Origin: Streptomyces sp. NBC_00539
GTDB lineage: Bacteria; Actinomycetota; Actinomycetes; Streptomycetales; Streptomycetaceae
Assembly: GCF_036346105.1 (NCBI RefSeq)
Contig: NZ_CP107811.1
Coordinates: 806,001-870,000, forward strand
Direction: 5' to 3'
Length of the DNA stretch: 64,000 bases
Below are positions 1-64,000 of the stretch, piece by piece. Numbering within the stretch: position 1 is the first letter of the stretch; each line of letters begins with the position of its first letter. The position numbers were made by a program, and so were the translations under genes. The notes under the pieces are model-generated. The model saw nothing but the letters and a program-made list of their open reading frames with translations. It was not told where the DNA came from and searched no databases.

Positions 1-384
1 CGCGGTCTCCGCCACCGACCGGAGCTGGGTGAGCTGCGCCTCGTGCACCTCCCGCAAGTGCGCGAAGAAGGTGACGAACGCCGAGATCAGGACCAGCGCG
101 ATGATCTGGAAGGTGTGGTTCAGGTCGGTGACGTTGGTCCTGGCGACGGCGACCGCCACCTGCGCCGCGACCGCCACCGCGCCGATGAACGCGGTCGCCC
201 GCGGCCCCGCGAACGAGGCGGTGACGGCGGGGGCGGCGGCGAGGAAGGGGCCCAGGTGGACGTCGGGCGGCGCCAGCACGTCGACCGCGGTGACGATCGC
301 GATCAGGGCCAGGGGAACGGACAGCATCCCCATGCGCGGCTCACGGTACCGGCGGGTACCTCCGTGCTGCGGGCGTAGGTCCAT
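1..384 (-). CDS. SpoIIE/PP2C-type membrane protein phosphatase, N-terminal part (cut by window start)
   Basis: Only the first ~128 residues are in the window; the frame stays open to base 1. ATG at 384 (MDLRPQHGG) follows AGGAG closely; a second ATG at 333 (MGMLSVPLA) is also possible. The visible part is three or four hydrophobic helices followed by an amphipathic stretch (HLREVHEAQLTQLRSVAETA). In the many Streptomyces RsbU/SpoIIE-like serine/threonine phosphatases, a four-helix membrane sensor ends in just such a QL..VRSVAE linker into the catalytic domain. The catalytic domain lies outside the window, so function is inferred from this N-terminal pattern only. A membrane sensor histidine kinase is less likely because the linker lacks an H-box. 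Confidence 0.6.
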   Translation of the reverse strand, partial: MDLRPQHGGTRRYREPRMGMLSVPLALIAIVTAVDVLAPPDVHLGPFLAAAPAVTASFAGPRATAFIGAVAVAAQVAVAVARTNVTDLNHTFQIIALVLISAFVTFFAHLREVHEAQLTQLRSVAETA

Positions 385-468
385 GACTCCTGCATACACC
401 CGCGCCGCTCCTTCCCGTACGGGGGCGCGCACGGGGGACGCGCCCGGCGCGGCGGCCGGCGCGCTCCG

Positions 469-699
469 TCACACCTCGAGCGCCGGCCCATGGGTGACGG
501 CCAGGAGCGGCGGGGCCGGGGTGGCGTGGCGGTGACCGCAGGGGGCGAGGACCAGGACCACGGACTCCCCCGGGCGCTCGCGCCAGCTGATCCGTTCGAC
601 GCGCCCGGCGCACACCGGACAGGGCGGCAGCGCGGGCCCCGCCCCGGGGCTGCCGGGCGGGGCCGCGAGCGTCGGCGGCGCGGTGTGCGGGTCACGCAT
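469..699 (-). CDS. small CxxC...CGH zinc-ribbon-like protein
   Basis: A 76-residue protein of unknown function. The chosen ATG at 699 has GGGAG about 6 bases upstream; a longer frame start at 735 has no such site. Cys27-x2-Cys30 and Cys54-Gly-His56-x-His58 could form one zinc site, and the core PCPVCAGRVERISWRERPGE reads as a short beta ribbon. The N-terminus is proline/alanine-rich and probably disordered. It lies between a phosphatase and a response regulator, both on the same strand but separately spaced, so no operon is claimed. Function unknown. Confidence 0.55.
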   Translation of the reverse strand: MRDPHTAPPTLAAPPGSPGAGPALPPCPVCAGRVERISWRERPGESVVLVLAPCGHRHATPAPPLLAVTHGPALEV

Positions 700-831
700 G
701 GCGGCTCCCTGGTCCGGAGGTCGTGCTGCTCGCACTGTGCCATGCGCGGCTCGTCGTACGCGCGGGCGGTCCGCCCCGGGTCCGGCCGGGTCCTGCCGCC
801 GCTCACCGCCTCGCGCGGCCGTCCCGGCCCG

Positions 832-1506
832 TCAGGCGCCCCGGCGTTCGGCTTCGACCAGGCCCGACTCGTAGGCCGCGATGACCGCCTGGGCGCGGTC
901 GCGCACACCCAGCTTGCCGAACACGCCGGTGAGGTGGTTCTTCACCGTGGAGACGCTGATGGCCAGCTCTCCGGCGATCTCGGCGTTGTCGAGGCCGACG
1001 GCGAGCAACCGCCAGATCTCCAGTTCGCGCGGTGTCAGACCGTCCCGGGCCGCCGGGACGGGCGCGGCCCGCGGGGAGGGCGCGGGGGTGCGGACGTAGG
1101 TGGAGATGAGCCGGGTCAGCAGCCGCGGCGCGACGACCGCGTCGCCCGTGTGCACGGTGCGCACTGCCGCGATCAGCTCCTCCGGGGAGACGTCCTTGGG
1201 GAGGAAGCCGTACGCGCCCGCGCGCAGGGCGGCGACCACGTACTCGTCCATGTCGAAGGTACTGAGGGCCAGTACCCGGGACCCGGGCAGGGTGCGGGCC
1301 AGCTCGGCGGTGGCCGCGACTCCGTCGAGCACCGGCATCCGGATGTCCATCACCACCACGTCGGGGCGCAGCAGGCCCGCCCGGGCCACCGCCTCGGCTC
1401 CGTCCCCGGCCTCGCCGACGACCTCGACGTCCGGCTCCGGCGCCAGGATCAGCGCCAGGCCGCGCCGCACCAGCGGCTGGTCGTCCGCGATGAGCACCCG
1501 GATCAC
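832..1506 (-). CDS. NarL/LuxR-type response regulator
   Basis: 224 residues. Receiver domain 1-120 has the acidic pair D8/D9, phospho-acceptor Asp54 (VVMDIRMP), switch Ser82/Thr83 and conserved Lys104. A GerE/LuxR helix-turn-helix covers about 156-215 (LTPRELEIWRLLAVGL, then TVKNHL). It is transcribed just after the histidine kinase ending at 1568, 61 bases apart, so the two form one two-component operon. The divergent MMPL transporter at 3046 is the obvious candidate target, as kinase/regulator/MMPL trios recur in actinomycetes; this is inference from position. Confidence 0.93.
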   Translation of the reverse strand: MIRVLIADDQPLVRRGLALILAPEPDVEVVGEAGDGAEAVARAGLLRPDVVVMDIRMPVLDGVAATAELARTLPGSRVLALSTFDMDEYVVAALRAGAYGFLPKDVSPEELIAAVRTVHTGDAVVAPRLLTRLISTYVRTPAPSPRAAPVPAARDGLTPRELEIWRLLAVGLDNAEIAGELAISVSTVKNHLTGVFGKLGVRDRAQAVIAAYESGLVEAERRGA

Positions 1507-1567
1507 GTGTGGTTCCCCTCTCCGGACTGTGGTTCCCCCCGGACGGGGCCGCCCCCGGCGGCGCCCG

Positions 1568-2776
1568 TCACGACGCCGGCAGGGTCGCCGCCACCCGGAA
1601 TCCGCCGCCGTCGAGCGGCGCGGCTTCCAGCGTGCCGCCCTGGAGGGCGACCCGTTCCCGCATTCCCACCAGACCGTACCCGGAGCCCGGCCCCGGCCGG
1701 GAAGGCGCCGTGTGGGCGGGCGGACGTACGGCTGACGTGCCGCCGGACGAGCCGCCCGGGCCGTCGTCGCTCACCTCCACGAGGACGTGGTCGGCACGGT
1801 AGCTCAGCCGTACGTCGGCGCTGGCCCGGCCCGCGTGCTTGCGCGTGTTGGTCAATGCCTCCTGCACGATCCGGAACACGGTCAGGCCCACGCTCGGCGG
1901 CAGCGGACGGACGGGACCGTCCACGGTGAACGCGGTCCGCGTCCCCGCGAGCCGGGCTTCGGTCACGATGCGGTCCAGGTCCGCGGTTCCGGGCTGCGGG
2001 GCCGGCGGGGCGCCCTCCGGGTCCTCCCCCGCCCTCAGGACGCGCAGGAGTTGCCGCATCTCGCCCAGTGCCGTACGTCCCGAAGCCTCCATGATGACGA
2101 GGGCCTCGCGGGCCGCCTCGGTGTCGTGGGCCAGGTTGGCCCTCGCCCCACCGGCCATCAGCTGCATGGTGGTGATGTGGTGGGCCACGATGTCGTGGAG
2201 CTCCCGGGCGATCCGGCGGCGCTCCTCGGCGACCGCCCGCTCGGCCAGCACCACGCGTTTCGCCTCGCCCACGCGCTGCCGACGGCCGACCGCCAGACCC
2301 GCGCCGACGCTGAGGGCCGCGGCCATGGTGGCGTTGAGCGCGCCCCAACCGGCGTCGGTCCAGCTTTCGGTCCGGACGGCGAGCGGCATCGCCACGGTCA
2401 GCGCGACGGCTCCCGCGGCGGCTCCGGGGCCGCTCATCCTGCCGACCGAGTACAGGGCGACGGCGAGGCCGGCCGTGAAGTGCTGGGGCAGCGGGGCGGT
2501 GAGCTCCAGGGCGAGGTCGAGGGACAGGACCACGGCGAGCACGGGCCCCGGGTGGCGGCGGCGGGCGAGCAGGCAGAGCGCGGCGAGCACGAGGAGGGCG
2601 AGGCCGGGAAGGCGCAGGGCCTCCCCGTCGACCACGGCGGTGCCCGCGTAGCCGAACACGTCCACGGCGGCCGTGCCGATGGCCACCAGCGCGTCGTCCC
2701 GGGTCCAGACGAAGGACCCGGTGGCGGTGCCACCCCCGCGGCGTTCACCCGGACCCTCCCCACGGCGTGTCGGCAT
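1568..2776 (-). CDS. DesK/NarX-type sensor histidine kinase (HisKA_3)
   Basis: 402 residues from ATG 2776. An N-terminal block of about six hydrophobic helices (residues 27-165) is followed by the dimerisation/phosphoacceptor helix with His194 in IARELHDIVAHH, and an HATPase domain ending in GYGLVGMRERVALQGG. This is the HisKA_3 architecture that pairs with LuxR-type regulators, matching the next gene. The ligand sensed is unknown. The start is uncertain: GGACAGG precedes ATG 2776 closely, and the first ~25 residues are low-complexity; GTG codons near residue 23 are alternatives. Confidence 0.9.
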   Translation of the reverse strand: MPTRRGEGPGERRGGGTATGSFVWTRDDALVAIGTAAVDVFGYAGTAVVDGEALRLPGLALLVLAALCLLARRRHPGPVLAVVLSLDLALELTAPLPQHFTAGLAVALYSVGRMSGPGAAAGAVALTVAMPLAVRTESWTDAGWGALNATMAAALSVGAGLAVGRRQRVGEAKRVVLAERAVAEERRRIARELHDIVAHHITTMQLMAGGARANLAHDTEAAREALVIMEASGRTALGEMRQLLRVLRAGEDPEGAPPAPQPGTADLDRIVTEARLAGTRTAFTVDGPVRPLPPSVGLTVFRIVQEALTNTRKHAGRASADVRLSYRADHVLVEVSDDGPGGSSGGTSAVRPPAHTAPSRPGPGSGYGLVGMRERVALQGGTLEAAPLDGGGFRVAATLPAS

Positions 2777-2893
2777 CCTGTCCGGCCCTCCCCCTCGTCG
2801 ACGCGCGCCGCCCGGTCGGTACCGGCGCCGCTCTTGGGCTCCCGCCCCATTCTCGCGTGGGGATCGGCCGGTGGGGCCGTACCCGGGGTGGAG

Positions 2894-2953
2894 CCGCACC
2901 CGGGACTCGGGTCCCGGTCGGCGGCGGGTGCCCGGCTCCGGTCCCGGGTGCGG
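2894..2953. repeat. 13-bp perfect inverted repeat between divergent kinase and MMPL genes
   Basis: CCGCACCCGGGAC (2894-2906) is matched by GTCCCGGGTGCGG (2941-2953) across a 34-base GC-rich loop. It sits in the 269-base divergent intergenic region, 93 bases before the MMPL start. It could be an operator, an mRNA hairpin in the MMPL leader, or chance in GC-rich sequence. Confidence 0.45.
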
Positions 2954-3045
2954 ACTCCTCCCCTCTCCCGACGTGCTGCGGCGCGGCCGGTGATGGGCTG
3001 GTGGGCGGCCGGTGAACACCGGTCCCGTGACGTGATGGAGGACCC

Positions 3046-5241
3046 TTGATCCGCGCCCTGACCGGCTTCGCCACCCGAAGTCCATGGAAGGTCATCGTCG
3101 TCTGGGCGGTGTTGGGCATAGCCCTGGCCGTGGTGGGCCAGGCGTTCGTACCCCGTGCCACCGAGGCGAGCACCGGCGAGTTCCTGCCCGCCGGCTACGA
3201 CTCCGCCGCGGCCCTGCGGGTCGCCGAGCGGCACTTCGGGACCAAGCCGCACGCCAATCCGCTGACGCTGCTCGTGGCCCGCACCGACGGCGGCCCGCTG
3301 ACGGCCGAGGACGAACGGCGGATCGACGCCGCGGCCGCAGAAGTGGCGCGGCGGCGGGTCGCGATGCCACGGACCGAGGACTCGGCGCCGCTCGGCCGGG
3401 ACTACTCCCAACGCCCTCGTCTCAGCCCGGCCATGACCGCACCGGACCACCGCTTCAGGCTGCTGGCGGTGGAGTTGACGGGCAACCCGACCGATCCGGG
3501 CATGCAGGACCTGTACCGTGCCTTCCGGGACACCACCCGGGCCGAGTTCGCCGGAGAGGGCCTTCGCACCGGGTTCACCGGGGCGCTCCCCGAGTCCGTG
3601 GACACCGCGGACGAGGGCAAGACGCGGTCGACGGTCGTGGGCGCACTCGTGCTCGGCGTGATCGTGCTGCTGCACCTCCTGGTGTTCCGCAGCGTCATGG
3701 CGGCCCTGATCCCGCTGTTGGCGGTGAGCATCGTCGGCGGCGCCGCGACGGGCGCGGTGGTCGGTGCCGCGCTGCTGACGGGGGTGCGGCTCGATCCGTC
3801 GACACCGCAGCTGATCGGCGTGGTGCTGCTGGGCATCGGCATCGACTACTTCCTCTTCCTGCTGTTCCGCTTCCGCGAGCAGTTGCGCACGCGCCCCGGG
3901 CAGAGCGGCCGGGAGGCGGCGGCCGAGGTGGCGGGCCGCGTGGGAACGGCCGTCACCTGCGCGGCGCTGACCATCGTCGTCGCGTTCTCGACCCTGGGGG
4001 TGGCCACCTTCGGGCAGTTCCGGGTGCTCGGCCCGGCGATCGCGGTGTCCGTCCTGGTGATGCTGCTCGGCAGCCTGACGCTGATGCCCGCCCTGCTCGC
4101 GGTCTCGGGGCGCAGGATGTTCTGGCCCTCGCGCTCGCTGGAGCGGGAACCGCGTCCGGGCGTGGCCGCCCGAACGGGCGAGCGGATCGCGCGGCGTCCG
4201 CTGACGGCGGTGGTCGCCTCGGTGGCCCTGCTGGGGGCGCTGGCCGCCGGGCTGGTGGGGATGCGGATGGACTACGGCCAGGGCGGCCCGGACGGACCGC
4301 GCACGGCCGCGGCGGACACGGCCGCCGAGATCGCCCGGGCGCTGCCGGCCGGGGTGGCCGACCCGGCCCCGGTGTTCGTCACCGCGTCCGACGGGGGCAC
4401 GCTGACCGCCGGACGGCTCGACGGCCTGGCACGAGCGCTCGCCGAGGTCGCCGGGGTGGGGCAGGTGGCCCCGGTGGTGTGGAGCGGGGACCACCGCGCG
4501 GCGCGCATCGACCTGTTCCTCACCGTCGACCAGCGCCGCCAGGAGGCGCGTGACCTGGTCGCGGGGCCGTTGCGGAAGGCGGTGGCCGAGCACCGGCCGG
4601 AGGGCACCGAGGCACACGTGGGCGGCACGGCGGCGGTCTTCTCCGACATCTCGGTCGCGGTGGGCGAGGACCTGCGGGTGGTGTTCCCGGTGGCGGCGGT
4701 GCTGATCGCGCTGATCCTGCTCCTGCTCCTGCGGAGCCTGCTCGCGCCGGTGGTCCTGATGGTCACGGTGGGACTGGGTTTCGCCGCCACCCTCGGCGCC
4801 GCCGCCCTGGTGTTCCAGCACGCTCTGGACCGGCCGGGCGTGGACTTCACGCTGCCGCTGGTGCTGTTCCTGTTCGTCGTGGCGCTGGGCACCGACTACA
4901 ACATCCTGATCACCGACCGGATCCGGGAGGAGATGGAGCGGCCCGGTCCGGTCCGCGCGGCGGTGGCGCGGGCGGTCCGGCACACGGCGCCCGCGATCGC
5001 GACGGCGGGCCTGGTACTGGCGGTCTCCTTCGGGAGCCTGGCCGCGGGCCCCGGTTCGTCGACCCGGCAGATCGGCTTCGCGACGGGCCTCGGCATCCTG
5101 CTCTCCGCCTTCCTGCTGTCGATCGTGCTCGTGCCGGCGCTAGCCGCGCTGCTGGGGCGCTCCCTGTGGTGGCCGCTGCGGCCGCGCGACGCCGCCCGGC
5201 GGCTGAAGGCGCCCGAGCCCGAGCGGGTCATGGCGGGCTGA
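3046..5241 (+). CDS. MMPL/RND-family membrane transporter
   Basis: 731 residues, TTG start with GGAGG five bases upstream; no better in-frame ATG exists near the first membrane helix. The layout is the usual MMPL duplication: one helix, a ~150-residue extracellular loop, five helices, then a repeat. The paired Asp-Tyr motifs of the proton relay are visible in each half (GIGIDYFLFLLFRFR near 264-278 and ALGTDYNILITDRIRE near 620-635). Relatives export lipids, polyketides or drugs; the substrate here is unknown. It diverges from a two-component system that probably regulates it. Confidence 0.93.
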   Translation: MIRALTGFATRSPWKVIVVWAVLGIALAVVGQAFVPRATEASTGEFLPAGYDSAAALRVAERHFGTKPHANPLTLLVARTDGGPLTAEDERRIDAAAAEVARRRVAMPRTEDSAPLGRDYSQRPRLSPAMTAPDHRFRLLAVELTGNPTDPGMQDLYRAFRDTTRAEFAGEGLRTGFTGALPESVDTADEGKTRSTVVGALVLGVIVLLHLLVFRSVMAALIPLLAVSIVGGAATGAVVGAALLTGVRLDPSTPQLIGVVLLGIGIDYFLFLLFRFREQLRTRPGQSGREAAAEVAGRVGTAVTCAALTIVVAFSTLGVATFGQFRVLGPAIAVSVLVMLLGSLTLMPALLAVSGRRMFWPSRSLEREPRPGVAARTGERIARRPLTAVVASVALLGALAAGLVGMRMDYGQGGPDGPRTAAADTAAEIARALPAGVADPAPVFVTASDGGTLTAGRLDGLARALAEVAGVGQVAPVVWSGDHRAARIDLFLTVDQRRQEARDLVAGPLRKAVAEHRPEGTEAHVGGTAAVFSDISVAVGEDLRVVFPVAAVLIALILLLLLRSLLAPVVLMVTVGLGFAATLGAAALVFQHALDRPGVDFTLPLVLFLFVVALGTDYNILITDRIREEMERPGPVRAAVARAVRHTAPAIATAGLVLAVSFGSLAAGPGSSTRQIGFATGLGILLSAFLLSIVLVPALAALLGRSLWWPLRPRDAARRLKAPEPERVMAG

Positions 5242-5243
5242 GC

Positions 5244-5322
5244 CGAGCGGGCCGGGGCCGGGCCCGCTCGCGCGAAAGCGCCGGTGCGCGAAAGGACCGT
5301 AGGGTCCCCCGCGCACCGGCGC
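5244..5322. terminator. double hairpin, bidirectional terminator between convergent genes
   Basis: Two hairpins separate the converging MMPL and OpuA genes. The first (5244-5270) pairs CGAGCGGGCC with GGCCCGCTCG. The second (5278-5322) pairs 13 bases, GCGCCGGTGCGCG with CGCGCACCGGCGC, and its loop holds a further GGACC/GGTCC hairpin. No U-tract follows, which is usual for Streptomyces terminators. Confidence 0.8.
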
Positions 5323-5338
5323 CGGTGTGCGTGCCCGC

Positions 5339-7132
5339 TCAGCCGAGCCGGGCAACCTCCGGGTGGGCGTCCAGCCAGGCCCGGACGGCCTGCTGTTCCT
5401 TGCCCTTTCCGGTTTCCTGGATCTTGGCCTCCAGGCCGGTGAGCTGCTGCTCGGTCAGCTTGAACGAGCGCATCCAGGCGGCGACTTCCGGCTCGTCGGC
5501 GGCGAAGCCCTTGCGCGTGACCGTGTGGATGCCGTCGCCCTCACCCCAGGCGCCCTGCGGGTCCTGGAGCTTCTTCATGTCGTACGAGGCGTAGGCCCAG
5601 TGCGGCGACCAGAGCACGACCGCGACCGGCTCCTTCTTGGCGTAGGCCCGCTTGAGTTCGGCGAGCATGCCGGGGGTGGAGCCGTCGACGACCTGGTACT
5701 CGCCGTCGAGGCCGTACTGGGGCAGCACCTTGTCCTTGAGCATCTTCATCTCGCCCGCGCTGGGCTCGATGCCGATGATCCGGCCCTTGAACCGGTCGCC
5801 CTTGCCCTTGAGGTCGGCGAGGGAGGTGACGTCCTTCATGTACGAGGGGACGCTCAGTTCGAGGGACGTCGGGCCGTACCAGGAACCCAGGTCTTCGAGC
5901 TTGTTCCCGTACTTCTTCCAGTACTCGGACTGGGTGACGGGCAGCCACGCGTCGGTCTGCACGTCGATCTGGCCGCCCGCGAGGCCGGTGAAGAGGGCGC
6001 CCAGCTCCAGCTGGCGGGCGTCGACCTTGTAGCCGCGCCGCTCCAGGAGCTCCTTCCACAGGTAGGTGGAGGCGATGCCCTCGTCCCAGGGGATGTAGCC
6101 GATGCTGACGGTGCGGCCCTTGCCGGTGTCGGGGACGCCGGAGGCGGTCGTGGCGGTCGTCCCGCCGCCGAACATGCCGATGCCGCCCGCGACGAGGGCC
6201 AGGGCCACGACGCCGCTCAGCGCGTGGACGGGCTGCGGCCGGTGCTGCCACACCCTGGCCGCGCCCTGCGTGGCGGCGCGGGCCTTGGCGAGGGCGCGCC
6301 GGCCGAGCGGGGAGACCTGGCGCCCGAGGGCGCCGGTCATCCGGTCCAGGTACATGGCGAGGATGACGATGGAGATGCCGGCCTCGAAGCCGAGGCCGAT
6401 GTCGACGCTGCCGATGGCGCGGTAGACGGCGCCGCCGAGTCCGCCGCCGCCGACCATGCCGGCGATGACGACCATGGACAGGCCGAGCATGATGACCTGG
6501 TTGATGCCGGCCATGATCGTGGGCAGGGCCAGCGGCAGCTGCACCCGTACGAGCGTGTTGCGCGGGGTGGTGCCGAACGCGTTGGCGGCCTCGACCAGCT
6601 CGCCGTCGACCTGGCGGATGCCGAGCTCGGTCATCCGCACGCCCGGGGGCAGCGAGAAGATGATGGTGGCGATGATGCCGGGCACCACGCCGACCCCGAA
6701 GAAGATGATGCCGGGGATGAGGTAGACCATCGCGGGCATGGTCTGCATGAAGTCCAGGACGGGCCGCAGCACGGCGCTCACCCGGTCCGATCGGGACGCC
6801 CAGATGCCCAGCGGTACCGCGATCACGAGGGTGACCAGGGTGGCGACCAGGACCAGGGAGAGCGTGGACATCGCGTCGTCCCACAGGCCGACGGAGTCGA
6901 CGAGCGCGAACCCGGCGAAGGCCAGCAGGCCCGCGAGCAGCCCGCGCAGCCACCAGGCGCCGACGGCGAGGATGCCGGCGAACAGCAGGGGGGCGGGGGC
7001 GGACAGGACGGCGTCGATGCCGTCGTAGAGGCCGCTGACCAGCGAGCTGATCGCGTCGAAGAGCCAGGACAGGTGGCGCTGGAGGAAGTCGACACCGCTG
7101 TCGACCCAGGCACCGAGATGGATGCGGGGCAT
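5339..7132 (-). CDS. glycine betaine/choline ABC transporter, permease fused to substrate-binding domain
   Basis: 597 residues. Residues 1-285 are a ProW/OpuAB-type permease (AGINQVIMLGLSMVVIAGMVG is part of the EAA-loop region). After a single helix near 300-320, a ProX/OpuAC-type betaine-binding domain fills the rest, with Trp-rich cage motifs GYIPWDEG, AWLPVTQSEYW and WSPHWAY. Permease/binding-protein fusions are known in osmoprotectant importers. The ATG at 7132 shares one base with the TGA of the ATPase gene (TGATG), so they are co-translated. The import substrate (betaine, choline or ectoine-like) cannot be fixed from sequence. Confidence 0.93.
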   Translation of the reverse strand: MPRIHLGAWVDSGVDFLQRHLSWLFDAISSLVSGLYDGIDAVLSAPAPLLFAGILAVGAWWLRGLLAGLLAFAGFALVDSVGLWDDAMSTLSLVLVATLVTLVIAVPLGIWASRSDRVSAVLRPVLDFMQTMPAMVYLIPGIIFFGVGVVPGIIATIIFSLPPGVRMTELGIRQVDGELVEAANAFGTTPRNTLVRVQLPLALPTIMAGINQVIMLGLSMVVIAGMVGGGGLGGAVYRAIGSVDIGLGFEAGISIVILAMYLDRMTGALGRQVSPLGRRALAKARAATQGAARVWQHRPQPVHALSGVVALALVAGGIGMFGGGTTATTASGVPDTGKGRTVSIGYIPWDEGIASTYLWKELLERRGYKVDARQLELGALFTGLAGGQIDVQTDAWLPVTQSEYWKKYGNKLEDLGSWYGPTSLELSVPSYMKDVTSLADLKGKGDRFKGRIIGIEPSAGEMKMLKDKVLPQYGLDGEYQVVDGSTPGMLAELKRAYAKKEPVAVVLWSPHWAYASYDMKKLQDPQGAWGEGDGIHTVTRKGFAADEPEVAAWMRSFKLTEQQLTGLEAKIQETGKGKEQQAVRAWLDAHPEVARLG

Positions 7133-8205
7133 CAGGCCGCCACCTCCGTGGTGCAGTGCATCGGGGGCCGCTGTTCGTCCCCTATGAAGGCGACGAGGCG
7201 GTCCTGGCCCACCGAGCCGACGACGGCGCCGTCCGCGCCGGTGACGGCGACGGGGTGCGGGACGCGGGCGCTGACCGCGCACAGGTCGGCGAGCGGGGTG
7301 TCCGCGCTGACGGTGGGGCAGTCGCAGGCGTCGGCGTGCGGCTCGGGCTCCTCCATGACGGCGTCGGCCGTCAGGACCCGGGAGCGGTCGACGTCCTGGA
7401 TGAAGGAGGCCACGTAGTCGTCCGCGGGGCGGGTCAGGATGTCCTCGGCCGTGCCCTGCTGGACGATCCGGCCGTCGCGCATGACGGCGATCGAGTCGCC
7501 GAGCCGCATGGCCTCGTTGAGGTCGTGGGTGATGAAGACGATCGTCTTCTTCAGCGTGCGCTGGAGTTCGAGCAGCTGGTCCTGCATGTCGCGGCGGATC
7601 AGCGGGTCGAGGGCGCTGAACGACTCGTCCATGAGGAGCAGGTCGGCGTCCGTGGCGAGGGCGCGGGCGAGGCCCACGCGCTGCTGCATGCCGCCGGACA
7701 GCTCGTCGGTCCAGGAGTTCTCCCAGCCGCCGAGCCCGCACAGCGCCAGCGCCTCGGCGGCGCGCCGTTCGCGCTCGGCCCGGGGGACGCCCTGGACCTC
7801 CAGACCGTAACCGGCGTTCTCCAGCACGTTCCGGTGCGGGAACAGCGCGAAGTGCTGGAACACCATGCTGATCTTCGTGGAGCGGACCCGGCGCAGTTCG
7901 GCCGGGGCGAGCGCGGTGAGGTCCTCGCCGTCGAAGAGGATGCGTCCGGCCGTCGGCTCCAGCAGTCCGTTGAGCATGCGCAGGAGCGTGGACTTGCCGG
8001 AACCGGACAGGCCCATGACGACGAAGATCTCGCCGGGCTCGACGCGGAAGGAGGCGTCGATGACGGCGGCCGTGATGCCCTCGGCCCGCAGTTCCTCGCG
8101 GTCGGTGCCCTTTTCGAGCGTGCGGATGACCGCCGCGTCGCCTTCGTCGTCGCCGGGCCGTCTGCCGAACACCTTGTACACGTGCTCGGCCTGGAGCGTG
8201 GACAC
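7132..8205 (-). CDS. glycine betaine/choline ABC transporter, ATP-binding protein (OpuAA/ProV type)
   Basis: 357 residues from GTG 8205, with GAGGTG just upstream; upstream in-frame GTGs lack a site. Walker A GLSGSGKST, Q-loop VFQHFALFPHR, signature LSGGMQQRVGLARAL, Walker B LLLMDESFSALDP and the H-loop FITHDLNEA are all present. A CBS-like C-terminal tail (VLTADAVM..., then PVAVTGADGAVVG) is typical of osmosensing ProV/OpuAA ATPases. A Cys-rich insertion (ADACDCPTVS) lies between the ATPase and the tail. It is the first gene of the two-gene operon with the fused permease/binding protein. Confidence 0.93.
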   Translation of the reverse strand: MSTLQAEHVYKVFGRRPGDDEGDAAVIRTLEKGTDREELRAEGITAAVIDASFRVEPGEIFVVMGLSGSGKSTLLRMLNGLLEPTAGRILFDGEDLTALAPAELRRVRSTKISMVFQHFALFPHRNVLENAGYGLEVQGVPRAERERRAAEALALCGLGGWENSWTDELSGGMQQRVGLARALATDADLLLMDESFSALDPLIRRDMQDQLLELQRTLKKTIVFITHDLNEAMRLGDSIAVMRDGRIVQQGTAEDILTRPADDYVASFIQDVDRSRVLTADAVMEEPEPHADACDCPTVSADTPLADLCAVSARVPHPVAVTGADGAVVGSVGQDRLVAFIGDEQRPPMHCTTEVAA

Positions 8206-8379
8206 ATACACCTCGCGGGTCGTGGGGGATACGGCTCGCGCGCCGGTGGGGCGACGCGCACCGTGGAGCGGCGCGGGATCCGCCCGCCCTTGCACCGACC
8301 CCGTGAGAGGGCGGCGGAAGGTTCCGTTCCAGACCCGCTCGTTCCCGGCCTTATTCAGTGCAAACGCAAAGGTGATCTA

Positions 8380-8392
8380 CCTCACGGTGAGG
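8380..8392. promoter_or_regulatory. possible operator upstream of the OpuA operon
   Basis: CCTCAC-G-GTGAGG is a perfect 13-bp palindrome about 175 bases before the OpuA start, inside the longest AT-containing stretch of this intergenic region (TTATTCAGTGCAAACGCAAAG, partly quoted). Its regulator is unknown. Confidence 0.3.
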
Positions 8393-8415
8393 AGGAGGGC
8401 CTGAGCGGGCATACG

Positions 8416-8451
8416 ACGACGCACGTCGCCGGGGTTGGCGACGTGCGTCGT
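8416..8451. terminator. 15-bp hairpin terminator after the sigma factor gene
   Basis: ACGACGCACGTCGCC and GGCGACGTGCGTCGT pair perfectly around the 6-base loop GGGGTT. It lies 46 bases beyond the stop of the sigma factor gene on the minus strand. Confidence 0.8.
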
Positions 8452-8497
8452 GGGTGTGGCGCGGGCTTTCGCCGCGCCCTTCGCAGGCGCGAGTCCG

Positions 8498-9451
8498 TCA
8501 GACCCGGCGGGCGGGCGCGGTGCGCCCGGCGGGGGTCTCGGACGGCTCGGGGTCGGCCAGCATGGACTCCCGCAGATGGGTGAGGAGCCGGGTCAGCAGA
8601 CGCGAGACCTGCATCTGGGAGATGCCGAGGGCCGCGCCGATCTGGGCCTGGGTGAGTTCCTCGCCGAAGCGGAGCTGGAGCATCCGGCGCTCGCGGTCGG
8701 TGAGCCGTTCGAGCAGCGGGGCGAGGGTCTGGATGTCCTCGACCAGCTCCATCGCGGGCTCCTCCTCGCCCATGACCTCGGCGAGGCTCTGACCCTCGGT
8801 CTGATCACCGTGCTCGGACTGCGGGGCGTCGAGGGAGCCGCTGGTGTGACCGTTGGCGGCGACGAGCCCCTCGACGACCTCTTCCTCGGTGAGGCGCAGG
8901 TGCGCGGCGAGGTCGGCGACGGTCGGCGAGCGGTCGAGCCGTACGGTGAGCTCTTCCTTGGCCTTGGCGATGTCGATGCGCAGCTCCTGGAGCCGGCGCG
9001 GGACGTGCACGGCCCAGCTGGTGTCACGGAAGTGCCGCTTGATCTCGCCTGTGATGTACGGCATGGCCAGGGTGGAGAACTCGTTCTCCAGACTCGGGTC
9101 GAACCGGTCGATGGCCTTGATCAGGCCGATGGTCCCGACCTGGACGATGTCTTCCATGTCACCGCCCTCGCCGCGGCCGCGGAAGCGGCGGACGGCGTAC
9201 TGGACGAGTGAGGCGTTCATCTCTATGAGCGTGTTGCGGACGTACTGGTACTCAGGGGTGCCTTCGGACAGCTCCCGAAGGCGCTTGAAGAAGACCTTGG
9301 AGAGTTCCCGCGCGTCCGACGGGGCCACCTCCCGCGGGTCCTCGATCAGCGGGAGACCCGCGGTGTGAGGACGGGGGCGGGGGGCGGGGACTCCCGTGTC
9401 GGCCGGACGAGCGGTGTCGGCGGTGCGGGAGAAGGGGGCGGGGACCGGCAT
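8498..9451 (-). CDS. SigB/SigF/SigG-family RNA polymerase sigma factor
   Basis: 317 residues; ATG 9451 preceded by AAGGAG. Region 2 (NASLVQYAVRRFRGRG, then MEDIVQVGTIGLIKAIDRF) and the FSTLAMPYITGEIKRHFRD block are the signature of the SigB/SigF/SigG group; region 3 and region 4 (LTQAQIGAALGISQMQVSRLL) follow. Streptomyces carry about nine such factors for stress and spore maturation, often controlled by anti-sigma/anti-anti-sigma partners. No partner gene is adjacent here. The first ~50 residues are Pro/Ala-rich and probably disordered. Which paralogue this is cannot be told from the sequence alone. Confidence 0.93.
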   Translation of the reverse strand: MPVPAPFSRTADTARPADTGVPAPRPRPHTAGLPLIEDPREVAPSDARELSKVFFKRLRELSEGTPEYQYVRNTLIEMNASLVQYAVRRFRGRGEGGDMEDIVQVGTIGLIKAIDRFDPSLENEFSTLAMPYITGEIKRHFRDTSWAVHVPRRLQELRIDIAKAKEELTVRLDRSPTVADLAAHLRLTEEEVVEGLVAANGHTSGSLDAPQSEHGDQTEGQSLAEVMGEEEPAMELVEDIQTLAPLLERLTDRERRMLQLRFGEELTQAQIGAALGISQMQVSRLLTRLLTHLRESMLADPEPSETPAGRTAPARRV

Positions 9452-9506
9452 GGGGGTTCGCTCCTTGGGCTGGTCGGCTTGCGGCGCGGGACCTTGACTG
9501 CGGTAG

Positions 9507-9535
9507 ATGTTGTACTGCTTCCGCTCACACGTCAA
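9507..9535 (-). promoter_or_regulatory. candidate promoter of the sigma factor gene
   Basis: On the minus strand TTGACG (9535-9530) and CAACAT (9512-9507) are separated by 17 bases, about 55 bases before the ATG at 9451. The -35 matches consensus well; the -10 only loosely. Confidence 0.4.
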
Positions 9536-9562
9536 GAATTACCGGAAAGACTTTTCGCGTAT

Positions 9563-9587
9563 TGCGTCACCGGAATCAGATGACGCA
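9563..9587. promoter_or_regulatory. 7-bp inverted repeat, possible operator of the winged-helix gene
   Basis: TGCGTCA (9563-9569) and TGACGCA (9581-9587) form a perfect inverted repeat with an 11-base gap, just before the winged-helix gene and 28 bases beyond the divergent sigma promoter. It could serve autoregulation. Confidence 0.35.
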
Positions 9588-9597
9588 TCATGAGCGT

Positions 9598-9951
9598 ATG
9601 GGCAGTCCGTCTCAGCGACATAATTGGACATTTTTGACGAATCATGCTCGCGTCCTCGTAGCCATCGCGCGCGATCCCGGCGTACGCCTGAGGGACGTGG
9701 CAGCGACGTGCGCACTGACGGAGCGCACGGTGCAGGCGATCGTCACCGACCTCGAGACGGACGGGTACCTGCGGCGGGTGCGGGACGGACGCCGCAACCG
9801 GTACGAGATCTCCGACAACGCGCTGTTCCGCCACCCCGCCGAGGCGGGCGTCCAGGTGGCGGGTCTGCTCGCCCTCCTCGCCGGAGCCCCGGGCTCGCGC
9901 CAGGCCGCAGCCGGCACGGCATCCGAGGCGGGCGTCGGCATCGGGGGCTGA
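9598..9951 (+). CDS. winged helix-turn-helix protein (MarR/ArsR-like)
   Basis: 117 residues. RHNWTFLTNHARVLVAIARD leads into a winged helix covering about 15-75 (VRLRDVAATCALTERTVQAIVTDLETDGYLRRVRDGRRN). The C-terminal part is Ala/Gly-rich and variable. This short one-domain wHTH family is common in streptomycetes, with unknown targets. An ATG at 9580 is an alternative start; neither has a clear ribosome site. It is divergent from the sigma factor gene, with an inverted repeat between them. Confidence 0.75.
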   Translation: MGSPSQRHNWTFLTNHARVLVAIARDPGVRLRDVAATCALTERTVQAIVTDLETDGYLRRVRDGRRNRYEISDNALFRHPAEAGVQVAGLLALLAGAPGSRQAAAGTASEAGVGIGG

Positions 9952-9977
9952 CCCCGCGCCGGGGCCGCAGGAGTGGC

Positions 9978-10769
9978 TCACCTCACCCGGAACGCCTCCG
10001 CCGCGCGGTCCCGGTGGAAGGTCAGCCGGTCCCAGGCGGGGAACGCCAGGTCCGTGAGGGCCAGGAGGCGCCCGGAGGGGTCGTAGAGCGCGCGGCGGAC
10101 CGTCAGCCCGCAGGCGGCGGATGCCGTGGGGACCGGCGGATGGGTGGTCCGGGTCATGGTGAGGGTCTCGACGGTCCGGCCCTGCGCCCGGGCCAGCTCC
10201 AGCCAGCGCTCCAGGGGGGCGAGGTCCAGGTCCCGGACGGCCACCCGCTCGCGCAGGTCCGCCAGCTCCGGGTTCCGCGCCACGGCGCGCGGACTCAGGT
10301 ACGTCACCGCCTGTCGGCGGGTCTCCCCCGCCGGGCCCAGTTCGCGGTGGTGGTGGACGAGCGTCCGCTCCCCGCCGCGCATCCCGAGCGGCGCGGCGAA
10401 GGACGGCGGCACGGTGACGAGCGTGAGCCGGCCCTGCGTGGCGGCGGCTGCCGGCGCGGGCGCCGCCGGGGTGGCGGGGTCGGTACCCTTCGCCGCCGGG
10501 GTGGCGGGGTTTATGCCCGTCGGCGCCGGGGTCGCGGGGTCGGCGGCCGCCGGTACCCGCCGGGTGCCGCGCTTCCCGGTGACGACCAGCCCGTCCGCGC
10601 GCAACTGCTGGAGAGCGGCCCGGATGGTCTGCCGGTTGACCCCGTAGCGGGCCGCGAGGCTGCGCTCGGAGGGCAGCTTCCCGCCCGGGCCGTGCTCCGC
10701 TCGGGCGAGTTCCTGCCGCAGCGCTGCGGCGATCCGCTGGTACTTGGGCATGGCGGCCGGGCCGGGCAT
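9978..10769 (-). CDS. GntR-family regulator (HutC-like effector domain)
   Basis: 263 residues; ATG 10769 with GAGGAG upstream. N-terminal wHTH (about 7-72) contains GGKLPSERSLAARYGVNRQT, the classic GntR recognition segment, and the C-terminal domain (about 110-260) is UTRA/HutC-like. The two are joined by an unusual linker with three near-copies of the motif DPATPA (residues ~77-105), absent from ordinary HutC proteins. A DasR-like site lies upstream. The next upstream gene is a NIS siderophore synthetase, but 119 bases separate them. Confidence 0.88.
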   Translation of the reverse strand: MPGPAAMPKYQRIAAALRQELARAEHGPGGKLPSERSLAARYGVNRQTIRAALQQLRADGLVVTGKRGTRRVPAAADPATPAPTGINPATPAAKGTDPATPAAPAPAAAATQGRLTLVTVPPSFAAPLGMRGGERTLVHHHRELGPAGETRRQAVTYLSPRAVARNPELADLRERVAVRDLDLAPLERWLELARAQGRTVETLTMTRTTHPPVPTASAACGLTVRRALYDPSGRLLALTDLAFPAWDRLTFHRDRAAEAFRVR

Positions 10770-10822
10770 GACGTCTCCTCTGACGGGGGGCCAAGGACTG
10801 CGGTCTGCCCGACCAACGTAGC

Positions 10823-10838
10823 AGTGGTCTATACCTTT
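10823..10838. promoter_or_regulatory. DasR-like (dre) site upstream of the GntR gene
   Basis: AGTGGTCTATACCTTT matches 13 of 16 positions of the DasR responsive element as I know it (A[C/G]TGGTCTAGACCA[C/G]T); the left half is perfect. It lies 54 bases before the GntR start, so it may be an autoregulatory HutC-type operator or a true DasR target. Confidence 0.5.
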
Positions 10839-10888
10839 GACACGGGTGTCGCGGGCAGCCGGAACCACCTTGGCCGAATCCGTACCCT

Positions 10889-12442
10889 CTAATTCCGCTC
10901 GCTGCGCAGGGGGTTCGGCAGGGGCAGGTAGCGCGCGTCGGCCCCGTCCGCCCCGGTCCACCGCAGCAGCAGGTTCGTCTTCGCCGGCAGTATCGGGGCG
11001 GCCAGCAGTGCGGCGATCTCGGGCAGGCCGTGGGCGGCGTCGAAGCGCAGCAGTTCCTCACGGACCGCGGGCCACAGCTGCCCTGCTGCCTGCGGGTGCC
11101 GCTCCGCCAGCGCTTCCGCGATCTCCGCCAGGTGGTTGACGACCAGGCAGTAGACGAGCCGCTGCCAGGCGGCCTCCCTCGGGAGGTCCCCGGGCAGCTT
11201 GACCCCCTCCGCGTCACGGAAGAGGGCCTGGACCGGCATGCCCCGGCCGTCCACCGCGACGAGGCAGTTCTGCAGGTGGGCCTCCAGGACGATCCCGCGG
11301 CGGGCGAACAGCCCCAGCACCGGCGGCACTACCTGGCGCAGGTAAGCCCGCCACCACGCGCCCGGGTCCGGGGCCGCCGCGAGCGGGCTCCCCCCGTAGC
11401 CTTCGGCGAGCGCGGCCGCCAGCAGCGGCCCGGCCCCCTGCGCGACCCGCCCCCTCAGGCCGTCCCGGACGACGACGGCGAGCTCCTCGAAGGCGAAGCC
11501 GGCCGTCCGGTAGCCCCGGTCGGCGAGCCAGACCGCGTTCGACCCCGCCCGGCGCAGCTCGGCGAACCCCGTCCCGACCTCGGCGTCCGTGCGCCGCAGC
11601 CGCAGCAGGTCGTGCCGCCACAGCCGTCGCACGTCGTTGGTGATCCGGACGTCGAGGCTGAACTTGACGAACGCGTCCCGCTCCGGGTCCGGCACGTAAA
11701 GGGTGCGGACGGAGGCGGTCGGCCAGACGCTCCGCCTGCCCGCACCGAGCCGCACGAGCCGCCCGTCGGAGAATGCCTCGCGCAGCGCCGGACGGGCGGC
11801 GACCAGGGCCAGCTGCCACGGGTGCGCCGGCAGCAGCCGGTACCCCGCGGGCGCCCGGGGGCCGTCGAGGATCCCGGCGAGCGCCTCGAGCGCCTCGGCG
11901 GCGGCCGGGCCGCCCTCCTCGACGGCCTGGTCCTCCCGCACCCCGAGGAACAGGAGCGGGAAGCGGGCGTGGGCCTCGGGCGCGTAGGGCAGCCAGCTCG
12001 CGGCGGGGGCCCCGCCGCGGGCCTTGGGGGCCGGGTGGTGCGGATGCCCCATGACGAGGGCCTGCTCCGACAGGACGTACGGGTCCGCCGGGGCCTCGGC
12101 GTCGGCGCGGGCCGCCAGCAGCGCCGCGATCGTGTCCCGGCTGTCGTTCATCTCGGCCGGCAGTTCGTCGTTGGGGACACCGGTGTACTGGCGCAGCTCG
12201 TCGGAGGTCAGCTTCACCAGCTCCGCATGGCTGAGCTGACGCCAGCCCTGGCCGGTGTCCAGTTCGGGGAGCACGGGCCGGCGGGCACCGCGTACCCGCA
12301 GCAGCCGGCCGCTGCCGCGCAGCCGGTGGACGCCGTCCTGCCCCGTGGGATCGGCCGTCTCCCGCAGCAGGCAGTTCAGCAGCGGGGTGGCGGCGTACGC
12401 GTCGGCGGCGGCGTTGAAGTCCACGGGTTCCATTCGATCCAT
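10889..12442 (-). CDS. NIS siderophore synthetase, IucA/IucC family
   Basis: About 517 residues. NIS synthetases condense a carboxylic acid with an amine or hydroxamate using ATP. Family motifs are intact: GHPHHPAPKARGG (ATP-binding), LLPAHPWQ, FVKFSLDVRITNDVRRL, LEAHLQNCLV and ALFRDAEG, and the C-terminal FhuF-like part ends LPAKTNLLLRWTG. Starts at 12442 (MDRMEPVDF) and 12433 (MEPVDF) are both plausible and neither has a strong ribosome site. It is divergent from a second NIS synthetase. No lysine/ornithine monooxygenase, decarboxylase or siderophore transporter is next to the pair, so the product is unknown. Confidence 0.9.
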   Translation of the reverse strand: MDRMEPVDFNAAADAYAATPLLNCLLRETADPTGQDGVHRLRGSGRLLRVRGARRPVLPELDTGQGWRQLSHAELVKLTSDELRQYTGVPNDELPAEMNDSRDTIAALLAARADAEAPADPYVLSEQALVMGHPHHPAPKARGGAPAASWLPYAPEAHARFPLLFLGVREDQAVEEGGPAAAEALEALAGILDGPRAPAGYRLLPAHPWQLALVAARPALREAFSDGRLVRLGAGRRSVWPTASVRTLYVPDPERDAFVKFSLDVRITNDVRRLWRHDLLRLRRTDAEVGTGFAELRRAGSNAVWLADRGYRTAGFAFEELAVVVRDGLRGRVAQGAGPLLAAALAEGYGGSPLAAAPDPGAWWRAYLRQVVPPVLGLFARRGIVLEAHLQNCLVAVDGRGMPVQALFRDAEGVKLPGDLPREAAWQRLVYCLVVNHLAEIAEALAERHPQAAGQLWPAVREELLRFDAAHGLPEIAALLAAPILPAKTNLLLRWTGADGADARYLPLPNPLRSERN

Positions 12443-12459
12443 TCGGTGATCATCACCGA
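12443..12459. promoter_or_regulatory. perfect 17-bp palindrome between divergent NIS synthetase genes
   Basis: TCGGTGATCATCACCGA is a perfect palindrome around a central C, abutting the ATG at 12442. It does not match the actinomycete iron box (TTAGGTTAGGCTCACCTAA), so control may be by something other than DmdR/IdeR. Confidence 0.6.
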
Positions 12460-12496
12460 TCATCGGGTGAGGCAATTATGAGAGAGGAACGGAACC

Positions 12497-14041
12497 CTGG
12501 ACCGCAGCACGCACACCCCCCGCCCCTCGGCCGAGGAATCGGTCGCCGCCGCGCTGGCCGGGACGCGCCCCGGGCTCGGCACCTCCTACGCCGCGGCGCT
12601 GGGCGGTGCGCGGGCGGCCGTGCTCACCCGGCTGTGGCGGGCGCTGGCCTTCGAACCGCTGCCGTGGGTGGAGCGGCGGGAGAGCGGGCCGGAGTCCCTG
12701 GTCGTGTTCACGTCCGGGGGCGGCCGGCTGGAAGGTCCGCTGCCCGACCCGTACGCCACCGGTGACCTCGTGAGCGAGCTGAGCCTCGACGGGCGCGTCC
12801 ACCGGCAGGCCGCGCGGCTGATGGCGGCACTGGGTGTACCGCACGGCGCCGCGTTCGCCGCCGAGCTCGACGACAGTACGGCCTCGCTCGCGCTGTCCCG
12901 GGCGGGGCAGCCGCGCGAGGACCTCGACGACGCCCCCGAGGCCGGCTGGCAATGGGAACAGCGGGTGGTCGACGGGCATCCGTACCACCCCAACTGCCGC
13001 TCCCGTCCCGGCTTCTCGGTCGCCGAGCAGCTGGCGTACGCCCCGGAGCACCGGCCGCTGGTCGAGCTCGGGACGGTGGCCGTCCCGGCCGGGGAGTGCC
13101 TGGTGACGGGGACCTGGCCCGAGCCGCTCCGGGACGGTGGCCGCGTCCTGGTCCCGGTGCACCCCTGGCAGGCGGAGCACGTCCTGGGAACCCGGGCCCC
13201 CAGGGGCCCCTCCGGCCCCGGCATCCCGGCGCACCCGCTGATGGCGCTGCGGACCCTCGCCCCGGCCGGGGGCGGCCCGCACGTGAAGACGGCGCTCAGC
13301 ACCCGGCTGACCTCCTCCGTCCGGGACATCTCCGGCCGGTCGGTGCAGACCGCGGCGCTCCTGTCCGACTTCGGGCAGGTGCTGGCGGAGCGGCTCGACG
13401 GGCGGCTGCACGTGACCCGCACGCTGGGCGCGGTCACCGCCCACAGCCCCGACCTGGCGGCGGTGCTCCGCGAGCCGCCGGAGGCGTACGCGGGCCCGGG
13501 GGAACGGGTGGTGCCGGTCGCGGCGCTGGCGGGCGCGGCGCCGGTACGGTCGGCGGCCTGGCGCGCACGGTTCGCGCGGCTCGTGCTCTCGGTGTGCCTG
13601 GAGGTGCTGGACCTCGGGGTCGCGCTGGAGGCCCACGGGCAGAACCTGCTGGTCGTCCTCTCCCCCGACGGCGCCCCGGTGCGGCTGGTGTACCGCGACC
13701 TCGGTGACATCCGGATCAGCCCGGCCCGGCTGGCCCGGCACGGCCTGCCCGTGCCCGCCGTGTCGGGCCGGCAGATCACGGACGACGTGGCGGCGCTGCG
13801 GCGCAAGGTGTTCGGCTCGGCGGTCGCCGGGGCGCTCGCGGCGACCGTGGGCTCCGCGGGCGCGCTCGGCGAAGCCCTGGCGCAGCTGTCCGCGCTGGCG
13901 CCGACCGCCGACAGCCGGGCCCTGGCACGTGAGCCGATCCCGGTGAAGGCCCTGACGCTGATGCGGCTGAGCCCCGGCGTGCCCGGCGACCAGTGGGCGG
14001 AGCTGCCCCACCCGCTCGTCGGCCGGCGGGAAAGGGGGTGA
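12497..14041 (+). CDS. second NIS synthetase, IucA/IucC family (probable non-ATG start)
   Basis: About 514 residues if begun at CTG 12497; 473 if begun at GTG 12620. The upstream reading (AAALAGTRPGLGTSYAAALG) continues the family N-terminus and runs back to a stop at 12479 without any ATG, GTG or TTG, while GAGAGG lies 9 bases before CTG 12497. Family motifs: VPVHPWQAEHVLG, HVKTALSTRLTSSVRD, LEAHGQNLLV, YRDLGDIRIS. The ATP motif reads GHPYHPNCRSRPG, with the usual lysine replaced. Probably works with the divergent NIS synthetase. A sequencing or real frameshift near the start is an alternative to CTG initiation. Confidence 0.85.
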   Translation: MDRSTHTPRPSAEESVAAALAGTRPGLGTSYAAALGGARAAVLTRLWRALAFEPLPWVERRESGPESLVVFTSGGGRLEGPLPDPYATGDLVSELSLDGRVHRQAARLMAALGVPHGAAFAAELDDSTASLALSRAGQPREDLDDAPEAGWQWEQRVVDGHPYHPNCRSRPGFSVAEQLAYAPEHRPLVELGTVAVPAGECLVTGTWPEPLRDGGRVLVPVHPWQAEHVLGTRAPRGPSGPGIPAHPLMALRTLAPAGGGPHVKTALSTRLTSSVRDISGRSVQTAALLSDFGQVLAERLDGRLHVTRTLGAVTAHSPDLAAVLREPPEAYAGPGERVVPVAALAGAAPVRSAAWRARFARLVLSVCLEVLDLGVALEAHGQNLLVVLSPDGAPVRLVYRDLGDIRISPARLARHGLPVPAVSGRQITDDVAALRRKVFGSAVAGALAATVGSAGALGEALAQLSALAPTADSRALAREPIPVKALTLMRLSPGVPGDQWAELPHPLVGRRERG

Positions 14042-14223
14042 GCCGTTCGACCGCGCCGTCGCGGCGGCCGCCTGCGCCGAGTGCGCGCGGGGCGACGCGG
14101 TACACGGCCCGCCGGCCGCACCGACGCCGGTGAGTAACAGGGGTTTGGGCCGTTCGGGGGGCAACCCGGTCTTTGCTGGCCCGCCTTCGTCCCGAACGCC
14201 TCCGCCGATGGCAGGAAGGAGTG

Positions 14224-15756
14224 ATGAGTCTCCACCGCCGTCTGGTCCTGATAAGCGCGGCCGCCGCCGCACTCTCCACCGTGGGGGCGGGTGCCCGGGC
14301 TTCCTCCCGCAAGCCTTCGGGCGGCCCCGACTTCGGTGCGCTGGCCCGGGCGATGGACGGCCGGGTGATCGTCCCCGGCGACCGGGAGTATCCGCAGGCC
14401 CGGCAGCTGTTCCAGCCGCGCTACGACACCGTCGTCCCGGGCGCCGTCGCCTACCCGGCCCACGCGGGTGACGTGGCCGTCTGCCTGGAATTCGCCCGGC
14501 GCTGCGCCGTACCCGTGGTGCCGCGCGGCGGCGGTCACAGCTACGCGGGCTGGTCCACCACCGCTGCCGGGCTCGTGGTCGACGTCGGGGCCATGGCCGC
14601 ACTGGCCGTCGAGGGGGACCGGGTCCGGATCGGCGCCGGAGCCCGGCTCGGCGGCCTGAACACCGCCCTCGCCGCCCGGGGCCTCGGCATCCCGACCGGT
14701 CTGTGCCCTTCCGTCGGGATCGCCGGGCTGACGCTCGGCGGGGGCATGGGCCTGACCTCACGGGCCTACGGGACCACCTCCGACGCCCTGACCGGGGTCC
14801 GGGTGGTCACCCCGGACGGAGTGATCCGCGACGCCGACGCCGACCGGGACCCCGACCTGTTCTGGGCGCTGCGCGGCGGCGGGGGCGGCAACTTCGGCGT
14901 CGTGACCGAGTTCCGCTTCCGCACGCACCCGGTCGGTGACGTCGCCTCCGCGGAACTGCGCTGGCCCGGTGACGACTCCGCGGCGGTGCTCGAAGGCTGG
15001 CAACGCTGGCTGGGCGGGCTCCCGGACCCGTTCTGGAGCCACCTGGAGTTCCTCATCGAAGCGGGCGGCGACGACGCCCCGGCCGTCAGGGTGCTGTGCT
15101 TCGACGGACGCCACGAGCTGGAGCGGGAGTTGACCCGGCTGTCCGACCTGGTGGGACGCGAGCCGCGGGACGGCTCGGTCACCGTACGCGGCTACGGCGA
15201 CACCGTGCGGGCCATGTCGGGGTGCGCCGACGCCGACGAGGCCCAGTGCCACGTGCAGGGCACGCTGCCCGGCCGGGAGCCGCGGGGCCGGGTCGGCCGG
15301 CACTCCTGCGCGGCCCGCTCCGACTTCTGGGCCGAGCCGGGGCTCGCGGAGGCGGCCGTCCGGGCGGTGCTGGCCGCCGTACGCCGCTACCGGGAGGCGG
15401 TCCCCGCGGGCGGCCGCGGGGTGGTGCAGTTCCTCGGCGAGTGCGGCGGCGCGATGAACCGGCCGGCCGCCACCGACACCGCCTTCGCCCACCGCGACCA
15501 CGCCTTCCTCGCCCAGTACCTCGCCTATTGGCCCGACTCCGCGCGGGCCGCCGAGGTGGCCCGGCACCAGGAGTGGCTGGACGGGCTCTGGCGGGACCTG
15601 CGGCCCTGGGCGAGCGGCAGCGCGTACCAGAACTACGTCGATCCGAAGCTCACCGGCTGGCGCGAGGCCTACTACGGCGCGAACCTCGCCCGGCTGGAAG
15701 AAGTCCGGCGCACCTACGACCCCGCCAGGCTGTTCCGCTTTCCCCAAGCCATCTAG
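14224..15756 (+). CDS. secreted FAD-linked oxidase, berberine-bridge-enzyme (BBE) type
   Basis: 510 residues; ATG 14224 with AAGGAG just upstream. A signal-like N-terminus begins MSLHRRLVLISAAAAALS and may be twin-arginine. The PCMH FAD domain carries both residues that anchor flavin covalently in this family: His105 in PRGGGHSYAG and Cys161 in GLCPSVGIAGLTLGGG. The C-terminal BBE domain is recognised by YQNYVDPKLTGWREAYYGAN. Such enzymes oxidise sugars, alkaloids or antibiotic intermediates; the substrate is not predictable. It lies 182 bases after the NIS synthetase and 11 bases before the protease, with which it is likely co-transcribed. Confidence 0.9.
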   Translation: MSLHRRLVLISAAAAALSTVGAGARASSRKPSGGPDFGALARAMDGRVIVPGDREYPQARQLFQPRYDTVVPGAVAYPAHAGDVAVCLEFARRCAVPVVPRGGGHSYAGWSTTAAGLVVDVGAMAALAVEGDRVRIGAGARLGGLNTALAARGLGIPTGLCPSVGIAGLTLGGGMGLTSRAYGTTSDALTGVRVVTPDGVIRDADADRDPDLFWALRGGGGGNFGVVTEFRFRTHPVGDVASAELRWPGDDSAAVLEGWQRWLGGLPDPFWSHLEFLIEAGGDDAPAVRVLCFDGRHELERELTRLSDLVGREPRDGSVTVRGYGDTVRAMSGCADADEAQCHVQGTLPGREPRGRVGRHSCAARSDFWAEPGLAEAAVRAVLAAVRRYREAVPAGGRGVVQFLGECGGAMNRPAATDTAFAHRDHAFLAQYLAYWPDSARAAEVARHQEWLDGLWRDLRPWASGSAYQNYVDPKLTGWREAYYGANLARLEEVRRTYDPARLFRFPQAI

Positions 15757-15767
15757 GGAGCCCTTGC

Positions 15768-16916
15768 ATGCGACGTACGTTGACGATGGCGGCGGCCACG
15801 GCCGCGCTGGCGCTGGTGGGCGGCCCGCTGGCGGTCACCGAAGCGCGCAGCGCCCCCGTCCTCGGGCGCTGGTCGGCGGTGGAGGCGCAGGCCTTCTGGA
15901 CGCCCGAGCGGATGGCGTCGGCCGTTCCCGCTCCGCCGCTTCCCGAGGCGTCCCCCGCCCCGGAGCCGTCCGTGGATCCCGCCGCGAGCCCCGCCGTCCC
16001 CGCCCCGTCCCCCTCCCCCTCGCCCACCGCGGTGCCCGCGCCCGCCCTCCCGCCGGCACCGGCTCTCCCTCCCACGCCGACGCCGCCCCCCACGCCGACG
16101 CCGACCGTCGCCGCCGTCTCGCCCGTCCGGGCCCCGGATCCCGCCTACGCCGCTGCGGCCGCCCACCCCGGCGCGGGACGCAACTTCGACGGCATGCCGG
16201 TCGTCGGGCGGATGTTCGTCATGACGGGCGGCGGCGCGTACTTCTGCACCGCGAGCGTGGTCTCCTCCCCGGGCCGCGACCTGGTGGTCAGCGCTGCGCA
16301 CTGCCTGCTCGGCGCGGACGCCCGCCAGGTGGCGTTCGTACCGCACTACAGGGCCGACAAGCCCCAGCCGTACGGGCTGTTCCCGGTGCTGCGCGACTCC
16401 GCCGGGCGGGCGAAGGTGTGGATCCACCCGCGCTACCGGCGTGAGGGAGCCGACCGCGCGGCCACGCTCGACGTGGCCTTCGCCCAGGTCGGACCCAACT
16501 CCTCGGGCGCCCTGGTGGAGGACGTCGTCGGCGGGAACCGGCTGGTGACCGGAGCCTCCTACGCACAGCCCTCGGTCACGCTCGTCGGCTATCCGGCGTC
16601 CGCGGCCCGGCCGCGCCTGTGCGTGAACCGGACGACGAAGTTCACCAGCTCCGATCCGAAGATCCCGGGGTCGTTCCAGCGGATCGACTGCACCGGCTAC
16701 CCCGGCGGGACCAGCGGCGGGCCCTTCCTGACGCACTTCGACACGCGGCGCCTGACCGGTGACGTGATCGGGGTGATCGGCGGCTGGAAGACCGGCGGCG
16801 ACACCGACGACACCTCCTACAGCTCCTACTTCGGGGCGGAGATCAGGGCGTTGTACGAGACGGCAGTCGCCTCGGGGCGGATGACGCGGGCGACACGGGC
16901 GACCCGGTCCGGGTGA
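15768..16916 (+). CDS. secreted trypsin-like serine protease
   Basis: 382 residues; ATG 15768, AGGGAG seven bases upstream. Signal peptide 1-29 is followed by a Pro/Ala/Ser/Thr-rich linker (about 50-120) and a chymotrypsin-fold domain. The triad is His178 (SAAHC), Asp235 (LDVAFAQ) and Ser316 (GGTSGGPF). Cys160/Cys179 and Cys285/Cys308 could form disulfides. It starts 11 bases after the BBE oxidase stop. The C-terminal end overlaps, tail to tail, a hypothetical gene on the other strand by 74 bases. Confidence 0.9.
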   Translation: MRRTLTMAAATAALALVGGPLAVTEARSAPVLGRWSAVEAQAFWTPERMASAVPAPPLPEASPAPEPSVDPAASPAVPAPSPSPSPTAVPAPALPPAPALPPTPTPPPTPTPTVAAVSPVRAPDPAYAAAAAHPGAGRNFDGMPVVGRMFVMTGGGAYFCTASVVSSPGRDLVVSAAHCLLGADARQVAFVPHYRADKPQPYGLFPVLRDSAGRAKVWIHPRYRREGADRAATLDVAFAQVGPNSSGALVEDVVGGNRLVTGASYAQPSVTLVGYPASAARPRLCVNRTTKFTSSDPKIPGSFQRIDCTGYPGGTSGGPFLTHFDTRRLTGDVIGVIGGWKTGGDTDDTSYSSYFGAEIRALYETAVASGRMTRATRATRSG

Positions 16917-17283
16917 GCGGCCCGGGCTGCGCGTGCACCCGTACCCAACGGGTGCGGCGCGGGTTGCCGACGGTGGGCGGGGTCGCCGGGACCTCCTCGG
17001 CGCTCAGCGGGTCCGCCGGGGCCAGGGCGAGCTGACGGCGCAGCTCGGCCAGCGCCGTGTGCACGGGGGCGAGGATGATCTCGGCGCGCGGGTGGATGCG
17101 GGCCAGCGCGTGCGCGGTGGTCTCGATGGTCTCGGCGGCGTCCTCGGCGGCGGTCCGGCTCCATCCGCCGGGCCCGCCTGCGCCCCAGGGCGCGACGGCG
17201 TCGTAGAGGTGACAGGCGGCATCGGCCGCGGCGTCGGCCCGTTCACCGACACCCGGCGCCGCGTTCATCGGCAGCAGCTCCAT
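16843..17283 (-). CDS. conserved-looking hypothetical protein
   Basis: 146 residues; no family recognised. Predicted mostly helical (AADAACHLYDAVAPWG, AEDAAETIETTAHALARIHP, ILAPVHTALAELRRQLAL) with a disordered Pro/Ser/Arg-rich tail. GGAG lies nine bases before the internal ATG at 17268 (MNAAPGVG), which may be the true start. Its 3' end overlaps the protease gene by 74 bases. Codon bias in this frame is better than in the opposing frame, but it could still be spurious. Confidence 0.5.
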   Translation of the reverse strand: MELLPMNAAPGVGERADAAADAACHLYDAVAPWGAGGPGGWSRTAAEDAAETIETTAHALARIHPRAEIILAPVHTALAELRRQLALAPADPLSAEEVPATPPTVGNPRRTRWVRVHAQPGPLTRTGSPVSPASSAPRRLPSRTTP

Positions 17284-17366
17284 GCCCGGTCAACGACCGG
17301 CCCCCGCCGGGGGAACGAACGGACGGCCACCGGATCCCCGGGCCGCGGCGTACGGGCCCCCGGACG

Positions 17367-18314
17367 TCAGGAGACGACGGCCTGCAACCAGAGGGGCAGC
17401 AGCAGGATGGACACGACGGAACTCTTGATCACGACGGAGGCCGAGAGGCCGACCCCCACGTCGTAGCGCTGCGCGAAGATGAACAGGTTCTGCGGGGTCG
17501 GCATCGCGGCGATCAGCACGAGGTAGGCGAGCCAGTCGCCGCGGACGCCGAACAGGGCCCCGCAGACCAGCCACGCCAGCAGCGGGAAACCGAGGCACTT
17601 GACGGCGACCAGCGCCATCTCCTCGCGCGTGGTGTCCCGCAGCGCGAGGCCGGTGCCGCCCAGGTGCAGGCCGAGCGCGAACAGGGCGACGGGGGACGCG
17701 CTGTCGCCGACGAAGGCCGCTCCGTCGAGCACCACCTTGGGCAGGTGCACCGACAGCAGGTTGAACGCGATGCCCGCGTTGCAGGCCAGCACGAGGGGGG
17801 TGATCAGGGAGGCCCGGACCGCCCGGGCGAGGCGGGTCCCGGGGCCCGCGGCGCCGGCGCCCGCGCGGCCGAGCTCCATGATGGCGATGACGACGAGGGA
17901 CAGCACGCAGACCTGGAACAGCAGCACCGGGAAGATGGGCGCCGCGGTCCCGAAGACGGTGATGAAGACGGGGACGGCGAAGTAGGCGGTGTTCACCTGC
18001 ACCCCGGCCATGACGCGCAGCGCGACGGCACGGGGCTCGCGTATGCCGTAGGCGACCGCGCCGAGTACCACGCAGAGCACCGCGACGGCCGCGGTCGCCG
18101 CGTAGCCGCCGATCGCGCGCCAGTCGAACAGGGCGGCGAGGTCGCTGGCGTAGATGTTGCCGAACAGGTAGCAGGGAACCGCGAAGAGGAACGCGTAGTC
18201 GGCGAACACCTTCGACGCCTCGGCCGGGACGATCTTGCGGCGTGCGAGCAGCACCCCTCCGCCGAAGGCCAGGAGTACCGGCACCAGCTTTTCGAGTGCG
18301 GCCGTCCCGCCCAT
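17367..18314 (-). CDS. AEC (auxin efflux carrier) family transporter
   Basis: 315 residues; ATG 18314 lies nine bases after AAGGAGG, while a GTG at 18320 lies only three bases after it. Ten hydrophobic segments split into two five-helix halves, with the characteristic NTAYFAVPVFITVFG in the first half and AAMPTPQNLFIFAQRY in the second; these broken-helix Asn/Pro motifs define the AEC/BASS fold. Family members move organic acids such as malate or auxin-like compounds. Substrate unknown. It diverges from a two-component system 81 bases away. Confidence 0.9.
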   Translation of the reverse strand: MGGTAALEKLVPVLLAFGGGVLLARRKIVPAEASKVFADYAFLFAVPCYLFGNIYASDLAALFDWRAIGGYAATAAVAVLCVVLGAVAYGIREPRAVALRVMAGVQVNTAYFAVPVFITVFGTAAPIFPVLLFQVCVLSLVVIAIMELGRAGAGAAGPGTRLARAVRASLITPLVLACNAGIAFNLLSVHLPKVVLDGAAFVGDSASPVALFALGLHLGGTGLALRDTTREEMALVAVKCLGFPLLAWLVCGALFGVRGDWLAYLVLIAAMPTPQNLFIFAQRYDVGVGLSASVVIKSSVVSILLLPLWLQAVVS

Positions 18315-18395
18315 GGACACGGTCCTCCTTGATCGCCCCGGCGCAGCCTACTCCGCAGCCCTGCGCGCCGTGCGGCCGCATAGGCTGGTGCGATC

Positions 18396-19724
18396 ATGAG
18401 CGACGCACCCGGGCCGACGGCCCCTCCCCCCGCCCCCGTCCGGGGACCGCGCAAGGCCACCCGGTTCGCCGTGGTGCTGCGCACGCCGGCCCGGCCCGGG
18501 GAGCCACTCTTCTCGCGGGCGCCGAAGCGCTGGCAGCGGTGGATGCCGCTCGTCGTCACCGGCGTGTTCGTCGTGACGCTGCTGCCGGTGACCATCTCGG
18601 TGCTGAGCGGCGACTACGGGGCGGCCGGCGGCTGGGCGGGGGCGCTGGGCGTGGCGCAGACGGTGCCGCTGCTGCTCGCCGTCACCCGGCCGCTGCCGGC
18701 CTGGGGCATGGTGCTGCTCGCGGACACCCTCGGGGCGGCGCTGCTGATCCACGCCGACAAGGTGGCGGGGCACGCCTGGCCGTGGACGCCGATGGCCATC
18801 GTCGGCTACCTGCTGCTGATGGTCTGCCTGGGGCTGCGCGAGTCCGTGCGGACCCTGGTCGGGGTGTGGCTGGTGACCGGCGCCGTCGGCGTGGTGCTGG
18901 GCTTCTTCGCGCCCGACGGGGTGATGAACACCGTCGCGCTCCTCTTCGTACTCGCCGGCACCTTCCTCGCGCTGACGGGGGCACTGCGCCTGCTGGGCGA
19001 CGCGCAGCAGCGGATCACGGAGCAGGAGGACATCAGCGAGGCGGAACGGTCACGGCGCACCCTGCTGGAGGAACGGGCCCGCATCGCCCGGGAGTTGCAC
19101 GACGTGGTGGCGCACCACATGTCGATGATCACGGTGCAGGCCGATTCCGCGCCCTACCGGCTGCCCGGCATGGGGGAGCCGGTGCGGGAGGAGTTCGCGG
19201 CGATCGCGGCGGCCGCCCGCGAGTCGCTGGGCGAGATGCGGCGGCTGCTGACGGTGCTGCGCGGCGACGGCGGCGACGGACCGGCCGGTGAACGGGCGCC
19301 GCAGCCGGGGATCGACCGGCTCCAGCAGCTGGTGGAGGCCACCGTACGGGCGGGGCAGCCGGTGGAGTTGTCCCTGGCGGCGGGGGCGGCGCGGGGCGTG
19401 CCGCCGGCGGTGGACCTGTCGGCGTACCGGATCGTCCAGGAGGCGCTGGCCAATGTGGTGCGGCACGCGCCGGGGGCGACGACCCGGGTCTCGGTGAGCC
19501 GGTCCCCCGGCGAGCCGGACGAAGTGCTCGTGCTGGTCGTCAACGGCCCGGCGCGCGACGCCCTGGTGGCGGTGGAGACCTCGGGGACGGGCCACGGTCT
19601 GGTGGGGATGCGCGAGCGCGTACGGTTGACGGGCGGGACGCTCGACACCGGCCCGCTGCCGGAGGGCGGCTTCCGCGTCGCCGCCCGCCTGCCCGTGAAC
19701 CCCCCGGCCGAGGAGCCCAGTTGA
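18396..19724 (+). CDS. sensor histidine kinase (HisKA_3)
   Basis: 442 residues. A cytoplasmic Pro-rich N-terminus (1-45) is followed by five or six membrane helices (50-200), a coiled linker (QQRITEQEDISEAERSRRTL), the phosphoacceptor His235 in IARELHDVVAHH, and the HATPase domain with GHGLVGMRERVRLTGG. TAGGCT twelve bases before the ATG could be a -10 box, implying a very short or absent leader. The TGA overlaps the TTG of the response regulator (TTGA), so the two are translationally coupled. Confidence 0.92.
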   Translation: MSDAPGPTAPPPAPVRGPRKATRFAVVLRTPARPGEPLFSRAPKRWQRWMPLVVTGVFVVTLLPVTISVLSGDYGAAGGWAGALGVAQTVPLLLAVTRPLPAWGMVLLADTLGAALLIHADKVAGHAWPWTPMAIVGYLLLMVCLGLRESVRTLVGVWLVTGAVGVVLGFFAPDGVMNTVALLFVLAGTFLALTGALRLLGDAQQRITEQEDISEAERSRRTLLEERARIARELHDVVAHHMSMITVQADSAPYRLPGMGEPVREEFAAIAAAARESLGEMRRLLTVLRGDGGDGPAGERAPQPGIDRLQQLVEATVRAGQPVELSLAAGAARGVPPAVDLSAYRIVQEALANVVRHAPGATTRVSVSRSPGEPDEVLVLVVNGPARDALVAVETSGTGHGLVGMRERVRLTGGTLDTGPLPEGGFRVAARLPVNPPAEEPS

Positions 19725-20401
19725 CCATCCGTGTGATCATCGTCGACGACCAGGCGATGGTACGCGCCGGGTTCGCCGCCCTGCTCTGCGCCCAGGCCGA
19801 CATCGATGTGGTGGGCGAGGCGCCGGACGGCCGGGAAGGGGTGCGGGTCGCGCGCACCGTGCACCCGGACGTGGTGCTGATGGACGTACGGATGCCGGAG
19901 ATGGACGGCCTCGCGGCGGCGCGGGAGATCCTCACCCCGCCGGCGGGCGTGGTCCACCGGCCGAAGGTGCTGATGCTGACCACGTTCGACATCGACGACT
20001 ACGTGTACGAGGCGCTGCGCGCGGGCGCGTCCGGCTTCCTCCTCAAGGACGCTCCGCCGGCCGATCTGATCGCCGCGGTGCGGATCGTCGCCTCGGGCGA
20101 GGCGCTGCTGGCGCCGTCGGTGACGCGCCGGCTGATCGCGGACTTCGTGGAGCGGCGGCCGGCGCCCCGCAAGGACCCGGCGCTACGGCTGAACGGCCTG
20201 ACTCCCCGTGAGACCGAGGTACTGGAGCTCATCGCGCGCGGTCTGTCGAACCAGGAGATCGCCGGGCACCTGGTGGTGGCGGAGCAGACGGTCAAGACGC
20301 ACATCGGGCGGGTGCTGGCCAAGCTGGACCTGCGGGACCGGGCCCAGGCGGTGATCTTCGCCTACGAGGCGGGTCTGGTCCGGCCCGGAGACGGCGCCTG
20401 A
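19721..20401 (+). CDS. NarL/LuxR-type response regulator
   Basis: 226 residues from TTG 19721, preceded by GAGGAG and overlapping the kinase stop by four bases. Receiver domain with acidic pair Asp9/Asp10, phospho-acceptor Asp55 (LMDVRMPEMDG), and LLKDA lysine; LuxR-type HTH at about 155-215 (LTPRETEVLELIARGLSNQE). Downstream genes at 20526 (secreted hydrolase) and 21569 (acyltransferase) are on the same strand, 124 bases away, and are candidate targets. Confidence 0.93.
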   Translation: MTIRVIIVDDQAMVRAGFAALLCAQADIDVVGEAPDGREGVRVARTVHPDVVLMDVRMPEMDGLAAAREILTPPAGVVHRPKVLMLTTFDIDDYVYEALRAGASGFLLKDAPPADLIAAVRIVASGEALLAPSVTRRLIADFVERRPAPRKDPALRLNGLTPRETEVLELIARGLSNQEIAGHLVVAEQTVKTHIGRVLAKLDLRDRAQAVIFAYEAGLVRPGDGA

Positions 20402-20525
20402 GAGGTCCTGTTCCCTCCTCCACCCCCTACCCGGGTATGAGGCGGAGCTTGGCTCCGCGGTCTGACGCAGCGGCCGGTACCTCCTTCCTACCTTCTGCCT
20501 CACCACGAGGAGAGGGGAGGAGCGG

Positions 20526-21572
20526 ATGCGCCGCTTCGGAAGGACGCTGGCCGCCGCCGCACTGGTGGCGACGCTGGTCGCGGGCACCGCCGGATGGGCG
20601 GGCGCGGACAGCGTCACGCCGGTCACCGGTCCGCCGCCGGGCACCGCCGCCTGGCTGGGCGACCCGCTGCCGGGCCGGCCGCTGCCCGACCCGGCGACCG
20701 CGTCGGCGCCCGAGGTCGCACGGTTCTTCGCCGGGCTCGACGACACCGTGCGTGCAGAACTCCTGCGCCGCCACCCGCTGGTGGTGGGCAATCTCGACGG
20801 GGCACCGCTCACCCTGCGGTACGAGGCCAACCGGCTGGCGATCACCGCCACGGGCGAGGCCCGGTACTCCTCCCTGGCCCGTCCCGGCCGGCAGATCCTC
20901 GCCTTCGACCCGCGCGGGCGGGGCCAGGTCGCCGAGGTGTTCGGGGACCTGGAACACGCGGCCCACGTGGCGGTGGTCGTCCCCGGCTCCGACAGCGACG
21001 CCTCCGGCCACGACACCGCTCGGGGGCCCGCCGCCGGCCCCGCCGCAATGGCCCGGGCGCTGCGCACAGCGACCGACGGCTCCGCCACCGCCGTGGTGGC
21101 GTGGACGGGCTACACCACCCCGGTCGGCATCGGCCTGGACGCGGCCGGCGGGCGGCTGGCCGAGGCGGGCGCCGTGCGCCTGGCCCGGTTCACGGCCGGG
21201 CTCGACGCGGTCGGCGCCCCCGACCCGGCGCTGTTCTGCCACAGCTACGGCTCGGTGGTGTGCGGGCTCTCGGCCCCGTACACGGACGCCGCCGACATCG
21301 TCGTGTTCGGCTCGCCCGGCATGCGGGCCGCCAACGCCGCCGCTCTGCGCACCGGTGCCCGCGTCTGGGCGGCCCGGGGCCCCTCCGACTGGATCGCCGA
21401 CATCCCGAACGTCGAACTGGCCGGCCTCGGTCACGGCGCCGACCCGACATCCGCCGCGTTCGGCGCCCGCCGGGTGCCCGCCGCCGATGTGGAGGGCCAC
21501 ACCGGGTACTTCGCACCCGGCACCCGCTCCCTGGCGGCGTTCGCCGCGATCGCGACGGGGGACGTCCGATGA
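20526..21572 (+). CDS. secreted alpha/beta hydrolase (DUF1023-like)
   Basis: 348 residues with GAGGAG repeats before ATG 20526. Signal peptide 1-27 (ends GWAGA). The middle carries DUF1023-style features: LAFDPRGRGQVAEVFGDL, VVPGSDSD, and the nucleophile elbow FCHSYGSVVCG, where Ser is the likely nucleophile in HSYGS. A late His (EGHTGYF) could complete a triad. The family is actinobacterial, with presumed esterase or lipase activity and no firm substrate. Its TGA overlaps the ATG of the acyltransferase (ATGA), so a secreted hydrolase and a membrane acyltransferase are co-translated, suggesting action on the same cell-envelope acyl group (inference). Confidence 0.85.
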   Translation: MRRFGRTLAAAALVATLVAGTAGWAGADSVTPVTGPPPGTAAWLGDPLPGRPLPDPATASAPEVARFFAGLDDTVRAELLRRHPLVVGNLDGAPLTLRYEANRLAITATGEARYSSLARPGRQILAFDPRGRGQVAEVFGDLEHAAHVAVVVPGSDSDASGHDTARGPAAGPAAMARALRTATDGSATAVVAWTGYTTPVGIGLDAAGGRLAEAGAVRLARFTAGLDAVGAPDPALFCHSYGSVVCGLSAPYTDAADIVVFGSPGMRAANAAALRTGARVWAARGPSDWIADIPNVELAGLGHGADPTSAAFGARRVPAADVEGHTGYFAPGTRSLAAFAAIATGDVR

Positions 21573-22780
21573 GCGCCCTGACCGCGCTGCGGGCCACGGC
21601 CGCCCGGATCGAGCGGCAGACCCCCGCCCACCGGGACCGCGCCGTCGACGGGCTGCGCGCCCTCGCGCTGCTGGCCGTGCCGACCGGGCACTGGCTGCTC
21701 GGGGGCTTCACCCTCGACTCCGCGGGCGGCCTGCACAACGCGAGCCCGCTGTCGGCCTTCGGCGCCCTGGCGCCGGCGAGCTGGGTGCTCCAGATGCTGG
21801 GCATCTTCTTCCTGGTCGGCGGCTACGCCTGCGTGCTGTCCTTCCACCGCCGCACGGGTTCGACCGGCGCCTGGCTGCGGGGCCGGATCGCCCGCCTCGG
21901 ACGGCCGGTGCTCGGGGTGACGGCGGTGTGGGCGCTGGCGGCGCCGGTGCTGTACGCGCTGGGCGTGCCCGAAGCGACGCTGCGGACCGGGGCGACGCTG
22001 GTGATCCAGCCGCTGTGGTTCGTCGGGGTGTACGTGGCGGTCACCGCGCTGACACCGTACTGCGTGCGCGCGTCGCACCGGCTCGGCGGGTGGGCGGCGG
22101 TCCCGCTGCTGGCCTCCGTCGCCGTCGTGGACGCCCTGCGCTACGGGCCGCTCGCCGGTTCCGTGCCGGGCTGGCTGTCGCTGCTGAACATCGTGCCGGG
22201 CTGGCTGTTCGCGTACCAGCTGGGCGTGGACTGGGGCGAGGGCCGGATCGGACGCCGAGGGGCGTGGGCGCTGCTGGTGGGCGGGGTCGCGCTGTTCGCG
22301 ACGCTGCTGACGGTGTTCCACTACCCGGCGTCGATGGTCGGGGTGCCGGGGGCGGCGCGGACCAACTCGCACCCGCCGTCGCTGCTGGTGCCGGCGCTGG
22401 CCGCGGCCCAGTCGGGTGCGGCGATGCTGGTGCGCGACCGGCTGGCGAGGCTGCTGTCGCGGCCCGCGCTGTGGGCGCCCGTCGTGGTGGTCAACCTGTG
22501 CGCGATGACGATCCTGTGCTGGCACCAGAGCGCCATGCTGGCCGCCGCCGTCCCCGGCTCGTTCGTCGGGGAGCTGGCGGGTCTGACCACCTCCCCCGAC
22601 AGCCCCGGGTGGATCGCGGCCCGGCTGGCCTGGATGCCGGTGTTCGCGGCGCTGCTGGTGGGCATCGCCCGCTACGCCCGCCGCTTCGAGGAGCCGTGGA
22701 CCCGGGCGACGGCGGTCCGCAGGGCCCTGGCGGGCGTACTGGCGGCGGGGTTCGCGGTGTTCGCCCTGGGCCTGGCGTGA
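21569..22780 (+). CDS. membrane acyltransferase (acyltransferase 3 family)
   Basis: 403 residues, ATG overlapping the upstream TGA by four bases. About ten membrane helices. The N-terminal VDGLRALALLAVPTGHW holds the Arg and His conserved in AT3 enzymes, which O-acylate surface glycans, lipids or secondary metabolites. Other conserved elements are FFLVGGYACVLSF and IVPGWLFAYQLGVDW. Co-translated with the DUF1023 hydrolase. A convergent DUF350 gene ends 17 bases away. Donor and acceptor unknown. Confidence 0.85.
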   Translation: MSALTALRATAARIERQTPAHRDRAVDGLRALALLAVPTGHWLLGGFTLDSAGGLHNASPLSAFGALAPASWVLQMLGIFFLVGGYACVLSFHRRTGSTGAWLRGRIARLGRPVLGVTAVWALAAPVLYALGVPEATLRTGATLVIQPLWFVGVYVAVTALTPYCVRASHRLGGWAAVPLLASVAVVDALRYGPLAGSVPGWLSLLNIVPGWLFAYQLGVDWGEGRIGRRGAWALLVGGVALFATLLTVFHYPASMVGVPGAARTNSHPPSLLVPALAAAQSGAAMLVRDRLARLLSRPALWAPVVVVNLCAMTILCWHQSAMLAAAVPGSFVGELAGLTTSPDSPGWIAARLAWMPVFAALLVGIARYARRFEEPWTRATAVRRALAGVLAAGFAVFALGLA

Positions 22781-22797
22781 AGGCGGCGCCCGGACGG

Positions 22798-23220
22798 TCA
22801 GGCGATGGAGGCGGCGACGATCGCGGCGACGGCCAGGTTGCAGGAGGCCGTGACCCAGACCGCCGGGTGGGGCTCCGGGTCGACCACGATCGCGCCGAGC
22901 TTGCCGGGGGTCACCAGGTCCAGTACCAGGAAGGCCACCGCCATCAGCACCAGGCCGAGCACGCCGAACGCCGCGGTGGACGCCAGGCCCTTGCCGAAGT
23001 CCTCGTACGTCGTCCAGATCGAGGTGAAGACGATGCCTCCGACGCCGAGCAGCGCGGAGCTGAGCATCACCGCGGCGTTGCGGTTGCGCTCCTCCCAGAT
23101 CTGCTGCGGGAGCTTCCCCGGCGTCAGTACGTCCACCAGGACGATGCCGAGGATCAGCAGCACCAGGCCGAGGGCGCCGAAGGCGCTGGTGCGGCCGAGT
23201 CCGTCGAGGATGTCGCTCAT
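22798..23220 (-). CDS. DUF350-family membrane protein
   Basis: 140 residues built as an internal duplication. Each half has two membrane helices and the family motif: VLVDVLTPGKL and FLVLDLVTPGKL. Four helices in total. DUF350 proteins are found near ATP-grasp/glutathionylspermidine-synthase-like, PspA or spermidine-synthase-like genes and may act in envelope maintenance. Here an ATP-grasp fusion gene starts divergently 114 bases away, which fits that association. No strong ribosome site precedes ATG 23220. Confidence 0.85.
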   Translation of the reverse strand: MSDILDGLGRTSAFGALGLVLLILGIVLVDVLTPGKLPQQIWEERNRNAAVMLSSALLGVGGIVFTSIWTTYEDFGKGLASTAAFGVLGLVLMAVAFLVLDLVTPGKLGAIVVDPEPHPAVWVTASCNLAVAAIVAASIA

Positions 23221-23334
23221 GGGAAGCCTGTCTGCGCGTGAGGAGGAAGGCGTGGGCAGGAAGGGGTTGCACCCCGCCGTGGGCCGGGCGAATCTATCGC
23301 ACGTCCGGGCGGCGGACCATGGGGAGGCCGGTAC

Positions 23335-25149
23335 GTGGAACAGCTCAGGGCCGCACGGCCCGATGAGGCGCGGACACTGACCGCGCTCGTCCTGCGGTCC
23401 AAGGCCCACTGGGGGTACGACGCGCGGTTCCTGGCGGCCTGCGCACCGCAGTTGGCACTCCGGCCGCACGAGGTGACGGCCCGGCGGGTGGTGGTCGCCG
23501 AGGACGGGCACGGCGCCGTCGTGGGCCTCGCCTCCCTTGAGCCCGAGGGCGACGGGGAACGGGCACGGCTGGGGCTGCTGTTCGTGGAACCGGCGGTCAT
23601 CGGCCGCGGTGTGGGGCGGCTGTTGTACCGGGACGTGCTGCGCCGGGCGCTCGCGCTGGGCGTCCGCCGGCTGCTGATCGACGCCGATCCGCATGCGGCG
23701 GGGTTCTACCGGGCGATGGGCGCGGTTGCTTCGTCGGGCGCCCCGCAGGGCCTGGTGCGGTTCGAGGTGGCTCCGGTCCCCCTCGCCGGGTGGGCGCGGG
23801 CGTGGACGGGCGGGGGCCGCGCGGTGCACGTGGGCAACGTGGCCGAGTTCAACGCGCAGTTCGCCGACGCCTCCCTGGACCGGGAGCAGTCGGCCGCGCA
23901 CCACTACGCCGCGCTGGCCGCGTTCTACAGTCCCGAACCGGCGGCCCTGGTGCTGCCGCGGCCGGTGCCGGCGCACTGGCCGGCGCTGGTGGGGCGGCAG
24001 TTGGGCTGGGGCGAGGTGGAGGTGTTCGACGGCCTGGCGGAGTCGGGCCCGGGCCTGTCGTGGGCGGTACGGGCCCGGCCGGCGCTCGTGGAACGGCTGA
24101 CGGCGGCCGGGCTGCCCCTCGTACCGTGGGGGCTGACGGAGCCCTTCGGGCGGCTGTCGGGCCGGCCGTGGCGGCCGCGGGAGCTGCGCTACGAGTCGAA
24201 GGCGGCCTCGCACGCCCTGTTCGCCGAGATCCTGGCGGGCGGCGGGCATCCCGCGATCAGGCTGCCCGCGCAGTGGCGGGCCCCGACCCGGCGGGCGGCG
24301 GCGCGGACGGTGGCGCGGCGGGCCGCCGCCGGGGAGGCCTCGGTGGTCAAGTCGGAGCACGGCGTGGGTGGTTCCGGGGTCACGGTCGTCACACCGCAGC
24401 GGCTGCGGACGCCCGGCGGGGCGCGGGTGCTGCGGCGGCGGCTGCCGCGCGGCCCGCTGCTCGTGGAGGAGTACGTGCCCGGTCCCGCCGCGGGGGAACC
24501 GGGCGGCGGCCTGCGGGACCTCACCTACGACGGGTTCGTGGACGGCGCGGGCCACGTCCACGAGGCCGGGGCGGCGGTCATGGACGTGACCGACGGCGGC
24601 TACCGGGGGGCGACGGTCGGGCCCGGGGTGGTGCCCGCCGAGGCGGAGGGGCCACTGCTGGCCTTCGGCGCGGCCGTGGGCCGGGAGCTGGCGCAGGCGG
24701 GCTACCGGGGCTGGTTCGACGTGGACTTCGTCACGGACGGGGCGGGCCGCCTGGCGCCGACCGAGACGAACCTGCGCCTGACCGGCCCGGCGCTCGCCTT
24801 CATGGTGGCGGCCCGGCTGGACGCGCTGCGGGGCGCGGGGCACTTCGTACGGATCGCGGACCGGGTGGAACTGGGGGCGCGGCTGCCGGACGGGCAGCTC
24901 GAGGAGCTGTGCGGGGAGCTGGCGCGGGCCTGCTCGCGGCTCGGGGCGGTGTTCGTCCCGGCGATCCCGACCGCGGCGTTCGAGCCGGCGCCCTGGCTGG
25001 GCGTACTGGTGGCCGCGCACGGCAAGGAGGCGCTGGACGCGGCCGGGGCACTGGTGCGGGAGCGGGCGCTCGCGGTCGGACGGCCGTTCACCCGTGGGCG
25101 GTCGCCTCAGTCGTCTCCGAAGGGGGAGGCCGGTTTCCGCGTGAGGTAG
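23335..25149 (+). CDS. GNAT acetyltransferase fused to an ATP-grasp ligase-like domain
   Basis: 604 residues; GTG 23335 with GGGAGG seven bases upstream. Residues 1-145 are a GNAT domain with the acetyl-CoA loop GRGVGRLL (90-97) and FYRAMG near 124-129. After a pre-ATP-grasp-like segment (about 160-280), an ATP-grasp domain follows: Lys339 and glycine loop in VVKSEHGVGGSG, LLVEEYVPG, and the metal-binding ETNLR (477-481) in FDVDFVTDGAGRLAPTETNL. ATP-grasp enzymes join a carboxylate to an amine, so this may ligate and acetylate one substrate. No precursor peptide is seen nearby. Its 3' end overlaps the convergent adenylation-like gene by 43 bases. Confidence 0.8.
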   Translation: MEQLRAARPDEARTLTALVLRSKAHWGYDARFLAACAPQLALRPHEVTARRVVVAEDGHGAVVGLASLEPEGDGERARLGLLFVEPAVIGRGVGRLLYRDVLRRALALGVRRLLIDADPHAAGFYRAMGAVASSGAPQGLVRFEVAPVPLAGWARAWTGGGRAVHVGNVAEFNAQFADASLDREQSAAHHYAALAAFYSPEPAALVLPRPVPAHWPALVGRQLGWGEVEVFDGLAESGPGLSWAVRARPALVERLTAAGLPLVPWGLTEPFGRLSGRPWRPRELRYESKAASHALFAEILAGGGHPAIRLPAQWRAPTRRAAARTVARRAAAGEASVVKSEHGVGGSGVTVVTPQRLRTPGGARVLRRRLPRGPLLVEEYVPGPAAGEPGGGLRDLTYDGFVDGAGHVHEAGAAVMDVTDGGYRGATVGPGVVPAEAEGPLLAFGAAVGRELAQAGYRGWFDVDFVTDGAGRLAPTETNLRLTGPALAFMVAARLDALRGAGHFVRIADRVELGARLPDGQLEELCGELARACSRLGAVFVPAIPTAAFEPAPWLGVLVAAHGKEALDAAGALVRERALAVGRPFTRGRSPQSSPKGEAGFRVR

Positions 25150-27140
25150 AGGGCCACGACGGCGCCCGCGATCATCAGGGGGATGTTGAAGGTGTAGACG
25201 AGGGCGGCCTGGCGCGGCCAGTCGTGCTTGGCGGCGAGCCGGTAGAGGTTGTCCTGGGGCCACCAGGCGACGAGCAGGTAGACGACGGCAAGGTGGGCCG
25301 CCCTGGTCAGGGCGCGGCTCCGGCCCCGCATCCGGGAGCGCCCGCCGAACAGGAAGACGACGCCCGCGGCGAAGGCCAGCGCCTCGAAGACGTAGAGGAC
25401 GAAGAAGAGGGCCGCCCAGGGACTCGGTACCCCGCTGAGGTCGGTCGAGCCGGGCCAGAACACACCGGTGAGGGCGAGCGCGAAGAGGGCCAGCACGAGC
25501 ACCGCGCAGCCGGAGGCGAACGCCGGGGAGAGTTGTTCCCCGCCCCCGCCCGCGTACTTTCCGGCGCCGCGGGCGGTCCGCGCGGGGCCGTCCGGCAGGG
25601 GCGGCAGCGGGAGGCCGGCGCGGTCCTCGCGGCCCGTGCGGTCCCGGGGCAGGGCGCGCAGCGGCACCACGGTGTACGGGAGGTGCTCCGGGGGCACCTC
25701 GTCCGCGAGGTGGGCCCTGAGCGCGACGGCGTCGGGCAGGCCGGCGCCCGGAGGTGCACCGGCCGGTGGCGGGGCGAGGTAGGCGACGATCCCGCGGGAG
25801 CCGGCCCGGGGACGCTTGCCGGGGCCGCCGTCTGCGGAGCCGCCGTCCCGGACGTCGGCGACGAGCGCGGACCCCACGCCGTCGTGGGACCGGATCAGGG
25901 ATTCCAGGTGGTGGGGGTCGAGGTGGGGGCCGTGTCCGGTGATCCGGTCACGGATCCGGCCGCGGAACTCCAGGAGCCCGTCGGGGCCCAGCAGACCGAG
26001 GTCGCCGGTGGGTATCGCTTCCCCGCCGTCGGGCGGGGTGAGCAGGATCTGCCCGTCGCGCAGGTCGGCACGGCAGCCGGGGAAGGGGACGCCGATCAGC
26101 GCGAGCCGTGCGGGGGCGGCGGGCGGGGCGGGCAGCCGGGACAGCTCGAACCAGGTGCCGGTCCCGGCGCTCTCGGCGGTTCCGTAGAGGGCGAGCACGC
26201 GCGCGCCGGGCCGCAGTCGGGCTTGCAGGGCGGCGTGCTGGTCGAGGTAGAGGCGGTCTCCGGTGACGGTGACCATGCGCAGCGACCGGGCGGCGGTGCC
26301 CGGTGCCGGGCGCACGACGGCCGCTTCCCGGTCCGGTTGCGGGCGGTCGCCGAGGAGCAGCCGCAGGGCCCCGGCCGGGTCGGTGTGCAGGACCGTGACG
26401 TCGTCGGCGTCGACCGCCGCGCGGATGCCGTCCGGCGACCAGGGCGTGCGCTCGGTGAGGACCAGGGCGCCGCCCGTGCACAGGGCGCGGGGCCACCCGG
26501 CGGCGAAGGCGGTCGCGTCGGGCCCGGCGGTGATCAGGTGCCGGTCGGCGGGGCCCGGGGCCGCGACCTCGGCCCAGCTGTCGCAGGCGGCGAGCAGCAG
26601 GGGGTGGCTGACGGGGACGGGGCGCGGGTCGGCGGCCCCGGTGAACAGCAGCGCGGCGGTGCCCCGGTCGCGCGTCGCGGGGGTGGGCCGGTCGGTGGGC
26701 CGCCCCGCGATGGCGGACGCCTCGGCGCCCAGGCGGATGAACCGCAGGCCCCGGCCGTCGTCGAGCCGGGGGTGGTGTGCGGCGTGGGTGAGGACGGCGT
26801 CGGGGCGGATCGCGGCGAGCTGCCGCTGTCCGGTGCGCGGGTCGGCGACGTCGATCAGTGCGTAGGCCGCGCCCGCTTTGAGGACGGCGAGGAGGGCGAC
26901 GACGAGTTCCTGCTGCCGGGCGGTACCCACGGCCACGAGAGCCTGGTCGGGCAGTCCGGCGGCGAGGAGGTGGTGGGCCAGCTGGTTGGAGCGGGCGTCG
27001 AGCTGCCCGTAGGTGAGAGTGTCCGGCCCGGCGACGAGCGCGCGGGCCCCGGGGGCGTCGTGCGCCCACTGTTCGAAACGCCGGAGGACACTGCCGAGGG
27101 CCTGCCGTCCTGGACGGGTGGTCTCTGATCCCTGCGTCAT
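25107..27140 (-). CDS. degenerate adenylation (AMP-binding) domain fused to four membrane helices
   Basis: 677 residues. The first ~515 follow the acyl-CoA synthetase/NRPS adenylation fold: TYGQLDARSNQLAHHLLAAG, LALYGTAESAGTGTW (A5), IPTGDLGLLGPDG (A7), GRIRDRI (A8). Key sites are altered: the A3 phosphate loop reads LLFTGAADPRPVPVSH instead of TSGTTGxPK, and the A10 lysine is replaced in DRTGREDRAGL. A glycine-rich linker leads to four helices near 541-561, 574-596, 613-628 and 645-666. No carrier domain. It may be a weakly active or non-adenylating ligand-binding protein. Divergent from the ABC exporter; ATG 27140 lacks a clear ribosome site. Confidence 0.8.
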   Translation of the reverse strand: MTQGSETTRPGRQALGSVLRRFEQWAHDAPGARALVAGPDTLTYGQLDARSNQLAHHLLAAGLPDQALVAVGTARQQELVVALLAVLKAGAAYALIDVADPRTGQRQLAAIRPDAVLTHAAHHPRLDDGRGLRFIRLGAEASAIAGRPTDRPTPATRDRGTAALLFTGAADPRPVPVSHPLLLAACDSWAEVAAPGPADRHLITAGPDATAFAAGWPRALCTGGALVLTERTPWSPDGIRAAVDADDVTVLHTDPAGALRLLLGDRPQPDREAAVVRPAPGTAARSLRMVTVTGDRLYLDQHAALQARLRPGARVLALYGTAESAGTGTWFELSRLPAPPAAPARLALIGVPFPGCRADLRDGQILLTPPDGGEAIPTGDLGLLGPDGLLEFRGRIRDRITGHGPHLDPHHLESLIRSHDGVGSALVADVRDGGSADGGPGKRPRAGSRGIVAYLAPPPAGAPPGAGLPDAVALRAHLADEVPPEHLPYTVVPLRALPRDRTGREDRAGLPLPPLPDGPARTARGAGKYAGGGGEQLSPAFASGCAVLVLALFALALTGVFWPGSTDLSGVPSPWAALFFVLYVFEALAFAAGVVFLFGGRSRMRGRSRALTRAAHLAVVYLLVAWWPQDNLYRLAAKHDWPRQAALVYTFNIPLMIAGAVVALYLTRKPASPFGDD

Positions 27141-27227
27141 GGACCGATGATGCCACCTGGCACCGACAACCCGGAGCTCCGAACATCCTTGCTGTGCAGT
27201 GCAGTTGGGGCTCTTCGGAGCAAATCA

Positions 27228-27258
27228 TTGACCTCAAGTTTGGTTGAGGTCGTAGCGT
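27228..27258 (+). promoter_or_regulatory. SoxR-type promoter (19-bp spacer with SoxR box)
   Basis: TTGACC (27228-27233) and TAGCGT (27253-27258) are 19 bases apart, the long spacer typical of MerR-family promoters. The spacer region carries CCTCAAGTTTGGTTGAGG, which matches the SoxR box closely (perfect ACCTCAA/TTGAGGT arms at 27231-27237 and 27244-27250). The expected transcription start is within one or two bases of the ATG at 27266, so the mRNA would be essentially leaderless. No soxR gene is in the window. Confidence 0.85.
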
Positions 27259-27265
27259 TCGGCGT

Positions 27266-29176
27266 ATGGATATGGAAGTCACCGCCTGGACATCGCTGCA
27301 CAGCGCCATGAACGCCCAGCAGGACCGTCGCCCCCTCTCCCGGGCGAGCCTGCGCCGGATCGCCGCCTTCGCCCGCCCGCACCGCCGGGGCCTCACCGCC
27401 TTCCTGTTCCTCAGCGTGGTGACCGCACTGCTCGCCGTGGCGACCCCGCTGCTCGCCAGCCGGGTCGTGGACACGATCGTCGGGGGCGGGAGCAGCGGCA
27501 CCGTCACCCGCCTCGCCCTGCTCATCGCGCTCATCGCGGTGGCGGAGGCCGGGCTCGGCCTGCTGACCCGCAAACTGTCGGCCACCCTCGGTGAGGGGCT
27601 GATCCTCGATCTGCGGACGGCGGTCTTCGACCACGTACAGCGGATGCCGGTCGCCTTCTTCACCCGCACCCGTACCGGCGCCCTGGTGAGCCGGCTCAAC
27701 AACGACGTGATCGGCGCCCAGCGGGCCTTCAGCAACACCCTGTCCGGGGTGGCTTCCAACATCGTCACCCTGCTGCTGACGCTTGCCGTGATGCTGGGCA
27801 TCTCCTGGCAGATCACCCTGCTGGCGCTGGTACTGCTGCCGGTGTTCGTGCTGCCGGCGCGGCGGATGGGGGCGCGGATGGCCTCCATGCAGCGCGAGGC
27901 CTCGGCGCTCAACGCCGCCATGGGCACCCAGATGACGGAACGGTTCTCCGCGCCCGGCGCCACCCTGGTCAAGCTGTTCGGACGCCCTGCGGAGGAGTCC
28001 GCCGAGTTCGCGGCGCGGGCGGCCCGGGTGCGGGACATCGGCATCCGCACCGCCATGGCACAGTCGGCCTTCATCACCGCCCTCACCCTGGTCTCGGCCC
28101 TCGCCCTGGCGCTGGTCTACGGCCTCGGCGGCTACTACGCCGTGCACGGGACCCTCGAAGCGGGTTCCGTCGTGGCCCTCGCCCTGCTGCTCACCCGGCT
28201 CTACTCCCCGCTGACCGCCCTCGCCGGGGCCCGCGTGGAGGTGATGAGCGCGATGGTGAGCTTCGAGCGGGTCTTCGAGATCCTCGACCTCGAGCCGCTC
28301 ATCGCCGAGAAGCCCGACGCCCGCCGGGTTCCGGACGGGCCGGTGACCGTGGAGTTCGACCGGGTCTCCTTCGGTTACCCCTCTCCTGACAAGGTCTCGC
28401 TCGCCTCCCTGGAGGAGGTCGCCACCCTCGACGCCCGGGGCGGCACCCGGGTGCTGCACGACGTCTCGTTCCGCGCCGAACCCGGCCAGATGATCGCGCT
28501 CGTCGGCTCCTCCGGCGCGGGCAAGTCGACCATCGCGCAGCTGCTGCCGCGCCTGTACGACGCCGACGAGGGCGCGGTCCGTCTCGGTGGCATCGACGTA
28601 CGGGACCTCACCGCCGACTCGGTCCGCGAGACCCTCGGCATGGTCACCCAGGACGGCCACCTGTTCCACGAGTCGGTGCGGGCCAACCTGCTGCTGGCCC
28701 GGCCCGGGGCGAGCGAGGAGGAGCTCTGGGAGGCGCTGCGCCGCTCGCGCCTGGACGGGCTCGTCGCCTCGCTGCCGGACGGCCTGGACACCGTCGTCGG
28801 CGAACGCGGCTACCGACTGTCGGGCGGGGAGCGCCAGCGGCTGACGATCGCACGGCTGCTGCTGGCCCGCCAGCGGGTGGTGATCCTCGACGAGGCCACC
28901 GCCCACCTCGACTCCACCTCGGAGGCGGCCGTCCAGGAGGCCCTCGCGGAGGCCCTGTCGGGCCGGACGGCAGTGGTGATCGCGCACCGCCTGTCGACGG
29001 TCCAGGCGGCCGATCTGATCCTGGTGGTGGAGGAGGGCCGGATCGTGGAACGGGGCACGCACACCGAGCTGCTGGCGGCGGGCGGCCGCTACGAAGAGCT
29101 GTACCGCACCCAGTTCGCCCCGGCGGAGACCGCCGACCCCACCCCGGACGCCACCTTGCCGGTCTCGGGCGGATGA
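27266..29176 (+). CDS. ABC exporter, membrane and ATPase domains fused, SoxR-type promoter
   Basis: 636 residues. Six-helix ABC1 exporter domain (about 30-330) followed by a full ATPase: Walker A VGSSGAGKST (~412), signature LSGGERQRLTIARLL (~517), Walker B VVILDEATAHLDS (~538), H-loop VIAHRLST. A ~20-residue insertion (SPDKVSLASLEEVATLDARG) sits before Walker A, inside the start of the ATPase domain. In S. coelicolor the SoxR regulon, which answers redox-active compounds rather than superoxide, includes an ABC transporter; this gene with its SoxR box is a likely counterpart that exports redox-active metabolites (inference). ATG 27266 or 27272 may be used. Confidence 0.92.
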   Translation: MDMEVTAWTSLHSAMNAQQDRRPLSRASLRRIAAFARPHRRGLTAFLFLSVVTALLAVATPLLASRVVDTIVGGGSSGTVTRLALLIALIAVAEAGLGLLTRKLSATLGEGLILDLRTAVFDHVQRMPVAFFTRTRTGALVSRLNNDVIGAQRAFSNTLSGVASNIVTLLLTLAVMLGISWQITLLALVLLPVFVLPARRMGARMASMQREASALNAAMGTQMTERFSAPGATLVKLFGRPAEESAEFAARAARVRDIGIRTAMAQSAFITALTLVSALALALVYGLGGYYAVHGTLEAGSVVALALLLTRLYSPLTALAGARVEVMSAMVSFERVFEILDLEPLIAEKPDARRVPDGPVTVEFDRVSFGYPSPDKVSLASLEEVATLDARGGTRVLHDVSFRAEPGQMIALVGSSGAGKSTIAQLLPRLYDADEGAVRLGGIDVRDLTADSVRETLGMVTQDGHLFHESVRANLLLARPGASEEELWEALRRSRLDGLVASLPDGLDTVVGERGYRLSGGERQRLTIARLLLARQRVVILDEATAHLDSTSEAAVQEALAEALSGRTAVVIAHRLSTVQAADLILVVEEGRIVERGTHTELLAAGGRYEELYRTQFAPAETADPTPDATLPVSGG

Positions 29177-29192
29177 CCCGCCGTCCCCGGTA

Positions 29193-29301
29193 GCCCGGCA
29201 CCGCGCTGACGCTGCTGCCGGGCAAAGCTCCCGGGCGGCCCCGTCCGAGGCCCGGCGGAGCCCCCGCAGCGGCGCCGGAGGGGCCGGCCCTGGGCCTCGG
29301 A
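29193..29301 (+). terminator. two hairpins after the ABC exporter
   Basis: GCCCGGCA (29193-29200) pairs with TGCCGGGC (29216-29223), 16 bases past the stop. A second hairpin pairs TCCGAGGCCC (29244-29253) with GGGCCTCGGA (29292-29301) across a 38-base loop. The rest of the 275-base gap before the NPP1 gene shows nothing I recognise. Confidence 0.6.
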
Positions 29302-29451
29302 TTGGGCTCGGAAGCGCCGCAGGACGGACGCGGATCACGCCATGCACGGTTCCCGCACCGGCAGTTCGTCCGGCGGCCATGTACGTGGCGGCGCGGACGG
29401 GGTGTACTGGGGCGCTTGCCCGGACGACCACCGCCCCGCCAAGGAGCCGAT

Positions 29452-30238
29452 GTGCGCAGCGCCCCGCCGCCGATGACGAACCCACAGCACGCGCCCCGTC
29501 ACCGGCTCCGCCGGATCCTGACCGCCGCCGGCCTGGGAGCCGCGTCCCTCGTGATGACGCTGCCCACCGCCGCCGTCGCCGCCGTCATCCCGCAACTCCC
29601 GCAGAACGCGGACGGCTTGGAGCAGACCTTCTCCCCCGCCTACGACTACGACAGGGACGGCTGCTACGCCACCGCCGCCATCAGCCCCGACGGCACTGCC
29701 AACCCGGGACTGAAACCCGGCGGGGACGTCAACGGCCACTGCCGGGACCTCGCGCAGCTGCAGAACTCCAACACCTACTCGCGCGCGAAGTGCAACAACG
29801 GCTGGTGCGCGGTCATGTACGCGAGTTACTTCGAGAAGGACCAGGCCACCCTCGGTCCGGCGGCCATCGGCCACCGCCACGACTTCGAGCACGTGGTCGT
29901 CTGGATCAAGGACAACCAGGTCGAGTACGTGTCGACGTCCCAGCACAGCGGCTGGAAGTGGTACCCCCGCTCCCAGGTCCGGTTCGACGGCACGCACCCC
30001 AAGGCCGTCTACCACAAGGACGGCGCCTCGACGCACTTCTTCCGGCTGGCCAACGGCAACGACGAACCCGCCGAGAACCACACGGGAAACTGGTTCTTCC
30101 CCCGCCTCGTCGGCTGGAACGGATACCCGGCCGGCTTGCGCGACCGGCTCATGAACGCCGATTTCGGCGCCGCCACCATCAAGATCTCCGACCCCCGTTT
30201 CAACGACGCCCTCAACGCCGCGAAGCCTCCCGTCCCCT

Positions 30239-30255
<17 letters not shown>
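29452..30255 (+). CDS. secreted NPP1/NLP-type protein (necrosis- and ethylene-inducing protein family)
   Basis: 267 residues from GTG 29452, which has AAGGAG five bases upstream; ATG 29473 is an alternative. Signal peptide ends near AVAA (about 44). The family hallmark heptapeptide appears as GHRHDFE (140-146; usual form GHRHDWE), preceded by CNNGWCAVMYASYFEKDQ with the conserved cysteine pair. Known NLPs bind glycosylated sphingolipids in plant membranes and lyse them; bacterial members have been linked to plant interaction. The Trp-to-Phe change is conservative. It ends 17 bases inside the convergent kinase gene. Confidence 0.9.
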
Positions 30256-31591
<1,336 letters not shown>

Positions 31592-31601
31592 GCCGCCCAC
31601 C

Positions 31602-32321
31602 CTAGCGCCGCGTGCCGCCCGCGTTCGTGGACTTCCATCCCTGCTTGTGGAGCTTCTCGAAGCCGTCCAGGAGCAGGTCCAGGGCGAACTCGAACTCGAA
31701 CTGGTCGTCACAGCCCTGGCCCACCACCGACCCCTGGTCGTGGGCCACCGCCCGGGCCAGCTCCGTGACGTGGGGGTACCGCGCCGCGGCCGCGGCCGAA
31801 GCCTCGGCCGCGGGACCGGGGTCCGGCGGGGTGGGCTGCGGTGGCGGGGTGTCGTACAGCTCCTGGGTGAAGCCGAGGACCCGGCTCCCGAGAGCGTGCA
31901 TCACATGGTGGGTGAGGTCGACGGACAGGCCGCCGGCACGGAACGTTCCGATCACCGAGTCCAGGTGGGCGAGTACGGCGGGAGTCGGCCGGCTCCGGGA
32001 GCGGAGCACCTGGGAGGCCCAGGCGTGCCCGCGCAGGGCGCTCCGGGCGGAGAGGATCCGGTTGCGGACCGCGTCCTTCCAGTCGGTTCCCGGGGGCGGG
32101 TCGTCGATCCCGCCGACGACGACGTCCACCATGCCGTCCAGCAGTTCTTCCTTGCCGGCGACGTGTTTGTAGAGCGCCATCGGTACGACGCCCAATTCCT
32201 GGGCCAGCTTGCGCATGCTCAGGCCTTCGATGCCCGTGTCGTCGGCGAGCGCCACGGCCACGCGCAGCACCCGGTCCCGGTTCAGGGGGGACCGGCGTGC
32301 GGTCCCGGTCCGTTCCGCCAT
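31602..32321 (-). CDS. TetR-family transcriptional repressor (TetR_C type)
   Basis: 239 residues; AAGGGAG lies nine bases before ATG 32321. The HTH covers about 34-54 (LSMRKLAQELGVVPMALYKH), identical in style to tetracycline-type TetR repressors, and the C-terminal domain has the TetR_C pattern (HAWASQVLRSRSRPTPAVLA..., HHVMHALGSRVLGF). Two copies of its probable operator lie between it and the divergent DUF4386 gene, and one sits inside that gene's promoter, giving a clear repressor circuit. Inducer unknown. Confidence 0.92.
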   Translation of the reverse strand: MAERTGTARRSPLNRDRVLRVAVALADDTGIEGLSMRKLAQELGVVPMALYKHVAGKEELLDGMVDVVVGGIDDPPPGTDWKDAVRNRILSARSALRGHAWASQVLRSRSRPTPAVLAHLDSVIGTFRAGGLSVDLTHHVMHALGSRVLGFTQELYDTPPPQPTPPDPGPAAEASAAAAARYPHVTELARAVAHDQGSVVGQGCDDQFEFEFALDLLLDGFEKLHKQGWKSTNAGGTRR

Positions 32322-32361
32322 CCCGGTCGGCTCCCTTCGCAGTCGGTGCCGGAGGCCCGGC

Positions 32362-32416
32362 TTGACGAGTGTACGCCGTACACCTACTGTGCTCCGCAGG
32401 TGTACGCCGTACACCT
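32362..32416 (+). promoter_or_regulatory. promoter with two identical TetR-type operators
   Basis: TTGACG (32362-32367), a 17-base spacer and TACTGT (32385-32390) form a good promoter for the DUF4386 gene. The palindrome GTGTACGCCGTACAC fills the spacer (32369-32383) and recurs at 32400-32414, where it extends to the 19-bp perfect palindrome AGGTGTACGCCGTACACCT just before the ribosome site. Bound repressor would block both polymerase binding and elongation. Confidence 0.85.
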
Positions 32417-32430
32417 CCTAGGAGGTCCAC

Positions 32431-33147
32431 ATGAGCGCAACCAGGAGAACGGCCGTCCTCGCGGGCGTCTTGTTCCTCGTCACCGAGACAGCGGCGATCG
32501 GCGGGCTCACGCTCTACGGACCCGCGCTGCACGGCGCGGCCTACGTCACCGGCTCCGGCGCGGACGTCCGGGTCTTCCTCGGCGCCTTGTCGGAGTTCGT
32601 ACTCGCCCTCGCCGTGATCGGTACCGGCGTCGTCCTGTTCCCGGTCGTCAAGCGGCACGGCGAAGGGGCCGCCCTGGGCTACGTGTGCGGGCGCCTGCTG
32701 GAGGCGGCCGTGATCGTCGTCGGCATCATCAGCGTGCTGTCGGTCGTGACGCTGCGCAGACGATCGGCGGGAGCGGGCACCGGTGACTCCGCCTCCCTCG
32801 CCACGGCCGGCGACGCCCTGATCGCGATCCACGACTGGACGTTCCTCTTCGGCCCCAACTTCGTCCTGGGGGCGAACACCCTGGTGCTGGCGTCCCTGAT
32901 GTACCGCTCGCGGCTCGTGCCCCGCCCCCTCGCCGTGCTCGGCCTGGTCGGCGGGGCCATGATCTGCGCGTCGGCGACCGCCGTGCTGTTCGGCCTCTAC
33001 CCGCAGGTCTCGGCGGCGGGCTCGCTGGCGGCGCTCCCGGTCTTCGCGTGGGAGGTGACGCTGGCCGTCCGGCTCATCGCCAGGGGCTTCGACCCGGCGC
33101 CGCAAGCACGTGCCGGGGCAACGGCGCGGGCCGGGTCCGTCGGATGA
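32431..33147 (+). CDS. DUF4386-family membrane protein
   Basis: 238 residues; TAGGAGG before ATG 32431. Six hydrophobic segments; starts MSATRRTAVLAGVLFLVTETA and contains VLGLVGGAMICASATAVLFG, as in the DUF4386 family. Function unknown. It is the evident target of the divergent TetR repressor, a pattern usually seen for exporters or detoxifying proteins. The last ~20 residues are Ala/Arg-rich and poorly conserved in style. Confidence 0.85.
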   Translation: MSATRRTAVLAGVLFLVTETAAIGGLTLYGPALHGAAYVTGSGADVRVFLGALSEFVLALAVIGTGVVLFPVVKRHGEGAALGYVCGRLLEAAVIVVGIISVLSVVTLRRRSAGAGTGDSASLATAGDALIAIHDWTFLFGPNFVLGANTLVLASLMYRSRLVPRPLAVLGLVGGAMICASATAVLFGLYPQVSAAGSLAALPVFAWEVTLAVRLIARGFDPAPQARAGATARAGSVG

Positions 33148-33167
33148 CGGACCAGGCCCGTGGTCCG
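33148..33167. terminator. short hairpin between convergent genes
   Basis: CGGACCA (33148-33154) pairs with TGGTCCG (33161-33167) around the loop GGCCCG, directly after the DUF4386 stop and eight bases before the end of the convergent methyltransferase gene. Confidence 0.6.
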
Positions 33168-33174
33168 GGGCCGG

Positions 33175-34059
33175 TCACACCCGGTCGGCCGCGATCAGGA
33201 CGTACTGGAACGAGCCGTCCTTGTAGGAGTTGATGAACGCCTCTTCGATCCCGGTGACCAGCGAGGACGTGGCCCGCAGCTCCCAGTAGGGCAGGGTCTG
33301 CGGGGTCAGGTCGATGACGGCCTGCGGTACGAGACGGTTGTCGGCCATGGCCCGCAGGTACTCACGGCGGGAGTGGATGTTGCACTCGAAGTGCGCGTTG
33401 ATCTGGGAGACCCACTTCGAGGGCTGGCCGTAACGCGGGTTCCAGCAGCCGGTGATGGTCACGTAGCGGCCGCCGACCGCGAGGACGCGGGAGTGCTCGG
33501 CGAAGAGGTCCTGCACGTCGACGTACATGCTCGACTCGTTGTTCCAGGAGGCCGCGGCCCGCCCGGTCTCGAAGGGCGTACCGAGCATGTTGCAGACACG
33601 GGCCCGGACGTGGTCCTCGATGCCGAGTTCACGGGCGCGCCGGTTCGCGAACTCGGCCTGCTTGGCCGAGAGGGTGACTCCCTCGACCTTGCACCCGAAG
33701 CGCTGGTGGGCCATCACCATCGAGCCGCCGCGGCCGCAGCCGGCATCCACGAGCGTGTCGTCCCGACCGATCGGACCGAGGTGGTCCAGCAGGACCTCGG
33801 CCTGCGCCGACTCCAGGCGGTGCAGTTCGGCGATCAGCTTCTTCTCGTACGCGCTGTCGCCCGGGTCGCCGAGGGCGGCGTGGTCGACGTCACCGATGCC
33901 GTAGTGGTGGTGGTAAAGGCCGTCGACATCGCCGAGCCGCAGGTTCACCGGCCGTGCCTCGACGTCCCAGTAGCGGGCGATGTCGCCCTGGTAGGGCGTC
34001 GCCGGGCCGGGGATGAACACGGAGGCGGAGGTGGCCGCGGTGAGATCGGTGCTAGTCAC
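33175..34059 (-). CDS. gppmt: geranyl diphosphate 2-C-methyltransferase
   Basis: 294 residues from GTG 34059; a TTG at 34071 is upstream but sits directly on the AAGGA site. It methylates geranyl diphosphate at C2 with SAM, the first step to 2-methylisoborneol. Recognised by PATPYQGDIARYWDVEARPV, NLRLGDVDGLYHHHYGIG and the SAM motif VDAGCGRGGSM (about 104-114). It is the last gene of the encapsulin/cyclase/methyltransferase operon, 15 bases after the cyclase stop. S. coelicolor SCO7701 is the reference enzyme with the same neighbours. Confidence 0.95.
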   Translation of the reverse strand: MTSTDLTAATSASVFIPGPATPYQGDIARYWDVEARPVNLRLGDVDGLYHHHYGIGDVDHAALGDPGDSAYEKKLIAELHRLESAQAEVLLDHLGPIGRDDTLVDAGCGRGGSMVMAHQRFGCKVEGVTLSAKQAEFANRRARELGIEDHVRARVCNMLGTPFETGRAAASWNNESSMYVDVQDLFAEHSRVLAVGGRYVTITGCWNPRYGQPSKWVSQINAHFECNIHSRREYLRAMADNRLVPQAVIDLTPQTLPYWELRATSSLVTGIEEAFINSYKDGSFQYVLIAADRV

Positions 34060-34074
34060 AGATGGATCCAATCC

Positions 34075-35466
34075 TTACCAGAAGTCGGGGAGGCTGTAGC
34101 GATAGGTGTTGGTCTGGTGCCAGTAGTGGTTGCCGTCGACCCATACGGCGACTCCCCGCAGGAAGCGCTGCACGCTGGGAACGGGGCAGGCGGCGGCCAG
34201 GGCGGCGGCTTCGGCTTCGAAGTCGCGCATCAGGTCGTTGTGGACCTCGACCGCCTTCAAGTAGCCCTCGCGGTCGGAAACGCCCTCGCGTTCGGCGATC
34301 ACCACCGGAAGGTTCAAGTGCTTGCCGGGACTGGCGAGTTCCTTGGTGTACGAGTACAGGTCGTTGACGATCGTGGTGGCGTTGCCCGCGAGTGCGATGA
34401 CCCGCTGCATGGCGGGCTGCGCGTGCAGGTCGGCCGGCAGTTCGTAGCCGCCGACGGTGTCGGTGATGGTGGGGCAGGGGCGGAAGTTGTTGAACTGCCG
34501 CATCGCCAGGTACTCCCACACCTCGGGGACGTGGTCGGTCTGGGCCCAGGCGGCTTCGGCGAGATAGCCCAGGTGGAGCCGGGCCATGTCGTGCCGGAAC
34601 CGGTCGGCCTGGGAGGCCGTGGACTGCTGGACGAAGTACTCCATGGCGGAGCGGTACGCGCGCCGTGGAGCGTCCGCGCCCAGTGACTCCACCCACTGCG
34701 GCTGGTACTCCCCCGTCGTGTGGAGGGGGTCGAGGGCGGTGTGCGCCAGCAGGAGGCGTCCGCCGAGACCGATGGGCGAGCCGCCGTGGTCCTCGCAGTA
34801 GCAGTCGTCGACCGCGTTCTCCGCGACCATCAGCCGGGTGGCGATCATCAGGTGGTCGACGCTCGCGGCGTCCGGATGGCAGGCGACCATGTAGCGACCG
34901 ACGGAGAACCCGTCGAACTGGTCCTCCCAGTCCTCGGGGTACAGCTCGACCTCGTCCAGGGCCCAGGCCTTGATCCTCCGGCTGACCTCCTGCACCCGCG
35001 CCGCATCGGGCTCCGGCACGGGATGGTGGTACAGGCCCGGGATGGGGCGGCCCTGCGGGGGCTCCGGCGCCTCGGGAACCGCCGGCACGGGTACCCCCGG
35101 AGCCACCGGCTGCACGTGCCGGCCGGGGTAGAGGCTCGCCGTACCCAGACCGCTGGGGCCGCGCAGGATCCGTTCCAGGGCGGGGCTCCGCCGCACCACC
35201 GCGGCAGCGCCCTCCCGCACGGAGGCGGGCACGTCCGCGTCCACGTCAACGGGTGTTGCCACGGGTGCTGGTGCGGGCGCTCCTGCGGACACGGCCACCG
35301 GCGGGGGGAGGGGGACGGCGGGCGGGGAGGGGAGCGCGGGCCCGGAGCCGGCGGCGGCCGCGACACCCGTGGCCTTGGCGAGGACGTCGGCGAGGACATG
35401 GGCCCCGAAGCGGGCGGCGGCCCCGGGCAGGCTCGATTGCAGAGGGGAAAGCCCGGGCTCGGGCAT
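34075..35466 (-). CDS. 2-methylisoborneol synthase (terpene cyclase), predicted encapsulin cargo
   Basis: 463 residues; AAGGAG seven bases before ATG 35466. It cyclises 2-methyl-GPP to the earthy odorant 2-methylisoborneol. The class I cyclase fold begins near residue 140; metal sites are DDCYCED (220-226) and NDLYSYTKE (368-376). The first ~130 residues are Pro/Ala/Val-rich and disordered-looking (GSGPALPSPPAVPLPPPV...), with a conserved-looking LRGPSGLGTASLYPG at 101-115. In this family the disordered N-terminus targets the enzyme into a family 2B encapsulin, whose gene is directly upstream. Confidence 0.95.
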   Translation of the reverse strand: MPEPGLSPLQSSLPGAAARFGAHVLADVLAKATGVAAAAGSGPALPSPPAVPLPPPVAVSAGAPAPAPVATPVDVDADVPASVREGAAAVVRRSPALERILRGPSGLGTASLYPGRHVQPVAPGVPVPAVPEAPEPPQGRPIPGLYHHPVPEPDAARVQEVSRRIKAWALDEVELYPEDWEDQFDGFSVGRYMVACHPDAASVDHLMIATRLMVAENAVDDCYCEDHGGSPIGLGGRLLLAHTALDPLHTTGEYQPQWVESLGADAPRRAYRSAMEYFVQQSTASQADRFRHDMARLHLGYLAEAAWAQTDHVPEVWEYLAMRQFNNFRPCPTITDTVGGYELPADLHAQPAMQRVIALAGNATTIVNDLYSYTKELASPGKHLNLPVVIAEREGVSDREGYLKAVEVHNDLMRDFEAEAAALAAACPVPSVQRFLRGVAVWVDGNHYWHQTNTYRYSLPDFW

Positions 35467-35583
35467 CCGTGGCTCCTTGGGGGTGTGGGCGGGCTGTCCC
35501 GGACCATGGGCATGCTCGGGCGGCCCGGGACGGTCCGGGCCGTCGTGGGTCATGGGGCGGCCGGCGCGGTCGGGCAGGTCCCG

Positions 35584-36996
35584 CTACTCGGGCCTGCGGG
35601 CGATCCGTACGTTCTCCAGCACGCCCAGCGCGTCGGGCACCAGGACGGCAGCGGAGTAGTAGGTGGTCACCAGGTAGGAGATGATCGACCTTTCGTCGAT
35701 GCCCATGAAGCGCACCGACAGGCCCGGCTCGTACTCCTCCGCCAGACCGGTCTGACGCAGACCGATGACGCCCTGGTTGTCCTCGCCGGTGCGCATCGCG
35801 AGGATGGAGCTGGTGTTCTCTTTGGTGATCGGGATCTTGTTGCAGGGCAGGATCGGGACCCCGCGCCAGGCCGGGACCTGCTGGCCGCCGACGTCGACGT
35901 GGTCCGGGTAGAGCCCGTGGGCGTTGAGCTCGCGCCCGATCGCGGCGATCGTCCGGGGGTGCGCGAGGAACAGCTTCGTGCCACGCCGGCGGCAGAGCAG
36001 GTCGTCGAGGTCGTCCGGGGTGGGCGGGCCGGAGTGCGTCTGGATCCGCTGCTTGAAGGCGGCGTTGTGGAGCAGACCGAACTCCCGGTTGTTGATCAGC
36101 TCGTGCTCCTGGCGCTCGCGCAGCGCCTCGATGGTGAGCCTGAGCTGCTCCTCGGTCTGGTTCATGGGTTCGTTGTAGAGGTCGGCGACCCTCGTGTGGA
36201 TCCGCAGCACGGTCTGCGCGAGGGACAGTTCGTACTCGCGCGGCTTGAGCTCGTAGTCCACGAAGGTGCCGGGCAGCTCGGCCTCACCGGTGTGGCCGGA
36301 CGACATCGCGATCTCGGCTTCGCCGTGCTTGTTCTGCCGCTGGCGGGGCAGCGAGCTGAACTGCCGGACGTGCTCCTGCAGATGGGGCGCCGTGGACAGT
36401 ACGGCGGAGAAGTCGGCGCGGGACAGCGTGAGCAGGGTGCCGCCCGTCTCGGCGGTGGCGGTGCAGTCCCACCTGGCGCCGCCGTCCAGCAGGGCGCTCT
36501 CCCCGAAACGGTCGCCGTCGGCGAGTACGGCGACAGCCACCTCGTCGCCGTACTTGCCGACGGAGGTCTGCCGGATCCGGCCGTGGGCGATCAGGTGGAT
36601 CTGCTCGGCGGGGTCACCGCGTTCGACCAGCACCTCGCCCGCGCGGAAGTCGCGCTGCACGCACCGGCCGGCGATCGCGGTCAGTACGTCCACGTCGTCG
36701 AAGCCGCGCAGCAGGGCCAGTTCGCCGAGCTCGCGGGGGATCACCCGGACGTGCGCGCCGTCCTGGAGGAACTCGATGCGCCCGTCCCCGACGGCGTAGC
36801 TCAGCCTGCGGTTCACCCGGTAGGCGCCGCCCTTGGTCTCCACCCAGGGAAGCATCCGCAGCAGCCAGCGGGAGGTGATCTCCTGCATCTGCGGAGCGGA
36901 CTTGGTCGTGGTGGCAAGGTTGCGGGCGGCCGCCGTGCCCAGGCTGGACTGCCGGGGGGGCTCCAGGTGCGCTTCCGGGCTGGTGTCAACGGTCAT
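35584..36996 (-). CDS. family 2B encapsulin shell protein with cyclic-nucleotide-binding domain (EshA-like)
   Basis: 470 residues; AAGGAG about ten bases before ATG 36996. HK97-type capsid fold split by an inserted cyclic-nucleotide-binding-like domain at about 95-215 ([37 protein letters not shown]). After the insertion the shell resumes ([20 protein letters not shown]) and ends [20 protein letters not shown]. It is known in Streptomyces as EshA-like and in cyanobacteria as SrpI-like; such proteins are now recognised as encapsulin shells carrying terpene cyclases. First gene of the 2-MIB operon, 117 bases before the cyclase start. cAMP binding cannot be judged from sequence. Confidence 0.93.
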
Positions 36997-37331
36997 CGGG
37001 CGAGCTCTCCTTAACAAGGGAGGTGATCGGCTTACGTGCACGTCAACCGGTGAAAGAGGAAATAAGAGGCTGAACCTCCGGAATCCGGCCAGATCCATGG
37101 GAACGGTAACTGCCGGTACCCCCACTCGGCCCTGTGAAGCCGTGGGTTTACCTCGAAGCGGTGATCTTGCCGCGTGGGGTGTTTGCCGGGGCCGTCGACG
37201 GTATTCGGCCTTTGGCCGAGAGCGCCCGGTGGCGGCACGGTCTCCTCTCGGACTCCGCTCTCCGCTTGAATACGTCCTGCCGACCGGCTCCAGCGGGGAG
37301 AGCGGCGGCGACGGAGGGGGAGGTGCGTGAC
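36997..37331. promoter_or_regulatory. 335-base divergent region between encapsulin and gluconokinase genes
   Basis: No gene is seen here. It is the most AT-containing stretch around. On the minus strand TTGACG (37046-37041) may be a -35 box for the 2-MIB operon, without a convincing -10. A 10-bp palindrome ACGTGCACGT lies at 37034-37043, overlapping it. AAGGAG before the encapsulin ATG is clear. On the plus strand GGGGGAGG precedes gluconokinase. Confidence 0.4.
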
Positions 37332-37853
37332 ATGGGGCAGGGGGCCGGAGCCGGGGGCGTCATCGTGGTGATGGGCGTGGCGGGATCGGGGAAGACGTCC
37401 GTGGGCCGGCTGCTCGCGGACGCGCTCGGCCTTCCGTTCGCGGAGGGCGACGCGTTCCACCCGGCGGCCAATGTCGCCAAGATGTCGGGCGGCACGCCCT
37501 TGGACGACACCGACCGTCGGCCGTGGCTGGACGCCATCGGCGAGTGGCTCGGCCGGGCGGCGGGGCACGGCGGCGGCGTGGTCTCCGCGTCCGCCCTCAA
37601 GCGGGGCTACCGCGACCGGTTGCGCGCGGCGGCGCCCGGGGTGGTCTTCGTCCACCTCACCGGCGAGCGGGCGCTGATCGAGAAGCGGTTGGAGGAGCGC
37701 ACGGGCCACTTCATGCCGGTCGCGCTGCTGGACTCCCAGCTCGCCGCGCTGGAACCGCTGCAGGACGACGAGGCCGGTGTGGTCGTCGATGTGGCGGGGA
37801 CGGCCGCGCAGACCGCGGAGCGGGCCGTGACCGCGCTGCGGGAGCGCCCTTAG
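37332..37853 (+). CDS. gntK: gluconokinase
   Basis: 173 residues. Phosphorylates gluconate to 6-phosphogluconate. P-loop [13 protein letters not shown] (13-25), the family signature [22 protein letters not shown] (first 20 residues quoted in part: [17 protein letters not shown]), and [11 protein letters not shown], plus [16 protein letters not shown] near the end. Length is normal for GntK. No permease or GntR regulator is adjacent. Its stop overlaps the convergent small gene by four bases. Confidence 0.93.
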
Positions 37854-38149
37854 GGATCCTTGCGGCGGAGCGCCGGTCCCGCCGGGCGCCGCGATCGCCG
37901 CGATCGCCGCGGGGCGTCGAGCTGGGCGGCGGCGAGGGTCAGGCCGCCGGCCGCGACGGCGCAGCGCTCGGCGAGCAGGGTGACCTCGGCGTGGAGGGGG
38001 TCGGCATACGAGCCCCGGCGCCCGAGGTCGGCGGCGACGGAGCGAAGCCGTTCGGCGTGTGAGCGCAGTGCGTCGGAGTGGGCGCGCAGGCCGTCGGCGG
38101 GGCCGGGCGGGCGGCGCCGGCCCCTGGGGGTCGGGGGAAGGTGGTTCAT
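37850..38149 (-). CDS. small helical hypothetical protein
   Basis: 99 residues; GGAGG seven bases before ATG 38149. A long amphipathic helical region (GLRAHSDALRSHAERLRSVAADLG, in part) with a basic low-complexity tail of Arg/Ser repeats. Downstream, in order, of the P450 and helical-protein genes on the same strand, 28 bases after the latter, so probably the last gene of that operon. No family recognised. Confidence 0.6.
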   Translation of the reverse strand: MNHLPPTPRGRRRPPGPADGLRAHSDALRSHAERLRSVAADLGRRGSYADPLHAEVTLLAERCAVAAGGLTLAAAQLDAPRRSRRSRRPAGPALRRKDP

Positions 38150-38177
38150 CCGTGTCCTCCGGGGTGGGTCTGGCGGA

Positions 38178-38852
38178 TCACCTGCTGCCACCGGTGCGGC
38201 GGGGACCGCGTCCGAGGAAGGCGCGGAAGGCCGCGCCGAGCCCGACCAGCCGCGGGGCGGGCCTGCCCCGGCCGGTGGCGATCTGCCAGCCCGCGTGGTC
38301 GTTGAAGGGGTTGTCGTCGGTCAGCGCGTCCCAGGCGAGGATGTCGGCGAAGGACGGGGCCAGCAGGCCGAACGCCCGGCCGGCGCCCCGCTCCCGCAGG
38401 ATCCCGCGGAACAGCCGGACGGCCTCGCCCTGCCGTCCCGCCTCCGCCGCCCGGAACACGGCGGCGGAGTCCGGATCCGCCATCAGCTCGGGGTGCGCCT
38501 CGCGCGCGGCCCGGAGCCTGGCCTTGAGGCCGCACACCGCGAGGCTGACGGCGAGGCTCTCGCGGCCGGCCAGGATCCCGGCGAGCCACCCGGCCCGGGC
38601 CGCGCCCCGGCCGCGCGCGGCCCAGCCGAGGCCGGCCGGGTCGGTGAGGGTGCGCAGCAGGGTGCGCCACGCGGGCCCGGGCCGCCCGCCGCGGCCGAGG
38701 GAGGCGGCGGGGAGGCGGGCTCCGAGGGCGAGGCCGGAGGCGTAGCGGGCGGCCTCGTCCACGGCGTCGGCCGCCTCGGCCAGCTCCAGGCACAAGGCGC
38801 GCAGCAGTTCGGCGTCCTCGGTGGCGGACGCGGAGGTCGGGGTGTCGGGCAT
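38178..38852 (-). CDS. uncharacterised helical protein next to P450
   Basis: 224 residues from ATG 38852 (GAGGTG upstream); the frame stays open upstream to GTG 38945 and beyond it into the P450 3' end. Mostly Ala/Leu/Arg-rich helices; the most distinctive segment is FADILAWDALTDDNPFNDHAGW, quoted in part as LAWDALTDDNPFNDHAGWQI. I do not recognise a family. It follows the P450 on the same strand, and between them lies a stretch that would encode repeats of EPA/DPA. Likely co-transcribed with the P450. Confidence 0.6.
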   Translation of the reverse strand: MPDTPTSASATEDAELLRALCLELAEAADAVDEAARYASGLALGARLPAASLGRGGRPGPAWRTLLRTLTDPAGLGWAARGRGAARAGWLAGILAGRESLAVSLAVCGLKARLRAAREAHPELMADPDSAAVFRAAEAGRQGEAVRLFRGILRERGAGRAFGLLAPSFADILAWDALTDDNPFNDHAGWQIATGRGRPAPRLVGLGAAFRAFLGRGPRRTGGSR

Positions 38853-39030
38853 GGGCACCTCGGTGGCTCGGATCCGGTCACGGGCTCCGGCGAACGCGTT
38901 CACCGGCGGGCTGGGCGGCGGCTCATCGGCGGGGTCGTGAGCCACCTCGTCGGCAGGCTCGACGGCCCGCGCATCGGCCGGCTCGACGGCGGGGTCCTGG
39001 GCCGGCTCAACGGCGCTCTCGTGGGCGGGG

Positions 39031-40290
39031 TCATCGGCGGGCCAGCCCCAGCCGGATCCCGCGCGGGTCGAGCGTCACGGGCAGCGGCCCCATCGGGTCC
39101 AGCGCGGGGCGCCCGTCCCGTACCCGGTGTCCGCGCAGCACCTCCGCGCAGAAGGCGGCCACGACGAGCAGGCCCAGCTGGTCCCCGGGGCAGCGGCCCG
39201 CTCCGTGGCTGAACGGGGCCATCCGGACGTCCTGGCGCGCCCCGTGGGACGACCACCGTCCGGGTACGAAGACGTGCGCGGCCGGCAGGTGTTCGGGGTC
39301 GCGCTGGTGGAACAGGACGGGCAGCAGCACGGCGGTCCCGGCGGGGTGGCGCACCCCTCTCCACTCGGTTTCGGCGCGGGTGACCCGGATCAGGTCCGGC
39401 ACCACCGGGTAGAGCCGCAGCGATTCCTGGACGCAGGCCCGCAGCCTGGGCAGTTCGCCCGTGCCCGCGTCGGCCGCCCGGGCCTCGGCGGCGGCCACGT
39501 CCTGCTCGGCGGGGTGCGCGGCGAGGAGCAGCAGGGTGCGCAGCAGGGTCGCGGGGACGGAGTCCATGGCCTGGAGCCAGTGGCGGGCCCGGCCGGTGGA
39601 GTCGGCGTGCCGGCGGGCCCGCCCGATCAGGGTGTGCGGCTCGGCGTGGGCGGCGTACTGCCCGATGCGGGCGGCGGCCTTGTCGGAGAGTTCCCCGACG
39701 GCGCGGGTGCGGCCGCCGCGCAACCGGCGCAGCCATCCGGCGAGTTCCTCGTCGTCGGCGGCCTCGTCACCGAGCACCATCCGCCGGCCGGCCCGGGCGA
39801 CGGCGTGCCGGGCGCGGGCGAGCCGGAGGGTCCCCTGGCCGGTGAGCTGCCGGGCCTCCTCGGCGATGACGGAGAGGAAGGGGGCGCAGGAGGGGTGGAC
39901 GGCCGTGCCGGACGCGAGGACGGCGTCGTCGATCTCGCGCCGGTCCTCGCGGCTGCCGGGGGGCGCCGAGTAGAACTGGTGGAGGTCCTGCGGGTCGAGG
40001 ATGACGAGCAGCGTTCCGGACAGACCGCGCACGAGGACGGGTGCTCCGCCGTGCCGGGCGCGCATGGCCCGCAGGGTGGCTGCGGACCAGTGCGGGCGGG
40101 CGAGGGCGGGCCAGGTCCGGGCCGTGTGCGGGCGGCGGGTCACGAAGCCGCGTACGAGATCGGGCAGGGCGTGGGTGGCGGCGAAGCGGACCGTCTCGGC
40201 CCGCCCGGCCCTGGCGGGCTGCCCGGCTCCGGCGGTCCCGGCTCCGGTCCCGGCCGGGCCGCGGCCGGCCGTCGTGGTCGACTGGGTCAT
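39031..40290 (-). CDS. cytochrome P450 (atypical I-helix)
   Basis: 419 residues; AGGTGG precedes ATG 40290. Haem-binding loop FSHGAGRCPG with ligand Cys367, K-helix ESLR in CVQESLRLYP, and the meander ending FVPGRW are clear. The I-helix that normally carries AGxDT reads QAMDSVPATLLRTLLLLAAH, lacking the acid-alcohol pair, so oxygen activation may differ. No ferredoxin or reductase gene is adjacent. The N-terminal ~30 residues are Gly/Ala-rich. Downstream genes on the same strand are uncharacterised. Confidence 0.9.
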   Translation of the reverse strand: MTQSTTTAGRGPAGTGAGTAGAGQPARAGRAETVRFAATHALPDLVRGFVTRRPHTARTWPALARPHWSAATLRAMRARHGGAPVLVRGLSGTLLVILDPQDLHQFYSAPPGSREDRREIDDAVLASGTAVHPSCAPFLSVIAEEARQLTGQGTLRLARARHAVARAGRRMVLGDEAADDEELAGWLRRLRGGRTRAVGELSDKAAARIGQYAAHAEPHTLIGRARRHADSTGRARHWLQAMDSVPATLLRTLLLLAAHPAEQDVAAAEARAADAGTGELPRLRACVQESLRLYPVVPDLIRVTRAETEWRGVRHPAGTAVLLPVLFHQRDPEHLPAAHVFVPGRWSSHGARQDVRMAPFSHGAGRCPGDQLGLLVVAAFCAEVLRGHRVRDGRPALDPMGPLPVTLDPRGIRLGLARR

Positions 40291-40371
40291 TGCCGGGACC
40301 ACCTTGCCTGTTCGGTCGGTGACATCGGGATCACCGTACGTCGGGGGTGGTGGGTGCGCGCTCCGGGTGCG

Positions 40372-41067
40372 CTACGGGAGTGGAGCGGCGAACGCCGCCT
40401 CGCGGAACGCGGTGGGCGGCGGGCCGTCCGGGGACGCGGGGACGAGCACCGCCCAGCGGCGCCGGGCGGGCGAGACCCACAGGGCGGGGCCGTCGCCGTG
40501 GACCCAGACCCCCGAGGGCGCCGGGCGCCAGAGGAGGCCGCGGGCCGGAGTCAGCTCGCCGGTCCGGATGCGCAGCGACTCGGCGGTCCAGGCGCGGGGG
40601 ATCGGATGGTCGGCCGGGGAGAGCAGGTGGCGCAGGAACCGGGCGAGGTCGGCGCCGGTGGTGTGCAGGGTGGCGCCGGTGAGGCGGGTACGCGTCATGC
40701 CGAGGGGCCGCCAGATGCGTGCGCCGGCGTGCTCGGCGAGCGGCCCGCCGCAGAGGTGCTCCGCGAGCCGGGTCAGTCCGGGGACGCCACCGGGCCGTGT
40801 GAGGAGGTGATGGGCGGTGCTCCCGTCGGGCGCCTGGGCCCCGTAGGCGGCGACCGGGGTGTGCAGTGCCAGCTCCCCCTGGGCGACGAGGCTGCCGATG
40901 ACGGGCCAGAGCGCCAGCACGGCGGCGAGCCCGCTGACATCGAGCCCGCCGTCCTGGTCCCCGCCCGCGGCCTCCACCCCGTCGACCCCGCCGACGGCCC
41001 ACACGGCTCCGTCCCCGGCGGCCTCGGCCAGTTCCCCCGCGCGCGCCTGCCCACTCCGCAGCGTCAT
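40372..41067 (-). CDS. degenerate beta-lactamase/serine hydrolase-like protein
   Basis: 231 residues from ATG 41067. It resembles class C beta-lactamase/esterase proteins in the segment VAQGELALHTPVAAYG, STAHHLLTRPGGVPGL, WRPLGMTRTRLTGATLH, and DLARFLRHLLSP. The catalytic SxxK region is replaced by non-matching sequence (GLDVSGLAAVLALW) and no Tyr-x-Asn is seen, and the protein is shorter than the usual 350-400 residues. Probably an inactive paralogue or decaying gene. It sits next to the P450 start, 81 bases away, on the same strand. Confidence 0.6.
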   Translation of the reverse strand: MTLRSGQARAGELAEAAGDGAVWAVGGVDGVEAAGGDQDGGLDVSGLAAVLALWPVIGSLVAQGELALHTPVAAYGAQAPDGSTAHHLLTRPGGVPGLTRLAEHLCGGPLAEHAGARIWRPLGMTRTRLTGATLHTTGADLARFLRHLLSPADHPIPRAWTAESLRIRTGELTPARGLLWRPAPSGVWVHGDGPALWVSPARRRWAVLVPASPDGPPPTAFREAAFAAPLP

Positions 41068-41288
41068 GGTCCCCCACGCTATCCCCCCGCTCCCCCGCCA
41101 CCGCCCCGCCCCCGCCGCGCCCACCCCCGTCCACCCGTATGCCGGTACGCACGTCCCGCCGCCGGCCGCTGTCCGAAGAGCCGCGTCCAGGAGCGGGACA
41201 CCATCGACGGACCACTTGTCGCCCGCCTGTGCGGCCGCGGCGATACCGTCCCCGGACGGATGGAGCTCCCGAGAAGTTCGACACCGCG

Positions 41289-42056
41289 ATGACTGCCTGG
41301 CAGGAATGGCAGGACGCCCCCTGGGGCCGCCTGCGTTACGCGATCGCCGAGGCGAACCTGGTCCGGCACCTCGAAGGGCCGGGTGAGGGGTCGCTTCGCG
41401 TACTGGATCTCGCGGGCGGCGACGGCGGCGATGCGATGCGCCTCGCGGCCCGTGGGCACCACGTCACCGTTGTCGACTACTCCCCCGCCATGCTCGCCGC
41501 GGCAACCGCGCGCGCCTCGGCGGCCGGCCTCACGGAGCTGATCACCTGCGTGCAGGCCGACGTGGCTGCTCTGCCCGCGGAGCTTTGCGGGGCGGGCTTC
41601 GACGTGGTGTTGTGCCACAACCTCCTGCAGTACGTGGACGACGCGCCGGGTACCCTCGCCACCCCCCTTACTCCACTGAGACCCGGCGGCCTGCTCTCGG
41701 TGATGGCCGTCAACCGGCACTCGGCGACCTTGAGACTCGCCGTTCGCGAGGGGGATCCGGCCGCCGCGCGGGCCTCCCTCGGCACCGATCAATCGCGGAC
41801 CCGGATGTTCGACTCGACGCTGGCGCTCCACGTAGCCGATGAGATCATTGCCGTCCTCCGCGGCCTCGGCTGCCAGGACGTGCAGCACTACGGCATCCGC
41901 AGCTTCTGCGACTACATCGCCGACGACGCGCGCAAGTACGACCCGGCGTTCTACGCCGAACTCGAACGCCTGGAGCTCGCCGCCACTGCACGGCCGCCGT
42001 ACATGCACACCGCCCGGCTCTTCCAGCTGACGGCACGGAAAGGGGAACGGCCGTGA
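41289..42056 (+). CDS. class I SAM-dependent methyltransferase
   Basis: 255 residues from ATG 41289. SAM motif I VLDLAGGDGGDAMRLA (about 38-53), motif II VTVVDYSPAML, and FDVVLCHNLLQYV match the UbiE/SmtA-like fold; many relatives begin EKFDTAM, and here GAPEKFDTA precedes the ATG in frame without a start codon, so the true start is uncertain (ATG 41139 is the next upstream). Substrate unknown. The stop overlaps the GTG of the PIG-L gene (GTGA). Confidence 0.85.
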   Translation: MTAWQEWQDAPWGRLRYAIAEANLVRHLEGPGEGSLRVLDLAGGDGGDAMRLAARGHHVTVVDYSPAMLAAATARASAAGLTELITCVQADVAALPAELCGAGFDVVLCHNLLQYVDDAPGTLATPLTPLRPGGLLSVMAVNRHSATLRLAVREGDPAAARASLGTDQSRTRMFDSTLALHVADEIIAVLRGLGCQDVQHYGIRSFCDYIADDARKYDPAFYAELERLELAATARPPYMHTARLFQLTARKGERP

Positions 42057-42850
42057 CCGCACCCCACGCGTCGAAACCGTCGCTCCTCGGGGTCTTCGCC
42101 CACCCCGATGACGAGTCGCTCCTCGTCGGGGGCGTGTTCGCCCGGCACGCCGCCGCCGGCGCGCGCACCGCCGTCGTCACCACCACCTGGGCCCCGGACA
42201 GCCATCGGGCCGCCGAGCTCGCCGATGCCCTGGCCGCCCTCGGAGCCGGACGCCCCCGCATGCTCGGGTTCGCCGACGCACGCGTCCCCGAGTCGGCGCC
42301 CGGACGGCCGCGGCTGTGTGACGCGCCGTTCGACGAGGTGGTCGGGCTGCTCGTCGGGCACGTGCGCGCGTTCCGTCCGGACATCGTCGTCACCCATGAC
42401 GCCCACGGCCAGTTGACGGGTCACCCGGACCACGTCCGCACCCATCGGCTGGCCGCCGCCGCGGTACACGCCGCCGGGCTCGAACACCTGTATCCCGGCG
42501 CGGGAGCGCCCTGGCGGCCGACCGCCCTCCACCTGGCCACCCATCCGCACTCCGGGGTCGGCGAGCTGGGCCCGCTCCTGGCCCGGGTGGGCAAGAAGCT
42601 GTGGAGCGTGCCGGACGAGCACATCACCGCGACGGTCGACGTGAGCGCCTGGCTGGGGCAGAAGTGGGCCGCCATCACCGCGCACCGCAGTGAAGCGGCG
42701 CGGGAGCGCTCCCTCCCCGGCATTCTCCTGCGCCTGCCGGCCGACACCCGGGAACGGATCCTCTCCACCGAGTACTACTCCCGCCTCGACACCGGGCCCT
42801 CGGCCCCCGGCACGGAGCCGTCCCCCGGCCGGGTGGTGTTTCCGGGGTGA
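42053..42850 (+). CDS. PIG-L family deacetylase
   Basis: 265 residues; GTG start overlapping the methyltransferase stop by four bases. Zinc-site motifs AHPDDE (16-21) and GHPDHVRTHRL (about 123-133) are intact, with VTHDAHG between. The family removes acetyl groups from GlcNAc-type substrates, as in mycothiol synthesis (MshB, Mca) or glycopeptide tailoring. Co-translation with a methyltransferase suggests a shared small-molecule substrate, but nothing identifies it. Confidence 0.9.
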   Translation: MTAPHASKPSLLGVFAHPDDESLLVGGVFARHAAAGARTAVVTTTWAPDSHRAAELADALAALGAGRPRMLGFADARVPESAPGRPRLCDAPFDEVVGLLVGHVRAFRPDIVVTHDAHGQLTGHPDHVRTHRLAAAAVHAAGLEHLYPGAGAPWRPTALHLATHPHSGVGELGPLLARVGKKLWSVPDEHITATVDVSAWLGQKWAAITAHRSEAARERSLPGILLRLPADTRERILSTEYYSRLDTGPSAPGTEPSPGRVVFPG

Positions 42851-42868
42851 GGGGGTGAGCCTGGTGGC

Positions 42869-44431
42869 ATGACCGGAGCTGTCGAGCCGCCGCGTGAGCC
42901 GTCCGTCGGGCGGGTGGTTCCGCCGCCCGTCGAGGGTGGGGTGCCCGATGTGCCGTTGGCCTCGGCACGGGGGCGTTGGATCCTGCTCACCACCGTGCTC
43001 GGGTCGAGCATGGCGCTGCTGGACTCGACGGTGGTCAACGTCGCGCTGCCGAGCATCGGAAAGGACCTCGGCGCCGACCTCTCGGTGCTCCAGTGGACGG
43101 TGAACGCCTACCTGCTGACCCTGGCCGGGCTGATCCTGGTCGGCGGGGCGCTCGGGGACCGATTCGGGCGGCGGCGGGTCTTCGTGCTGGGCGTCGTGTG
43201 GTTCGCCGCCGGTTCCCTGCTGTGCGGGATCGCACCGAACGCCGGTGTGCTGATCGGAGCCCGCGCCCTCCAGGGCATCGGCGGGGCGCTGCTGACACCC
43301 GGCTCCCTCGCGTTGATCCAGGGTTCGATCCGGGGCGGCGACCGGGCTCGGGCGGTCGGTCTGTGGTCCGGGCTGGGCGGTGTCGGCGCGGCCGTGGGGC
43401 CGTTCCTCGGCGGGTGGCTGGTCGACGGGCCCGGCTGGCGCTGGGTGTTCCTGCTGAACGTGCCGCTGGCCGCGCTGTGCGTGCCGGTGGCGCTGAGACA
43501 CGTACCGGAGTCACGGGATCCGCAGGCGCACGGGAGGTTCGACGTGGCGGGAGCCGTGATCGGGGCCGCCGCGCTCGGCCTGCTCACCTACGCGTTGATC
43601 GAGGCCCGGTCCGGTACCGCGCTGGTGGTCGCCACGGCGGTGGGCGGCCTGCTGCTGGGAGTCCTGTTCGTCTGCGTCGAGCGGCGGAGGCAGTACCCGA
43701 TGGTGCCGCCGTCGATCTTCGCCTCCCGCCAGTTCACGGCCGTCAACCTCGTCACCCTGTGCGTGTACGCGGCCTTCGGCGGCTTCTTCTTCCTCGTGGT
43801 GCTCCAGCTCCAGGTCGTCTGCGGGTACTCGGCGATGGCCGCCGGGGCCGCGCTGCTGCCGACCACGGCGCTGATGCTGCTGCTCTCGGCCCGCGCGGGG
43901 GCCCTCGGGGAGCGGATCGGGCCGCGGCTCCCGCTGACCGTGGGCCCGCTGCTGTGCGCGGGCGGGATGCTGCTGATGCTGCGCGTCGGACCGGGCGCCT
44001 CGTACCCGTGGGACGTGCTGCCCGCGCTGGTCGTGATGGGGATGGGGATGGTGACGCTGGTGGCTCCGCTGACCGCGACGGTGCTGGCTTCGGTGGATCC
44101 CGGCCGGGCCGGCCTGGCCAGCGGCATCAACAACGCCGCCGCGCGGGCCGCCGGGCTGCTCGCGGTGGCCGCGCTGCCGCTGCTCGCGGGAATGGGCCCC
44201 GACTCCTACCTCTCCGCGACGCGTTTCGACGCGGCCTTCGGGCGGGCCATGGCCTGGTGCGCGGGGGTGCTCGTGGTGGGAGCGGTGCTGGCGTGGACGA
44301 CCGTGCGCAACCCCGTTCCGACGGCGTGCCACCCGCTGTGCCGCACGTGCTGCGGGGTGGCCTCGCCACCGCTGGAACCGCCGCGGACGGCGGAGGCGCC
44401 CCGCGAACCTCCGCGCGCGGCCAAGGGGTGA
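42869..44431 (+). CDS. MFS drug exporter, DHA2 (14-helix) family
   Basis: 520 residues. Fourteen predicted helices; motif A GDRFGRRRVF, motif C GLWSGLGGVGAAVGPFLGG and the opening LDSTVVNVALPSIGKDL are those of EmrB/QacA-type proton-driven exporters. An unusual C-terminal tail holds a cysteine cluster (TACHPLCRTCCG) followed by a Pro/Glu-rich end. It starts 18 bases after the PIG-L gene, so it is probably in the methyltransferase/PIG-L operon and may export its product or confer resistance. Confidence 0.93.
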   Translation: MTGAVEPPREPSVGRVVPPPVEGGVPDVPLASARGRWILLTTVLGSSMALLDSTVVNVALPSIGKDLGADLSVLQWTVNAYLLTLAGLILVGGALGDRFGRRRVFVLGVVWFAAGSLLCGIAPNAGVLIGARALQGIGGALLTPGSLALIQGSIRGGDRARAVGLWSGLGGVGAAVGPFLGGWLVDGPGWRWVFLLNVPLAALCVPVALRHVPESRDPQAHGRFDVAGAVIGAAALGLLTYALIEARSGTALVVATAVGGLLLGVLFVCVERRRQYPMVPPSIFASRQFTAVNLVTLCVYAAFGGFFFLVVLQLQVVCGYSAMAAGAALLPTTALMLLLSARAGALGERIGPRLPLTVGPLLCAGGMLLMLRVGPGASYPWDVLPALVVMGMGMVTLVAPLTATVLASVDPGRAGLASGINNAAARAAGLLAVAALPLLAGMGPDSYLSATRFDAAFGRAMAWCAGVLVVGAVLAWTTVRNPVPTACHPLCRTCCGVASPPLEPPRTAEAPREPPRAAKG

Positions 44432-44446
44432 GGCCCTCGCACCGCG

Positions 44447-45097
44447 ATGTGCTGGAGCGCGACGGCCGACCTGACGGCGGGCACCGTCATCACCGCCGTG
44501 GGGGCGGCCTGCGTGCTGCGCGTGCGGCGGGCGCGCGATCTGCCCGTCGCCGCCCTGCCGCTGCTGCTCGGCGTCCACCAGCTGCTGGAGGCGGCCGTCT
44601 GGGACTCCGGCGGGGGCTGCGGCACGGCCGCCACCGCGTGGGCCGCGATCGCCCTGCCGGTGCTGCCGGCGTGGGTGTCGCTGGGGGTGCTGCTGGCGTC
44701 CGGGCCGGGGGCGCCGCGACGGCTGTGGTGGCCGGTGGCCGCCGGCCTCGCCACGGCCGGCGTCCTCGCGTACTGCCTCGCCACCGGCCCCGTGTCGGCG
44801 GGCATCCGCGGCCGCACCATCGGCTACGGCGTCGACGTGCCGTACCCGGCGCCGGTCCTCGCCGGCTATCTGTTCGCCACGCTGGGTGCCCTGCTGCTCG
44901 GCGGTGACCGCCGGCTGCGGCTGCTCGGGGCGGTCCTGGCCGCCGGCGCGGTGGTCTGTGCGGGGCTGTGGCGGCTGGAGTTCGCCTCCACCTGGTGCGC
45001 GTTCGCGGCGGTGGCGTCGGTGCTGGTGCTCGGCTGGGTGCGGCGCCGGCCACCGCGCCGTCACTGGTTGCGGGCCCCGAGGACGAAGAGCATGTAG
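44447..45097 (+). CDS. DUF6629-family membrane protein
   Basis: 216 residues beginning MCWSATADL, the opening typical of the DUF6629 family. About seven hydrophobic helices, with LGVHQLLEAAVWDSGGGCG near residues 42-60. Function unknown. It starts 15 bases after the MFS exporter stop, so it may belong to the same transcript. Its 3' end overlaps the convergent DUF6126 gene by 37 bases. Confidence 0.75.
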   Translation: MCWSATADLTAGTVITAVGAACVLRVRRARDLPVAALPLLLGVHQLLEAAVWDSGGGCGTAATAWAAIALPVLPAWVSLGVLLASGPGAPRRLWWPVAAGLATAGVLAYCLATGPVSAGIRGRTIGYGVDVPYPAPVLAGYLFATLGALLLGGDRRLRLLGAVLAAGAVVCAGLWRLEFASTWCAFAAVASVLVLGWVRRRPPRRHWLRAPRTKSM

Positions 45098-45225
45098 ACG
45101 AAGCCGGCGAAGAGGTGGCCCACGAAGAGGTAGGCGACGAGCCGGATGACCAGCCCGCGCGGGAACTTGGACTCGATGCGCTTGAGGACGCCCACGGGCT
45201 GCTCGGGCGACGGGGTGGGGGGCAT
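45061..45225 (-). CDS. DUF6126-family small membrane protein
   Basis: 54 residues; GAGGAG nine bases before ATG 45225. One long hydrophobic helix (GLVIRLVAYLFVGHLFAGFV, continuing YMLFVLG) after a short basic segment (VLKRIESKFPRG). These tiny proteins are usually encoded next to XRE-cupin regulators in streptomycetes, and here it lies 16 bases downstream of one, on the same strand. Function unknown. Confidence 0.8.
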   Translation of the reverse strand: MPPTPSPEQPVGVLKRIESKFPRGLVIRLVAYLFVGHLFAGFVYMLFVLGARNQ

Positions 45226-45241
45226 GGGTGCGGCTCCTCGG

Positions 45242-45901
45242 TCAGCGGGGGTTGACGGGGTTCGTGGCCGCCCCGCCGAGGCACAGCCCGGCGAGGCTGC
45301 TCTGCAGCAGGGTGTGGACGAACAGGATGTCCGTCCCGGCAGCGCTCGCCGCACCGATCCGGTGCGGGGTGAGCGAGTCGAAGTGCGCGCTGTCGCCCGG
45401 CTCCAGCAGGTACTCGGCCTCCCCCAGGTGCAGCCGCAGCGTGCCGGTGAGCACGTACAGCCACTCCTCGCCGGGGTGGACGCGGACCAGCTCGCCCTGC
45501 CCGCGGCCGGCCGGGACGTGCACGCGCAGCGCCTGCATGCCGCGGCCGGAGCCGCCGGCCTGCCAGTACGTCCAGCCGTCCGACTCGCGGGCCCCGGGTC
45601 CGCCCGCCCTTACGATGGGATCGGCTACGGCCGGGGTCTCGCCGAGCAGCTCGGAGACGGTCGTGCCGTAGGTGCGGGCGAGGCCGAGGAGCAGGGGCAA
45701 GGACGGCTGGCGCCGCCCGGTCTCCAGGCGGGACAGGTGTGCGGGCGAGAGCCGGGCCCGGGCGGCGGCGGCTTCCAGCGTCAGTCCGGCGCGGCGGCGC
45801 AACTCGCGCAGCTGCGGCGCGACGGCGGGCAGCGCCTCGCCTTCGGCGGGTTCGTCGGCGTCGGCGTGGGTCTCGAAGCCGGGGGCGGGACCGGTGGTCA
45901 T
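45242..45901 (-). CDS. XRE-family regulator with cupin sensor domain
   Basis: 219 residues from ATG 45901. HTH at about 32-85 (LRELRRRAGLTLEAAAARA, LSPAHLSRLETGRRQPSLPL) followed by a cupin_2 domain (about 120-205) with VHPGEEWLYVLTGTLRLHLG and PGDSAHFDSLTPHRIGA, providing potential metal ligands. Such regulators often control adjacent transport or amine/amino-acid catabolic genes. It forms a pair with the downstream DUF6126 gene. Two palindromes upstream are likely autoregulatory sites. Confidence 0.92.
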   Translation of the reverse strand: MTTGPAPGFETHADADEPAEGEALPAVAPQLRELRRRAGLTLEAAAARARLSPAHLSRLETGRRQPSLPLLLGLARTYGTTVSELLGETPAVADPIVRAGGPGARESDGWTYWQAGGSGRGMQALRVHVPAGRGQGELVRVHPGEEWLYVLTGTLRLHLGEAEYLLEPGDSAHFDSLTPHRIGAASAAGTDILFVHTLLQSSLAGLCLGGAATNPVNPR

Positions 45902-45921
45902 GTTCCGATTGAGCCAGAGAT

Positions 45922-45957
45922 TTGCCTGTCTGACAATTCCTCTTGCCTCTGAGGCAA
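45922..45957. promoter_or_regulatory. palindromic operator region of the XRE-cupin gene
   Basis: TTGCCTC-T-GAGGCAA (45943-45957) is a perfect 15-bp palindrome; a related imperfect one, TTGCCTGTCTGACAA, lies at 45922-45936. Spaced 21 bases centre to centre, two helical turns. On the minus strand TTGTCA within the second copy could be a -35 box. Confidence 0.55.
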
Positions 45958-45963
45958 AGAGCC

Positions 45964-47541
45964 TCAGTCCGTGCGGTCGTCGGTCGTGCGGTCCTCGGTC
46001 GTGCGGTCCTCGGTCGTGCGGTCGCGGAGCACCGTCTCGACCGTGTCCGCCTCCTGCGCGTTCTTGTCCGGGCGGTACCGCAGCACCCGGGCGAAGCGCA
46101 GCGCGACCCCGGCCGGGTAGCGCGGGGAACGCTGCAAGCCGTCGTAGGCGATCTCCACCACGAGCTCCGGACGTACCCACACGGTGTAACCCTCTTCGCG
46201 CACCGCGAGTTCCCGCAGCCGTTCGGTCTGCCAGCGCAGCATCTCGTCGGTGAGGCCCTTGAAGGTCTTGCCGAGCATCGCGAAGCTTCCGTCCGCGGCC
46301 CGTGCGCCCAGGTGCAGGTTGGACAGCAGGCCGGTGCGCCGCCCGTGGCCCCACTCGGCGGCCAGCACGACGAGGTCCAGGGTGTGCACCGGTTTCACCT
46401 TGAGCCACTGCTTGCCGCGCCGGCCGGCGGCGTAGGGAGAGTCGAGGCCCTTGACCACCACGCCCTCGTGCCCCCGGCGCAGCGCTTCGGCCGCGAACGC
46501 CTCGGCGTCGGCCGACTGCTCCGCCGGGTCCTCGACGGCCAGTCGGCGCACCCGGGAGGTCTCGGGCACCAGCTCCGCGAGCACCGCGTACCGCTCGCGG
46601 ACCGGCAGGTCGAGCAGGATGTCGTCCCCGGCGGCCAGGACGTCGAAGAAGTAGGCGCTGACGGGCAGGGTCTGGCGGGCGGCCGCCACGTCCAGCCGGG
46701 ACCCGACCCGGCTCGCGATCTCCTGGAAGGGCACCGGGCGGCCGTCGGCGCCCTCCCCGATGACCTCGCCGTCGAGGATGAACCGGTCGCCGGGCAAGGT
46801 GAGGGCGAGGGCGGCCACCTCGGGGAGCCGGCCCGTGATCTCGTCGAGGGAGCGGGTGTAGACGCGTACGTCCTCTCCCGTGCGGTGGACTTGTACCCGG
46901 ATGCCGTCCAGCTTCTCCTCCACGGCGCAGGGCCCGAGCGCGGCCACCGCGTCGGCCACTGAGGGGGCGGTGCCCGCGAGCATCGGCTGGACGGGCCGGC
47001 CGACGCGCAGCGTGACCGCCCGCAGGGCTTCGGCGCCTTCGGCGAGGACGGCGGCCCCGACCCGGGGCAGCGAGCCGTCCAGCATCACGGCCCGGCGCAG
47101 TGCGGCGGCGGGCACCCCCGCGGCGGCGGCCACCCCTTCCAGCGCGACGGCGTCCAGGGCGCCCTGGCGCACCTCTCCGGACAGCAGGCTCCGCAGGAAC
47201 CGCTGTTCGGGGCCGGTGGCTGCGCCGAACAGGCCGTCCAGGAGGCGGCGCCGCTCGGCCTGCGAGCCGGCACCGGAGACGGCGGCGAGGCGGGTGACGG
47301 CAGCGTCGACGGCGCCCACGGTCAGGGTGGGCCGCTCGGCGGGCGCGACCTCCCGGCCGAGCGCGCTCCAGCCGATTCCGGGGCGGCCCTGCGGCAGCCG
47401 TCCGGCGAGGTACGCGATGACAAGCGCCGCCTCCTCGGGCGGCGTGGCGGCGAACAGCTCCGCGAGCAGGGCGGTCTTGCGGGAGCGGGCGGAGGTCTCG
47501 GCGACCTCCCGGGACACGCGAGCGACCTCGGCCAGCAGCAT
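45964..47541 (-). CDS. ATP-dependent DNA ligase
   Basis: About 525 residues from ATG 47541 (MLLAEVARVS); ATG 47550 is possible. It seals nicks through an enzyme-AMP intermediate on Lys210 in EEKLDGIRVQVHR. Other motifs are FILDGEVIG, EGVVVKGLDSPYAAGRRGKQWLKVKP and the oligonucleotide-binding C-terminal domain with TVWVRPELVVEIAYDGLQRS (20 of it). N-terminal ~180 residues form the DNA-binding helical domain of LigB-type actinobacterial ligases. The last ~22 residues repeat T-T-E-D-R, encoded by tandem 15-bp units. Confidence 0.92.
   Translation of the reverse strand: MLLAEVARVSREVAETSARSRKTALLAELFAATPPEEAALVIAYLAGRLPQGRPGIGWSALGREVAPAERPTLTVGAVDAAVTRLAAVSGAGSQAERRRLLDGLFGAATGPEQRFLRSLLSGEVRQGALDAVALEGVAAAAGVPAAALRRAVMLDGSLPRVGAAVLAEGAEALRAVTLRVGRPVQPMLAGTAPSVADAVAALGPCAVEEKLDGIRVQVHRTGEDVRVYTRSLDEITGRLPEVAALALTLPGDRFILDGEVIGEGADGRPVPFQEIASRVGSRLDVAAARQTLPVSAYFFDVLAAGDDILLDLPVRERYAVLAELVPETSRVRRLAVEDPAEQSADAEAFAAEALRRGHEGVVVKGLDSPYAAGRRGKQWLKVKPVHTLDLVVLAAEWGHGRRTGLLSNLHLGARAADGSFAMLGKTFKGLTDEMLRWQTERLRELAVREEGYTVWVRPELVVEIAYDGLQRSPRYPAGVALRFARVLRYRPDKNAQEADTVETVLRDRTTEDRTTEDRTTDDRTD
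45966..46023 (-). repeat. tandem 15-bp repeats at the ligase C-terminus
   Basis: About four units of CGGTCGTGCGGTCCT-type sequence (last copies diverged) encode the DRTTE repeat at the end of the DNA ligase. In-frame repeat length means slippage would change tail length without disrupting the enzyme. Confidence 0.75.
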
Positions 47542-47722
47542 GCGGACCATAGTGCCGCCGTCGGGCGCCCCGCGCAGGTCGGGGCGCGGGTCGCGGCGAG
47601 GGGGCCCGGGCGACGCGTACCGCGAGTGCGGTATCCAGGGCCGCCGGTGTAGTCCTCGAGGACGTCCCGGGCTCAGCCTGAGGGCTCCTCGGCGCACGCG
47701 GCCGGACCCGTAGGGTTCCCGT

Positions 47723-50458
47723 ATGAAGCTCCGACTCCCCCGGCGCCGCCGGGACCGTCTCCTCGCCGGCGCCGCCGCGGTCGCCGTCCTGGCGGCGACC
47801 GGCACCGTCACGGCCGTGGCCTCCGCCGACGGCCCGGCGGTGCACCGCATGGACCGGGTGGTGCAGATGCCCGGTGCCGGGATCGACCTCTCGTACTTCA
47901 CCGCCGGCGAGGGGGAAGGGGGCACGGGGAAACGTCCCGCCGTCCTCCTCGGCCACGGCTTCGGCGGCAGCAAGGACGACGTCCGCGCGCAGGCGGAGCG
48001 GCTGGCCCGCGACGGGTACGCCGTCCTCACCTGGTCGGCGCGCGGTTTCGGCCACTCGGGCGGCCGGATCGGGCTGAACGACCCCGACCACGAGGTCAAG
48101 GACGTCTCCCGGCTCATCGACTGGCTCGCCCTGCGCCCCGAGGTGCGCCTCGACGCGGCCGGCGATCCGCGCGTGGGGGTCGCCGGGGCCTCCTACGGCG
48201 GTGCGGCGGCGCTCCTGGCCGCCGGGTACGACCGCCGTGTGGACGCGATCGCCCCGCAGATCACGTACTGGAACCTCGCCGACTCCCTCTTCCCGAACGG
48301 CGTGTTCAAGAAGCTGTGGGCCGGTGTCTTCTTCACCACCGGTTCGGCGCAGGGCCTGACGCCGGGTCAGCCGGCCGCCGGGCCCCGAGCCGCCTCCGCC
48401 ACCGGATCCGCGGCCGCCTCCGCGGCCGGTTGTGGACGGTTCCAGCCGGAGCTCTGCGCGATGTACGAGCGGGTCGCGGTGTCCGGGAAGCCCGACGACG
48501 AGGCCCGTGCGCTGCTGGAGCGGCGCAGCCCGTCCGCCGTCGGCGGCGCGATCAAGGTGCCGGCCCTGATCGTGCAGGGCCAGGACGACTCCCTCTTCCC
48601 GCTGGACCAGGCCGATGCCATGGCCAGGGCCATCTCCGCGAACGGTGCTCCGGTGGCGGTGGACTGGGCGGCCGGCGGCCATGACGGGGGGATGCGCGAG
48701 GCGGTCCGGGTCGAGGCTCGGGTGACCGCCTGGTTCGACCGGTACCTCAAGGGCGACGAAGGCGCGGCCACCGGTCCCGTGTTCCGGGTCTCGCGCTCCG
48801 GCGGACTGGACTCGACCGACGGCGCCGTGCGGCTGCGGGGGGCGAGCGGCGACGAGTACCCCGGCCTGTCCTCCGGCCCGCGCGGGTTCGCCCTCGTCGG
48901 CCGGGAGCAGAGTTTCGTCAACCCGGCCGGTGCGAGCCCGCCGTCGCTGTCCTCGCTGCCCGGCATCGGCGGACAGCTCGCCGCCTTCGGAGCGGGGCTG
49001 TCGCTCGACTTCCCCGGGCAGAACGCCCGGTTCGAGTCGGAGCCGCTGGGCGAGGGCGTACGGATCACCGGCACCCCGACCGTCAAGGTGAGGGTGGGGT
49101 CGACGGCCGCGGACGGTTCGGCGGTGCTGTTCGGCAAGGTGTACGACGTCGGGCCCGACGGGCGGCAGGCGGTGCTGCCGGGTCAGTTGGCGGCGCCGGT
49201 ACGGGTGACGGACGCGGGGCGGGGCCGGAGCGTGGAGCTGCGGCTTCCGGCCGTCGACCACGCCGTCGAGGCCGGGCACCGGCTGCGACTGGTGGTGGCG
49301 GCCACTGACTTGGGCTACGCCTCCCCCGCCGAGCCGGCCACGTACACCGTGGCCGTGGAGGGGCCGTTGACGGTGCCCGTCGCCGACGGGGTGCGGACGG
49401 CGCCCGGCGGACTGCCCGCCTGGACCTGGGGGCTGCCGCTCGCGGCGGTGGCACTGGCCGCGGGGATCTTGGGGATCCGGAGGACCGGTGGGGGTCGCGG
49501 CGGGACCCGGCCGGGCGCACCGCAGCCCGAACCCGCGCGGGCCGACGTACCCCTGGAGATCACCGGGCTGACGAAGCGCTACGCGAAGGCGCGCGACCGC
49601 TACGCCGTAAAGGACCTGTCGTTCCGGGTGGAGAAGGGCCAGGTGCTCGGTCTGCTCGGGCCCAACGGCGCCGGGAAGACCACCACCTTGCGGATGCTGA
49701 TGGGGCTGATCACCCCGGACGCCGGGGAGATCCGGGTGTTCGGGCACGCGGTGCGGGCCGGGGCCCCGGTGCTGTCGCGGGTCGGGGCCTTCGTGGAGGG
49801 CGCCGGTTTCCTGCCGCACCTGACGGGCCGGGCCAACCTGGAGCTGTACTGGCAGGCCACCGGCCGGCCCGCCGAGGACGCGCACATGGCGGAGGCGCTG
49901 GAGATCGCCGGGCTCGGCGACGCCCTGGAGCGCGCGGTGCGCACGTACTCGCAGGGCATGCGGCAGCGGCTCGCGATCGCGCAGGCCATGCTCGGGATGC
50001 CGGACCTGCTGATCCTGGACGAGCCGACGAACGGCCTGGACCCTCCGCAGATCCGGGAGATGCGGGACGTGATGATCCGGTACGCGGCCGGCGGGCGGAC
50101 CGTGATCGTCTCCAGCCACCTGCTGGCGGAGGTCGAGCAGTCGTGCACGCACCTGGTGGTCATGGACCGCGGGCGGCTCGTGCGGGCCGGTGAGGTCGCG
50201 GAGATCACCGGTGGCGGGGACACCCTGCTGGTGGCCCTGGCCGGGCCGGTGGACGAGGGCGTGGTCGAGAAGGTGGCGGCGCTGGAGGGAGTGGGTTCCG
50301 TGGTGGCCGCAGATGCGGGGCTGCTCGTACGGCTCGACGGTGCGAGCGCCGCCGGGCTGATCGCCGAACTCGTCCGGCTGGAGGTCCCGGTGTCCGCGGT
50401 GGGCCCGCACCGGAGGCTGGAAGACGCGTTCTTGACGCTGATCGGAGGTGCGGCGTGA
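47723..50458 (+). CDS. fusion: exported S15/alpha-beta hydrolase - membrane helix - cytoplasmic ABC ATPase
   Basis: 911 residues. An N-terminal signal-like segment (1-36, RRRRDRLLAGAAAVAVLAAT) leads to an X-Pro dipeptidyl-peptidase (S15)-like hydrolase: Ser157 in GASYGG, Asp288 in GQDDSLFP, His320 in GGHDGG, then a jelly-roll domain to about 550. One helix at 566-585 (AWTWGLPLAAVALAAGILGI) returns the chain to the cytoplasm. Residues 608-911 are an ABC-2-type ATPase with Walker A GPNGAGKT (646-653), YSQGMRQRLAIAQAM and LLILDEPTNGLDP. The GTGA overlap with the permease gene makes the transporter. It may couple extracellular cleavage to transport. Confidence 0.88.
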   Translation: MKLRLPRRRRDRLLAGAAAVAVLAATGTVTAVASADGPAVHRMDRVVQMPGAGIDLSYFTAGEGEGGTGKRPAVLLGHGFGGSKDDVRAQAERLARDGYAVLTWSARGFGHSGGRIGLNDPDHEVKDVSRLIDWLALRPEVRLDAAGDPRVGVAGASYGGAAALLAAGYDRRVDAIAPQITYWNLADSLFPNGVFKKLWAGVFFTTGSAQGLTPGQPAAGPRAASATGSAAASAAGCGRFQPELCAMYERVAVSGKPDDEARALLERRSPSAVGGAIKVPALIVQGQDDSLFPLDQADAMARAISANGAPVAVDWAAGGHDGGMREAVRVEARVTAWFDRYLKGDEGAATGPVFRVSRSGGLDSTDGAVRLRGASGDEYPGLSSGPRGFALVGREQSFVNPAGASPPSLSSLPGIGGQLAAFGAGLSLDFPGQNARFESEPLGEGVRITGTPTVKVRVGSTAADGSAVLFGKVYDVGPDGRQAVLPGQLAAPVRVTDAGRGRSVELRLPAVDHAVEAGHRLRLVVAATDLGYASPAEPATYTVAVEGPLTVPVADGVRTAPGGLPAWTWGLPLAAVALAAGILGIRRTGGGRGGTRPGAPQPEPARADVPLEITGLTKRYAKARDRYAVKDLSFRVEKGQVLGLLGPNGAGKTTTLRMLMGLITPDAGEIRVFGHAVRAGAPVLSRVGAFVEGAGFLPHLTGRANLELYWQATGRPAEDAHMAEALEIAGLGDALERAVRTYSQGMRQRLAIAQAMLGMPDLLILDEPTNGLDPPQIREMRDVMIRYAAGGRTVIVSSHLLAEVEQSCTHLVVMDRGRLVRAGEVAEITGGGDTLLVALAGPVDEGVVEKVAALEGVGSVVAADAGLLVRLDGASAAGLIAELVRLEVPVSAVGPHRRLEDAFLTLIGGAA

Positions 50459-51324
50459 CGGCTGTGGTGGAGACGGCCCCGGGGTACCGGCCCGGGCGGA
50501 CGCTCCCGCTGCGCGTGGAGGCGCTGCGGCAGTGGCGCAGGCGGCGGACGCTGGTGATGGGCGGGGTGCTGGCGGCGCTGCCCTTCATCATGATCATCGC
50601 GTTCGCGGTGGGCGGAGGTCAGGACGGCGGCGGCCGGGGCGGCGCGGAGGGGCGGGTCACGCTCATCGACACCGCCACCGCCTCGGGCGCCAACTTCGCG
50701 GCGACCTGCCTCTTCGTGTCGGCGGGGTTCCTGCTGGTGGTGCCGGTGGCCCTGTTCTGCGGGGACGCGGTGGCGTCGGAGGCGAGCTGGTCCTCGCTGC
50801 GCTACCTGCTGGCCTCGCCGGTGCCGAGGGCGCGGCTGCTGTGGAGCAAGCTCGTGGTCGCGCTGGGGTTCAGTCTGGCGGCGATGGTGCTGCTGCCGGT
50901 AGTGGCGCTGGCGGCGGGCACGGCCGCGTACGGGTGGGGCCCGCTCAGGCTGCCCACCGGCGGTGCGCTGGACGCCGGTGACGCCGTGCCGCGCCTGGCG
51001 CTGGTCGTCGTGTTCGTCTTCGTGTCGCAGCTGGTGACGGCGGGGCTGGCGTTCTGGCTGTCGACGCGGACCGACGCGCCGCTCGGCGCGGTGGGCGGTG
51101 CGGTCGGGCTGACGATCGTCGGGAACGTGCTGGACGCGGTGACCGCGCTCGGCTCCTGGCGGGAGTTCCTGCCCGCGCACTGGCAGTTCGCGTGGGCGGA
51201 CGCGCTCCAGCCGCAGCTGGAGTGGGGCGGGATGATCAAGGGTGCCGCGGTGTCGGTGTCGTACGCGGTGGTGCTGTTCGCGCTCGCGTTCCGGGGGTTC
51301 GCCCGGAAGGACATCGTGTCCTGA
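50455..51324 (+). CDS. ABC-2-type permease partner of the hydrolase-ATPase fusion
   Basis: 289 residues; GTG overlapping the upstream TGA by four bases. Six predicted helices: the first near 35-55 (LVMGGVLAALPFIMIIAFAV), then an extracellular loop, and five more, with the ABC-2 signature ASEASWSSLRYLLASPVPRARLLWSK between helices two and three (first 20: ASEASWSSLRYLLASPVPRA). It supplies the membrane pore for the fused ATPase. A strong terminator follows. Confidence 0.92.
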   Translation: MTAVVETAPGYRPGRTLPLRVEALRQWRRRRTLVMGGVLAALPFIMIIAFAVGGGQDGGGRGGAEGRVTLIDTATASGANFAATCLFVSAGFLLVVPVALFCGDAVASEASWSSLRYLLASPVPRARLLWSKLVVALGFSLAAMVLLPVVALAAGTAAYGWGPLRLPTGGALDAGDAVPRLALVVVFVFVSQLVTAGLAFWLSTRTDAPLGAVGGAVGLTIVGNVLDAVTALGSWREFLPAHWQFAWADALQPQLEWGGMIKGAAVSVSYAVVLFALAFRGFARKDIVS

Positions 51325-51351
51325 GGGCGGCCGGGGCCGTACGCACGTGAA

Positions 51352-51391
51352 GGAAGCCGTCGAGGACCGCAGGGGGTCGTCGACGGCTTCC
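51352..51391. terminator. 12-bp hairpin terminator between convergent genes
   Basis: GGAAGCCGTCGA (51352-51363) pairs perfectly with TCGACGGCTTCC (51380-51391), with a 16-base loop. It lies between the permease gene and the convergent aldo/keto reductase gene. Confidence 0.8.
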
Positions 51392-51411
51392 GTACGGGGC
51401 GGCCGGCCCGC

Positions 51412-52347
51412 TCAGGCGACGGCGTCGATCTCCGCGAGCAGCTCCGCTTCCAGCGGGCGGTCGGCGACTGCCGCGTTCGCGCGGACCTGTTCGGCGGAGG
51501 TGGCGCCGGCGATGACGGAGGAGCAGGCCGGCTGGGCGGACAGCCAGCCGATGGCGAGTTCGAGAACGGTGCGGTCGTACTTCTCGGCGATCGCGGCGAG
51601 GGCCTCGACGGTGTCGAGCCGCTCCTCGGTGAGGTACGCGTCGCGCCCTTCGAGGCGGGAGCCGGCCGGGACGGGCGCGCCCCGGCGGATCTTGCCGGTG
51701 AGCAGGCCGTTGGCGAGGGGGAAGTAGGGCAGGACGCCGACTCCGTAGTGCAGCGCGGCCGGGACGAGCTCCGCTTCGGCCGAGCGCTGGAGCAGCGACC
51801 ATTCGTTCTGAGCTGATACGAAGGGGGTCGCGCCGGTCTCGCGGGCGGTGTGGGCCGCTTCGGCGAGCTGCCAACCGCTGAGGTTGGAGTGGCCGATGTA
51901 GCGGACCTTCCCCTCGGTGACGAGTTCGCCGAGGGCGCCGAGGGTCTCGGCGACGGGAACGGCCGGGTCGGGGCTGTGCAGCTGGTACAGGTCGATGTGG
52001 TCGGTCTCCAGGCGGCGCAGGGACTCCTCGACGGCGCGCCGGATGTACGCACGGCCGCCACGGGCCCCTGCGGCGGGCCCGTACCCCATGTCGACGCCGT
52101 CGTACCCGAACTTGGTGGCGAGGACGACCTGGTCGCGTCGTCCCTTGAGCGCCTGCCCGAGGTGGCGTTCGGAGCCGCCGGCCCCGCCGTAGATGTCGGC
52201 GGTGTCGAACAGGGTGACGCCCGCGTCGAGTGCGGCGTCCACGACGGCCCGGGTGGCCTGCGCGTCGAGGCGTCCACCGAAGTTGTTGCAGCCGAGGCCG
52301 ACGGCGGAGACCAGGAGCCCTGAATTGCCCAGGGGGAGATAGCGCAT
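51412..52347 (-). CDS. aldo/keto reductase
   Basis: 311 residues; GGAGGAAG before ATG 52347. TIM-barrel AKR with the catalytic tetrad Asp48, Tyr53 (FDTADIYGG), Lys79 (TKFGYD) and His124 (LHSPD), and the NADPH-binding VIAGATSAEQVRANA near 275-290. Resembles AKR12/13-like general stress reductases (YhdN group). Substrate unknown. Monocistronic, bounded by a terminator downstream. Confidence 0.93.
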   Translation of the reverse strand: MRYLPLGNSGLLVSAVGLGCNNFGGRLDAQATRAVVDAALDAGVTLFDTADIYGGAGGSERHLGQALKGRRDQVVLATKFGYDGVDMGYGPAAGARGGRAYIRRAVEESLRRLETDHIDLYQLHSPDPAVPVAETLGALGELVTEGKVRYIGHSNLSGWQLAEAAHTARETGATPFVSAQNEWSLLQRSAEAELVPAALHYGVGVLPYFPLANGLLTGKIRRGAPVPAGSRLEGRDAYLTEERLDTVEALAAIAEKYDRTVLELAIGWLSAQPACSSVIAGATSAEQVRANAAVADRPLEAELLAEIDAVA

Positions 52348-52455
52348 ACGGGTTCTTCCTCCACACTCGTCGGACAGGTTCTGGATCAAATCGGCAGTCT
52401 ACGCAGCCCCCTTCGCCGCAAGGCCGGCAACGCAAGGGTGCGCCACACTGATGAC

Positions 52456-52956
52456 ATGTCGAACCTCTTCCACTGGGCGGAGGGCCGCTGCCTGGACCTG
52501 AACAACAACGCGACCGCCGTCTTCGTCGACGTACTGGTCCTGGCGGTGTCCACGCTCGCCCGGGAACCCTGCCACTTCCGCTTCGCCGCCCTGTTGACGC
52601 TGCAGGACCAGAACGTGATGGGGCGGGGCGTGGTCGGCTTCCGCCTCGGCGACCTCGACTGGGGCGGGACGCCCGCGGAGCGGGCGGCGGCCAAGGGGTT
52701 CGTGCTCGACGTCGTCGACCTCGCGCTCGGCCGCCACCGGTGGGAGGAGCTGTCCTACGAGCCCGCGCGGGCGGAAGGGTACCTGAGGGAGTTCCGTTCC
52801 ATGGTCGGGGACTTCGACCCCGAGACCGCCGGATCCCGGGCACGCGAGGTGATGCCCGACGCACCCGGGGCGGCGTGTGCCTCCTGCGTCCGCCACCGGG
52901 TGCTGGACGCGCTGCCGTGGTGGGAGGGGTGCGTCTTCTGCACCGAGGGGCGTTGA
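52456..52956 (+). CDS. hypothetical protein with C-terminal CxxC...CxxC
   Basis: 166 residues from ATG 52456; ATG 52438 is an alternative and no ribosome site is clear. Starts MSNLFHWAEGRCLDLNNNAT. The C-terminus has Cys pairs in CASCVRHRVL and WWEGCVFCTEG, likely one zinc site. No family recognised. It ends eight bases before the convergent galK gene. Confidence 0.7.
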   Translation: MSNLFHWAEGRCLDLNNNATAVFVDVLVLAVSTLAREPCHFRFAALLTLQDQNVMGRGVVGFRLGDLDWGGTPAERAAAKGFVLDVVDLALGRHRWEELSYEPARAEGYLREFRSMVGDFDPETAGSRAREVMPDAPGAACASCVRHRVLDALPWWEGCVFCTEGR

Positions 52957-52964
52957 GGCCGTCC

Positions 52965-54122
52965 CTACGCGACGCGGGCCGCGCCCGCCGAGGGGGTGGC
53001 CGCGGTGATGCGGGGCGGGGCGTGGCCGGCGCGGGCGAACGCGTCCGTCACGGCCCGGACCACCGCCGGTTCGGCTTCCGCGTCGATCAGGGCCAGGGCG
53101 GAGCCGCCGAAGCCCCCTCCCGTCATCCGGGCCCCGTACGCGCCCGCCGCGTTGGCGGTGGCCACGGCGAGGTCGAGCTCCGGGCAGGACACCTCGTAGT
53201 CGTCGCGCAGGGAGACGTGGCCCTCGGTGAGCAGGGGTCCCGTCTCGCGCAGCCGTCCGGCGTCGAGCAGCGCACCGACCCGCAGCACGCGTGCGTTCTC
53301 GGTGACGACGTGCCGGACCCGCCGGCGTGCGACCGGATCGTCGAGCCGGGTCAGTGCCGGGTCCAGGTCCTCGTACGCGAGGTCGCGCAGCGCCGGCAGG
53401 CCCAGGCGGGCGGCCGCCCCGTGGCAGGAGGCGAGGCGTTCGGCGTAGGCGCCGTCGGCCAGGTCGTGCTTGACGCGGGTGTCGATGACCAAGAGGCTCA
53501 GGCCCGCGGAGGCGCAGTCGAAGGGGATGGCGTGGTGTGCGGGGCCTCGGGTGTCCAGGCGCAGGACGTGGCCCTCGGTGGCGCAGGCGGAGGCCGTCTG
53601 GTCCATGATCCCGCAGGGCACGCCCACGTACGCGTTCTCGGCGCGGCGGGCCAGGGCGGCCAGTTCGGGGCGGGTGGGCGTGAGCCCGTACAGCTCGGTG
53701 AGGGCCAGGGCGGTCGCCACCTCCAGGGCGGCGGAGGAGGACAGTCCTGCTCCGGTCGGCACGTCGGAGCGTACGTGGAGGTCCGCGCCGCCGACCGGGA
53801 GCCCCGCCTCGCGCAGCGCCCAGGCCACCCCGGCCGGGTACGCGGCCCAGCCGTCGGCTCCCCGCGGCCGGTGTGCCGGGTCGAGGGCGACGAGGTCGAG
53901 GGTGACCACCCCGGAGCCGGTCGCGGCGGAGTGGAGCCTCAGCAGGCCGTCGGAGCGCGGGGCGGCGGCCACTTCGGTGCGTTGCGGGAGGGCGAAGGGC
54001 AGGGCGAAGCCGTCGTTGTAGTCGGTGTGTTCGCCGATCAGGTTGACCCGGCCGGGGGCCGCCCACACCCCGTGCGGCCGGTGTCCGTACAGGTCGCGGA
54101 ACGCGCGCGCCGTCTCGTTCAC
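52965..54122 (-). CDS. galK: galactokinase
   Basis: 385 residues; GTG start overlapping the galT stop by four bases (GTGA). GHMP-kinase motifs: GRVNLIGEHTDYNDGFALP (galactokinase signature, 25-43), ATP loop VPTGAGLSSSAALEVA, and ARMTGGGFGGSALAL near the C-terminus. Phosphorylates galactose in the Leloir pathway. Last gene of the GH35-galT-galK operon; galE is not in the window. Confidence 0.97.
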   Translation of the reverse strand: MNETARAFRDLYGHRPHGVWAAPGRVNLIGEHTDYNDGFALPFALPQRTEVAAAPRSDGLLRLHSAATGSGVVTLDLVALDPAHRPRGADGWAAYPAGVAWALREAGLPVGGADLHVRSDVPTGAGLSSSAALEVATALALTELYGLTPTRPELAALARRAENAYVGVPCGIMDQTASACATEGHVLRLDTRGPAHHAIPFDCASAGLSLLVIDTRVKHDLADGAYAERLASCHGAAARLGLPALRDLAYEDLDPALTRLDDPVARRRVRHVVTENARVLRVGALLDAGRLRETGPLLTEGHVSLRDDYEVSCPELDLAVATANAAGAYGARMTGGGFGGSALALIDAEAEPAVVRAVTDAFARAGHAPPRITAATPSAGAARVA

Positions 54123-55183
54123 GGGCTCGCCACCTCGCGCAGGCGCGCGGCCGCGTCCTCGGGCCGGATGTCGTTCATGAAGGCCTCCATGCCGGATTCG
54201 GTTCCGGCGAGGTACTTGAGCTTGTCGGCCGCGCGACGGACGGTGAACAGCTCCAGGTGCAGCGCGAAGTCGTCGTGGTCGCGGCCCTCGCCCGTGGGTG
54301 CCTGGTGCCAGGCGGAGATGTACGGGGTCGGCTCCGGGCGCTCGAAGAGACGGTCGAAGCGGCGCAGCAGTTCCAGGTACAGGCGGGGGAACTCGGCGCG
54401 CGCCTCCTGGCCCAGGGCGGGCAGGTCGGGGACGCGGCGGCGCGGGTAGAGGTGCACTTCGTAGGGCCAGCGGGCCGCGTAGGGGACGAAGGCGGTCCAG
54501 TGCTCGCCTTCGAGGACGACACGGCTGCCGTCGGCCCGCTCGTGGGCGAGTACCTCCTCGAAGAGGTTGCCCCCGGTGCGCTCGCGGTGGGCGGCGACGG
54601 TGGCGAGCATGCGGGTGGTGCGGGGGGTGACGTAGGAGAAGGCGTAGATCTGGCCGTGGGGGTGGGCGAGGGTCACGCCCGTCTCGGCGCCCCGGTTCTC
54701 GAAGCAGTAGACCTGCCGGACCCCTTCCCTGGCGGAGAGTTCGGCGGTGCGGTCGGTCCAGGCGGCCAGGACCAGTGCGGCGCGCTCCTCGTCCAGTTCG
54801 GCGAAGGAGGTCCCGTGGTCGGGGGTGAAGCAGATGACCTCGCAGCGTCCGGTGTCTCCGGCGAGGGAGGGGTAGCGGTTCTCGAAGACGGCCACCTCGT
54901 AGTCGGGTGCGGGGACCTCGCTCGTCCGTCCGGGTGTGGAGGGGCAGAGCGGGCAGGCGTCGGCGGGCGGCAGGTGGGTGCGGCCCTGGCGGTGGGAGGC
55001 GATGACGACGGCGTCGCCGAGGAGCGGGTCGCAGCGGACCTCGGAGGTGGTGACGAGGGCGGAGGGGTCGAGGGCGCGGGTGTCGGGGAAGGCGCGGGTG
55101 GCGCCGTCGGTTTCGGGGTCGGTCTGCGCGTCGTAGTAGAGGATCTCGCGGCCGTCCGCGAGCCGGGCGCCGGTGCGCTTCAC
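54119..55183 (-). CDS. galT: galactose-1-phosphate uridylyltransferase
   Basis: 354 residues from GTG 55183, with AGAAGG upstream. Catalytic HPH in LAHPHGQIYAFS, zinc-site Cys pair CPLCPS, FENRGAETGVTLAHPHG region, and the second HIT-like half with YEVHLYPRRRVPDLPAL. Transfers UMP from UDP-glucose to galactose-1-phosphate. It lies 16 bases after the GH35 gene and overlaps galK. Confidence 0.97.
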   Translation of the reverse strand: MKRTGARLADGREILYYDAQTDPETDGATRAFPDTRALDPSALVTTSEVRCDPLLGDAVVIASHRQGRTHLPPADACPLCPSTPGRTSEVPAPDYEVAVFENRYPSLAGDTGRCEVICFTPDHGTSFAELDEERAALVLAAWTDRTAELSAREGVRQVYCFENRGAETGVTLAHPHGQIYAFSYVTPRTTRMLATVAAHRERTGGNLFEEVLAHERADGSRVVLEGEHWTAFVPYAARWPYEVHLYPRRRVPDLPALGQEARAEFPRLYLELLRRFDRLFERPEPTPYISAWHQAPTGEGRDHDDFALHLELFTVRRAADKLKYLAGTESGMEAFMNDIRPEDAAARLREVASP

Positions 55184-55199
55184 GTACGGGCCTTCTCTT

Positions 55200-57053
55200 T
55201 CACTGGAGGGTGACGACCGTGGGGCGGCCGAGGTCGGGCTGGTCGCGCAGGGGCAGTTCGGCACCGGGGCGTTCCAGTTCGAGGACGACGAGTTCGTTCT
55301 CGCCGGTCCGCCACAGGGGCGCGGGGGCGTACAGGGTGCGCTGCGGGCCGCGCGGGGTGTCGTAGTGGCCGAGCAGGAAACCGTTCAGCCACAGCAGGCC
55401 GGTGCCCCAGCCGCCGACGTCGACGAAGCCGTCCGCGGGGGCGGTGGGGAGGGTGTGGGTGAAACGGTGGAACGCGGGGTGGCCCTGCTCGGGGTGTTCG
55501 GGTGACCACCGCAGGCCGGTGAGGTCGGTGAGCGGCAGGGGCCGTACCTCCCACTCGAACAGGTGCTGGTGGCCGTGGCGGACGCCGCGCCAGATGCCCT
55601 TGCGGTCGTCCAGGAGCGGGCCGTAGTTGACGCGGCCCTGGGCGCGGACGAGCACGTCGAGGACGACTCCGCCTTCGTCGACGGGGAGGTCGATGCCGTC
55701 GTCGGGGGCGTTGCGGTCGAGGACGCCGAGGAGGTGGCCGTCGGCGAAGAGGTAGGCGCGGTCGCCGAGGCCGTCGATCCGTACGGGCATGGCGGGGCGG
55801 GGGCCGGTGACGGTGGTGCGGTAGTGGATCAGGCCGTGGTCCTGGCCGAGTTTCTCCATGGGCTCGGGCGCGGGGCGCGCGACGGGGGCGCCGCCGAGGA
55901 GGGGGAGGTGGGCCAGGAGCGGCGCGGCGCCGGCGGGGGTGGCGAGGGCGGGGGTGATGCGGGGCGGGAGTCCGGGCAGGGGGCCGTCGGGCAGCGGTAG
56001 GTACTTGCCGATGACCTCGCGGAAGGCGTGGAACTTGGGGGTGAGTTCGCCCGCCTCACCGATCGGCGCGTCGTAGTCGTAGCTGGTGGTGGTGGGCTGG
56101 TAGCCGGGGTCGCCGGGGCGTGAGCCGGTGTGGTTGGCGCCGGCCCAGAAGCCGAAGTTGGTGCCGCCGTGGGCCATGTAGAGGTTGACGGAGGCGCCGG
56201 TGGCGAGCAGTTCGCCGAGGGACCGCGCGGCTTCGTCGGCGGAGCGGACGTGGTGCTGCTCGCCCCAGTGGTCGAACCAGCCGATCCAGAACTCCATGGC
56301 GGCGAGCGGGCCGGTGGGCTGGTAGCGGCGCAGGTGGGCGAGGCGCTGGGCCGGTTCGGCCCCGAAGGTGGCCGTGGCGAGCCGGCCGGGGAGCATGCCG
56401 CCTTGCAGCATGGCGTCTTCGGGGCCGTCGGCGGTGAACAGCAGGCAGTCGACGCCGCGTGCGGTGAGGGCCTGCTCGACGTGGGCGCGGTAGCGGGCGT
56501 CGTTGCCGTACGAGCCGTACTCGTTCTCGATCTGTACGGCGACGACCGGGCCGCCGCGGCCGGCGAGCAACGGCAGCAGCTCGGGGACGACGCAGTCGAA
56601 CCAGCCGTCGACCTCGGCCTGGAAGCGGGGGTCGGAGCAGCGCAGGTGCAGGCCGTCGAGGGCGAGGAGGCGGGCGGGCAGGCCGCCGAAGTCCCATTCG
56701 GCGCAGATGTAGGGGCCGGGGCGGACGATGGCGTCGAGGCCGAGGCCGGCGGCGAGGGTCAGGAACCGGGCGAGGTCGCGGGGGCCGGTGAAGTCGGCTT
56801 TGCCGGGGGCGGTCTCGTGGAAGTTCCAGGGGACGTAGGTGTCCACGGTGTTGACGCCGAGGGCGCGGAGCCGGGTGAGCCGGTCCTCCCACAGGTCGGG
56901 GTGGACACGGAAGTAGTGCAGGGCCCCGGAGACGATGCGGTGGGGGCGGCCGCCACGCCGGAATCCGTCCGGGTCGTAGGTGAGGTCGCGCGCGGATCCG
57001 TCCTGGTCGTGGGTTCGTGTGCGCGGGGATCCGTCCTGGTCGTGCGTGAGCAT
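55200..57053 (-). CDS. beta-galactosidase, glycoside hydrolase family 35
   Basis: 617 residues from ATG 57053 (GGGAG upstream). GH35 TIM barrel: HYFRVHPDLWEDRLTRLRAL, PYICAEWDFGGLP, acid/base Glu178 in QIENEYG, nucleophile Glu254 in AMEFWIGWFDHWG; beta-sandwich domains follow. No signal peptide, so cytoplasmic. The first ~33 residues hold three copies of an 11-residue repeat (HDQDGSPRTRT, HDQDGSARDLT, YDPDGFRRGGR), not typical of GH35. It is the first gene of the galactoside operon and releases galactose for galK/galT. Confidence 0.93.
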   Translation of the reverse strand: MLTHDQDGSPRTRTHDQDGSARDLTYDPDGFRRGGRPHRIVSGALHYFRVHPDLWEDRLTRLRALGVNTVDTYVPWNFHETAPGKADFTGPRDLARFLTLAAGLGLDAIVRPGPYICAEWDFGGLPARLLALDGLHLRCSDPRFQAEVDGWFDCVVPELLPLLAGRGGPVVAVQIENEYGSYGNDARYRAHVEQALTARGVDCLLFTADGPEDAMLQGGMLPGRLATATFGAEPAQRLAHLRRYQPTGPLAAMEFWIGWFDHWGEQHHVRSADEAARSLGELLATGASVNLYMAHGGTNFGFWAGANHTGSRPGDPGYQPTTTSYDYDAPIGEAGELTPKFHAFREVIGKYLPLPDGPLPGLPPRITPALATPAGAAPLLAHLPLLGGAPVARPAPEPMEKLGQDHGLIHYRTTVTGPRPAMPVRIDGLGDRAYLFADGHLLGVLDRNAPDDGIDLPVDEGGVVLDVLVRAQGRVNYGPLLDDRKGIWRGVRHGHQHLFEWEVRPLPLTDLTGLRWSPEHPEQGHPAFHRFTHTLPTAPADGFVDVGGWGTGLLWLNGFLLGHYDTPRGPQRTLYAPAPLWRTGENELVVLELERPGAELPLRDQPDLGRPTVVTLQ

Positions 57054-57109
57054 GCGCGGGGCTCCCGGGAGGGGTTCGAGATGCTGGCGTGCGGGGCGGG
57101 TCTGTGCCG

Positions 57110-57139
57110 AATATATGAACGCGCCGCCCACGCCGTCAA
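57110..57139 (-). promoter_or_regulatory. promoter of the GH35-galT-galK operon
   Basis: On the minus strand TTGACG (57139-57134) and TATATT (57115-57110) are 18 bases apart, giving a start near 57103 and a ~50-base leader. The -10 is strikingly AT-rich for this genome. Confidence 0.7.
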
Positions 57140-57157
57140 TGACCGGTTGAACGCCTT

Positions 57158-57189
57158 CGATCGAATCGATCGTTTCGGTTCTCTATGAT
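57158..57189 (+). promoter_or_regulatory. double CGATCG operator and TATGAT -10 box of the hybrid regulator
   Basis: CGATCG-AAT-CGATCG (57158-57172) lies between the two divergent promoters. TATGAT (57184-57189) is a perfect -10 box for the regulator gene, implying transcription from about 57196 and translation from TTG 57245. The CGATCG pair is well placed to repress both directions. Confidence 0.6.
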
Positions 57190-57244
57190 GGGCGGGGACC
57201 GGCCGCGGGTGCACTGCGGACGACCGCGACCGCAGGGGGAAGCC

Positions 57245-58333
57245 TTGAGACCACATGTCGACCAGCGCCAGGCGCAGGTGCTCGCGCTCGTCCGGGAGCG
57301 GGGCAGCGTGCGCGTCGCGGACCTGGCCCGGGAGCTCGGCATCTCGCCGGTGACGCTGCGGCGGGACATCGAGGCGATGGCGGCCCGGGGCGAGATCCAC
57401 CGGATGCACGGGGTGATCAGCCGGGTGGAGCGGCGGCCGCCCGAAGCGGCGAGCGCCAAGGCGTCCGAGCGGCCCGGCACGCGGGCCGGTCTGGTGATCG
57501 GGATGGTGGTGCCGACCACCGAGTACTACTACGCCGACGTGGTGCGGGGAGCCCGGGAGGTGGTCGAGGCGCGGGGTGCGCGGCTGACGGTCGGGCTGAC
57601 CCGGTACCTGCCGGGCGAGGACCGTACGCAGGCGGACCGGCTCCTGTCGACCGGGGCCGACGGGCTGCTGCTGACGCCGAACTGGGAGGCGGGTGCGCCC
57701 GGCCCCGGGGAGGGCGCCTGGACGGCCGGGCTCCCGGTGCCGACGGTGCTGGTGGAGAGGTGGGCGCCGGCCGGGCACCCGGCGGCCGCGCTGGACCGGG
57801 TGGGGTCGGACCACGCGCACGGGGCGGCGCTCGCGGTGCAGCACCTGGTGGAGCGGGGGCACCGGCGGATCGCGCTGGCCAGCCAGGAGACGCCGACGAC
57901 CGGGCGGCTGCGGTCGGGGTACGAGGCGGCGGTGGCGGCGCTCGGCCTGGAGCCGGCTCCGCCGTGGCCGGCCGGCGGTTCCGCGGAGCCGCTGACGGTG
58001 GCGCAACGGTTCGCCCGGACGCTGGACTACCTGTGCGAGGCGGTGACGGTGGGCGGGGTCAGCGCCGCCCTGATCCACAGCGACACGGACGCCATCATGC
58101 TGATCCCCCGGCTCCAGGCGCGCGGCGTGCGGGTGCCGGAGGACCTGGCGGTGATCACGTACGACGACGAGGTGGCCGGGCTGGCCGACGTACCGCTCAC
58201 GGCGGTGGCGCCGGCGAAGCGGGAGGTCGGCGCGCGGGCGGCGGGGCTGTTGCTGGACCGGCTGGGGGGCGCGGGACAGGGCGGGGCGGGCCAGCACCTG
58301 GAACTGCTGCCGCGGCTGACGGTTCGTTCGTGA
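57245..58333 (+). CDS. DeoR/LacI hybrid transcriptional regulator
   Basis: 362 residues from TTG 57245 (GGGGGAAG upstream); ATG 57185 overlaps a -10 box and is unlikely. The DNA-binding part is DeoR-like (RQAQVLALVRERGSVRVADL, LGISPVTLRRDIEAMAARGE), but the effector domain (about 75-362) is the LacI/periplasmic-binding type: VERGHRRIALASQETP, VPEDLAVITYDDEVAGLADV. Such hybrids control sugar genes in actinomycetes. Divergent from the GH35-galTK operon and followed by a damaged sugar transporter operon; both are likely targets, with a galactoside as inducer. Confidence 0.9.
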   Translation: MRPHVDQRQAQVLALVRERGSVRVADLARELGISPVTLRRDIEAMAARGEIHRMHGVISRVERRPPEAASAKASERPGTRAGLVIGMVVPTTEYYYADVVRGAREVVEARGARLTVGLTRYLPGEDRTQADRLLSTGADGLLLTPNWEAGAPGPGEGAWTAGLPVPTVLVERWAPAGHPAAALDRVGSDHAHGAALAVQHLVERGHRRIALASQETPTTGRLRSGYEAAVAALGLEPAPPWPAGGSAEPLTVAQRFARTLDYLCEAVTVGGVSAALIHSDTDAIMLIPRLQARGVRVPEDLAVITYDDEVAGLADVPLTAVAPAKREVGARAAGLLLDRLGGAGQGGAGQHLELLPRLTVRS

Positions 58334-58405
58334 AACCGGCGCTGGCGCCGGCTCGCTCGCGGCCCTGGTTGAAGTGATTGTTTTGATCGAGTTGCGCATT
58401 CGCTC

Positions 58406-58434
58406 TTGACGGTGTGTGGGTTCGCGCAAAAGAT
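58406..58434 (+). promoter_or_regulatory. promoter of the damaged sugar ABC operon
   Basis: TTGACG (58406-58411) and AAAGAT (58429-58434), 17 bases apart. Just before it, 58374-58391 (GTGATTGTTTTGATCGAG-type sequence) is unusually AT-rich and shares GATCGA with the operator near 57158; it may bind the same regulator. Confidence 0.55.
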
Positions 58435-58520
58435 GGGCGCGTTCTCGCATCCGCCGCGCCTTCCCCGCCGCAGCGGTCTCCCATCCGCCGTGTCCAGCGG
58501 TCGTCCGTAGGAGCCGAACC

Positions 58521-58766
58521 ATGCCGCGCAGCTTCCGCCTCCGTTCCACGTCCCGCCCGTCGGGAACGCCGCGTTCGCCTTTCCCGGGCCGTGTCGCCCT
58601 CACCTCCTCGGCCGTCTCGGTGGTCCTGCTCGCCACGGCCTGCGGGGGCGGGCAGGCCTCGCCGGAGCCGGGTCCGGCGGGTGCGGCGCACGGGCCCGTG
58701 GAGATCACGTACTGGTCCTCCTCGGCGGGCGCACAGCAGACCGCGGCGCCGCCTCCTACGTCGTGA
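58521..58766 (+). pseudogene. truncated sugar-binding lipoprotein (ABC transporter)
   Basis: AGGAG lies eight bases before ATG 58521. A normal lipoprotein start (basic N-terminus, hydrophobic VALTSSAVSVVLLAT, lipobox ATAC) leads into GPVEITYWSSSAGA, the usual first strand of an extracellular sugar-binding protein. It then stops after 81 residues; the remaining ~340 residues are missing. The following sequence continues in another frame with what looks like the end of a permease. This is a deletion junction, so the protein is not functional as a binding protein. Confidence 0.8.
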
Positions 58767-58798
58767 CCAAGCTCGGCAACCGCTGGAGGTCCGCATGA
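58739..58798 (+). pseudogene. 3' remnant of the first sugar permease (MalF-like)
   Basis: In the frame ending TGA at 58796-58798 the reading AASYVVTKLGNRWRSA looks like the cytoplasmic tail of a MalF-type permease, and its TGA overlaps the ATG of the second permease (ATGA), exactly where a MalF gene would end in this operon type. Only ~16 residues remain. The left boundary is approximate. Confidence 0.55.
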
Positions 58799-59706
58799 CC
58801 ACCGCCGTGACCCCCGGCCGCCGCCCGCACTCCCGTCCTCGGCTCCACCCCCGCTCCCGCCCCCGCTCCCGCCCCCGCATCCTGTCCAGGACAGCCGTCA
58901 ACGCCGCGCTCCTCCTCGTCGCCGCCTACACCCTGATGCCCCTCGCCTGGCTCGTGCTGGCCGCGACCAAGGACCGCCGGGACCTCTTCGCCACCGGCCC
59001 GTACTCCCCCGGCGGCTTCAACCTCCTCGCCAACCTCGGCGACGTCTTCACCTACGACAACGGCATCTTCGGGCGCTGGCTCGCCAACAGCCTCCTGTAC
59101 ACCGTGGCCGGCGCCGCCCTCTCCGCCCTGATCAGCGTTGCCTGCGGCTACGCCTTCCACGCCTACGAGTTCCGCCACAAGGAACGGCTCTTCGGCGTGG
59201 TCCTCGCGGGGGTGCTCGTACCGGCAACCGTCCTCCAGTTGCCCCTTTACCTCATGGCCTCGGCCGCCGGGGCCGTGAACACCTACTGGGCCTATCTCCT
59301 GCCCGCCCTCGTCAACCCCTTCGGCGTCTATCTGGCCCGCGTCTTCGCCGAGGGCTACGTCCCGCACGAAGTGCTGGCCGCCGCCCGCGTCGACGGGGCG
59401 GGTGAACTGCGGCTCTTCGCCCACGTGTCGCTGCCGATGCTGTGGCCGGGCTTTGTGACGATCTTCCTGTTCACCTTCACGGCCATCTGGAACAACTTCT
59501 ACGGGGCCCTGACCATGCTGAACGACGAGCGGCTCTACCCCGTCAGTCTGGGCCTGTTCATGTGGAACCGCAGCGTCTACCAGCAGCCCGAGCTGTACCC
59601 GCTCGTCATCACCGGATCCCTCGTCTCCGTCCTCCCGCTCGTGCTCGCCTTCCTCGGACTCCAGCGTTTCTGGCGCTCGGGTCTCACCGCAGGAGCCGTC
59701 AAGTGA
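58795..59706 (+). CDS. sugar ABC transporter permease (MalG-like)
   Basis: 303 residues; GGAGG five bases before ATG 58795. Six helices, with the EAA loop EVLAAARVDGAGELRLFAHV and the end LGLQRFWRSGLTAGAVK normal for MalG-type permeases. The N-terminus carries an odd Arg/Pro repeat (RPHSRPRLHPRSRPRSRPR). Intact, but its binding protein and partner permease are deleted just upstream, so it is unlikely to work unless it pairs with another system. Its stop overlaps the dehydrogenase start (GTGA). Confidence 0.9.
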   Translation: MTTAVTPGRRPHSRPRLHPRSRPRSRPRILSRTAVNAALLLVAAYTLMPLAWLVLAATKDRRDLFATGPYSPGGFNLLANLGDVFTYDNGIFGRWLANSLLYTVAGAALSALISVACGYAFHAYEFRHKERLFGVVLAGVLVPATVLQLPLYLMASAAGAVNTYWAYLLPALVNPFGVYLARVFAEGYVPHEVLAAARVDGAGELRLFAHVSLPMLWPGFVTIFLFTFTAIWNNFYGALTMLNDERLYPVSLGLFMWNRSVYQQPELYPLVITGSLVSVLPLVLAFLGLQRFWRSGLTAGAVK

Positions 59707-60743
59707 CCCCTTCCTCCCCTTCCGGTACTCCGCGTCGACCGGCCACCGTCCTCGCCATGAGCCCCGGCACCCGGGCAGCCGTTCTCAGCGGCCGGGTGCT
59801 GCCCAAGCTGGTACGGGTCGCCGACTTGGACCCCGAACTCCTGTTGAGCGACTTCCGCGACGACGACCCGGGGTTGAGCCACCGCCTCGCCGAAGCGGAG
59901 GTGCTGTTCACCAGCTGGGGCTGCCCGTCCCTCGACGCCGACGCGCTGGAGCGGATGCCCCGGCTGCGTGCCGTCGTCCACGCCGCGGGCAGCGTCAAGC
60001 ACCATGTGACCGACGCCTGCTGGGACCGCGGTCTGCTGGTTTCCAGTGCTGCCGCCGCCAACGCGGTGCCGGTCGCCGAGTACACGCTCGCCGCGATCCT
60101 GTTCTCCAACAAGCGGGTGCTGGAGTCCGCCCACGCCTACCGTTCGGCCCGTGGTCCCATGGATCTGCTGGACCGCTATCCGACCGTCGGGAACTACCGC
60201 CGTACCGTCGGTCTCATCGGTGCCTCGCTCATCGGACGGCGGGTGCTCGAGCTGCTGCGCCCGTTCGACCTGAGGGTGCTGGTGCACGACCCGTACGCCG
60301 ACCAGGCCGAGATCGCGGCGCTCGGCGGCGAGTCCTGTGTGCTCGACCAACTGCTCAGCCGTAGTGACGTGGTGAGCCTGCACGCGCCCGAGCTGCCCGG
60401 GACCCGTCACCTCCTGGACGCCGCCCGGCTGGCCCTGATGCCCGACGGTGCCACGCTGATCAACACCGCCCGGGGGTCCCTCGTGGACACCGCGGCGCTG
60501 ACGGAAGAACTGGTCACAGGGAGGCTGCACGCCGTGCTCGACCACACCGAGCCCGAGGTGCTGCCCGAGGGTTCGCCGCTCTTCAACCTGCCGAACGTGC
60601 TCCTCACCCCTCATGTGGCCGGCTCACTGGGCGGTGAACTGGACCGCCTGGCCGCGACGGCCGTCGGAGAGCTGGAGCGCTACGCCCGCGGCCTGGCCTT
60701 CCGCTACCCGGTCGACCCGGACCGGCTGGCCTACTCCGCCTGA
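59703..60743 (+). CDS. D-2-hydroxyacid dehydrogenase
   Basis: 346 residues; GTG overlapping the permease stop by four bases. NAD-binding fingerprint VGLIGASLIGRRVLELL (variant GxSxIG), catalytic Arg in NTARGSLVD, Glu in DHTEPE and His in TPHVAGSLGGEL. Reduces or oxidises a 2-hydroxy acid, possibly from sugar breakdown given its operon. The N-terminal ~20 residues are Ser/Pro-rich; the in-frame ATG at 59758 (MSPGTRAAVL) may be the true start. Confidence 0.9.
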   Translation: MTPSSPSGTPRRPATVLAMSPGTRAAVLSGRVLPKLVRVADLDPELLLSDFRDDDPGLSHRLAEAEVLFTSWGCPSLDADALERMPRLRAVVHAAGSVKHHVTDACWDRGLLVSSAAAANAVPVAEYTLAAILFSNKRVLESAHAYRSARGPMDLLDRYPTVGNYRRTVGLIGASLIGRRVLELLRPFDLRVLVHDPYADQAEIAALGGESCVLDQLLSRSDVVSLHAPELPGTRHLLDAARLALMPDGATLINTARGSLVDTAALTEELVTGRLHAVLDHTEPEVLPEGSPLFNLPNVLLTPHVAGSLGGELDRLAATAVGELERYARGLAFRYPVDPDRLAYSA

Positions 60744-60768
60744 GCGCCGTCGCACCGCGGACACACGG

Positions 60769-61652
60769 CTATCCGGCGGCGGAGCGAGGCAGCGTCAGCT
60801 TGAAGAAGTCGCCCAGGCTGGCGGAGAGCGGGCCGGGGGCTTCCTCGGCCACATGGTGGCCGGCGTCGATGCCGTGGCCCCGGACGTCGTCGGCCCAGTC
60901 GCGCCAGATGGTGCGCGGGTCGCCGTACAGGTCCTCCAGATCGTCGCGTAGCGACCACAGGACCAGGACGGGGCAGTCGATCCGCGCGCCTCGGGCGCGG
61001 TCCGCCTCCTCGTGTTGGCGGTCCACGGTGAGCCCGGCGCGGTAGTCCTCCAGCATGGCGCGGACGACGTCTGGATTGCGGGTGGCGGTCCGCCACTCGT
61101 CGTGATTTTCCTGCCCCATGGCTTCGGGGTCGCCGCGGTACCAGGCGTCGGGATCGGCGTTGATGACGCGTTCGGGGATCTCCGGCTGGGCGAAGAAGAA
61201 CCAGTGCCACCACGCGGTGGCGAACCGGGCATCCGCACGGTCAGGTGCTCGCTCAGGGGCAGGCCGTCCAGGAACGCCACCCGGGTCACCGCGGAGGGAT
61301 GGTCCAGCACCAGGCGGAGCGCCACGGCAACCCCCCGGTCGTGGCCGACGAGACCGAAGCGCTGGTGCCCGAGCGTCTGCATGACCTCGACCATGTCCTT
61401 GGCCACCGCGCGCTTGGAGTGCGGGACGTGATCCCTAGCGGGCGCCGGGCCGCGGGAGCGCCCGTACCCGCGCAGGTCGGGGCAGACGACGCTGAAACCG
61501 CGCCGCACCAGGACGGGCGCGACCCGGTGCCAAGTCGCCGACGTGCGCGGGTGGCCATGCAACAACAGGAGAGGCGGGCCCTCGCCCCCGTACCGAACGA
61601 AGACGGACGCCTCAGTGGTGCGCACCGTCCTGGTGGCGAATTCCTCGAACAC
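60769..61652 (-). pseudogene. alpha/beta hydrolase (haloacetate dehalogenase-like), frameshifted
   Basis: From GTG 61652 (GAAGGGG upstream) the frame reads FVRYGGEGPPLLLLHGHPRT, YGRSRGPAPARDHVPHSKRAV and the nucleophile motif GHDRG, then leaves frame after SEHLTVRMPG. From about 61235-61241 the homologous reading continues one frame over (DARFATAWWHWFFFAQPEIP, PVLVLWSLRDDLEDLYG, GHHVAEEAPG) to the stop at 60769. One missing base near 61238 explains it. All catalytic pieces (Asp of HDRG, late Asp, His) survive on both sides, so this is either a recent mutation or a sequencing error. Confidence 0.85.
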
Positions 61653-61728
61653 GAAACGCCCCTTCCGCTCCGGGGGCCGGTCCGCGCTACCCCACCGTCC
61701 CACCTGCCCATGAGGAGCCCCGGCACTC

Positions 61729-61788
61729 CGCCAACTGTCGAGCTCAGTCGCCAACTGGCTTGCTCGAGCGGCAACTATCGCGCTCAAC
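61729..61788. repeat. three tandem 20-bp iterons upstream of the hydrolase
   Basis: Units start at 61729, 61749 and 61769 and share CG-S-CAACT-N5-GCTC at exactly two-turn (20 bp) spacing. They lie in the promoter region of the minus-strand hydrolase. Probably an operator array for an unknown regulator. Confidence 0.6.
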
Positions 61789-61791
61789 ACA

Positions 61792-62208
61792 CTATGGGGC
61801 CGCCGGAGCGGCATCGGCCCGCGCGGCGGCCGCCTCCTCCAGCAGGAGCCAGCCGTCGACCTCCACCGGCCGCCGCTCCCCCGGCTGCCACCCGCGGGCC
61901 CGCGCCGCGTCGAGCAGGGCCCGGACGGCGCCCGGCTCGTGCAGGTTCAGCCCGCCGCCCCGGACATATCCCACGTCCCCGGAGCCCATGGGCGCTCCAC
62001 CCGGGACGTAGCGGTCCGGTCCAGCGGCAAAGACGATGCGCAGCGGGCTGCCGGTGCCGGTGCCGGTGGGCTGCGGGTACAGCGTGAGGGTTTCGCGGCA
62101 GTCCGCGGACCGGCCGCCGTCCAGCACGCGGTGGCGGTGACGGAGCGTCCACAGGTACTCGCGCCCGTCGGCGACCAGCCGGCGGGGTTTCCTCGGTTTA
62201 CGGGGCAC
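61792..62208 (-). CDS. conserved-looking hypothetical protein
   Basis: 138 residues from GTG 62208; the frame is open further upstream but that part is low-complexity. Basic start VPRKPRKPRRLVADGREYLW, then a predicted beta-rich body (LRIVFAAGPDRYVP, DVGYVRGGGLNLHEPGAVRA) and helix (LLDAARARGWQPGERRPVEV). The pattern of small basic proteins with a W-T-L-R-H-R-H-R segment is common in streptomycetes. Function unknown. Confidence 0.65.
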   Translation of the reverse strand: MPRKPRKPRRLVADGREYLWTLRHRHRVLDGGRSADCRETLTLYPQPTGTGTGSPLRIVFAAGPDRYVPGGAPMGSGDVGYVRGGGLNLHEPGAVRALLDAARARGWQPGERRPVEVDGWLLLEEAAAARADAAPAAP

Positions 62209-62365
62209 GGAGCCGAGCGTACGCGGCCTGCTCCATGCGGCGCCTCCGGGCGGCACGGCTTGCACCGGGCTCCCCGCGCGGGCCCGTGCCCCGGCCGCCG
62301 GACGGGGACGGGACCACGCTGCACCGAGCACCGGCCTCCCGGCCGACCGCGGGACGGCCGTCTGG

Positions 62366-63217
62366 TCATGGCGGCCCCCCGACCGGGTCCTGTGGCCCAC
62401 GGACCGCCTCGGCGGCCGGCACGCCCTGCTCATCGTGCCCGCGCAGCAGCCGCACCAGATGCTCCCGGCCTTGCGTCAACCGGCCCGGGAGGTCCGCTGC
62501 TCCGGGGAACCAGCGTTTCTCGTACTCCCAGCACAGCCAGCCGTCCGACGGGATGCGGGCCGTCACTCCGGCGAGCGGCAGGACTCCCTCGCCGAGGCCG
62601 AGGGGCGTCAGGTCACGGGCCGAGGCCACGTCCTTGACCTGCACGTAGCCCAGGTGCGGCGCGAGGCCGGGCCACGACTCGGCGGGCTGCTCGCCGCCCA
62701 GCCAGGTGTGGAGCACGTCCCACAGCGCCCCGGCGCCCGGATGCCCGACCCGCTCCAGCACCCGGGCGGCGGCGGTCCCGGTGGTGTGCGAGTCGTGGGT
62801 CTCCAGCAGGATCCGCACACCGTGCAGTTCGGCATACGGCGCCGCGGCACGCAGTCTGCGGACGGCGTTGTCATCCGCGTCCGCCTCGGGCAGGCTCCCG
62901 CCGCCGGGGAAGACCCGGACGTAGGGGGCTTCGAGATCGACGGCGAGCCGGACCAGGGAGTGCAGTTCGGCCAGGACCGGCCCGTCTCGCCCGGCGGCGG
63001 CCACCTCGGCGTATCCCGCTACCCCGAGGGCGGTGACCCCGGCGGCGGTGAGGGTACGCCGGGCCACGGCACGGTCGCCGCTGGGGCTGCCGGGATGCAG
63101 GGGTTCCTCCGGGTGGGCCCGCAGTTCCAGGCCGTCGTACCCGTGCTCGGCGGCGAGGGCGGCGCTGCGCGCGAGCGGGGTCCCGGGCAGGCCGAGCGTG
63201 GAGAAGGCGTACTTCAC
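62366..63217 (-). CDS. sugar phosphate isomerase/epimerase (xylose isomerase-like TIM barrel)
   Basis: 283 residues; GTG 63217 with AAGGGAG seven bases upstream, overlapping the LacI gene's stop (GTGA). AP-endonuclease-2-like TIM barrel: FSTLGLPGTPL, EHGYDGLELR, metal-site residues in ILLETHDSHTTG and GALWDVLHTWLG, then YVQVKDVASARDL. The family handles sugars, inositols or ketoses; substrate unknown. Co-translated with the LacI-type regulator, so probably controlled by it. Confidence 0.88.
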   Translation of the reverse strand: MKYAFSTLGLPGTPLARSAALAAEHGYDGLELRAHPEEPLHPGSPSGDRAVARRTLTAAGVTALGVAGYAEVAAAGRDGPVLAELHSLVRLAVDLEAPYVRVFPGGGSLPEADADDNAVRRLRAAAPYAELHGVRILLETHDSHTTGTAAARVLERVGHPGAGALWDVLHTWLGGEQPAESWPGLAPHLGYVQVKDVASARDLTPLGLGEGVLPLAGVTARIPSDGWLCWEYEKRWFPGAADLPGRLTQGREHLVRLLRGHDEQGVPAAEAVRGPQDPVGGPP

Positions 63218-64000
63218 GGTCGGCTCCCTTCGCTGGGCGGCGCCGTGGACGCCCGCACCATCAGCTCGGTGGGCAGGGTGGTGATGCGGCCCGGGGGCGC
63301 CGGTCTGCGGCCGGTGACGAGTTGGGCCGCGAGCACGCCCGCCTCCCGCAGCGGGACCCTGACGGTGGTCAGGGCGGGCGCGGTGTCCACGCTGAACGGC
63401 AGGTCGTCGAAGCCGGCGACCGAGACGTCCTCGGGAATGCGCTTGCCTGCTTCTCCCAGGGCCGCGGCCACACCGGCGGCGACGGTGTCGTTGGCCGCCG
63501 CGACGGCGGTGAAGGGCGCCCCGCGGCGGAGCAGTTCGCGGGTGGCGTCATACCCGGCGGAGCGTTCGAAGCCGGCGTGCACGGTGAGCGGGGCACAGGC
63601 CTCGGGCAGGGCGGGGTCGTGCCGTCGCAACGCGGCGGTGTGTCCGGCGAGCCGTTCCCGGGTGGTGCTCAGCCCCGGCGGACCGGCCACGTATGCGATG
63701 CGCCGATGGCCGAGTGTCAGCAGGTGCTCCGCGAGGCGGAAGGCTCCACCGTGGTCGTCGAACATGACGGTGGCGACCGGCAGTGCGGCGGGCACGGCCA
63801 GCGGCGGTCTCCCGCACAGCACCACCGTGGTGCCGGCGAGCGCCATGCGGCTGATGCGGGCGGTGAGCGCGGCGCTGTGGTGCGGTTCCTCCACCGCCCC
63901 GCCCGTCAGGACGACTCCGCCTGCCCGCTGGCCCTCCAGCAGGGCGAGGTAGTCGAGTTCGGCCGAGGGAACGCCCTCGGTGTTGCAGACGACGGCGAGC
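63214..64000 (-). CDS. LacI-family regulator, C-terminal part (cut by window end)
   Basis: The effector-binding domain (262 residues in the window) is clear: VCNTEGVPSAELDYLALLEG, LTLGHRRIAYVAGPPGLSTT, FTAVAAANDTVAAGVAAALG, IPEDVSVAGFDDLPFSVDTA and VRVPLREAG. The helix-turn-helix lies beyond base 64000. Its TGA overlaps the isomerase GTG, so it probably autoregulates this sugar operon. Confidence 0.92.
   Translation of the reverse strand, partial: LAVVCNTEGVPSAELDYLALLEGQRAGGVVLTGGAVEEPHHSAALTARISRMALAGTTVVLCGRPPLAVPAALPVATVMFDDHGGAFRLAEHLLTLGHRRIAYVAGPPGLSTTRERLAGHTAALRRHDPALPEACAPLTVHAGFERSAGYDATRELLRRGAPFTAVAAANDTVAAGVAAALGEAGKRIPEDVSVAGFDDLPFSVDTAPALTTVRVPLREAGVLAAQLVTGRRPAPPGRITTLPTELMVRASTAPPSEGSRP

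Follow-up and report, generated by a model that had tools for sequence, protein, structure and literature searches.

An alpha/beta-hydrolase fused through one helix to an ABC-2 exporter-type ATPase, with an adjoining permease gene, in Actinomycetota

Can a single protein cleave a substrate outside the cell and use ATP inside it? The question is raised by a fusion gene in a 64,000-nucleotide stretch of DNA from Streptomyces sp. NBC_00539 (the window). A sequence-only reading had proposed that one open reading frame encodes an extracellular hydrolase, a single helix and an ABC ATPase, and that a permease gene follows. We found that this fusion is real, with one residue number in the catalytic triad to be corrected. 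That cleavage outside and ATP use inside are coupled within one chain is no more than a possibility.

One open reading frame with two enzymes

The open reading frame of the fusion and that of the permease are both present, the second starting within the end of the first. Their features are as follows.

47723..50458, + strand: fusion gene (911 aa plus stop, ATG start) for an extracytoplasmic alpha/beta-hydrolase, one helix and an ABC ATPase
47762..47818, + strand: N-terminal hydrophobic signal, aa 14-32 (hydrophobicity peak 1.89)
47936..48643, + strand: Peptidase_S15 alpha/beta-hydrolase domain, aa 72-307 (PF02129, 77.9 bits, cut-off 23)
48191..48193, + strand: nucleophile Ser157 (G-x-S-Y-G-G), kept in 136/136
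48431..48457, + strand: Cys237 and Cys245 (C-x7-C), a likely disulfide (paired conservation)
48587..48589, + strand: catalytic Asp289, kept in 136/136
48680..48682, + strand: catalytic His320, kept in 136/136
49016..49336, + strand: PepX_C beta domain, aa 432-538 (PF08530, 50.5 bits, cut-off 22.5)
49418..49477, + strand: one membrane helix (aa 566-585) with a conserved basic cluster after it
49553..50455, + strand: ABC-2 exporter-type ABC ATPase, aa 611-911 (Walker A, signature, Walker B, H-loop)
50455..51324, + strand: ABC-2 type permease, 289 aa, GTG start, 4 nt overlap with the fusion stop, about six hydrophobic segments

The Peptidase_S15, PepX_C and ABC_tran (aa 629-770) domains of the fusion all score above the curated Pfam cut-offs, and the ATPase is a full one, as had been claimed. 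The hydrophobicity profile has peaks at 14-32, 567-585 and 851-869. The first two agree with the signal-like N-terminus and the single helix at 566-585 of the sequence-only reading; the third sits in the C-terminal part of the ATPase and we did not take it as a membrane helix. An artefact of sequencing or annotation is ruled out by the recurrence of the one-frame fusion in 137 distinct proteins, all from Actinomycetota and from many genomes. Two adjacent genes misread as one are likewise ruled out, as there was no internal stop among the fused matches listed.

The triad had been given as Ser157/Asp288/His320. It is complete, but the acid is Asp289, that is, its number was off by one. Among the fused proteins, 136 of 137 reach the triad positions, and in all of them Ser157, Asp289 and His320 are invariant; position 288 is variable, with S, T, Q, D, A, N and other residues, which rules out Asp288 as the catalytic acid. 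A dead hydrolase is ruled out by the same three residues, and an inactive triad throughout the homologues, which had been named as grounds for giving up the proposal, is thus excluded at the sequence level. Cys237 and Cys245 occur together in 134 fused proteins and are both missing from 2 (1 of the 137 is not covered), with the C-x7-C spacing in 132 of 136. The same pair was found in all four unfused, apparently secreted paralogues that were read.

The hydrolase half resembles the CocE/NonD and Peptidase_S15/PepX_C hydrolases, in that it scores above the cut-off of TIGR00976 (CocE/NonD; 98.2 bits against 66.3) as well as both Pfam cut-offs. It shares the S15 domain of the X-Pro dipeptidyl-peptidases above the gathering score, and the solved chains that come closest to it across most of the hydrolase domain, 8yzo and 8yzn, are both named Lipase. 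No molecule name suggests a fused ABC ATPase in either of two sets of matches, one of 43 sequences and one made up of the best 60 of 279.

Topology and the ATPase-permease pair

Lysine and arginine were more frequent in the 12 residues after the helix than in those before it in all 137 fused proteins. The hydrolase should therefore face outside and the ATPase inside, as had been proposed. The N-region was also more positive than the stretch past the hydrophobic part in 113/113, these being the fused proteins of the 137 with a placed Met start. Based on the charge bias, the cysteine pairing, the gene order and the conservation, a predicted arrangement with the hydrolase outside, the ATPase inside, one helix between them and a dedicated permease is well supported. 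A precursor cut near the helix to give a free hydrolase and a separate ATPase is very improbable, as the helix and its basic cluster are conserved in the way of a permanent anchor.

The ATPase motifs are intact in the fused proteins, bar single exceptions at two positions. The best matches of the ATPase are to exporter-type models, namely DrrA (TIGR01188, 177.5 bits, cut-off 312.45), lantibiotic protection (TIGR03740, 167.9 bits, cut-off 309.75), NodI and GldA, all below their cut-offs. The permease matches ABC2_membrane_2 (PF12679) at 38.0 bits, above the cut-off of 27.2. Our preferred reading, held tentatively and with somewhat less than even confidence, is a two-gene ABC-2 exporter whose ATPase subunits each have a hydrolase of their own on the outer face of the membrane.

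A different role for the ABC part, which we consider unlikely, is that of a motor gating the hydrolase. As in FtsEX, ATP cycles inside would act through the helix to tug at the outer enzyme or set it free, and no substrate would cross the membrane. The covalent joining of ATPase and hydrolase by one helix fits such a motor, as does a match of the ATPase to the FtsE model (TIGR02673), at 103.3 bits with a cut-off of 264.85. The permease, however, belongs to the ABC2_membrane families. No FtsX or MacB family was present among the 4 Pfam and 4 NCBIfam matches of the window permease (E up to 0.1), and a set of 27 permeases, which matched seven families in all (E up to 0.01), likewise gave neither. 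In addition, the stretches between hydrophobic segments of the window permease are at most about 32 residues, leaving little room for outer domains of the size found in FtsX. The persistence of the ATPase-permease pair without a fused hydrolase in two genomes (below) also argues against gating. There is a precedent for an inside-out signal to an extracellular hydrolase in FtsEX with RipC, PcsB or EnvC, where a cytoplasmic ABC ATPase is linked to such an enzyme (PMC10694151, seen in part). In FtsEX the hydrolase is a separate protein bound to FtsX, the permease family is different and the substrate is peptidoglycan.

Distribution, history and surroundings

The sequence-only reading had suggested looking for homologues with the same domain order and permease neighbour, and these proved abundant. 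Among loci gathered by similarity, 140 of 141 had the fusion in one open reading frame, and the permease lay no more than 700 nt downstream in 139 of the 140 fused loci; the remaining locus runs into a contig end. The system is present in 42 of 44 sampled genomes of the same genus, and two genomes of the genus lack it although their completeness is estimated at 100%. The architecture was the same in 36/37 same-genus genomes, the hydrolase being cut by a contig end in the other. Across the phylum, 20 of the 296 genomes sampled had the fusion. It was also found in 79 of 80 kept genome_contigs loci (the best 80 of at least 551 relatives). As loci were picked for resembling the window protein or the hydrolase half of it, this last proportion does not tell how often hydrolases in general carry the fusion. 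The fusion architecture is beyond chance, and the fusion with its permease order occurs in many soil actinobacteria. Among the 80 a single record (L164) is labelled Bacillus; it shares 85% identity with a Blastococcus protein, so its label is probably wrong or its sequence a contaminant, and it gives no firm case outside Actinomycetota.

All 39 fused ATPases placed in the tree fall into one clade. Inside it lie two unfused ATPase-permease pairs (G109 and G277), and the trees fit one old fusion followed by loss of the hydrolase. The existence of the two pairs implies an exporter that is able to function even where the hydrolase is missing.

The shared chain might instead serve only for anchoring and stoichiometry, the hydrolase acting on external material independently of transport. 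The secreted-type paralogues with the same cysteine pair are consistent with this, and so is one locus (L134) that has the hydrolase plus the helix without an ATPase on its contig. We consider it quite improbable, since at least two classes of Actinomycetota (Actinomycetes and Nitriliruptoria), together with other genomes of the phylum, preserve the fusion, the helix and the permease order, and no locus read had the hydrolase and the ATPase as separate neighbouring genes, in searches that favoured fusions.

Upstream of the fusion gene we noted three elements.

47618..47633, no strand: dyad TACCGC-N4-GCGGTA, a probable operator, 105 nt before the ATG
47652..47663, no strand: second, looser dyad, 71 nt before the ATG
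47711..47716, + strand: TAGGGT, a -10-like element very near the ATG

Because TAGGGT, which we take to be -10-like, is so near the ATG, transcription of the fusion may be leaderless. There was no Rfam match to an RNA leader at 47300-47900 (gathering threshold). The genome holds two other exact copies of TACCGC-N4-GCGGTA, one inside a gene and one just behind another, so no regulon is read from them.

The conserved operator-like dyad suggests regulated expression, which would suit a detoxification system that clears membrane-active compounds, lipopeptides or lantibiotics for example, from the membrane and inactivates them outside with the hydrolase. The match to the lantibiotic protection model points the same way, as do weak matches to the immunity permeases MutG and MutE, each in 4 of 27 permeases. 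But the lantibiotic-family scores are under the curated cut-offs (for the window permease, MutG 16.2 against 117.2 and MutE 13.3 against 145.2), and the near-universal presence among the same-genus genomes sampled is more like that of a housekeeping system. We regard detoxification as distinctly unlikely. Anti-phage defence is rejected; all four PADLOC matches fall in the ATPase part.

We clustered 980 genes that a rough GC-frame caller had called in 106 stretches; the fusion was recovered and clustered in 104 stretches and the permease in only 61. Neighbour families were common to at most a few dozen loci and were mostly lineage-patterned, so nothing useful about function came from them. Judging their names by eye, the most frequent are genes of metabolism or of the envelope; neighbours include an aldehyde dehydrogenase, a VWA-type lipoprotein, a threonine synthase, a HAD phosphatase and a DNA ligase. 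With this rough caller, no partner gene adjoining the fusion across families was found in the 106 stretches.

Proposed mechanism and related systems

We infer complex formation, the direction of export, the class of substrate and cleavage of the exported compound as follows. By the usual ABC stoichiometry, the transporter would consist of two copies each of the fusion and the permease, with the two hydrolase domains placed at its outer mouth. Driven by ATP hydrolysis on the inside, it would carry an amphiphilic compound containing an ester or amide to the outer surface, where the tethered Ser-Asp-His hydrolase would cleave it, and export and processing would be tied to one complex. On our best reading, the hydrolase is thus a putative esterase or acylase acting on what the exporter pushes out.

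The exporter reading draws support from the one-frame fusion, the gene pairing, the invariant triad and the intact ATPase motifs; from the charge pattern, the cysteine pair common to unfused paralogues and the fused-ATPase clade; and from the exporter-type ATPase matches (below cut-offs), the ABC2_membrane permease and a described analogue of ZmaM type. Against it are the lack of a partner gene across families in the stretches clustered, the near genus-wide presence not tied to one compound, unlike prodrug systems, the two complete same-genus genomes without the system, and the two unfused pairs. A more speculative idea, to which we give a low probability, is that the ABC ATPase mechanically feeds or gates the outside serine hydrolase through the covalent helix and the permease, for a housekeeping envelope task in Actinomycetota. 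One polypeptide would then be a machine that pays with ATP on the inside for hydrolysis on the outside.

The ATPase type and the separate ABC-2 permease resemble the DrrAB/Bcr/LanFEG-type exporters, with scores below the family cut-offs. To our knowledge, those ATPases have no extracellular N-terminal enzyme or preceding helix. C39-type bacteriocin exporters have a protease and an ABC part in one chain; the C39 enzyme is a cytoplasmic cysteine protease, whereas here the enzyme is a serine hydrolase predicted to lie outside.

The sequence-only reading knew of no characterised transporter of this design. A fused outside hydrolase and ABC part does have a partial precedent in the prodrug-activating peptidases of ZmaM, EdeA and PamJ type, which have an ABC half-transporter C-terminal to a ClbP-like peptidase in the same chain (PMC9889268, seen in part); the enzyme family and the layout are different. 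According to that source, a ClbP-type peptidase processes the exported compound, the membrane domain of ClbP has three helices, and the ZmaM-type enzyme is of the S12 beta-lactamase type (SxxK). The fusion here has instead an unrelated alpha/beta-hydrolase triad, one helix and a separate ABC-2 permease gene, and an S12 beta-lactamase-type domain is absent from the 16 Pfam families listed for it (E up to 0.1). The ZmaM type lies in natural-product clusters (PMC9889268); none was recognised here among neighbours named by eye.

If export and cleavage are coupled, this would be a second, unrelated way of equipping an ABC transporter with a processing enzyme, in a phylum that makes many antibiotics. 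No description of this fusion family was found in the literature, judged mostly by titles and the beginnings of abstracts. Despite its near genus-wide presence and its occurrence in other classes of Actinomycetota, the system has no more than generic names in the one annotated copy read, 'alpha/beta fold hydrolase' and 'ABC transporter permease'.

The fusion gene and its permease

The fusion gene and the gene directly downstream, encoding an ABC-2 type permease, overlap by 4 nt.

47723-50458, + strand, fusion ORF, 911 aa
50455-51324, + strand, permease ORF, 289 aa
aa 72-307 of the fusion, Peptidase_S15 domain (Pfam, above cut-off)
aa 432-538 of the fusion, PepX_C domain (Pfam, above cut-off)
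aa 629-770 of the fusion, ABC_tran domain (Pfam, above cut-off)
in the permease, ABC2_membrane_2 (Pfam, above cut-off)

The fusion also passed the cut-off of the NCBIfam model CocE_NonD (TIGR00976). Its ATPase matched the DrrA and lantibiotic-protection ATPase models, both below cut-off. Among solved structures, the nearest to the hydrolase half over most of its length were two chains named Lipase, and its profile matches also included cocaine esterase and polyester hydrolases. Thus, the X-Pro peptidase label is not to be trusted. The permease had no clear relative among solved structures: the best single-sequence match was 2opk (E 0.19) and the best match in a profile search was NosY (E 0.26 only).

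We found that the two genes were almost always together. All 141 loci used to count pairing were collected by similarity; 140 were fused, and in 139 of these the permease gene was no more than 700 nt away on the same strand. In the one fused locus lacking it (L030), just 34 bases remain on the contig. The stop codon of the fusion was TGA in all 140 loci, preceded by A (ATGA) in 94, G in 32, C in 12 and T in 2. Judging from composition, chance could produce GTGA in DNA this rich in GC but should not give ATGA at the observed rate. The permease was in the frame opened by such an overlap in 76 of 79 genome-contig loci (counted by eye; the fused loci among the best 80 of 551). In one of the other three (L140, Blastococcus, 4755-7205), the fusion ORF stops early within the ATPase, perhaps because of a frameshift or sequencing error, and the permease is about 450 nt on.

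We found no description of this fusion in the open-licence literature, judged mostly by title and abstract, and an earlier account elsewhere is possible. The closest described design is that of ZmaM and its kin, in which an ABC half-transporter is fused to a ClbP-like S12 peptidase (PMC9889268). However, the enzymes are unrelated and the layout is different, so the fusion is not a ZmaM-type member. By analogy, it may nonetheless work like them.

Active sites and predicted topology

Residues were counted in 137 distinct fused proteins (three duplicate pairs were merged) and are numbered as in the window protein. L041 is truncated ahead of the catalytic residues, so triad counts are out of 136. 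Ser157, Asp289 and His320 were each present in 136 of 136. The sequence-only reading had named Asp288 as the triad acid; position 288 is variable, and the conserved acid is its neighbour. In the ATPase, Lys652, Ser743, Gly745 and Asp766 were each present in 137 of 137, Glu767 in 136, and His799 in 136 with one gap. We take the exceptions at Glu767 and His799 to be the shortened L140, although they were not matched row by row. In five more proteins the C-terminal part beyond residue 835 is short. Based on these residues, both the hydrolase and the ATPase look active in essentially all members.

Three signals in the sequences fit a protein with its N-terminus inside, the hydrolase outside and the ATPase inside. 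First, the part before the N-terminal hydrophobic stretch was more positive than the part after it in all 113 of the 137 proteins with a placeable Met start. Second, a basic cluster follows the helix near 566-585: the 12 residues after the helix had more Lys and Arg than the 12 before it in 137 of 137 proteins. A 15-residue net charge count around the helix, in which acidic residues cancel basic ones, gave more in 103 of 135 rows, equal in 29 and fewer in 3. In 133 of 137 proteins, neither enzyme body had a 19-residue stretch as hydrophobic as the helix. Third, 134 proteins have both Cys237 and Cys245, 2 have neither, and 1 does not cover these positions; the spacing is C-x7-C in 132 of 136. 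L130 and L153 have two cysteines with different spacing, which is why an alignment of 79 paired the cysteines in only 77. Both losses of the pair were within the same genus and may be a single event. Four unfused S15-type paralogues from other genomes of the same genus (L042, L043, L044 and L045) all have C-x7-C and are apparently secreted; by eye, none has a C-terminal helix and three have a clear signal-like N-terminus.

Distribution and origin of the fusion

In a neighbour sample of 61 genomes, the fusion was present in 36 of 37 from the same genus, 4 of 15 from the same order and 1 of 9 from the same class. Of 296 genomes sampled evenly across the phylum, 22 had a match at E 1e-80 or better, and in 20 of these it was the fusion. 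The other two (G109 and G277) have the unfused ATPase and its permease only; this is clear for G277, for which the sequence read extends several kilobases upstream, and only about 1 kb of upstream sequence is present for G109. Both samples together had the fusion in 42 of 44 same-genus genomes. A contig end cuts the hydrolase in one same-genus genome of the neighbour sample (G008), and the one there without the fusion is G031. G228, of this genus too, is likewise without it; G031 and G228 have an estimated completeness of 100% each, suggesting that the system is not strictly essential. The window's own genome has one copy, and the next match to the hydrolase half was 33% identical over part of that half.

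Genome contigs were searched with the hydrolase half as query, in the form of a 15-row alignment, and the best 80 of 551 relatives were taken; 79 were fused and had the permease. The exception (L134, 145-2199), from a Geodermatophilaceae MAG, has the hydrolase and helix and stops right after the basic cluster. No ATPase was found on its 4.1-kb contig. It is either a natural split or an artefact of assembly or decay. Named hosts include Streptomyces, Kitasatospora, Streptacidiphilus, Geodermatophilus, Blastococcus, Modestobacter, Herbidospora, Actinomadura and Salsipaludibacter (class Nitriliruptoria). The fusion protein of L164, a record labelled Bacillus sp. AZ43, shares 85% identity with one from Blastococcus, so mislabelling or contamination of the record is probable. 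Three plasmid records matched. Two cover at least 80% of the query. In the one from Tsukamurella tyrosinosolvens the annotation reads 'alpha/beta fold hydrolase' and 'ABC transporter permease'; the one from Nonomuraea gerenzanensis showed no annotation. The third matched the ATPase only.

Of the 155 ATPase domains collected, 57 were put in a tree, where all 39 fused ones were within one clade (support 100/99). The unfused ATPases of G109 and G277 were in the same clade, beside a fused one, and the fused or unfused state required two changes. The simplest reading is that an old, single fusion event was followed by one loss of the hydrolase, but the fusion may instead have been gained twice. Another tree, whose rooting is unsure, took in 42 of 142 hydrolase domains; there L134 was placed with fused members, and a long branch led to the secreted-type paralogues. 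The unfused pairs within the fused clade (L072, 1005-2749, and L073, 6304-8288) amount to an exporter found in nature with no hydrolase fused to it.

Possible role and upstream sequences

The ABC-2 setting points to export, and the intact outer hydrolase would act on what emerges or on what the outer leaflet holds. We therefore favour, tentatively, export-coupled cleavage of an amphiphilic ester or amide. A rival is that ATP gates the hydrolase, for which FtsEX-RipC is a functional analogue for ATP-controlled hydrolysis outside (PMC10694151); the fusion ATPase matched the FtsE model far below cut-off. Other rivals are a detoxifier that expels and cleaves, and mere co-anchoring of hydrolase and ATPase. 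No biosynthetic neighbourhood was recognised around the fusion loci. Together with the presence of the fusion in nearly every sampled same-genus genome, this speaks for a housekeeping function in the envelope over one tied to a single antibiotic.

Two elements precede the fusion gene.

47618-47663, dyad TACCGC-N4-GCGGTA and a looser second dyad 34 nt downstream
within 47711-47722, TAGGGT, separated from the ATG by 6 nt

The TACCGC-N4-GCGGTA dyad is 105 nt before the fusion ATG. Allowing two mismatches at most, 63 of the 92 rows with at least 65% identity to the window protein have it (window counted), compared to 0.75 expected from shuffles that preserve base composition only; none of the 41 more distant rows does. 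Kinship of the rows inflates the contrast. Requiring an exact left half gave sites in 38 of 133 rows, and these were 91 to 136 nt from the estimated start. Many Streptomyces-type relatives have the site about 90-136 nt before the fusion start. The window's genome has two other exact copies. TAGGGT was 3-14 nt from an ATG or GTG in 33 of 92 close relatives versus 2 of 41 distant ones, and looks like the -10 element of a leaderless transcript.
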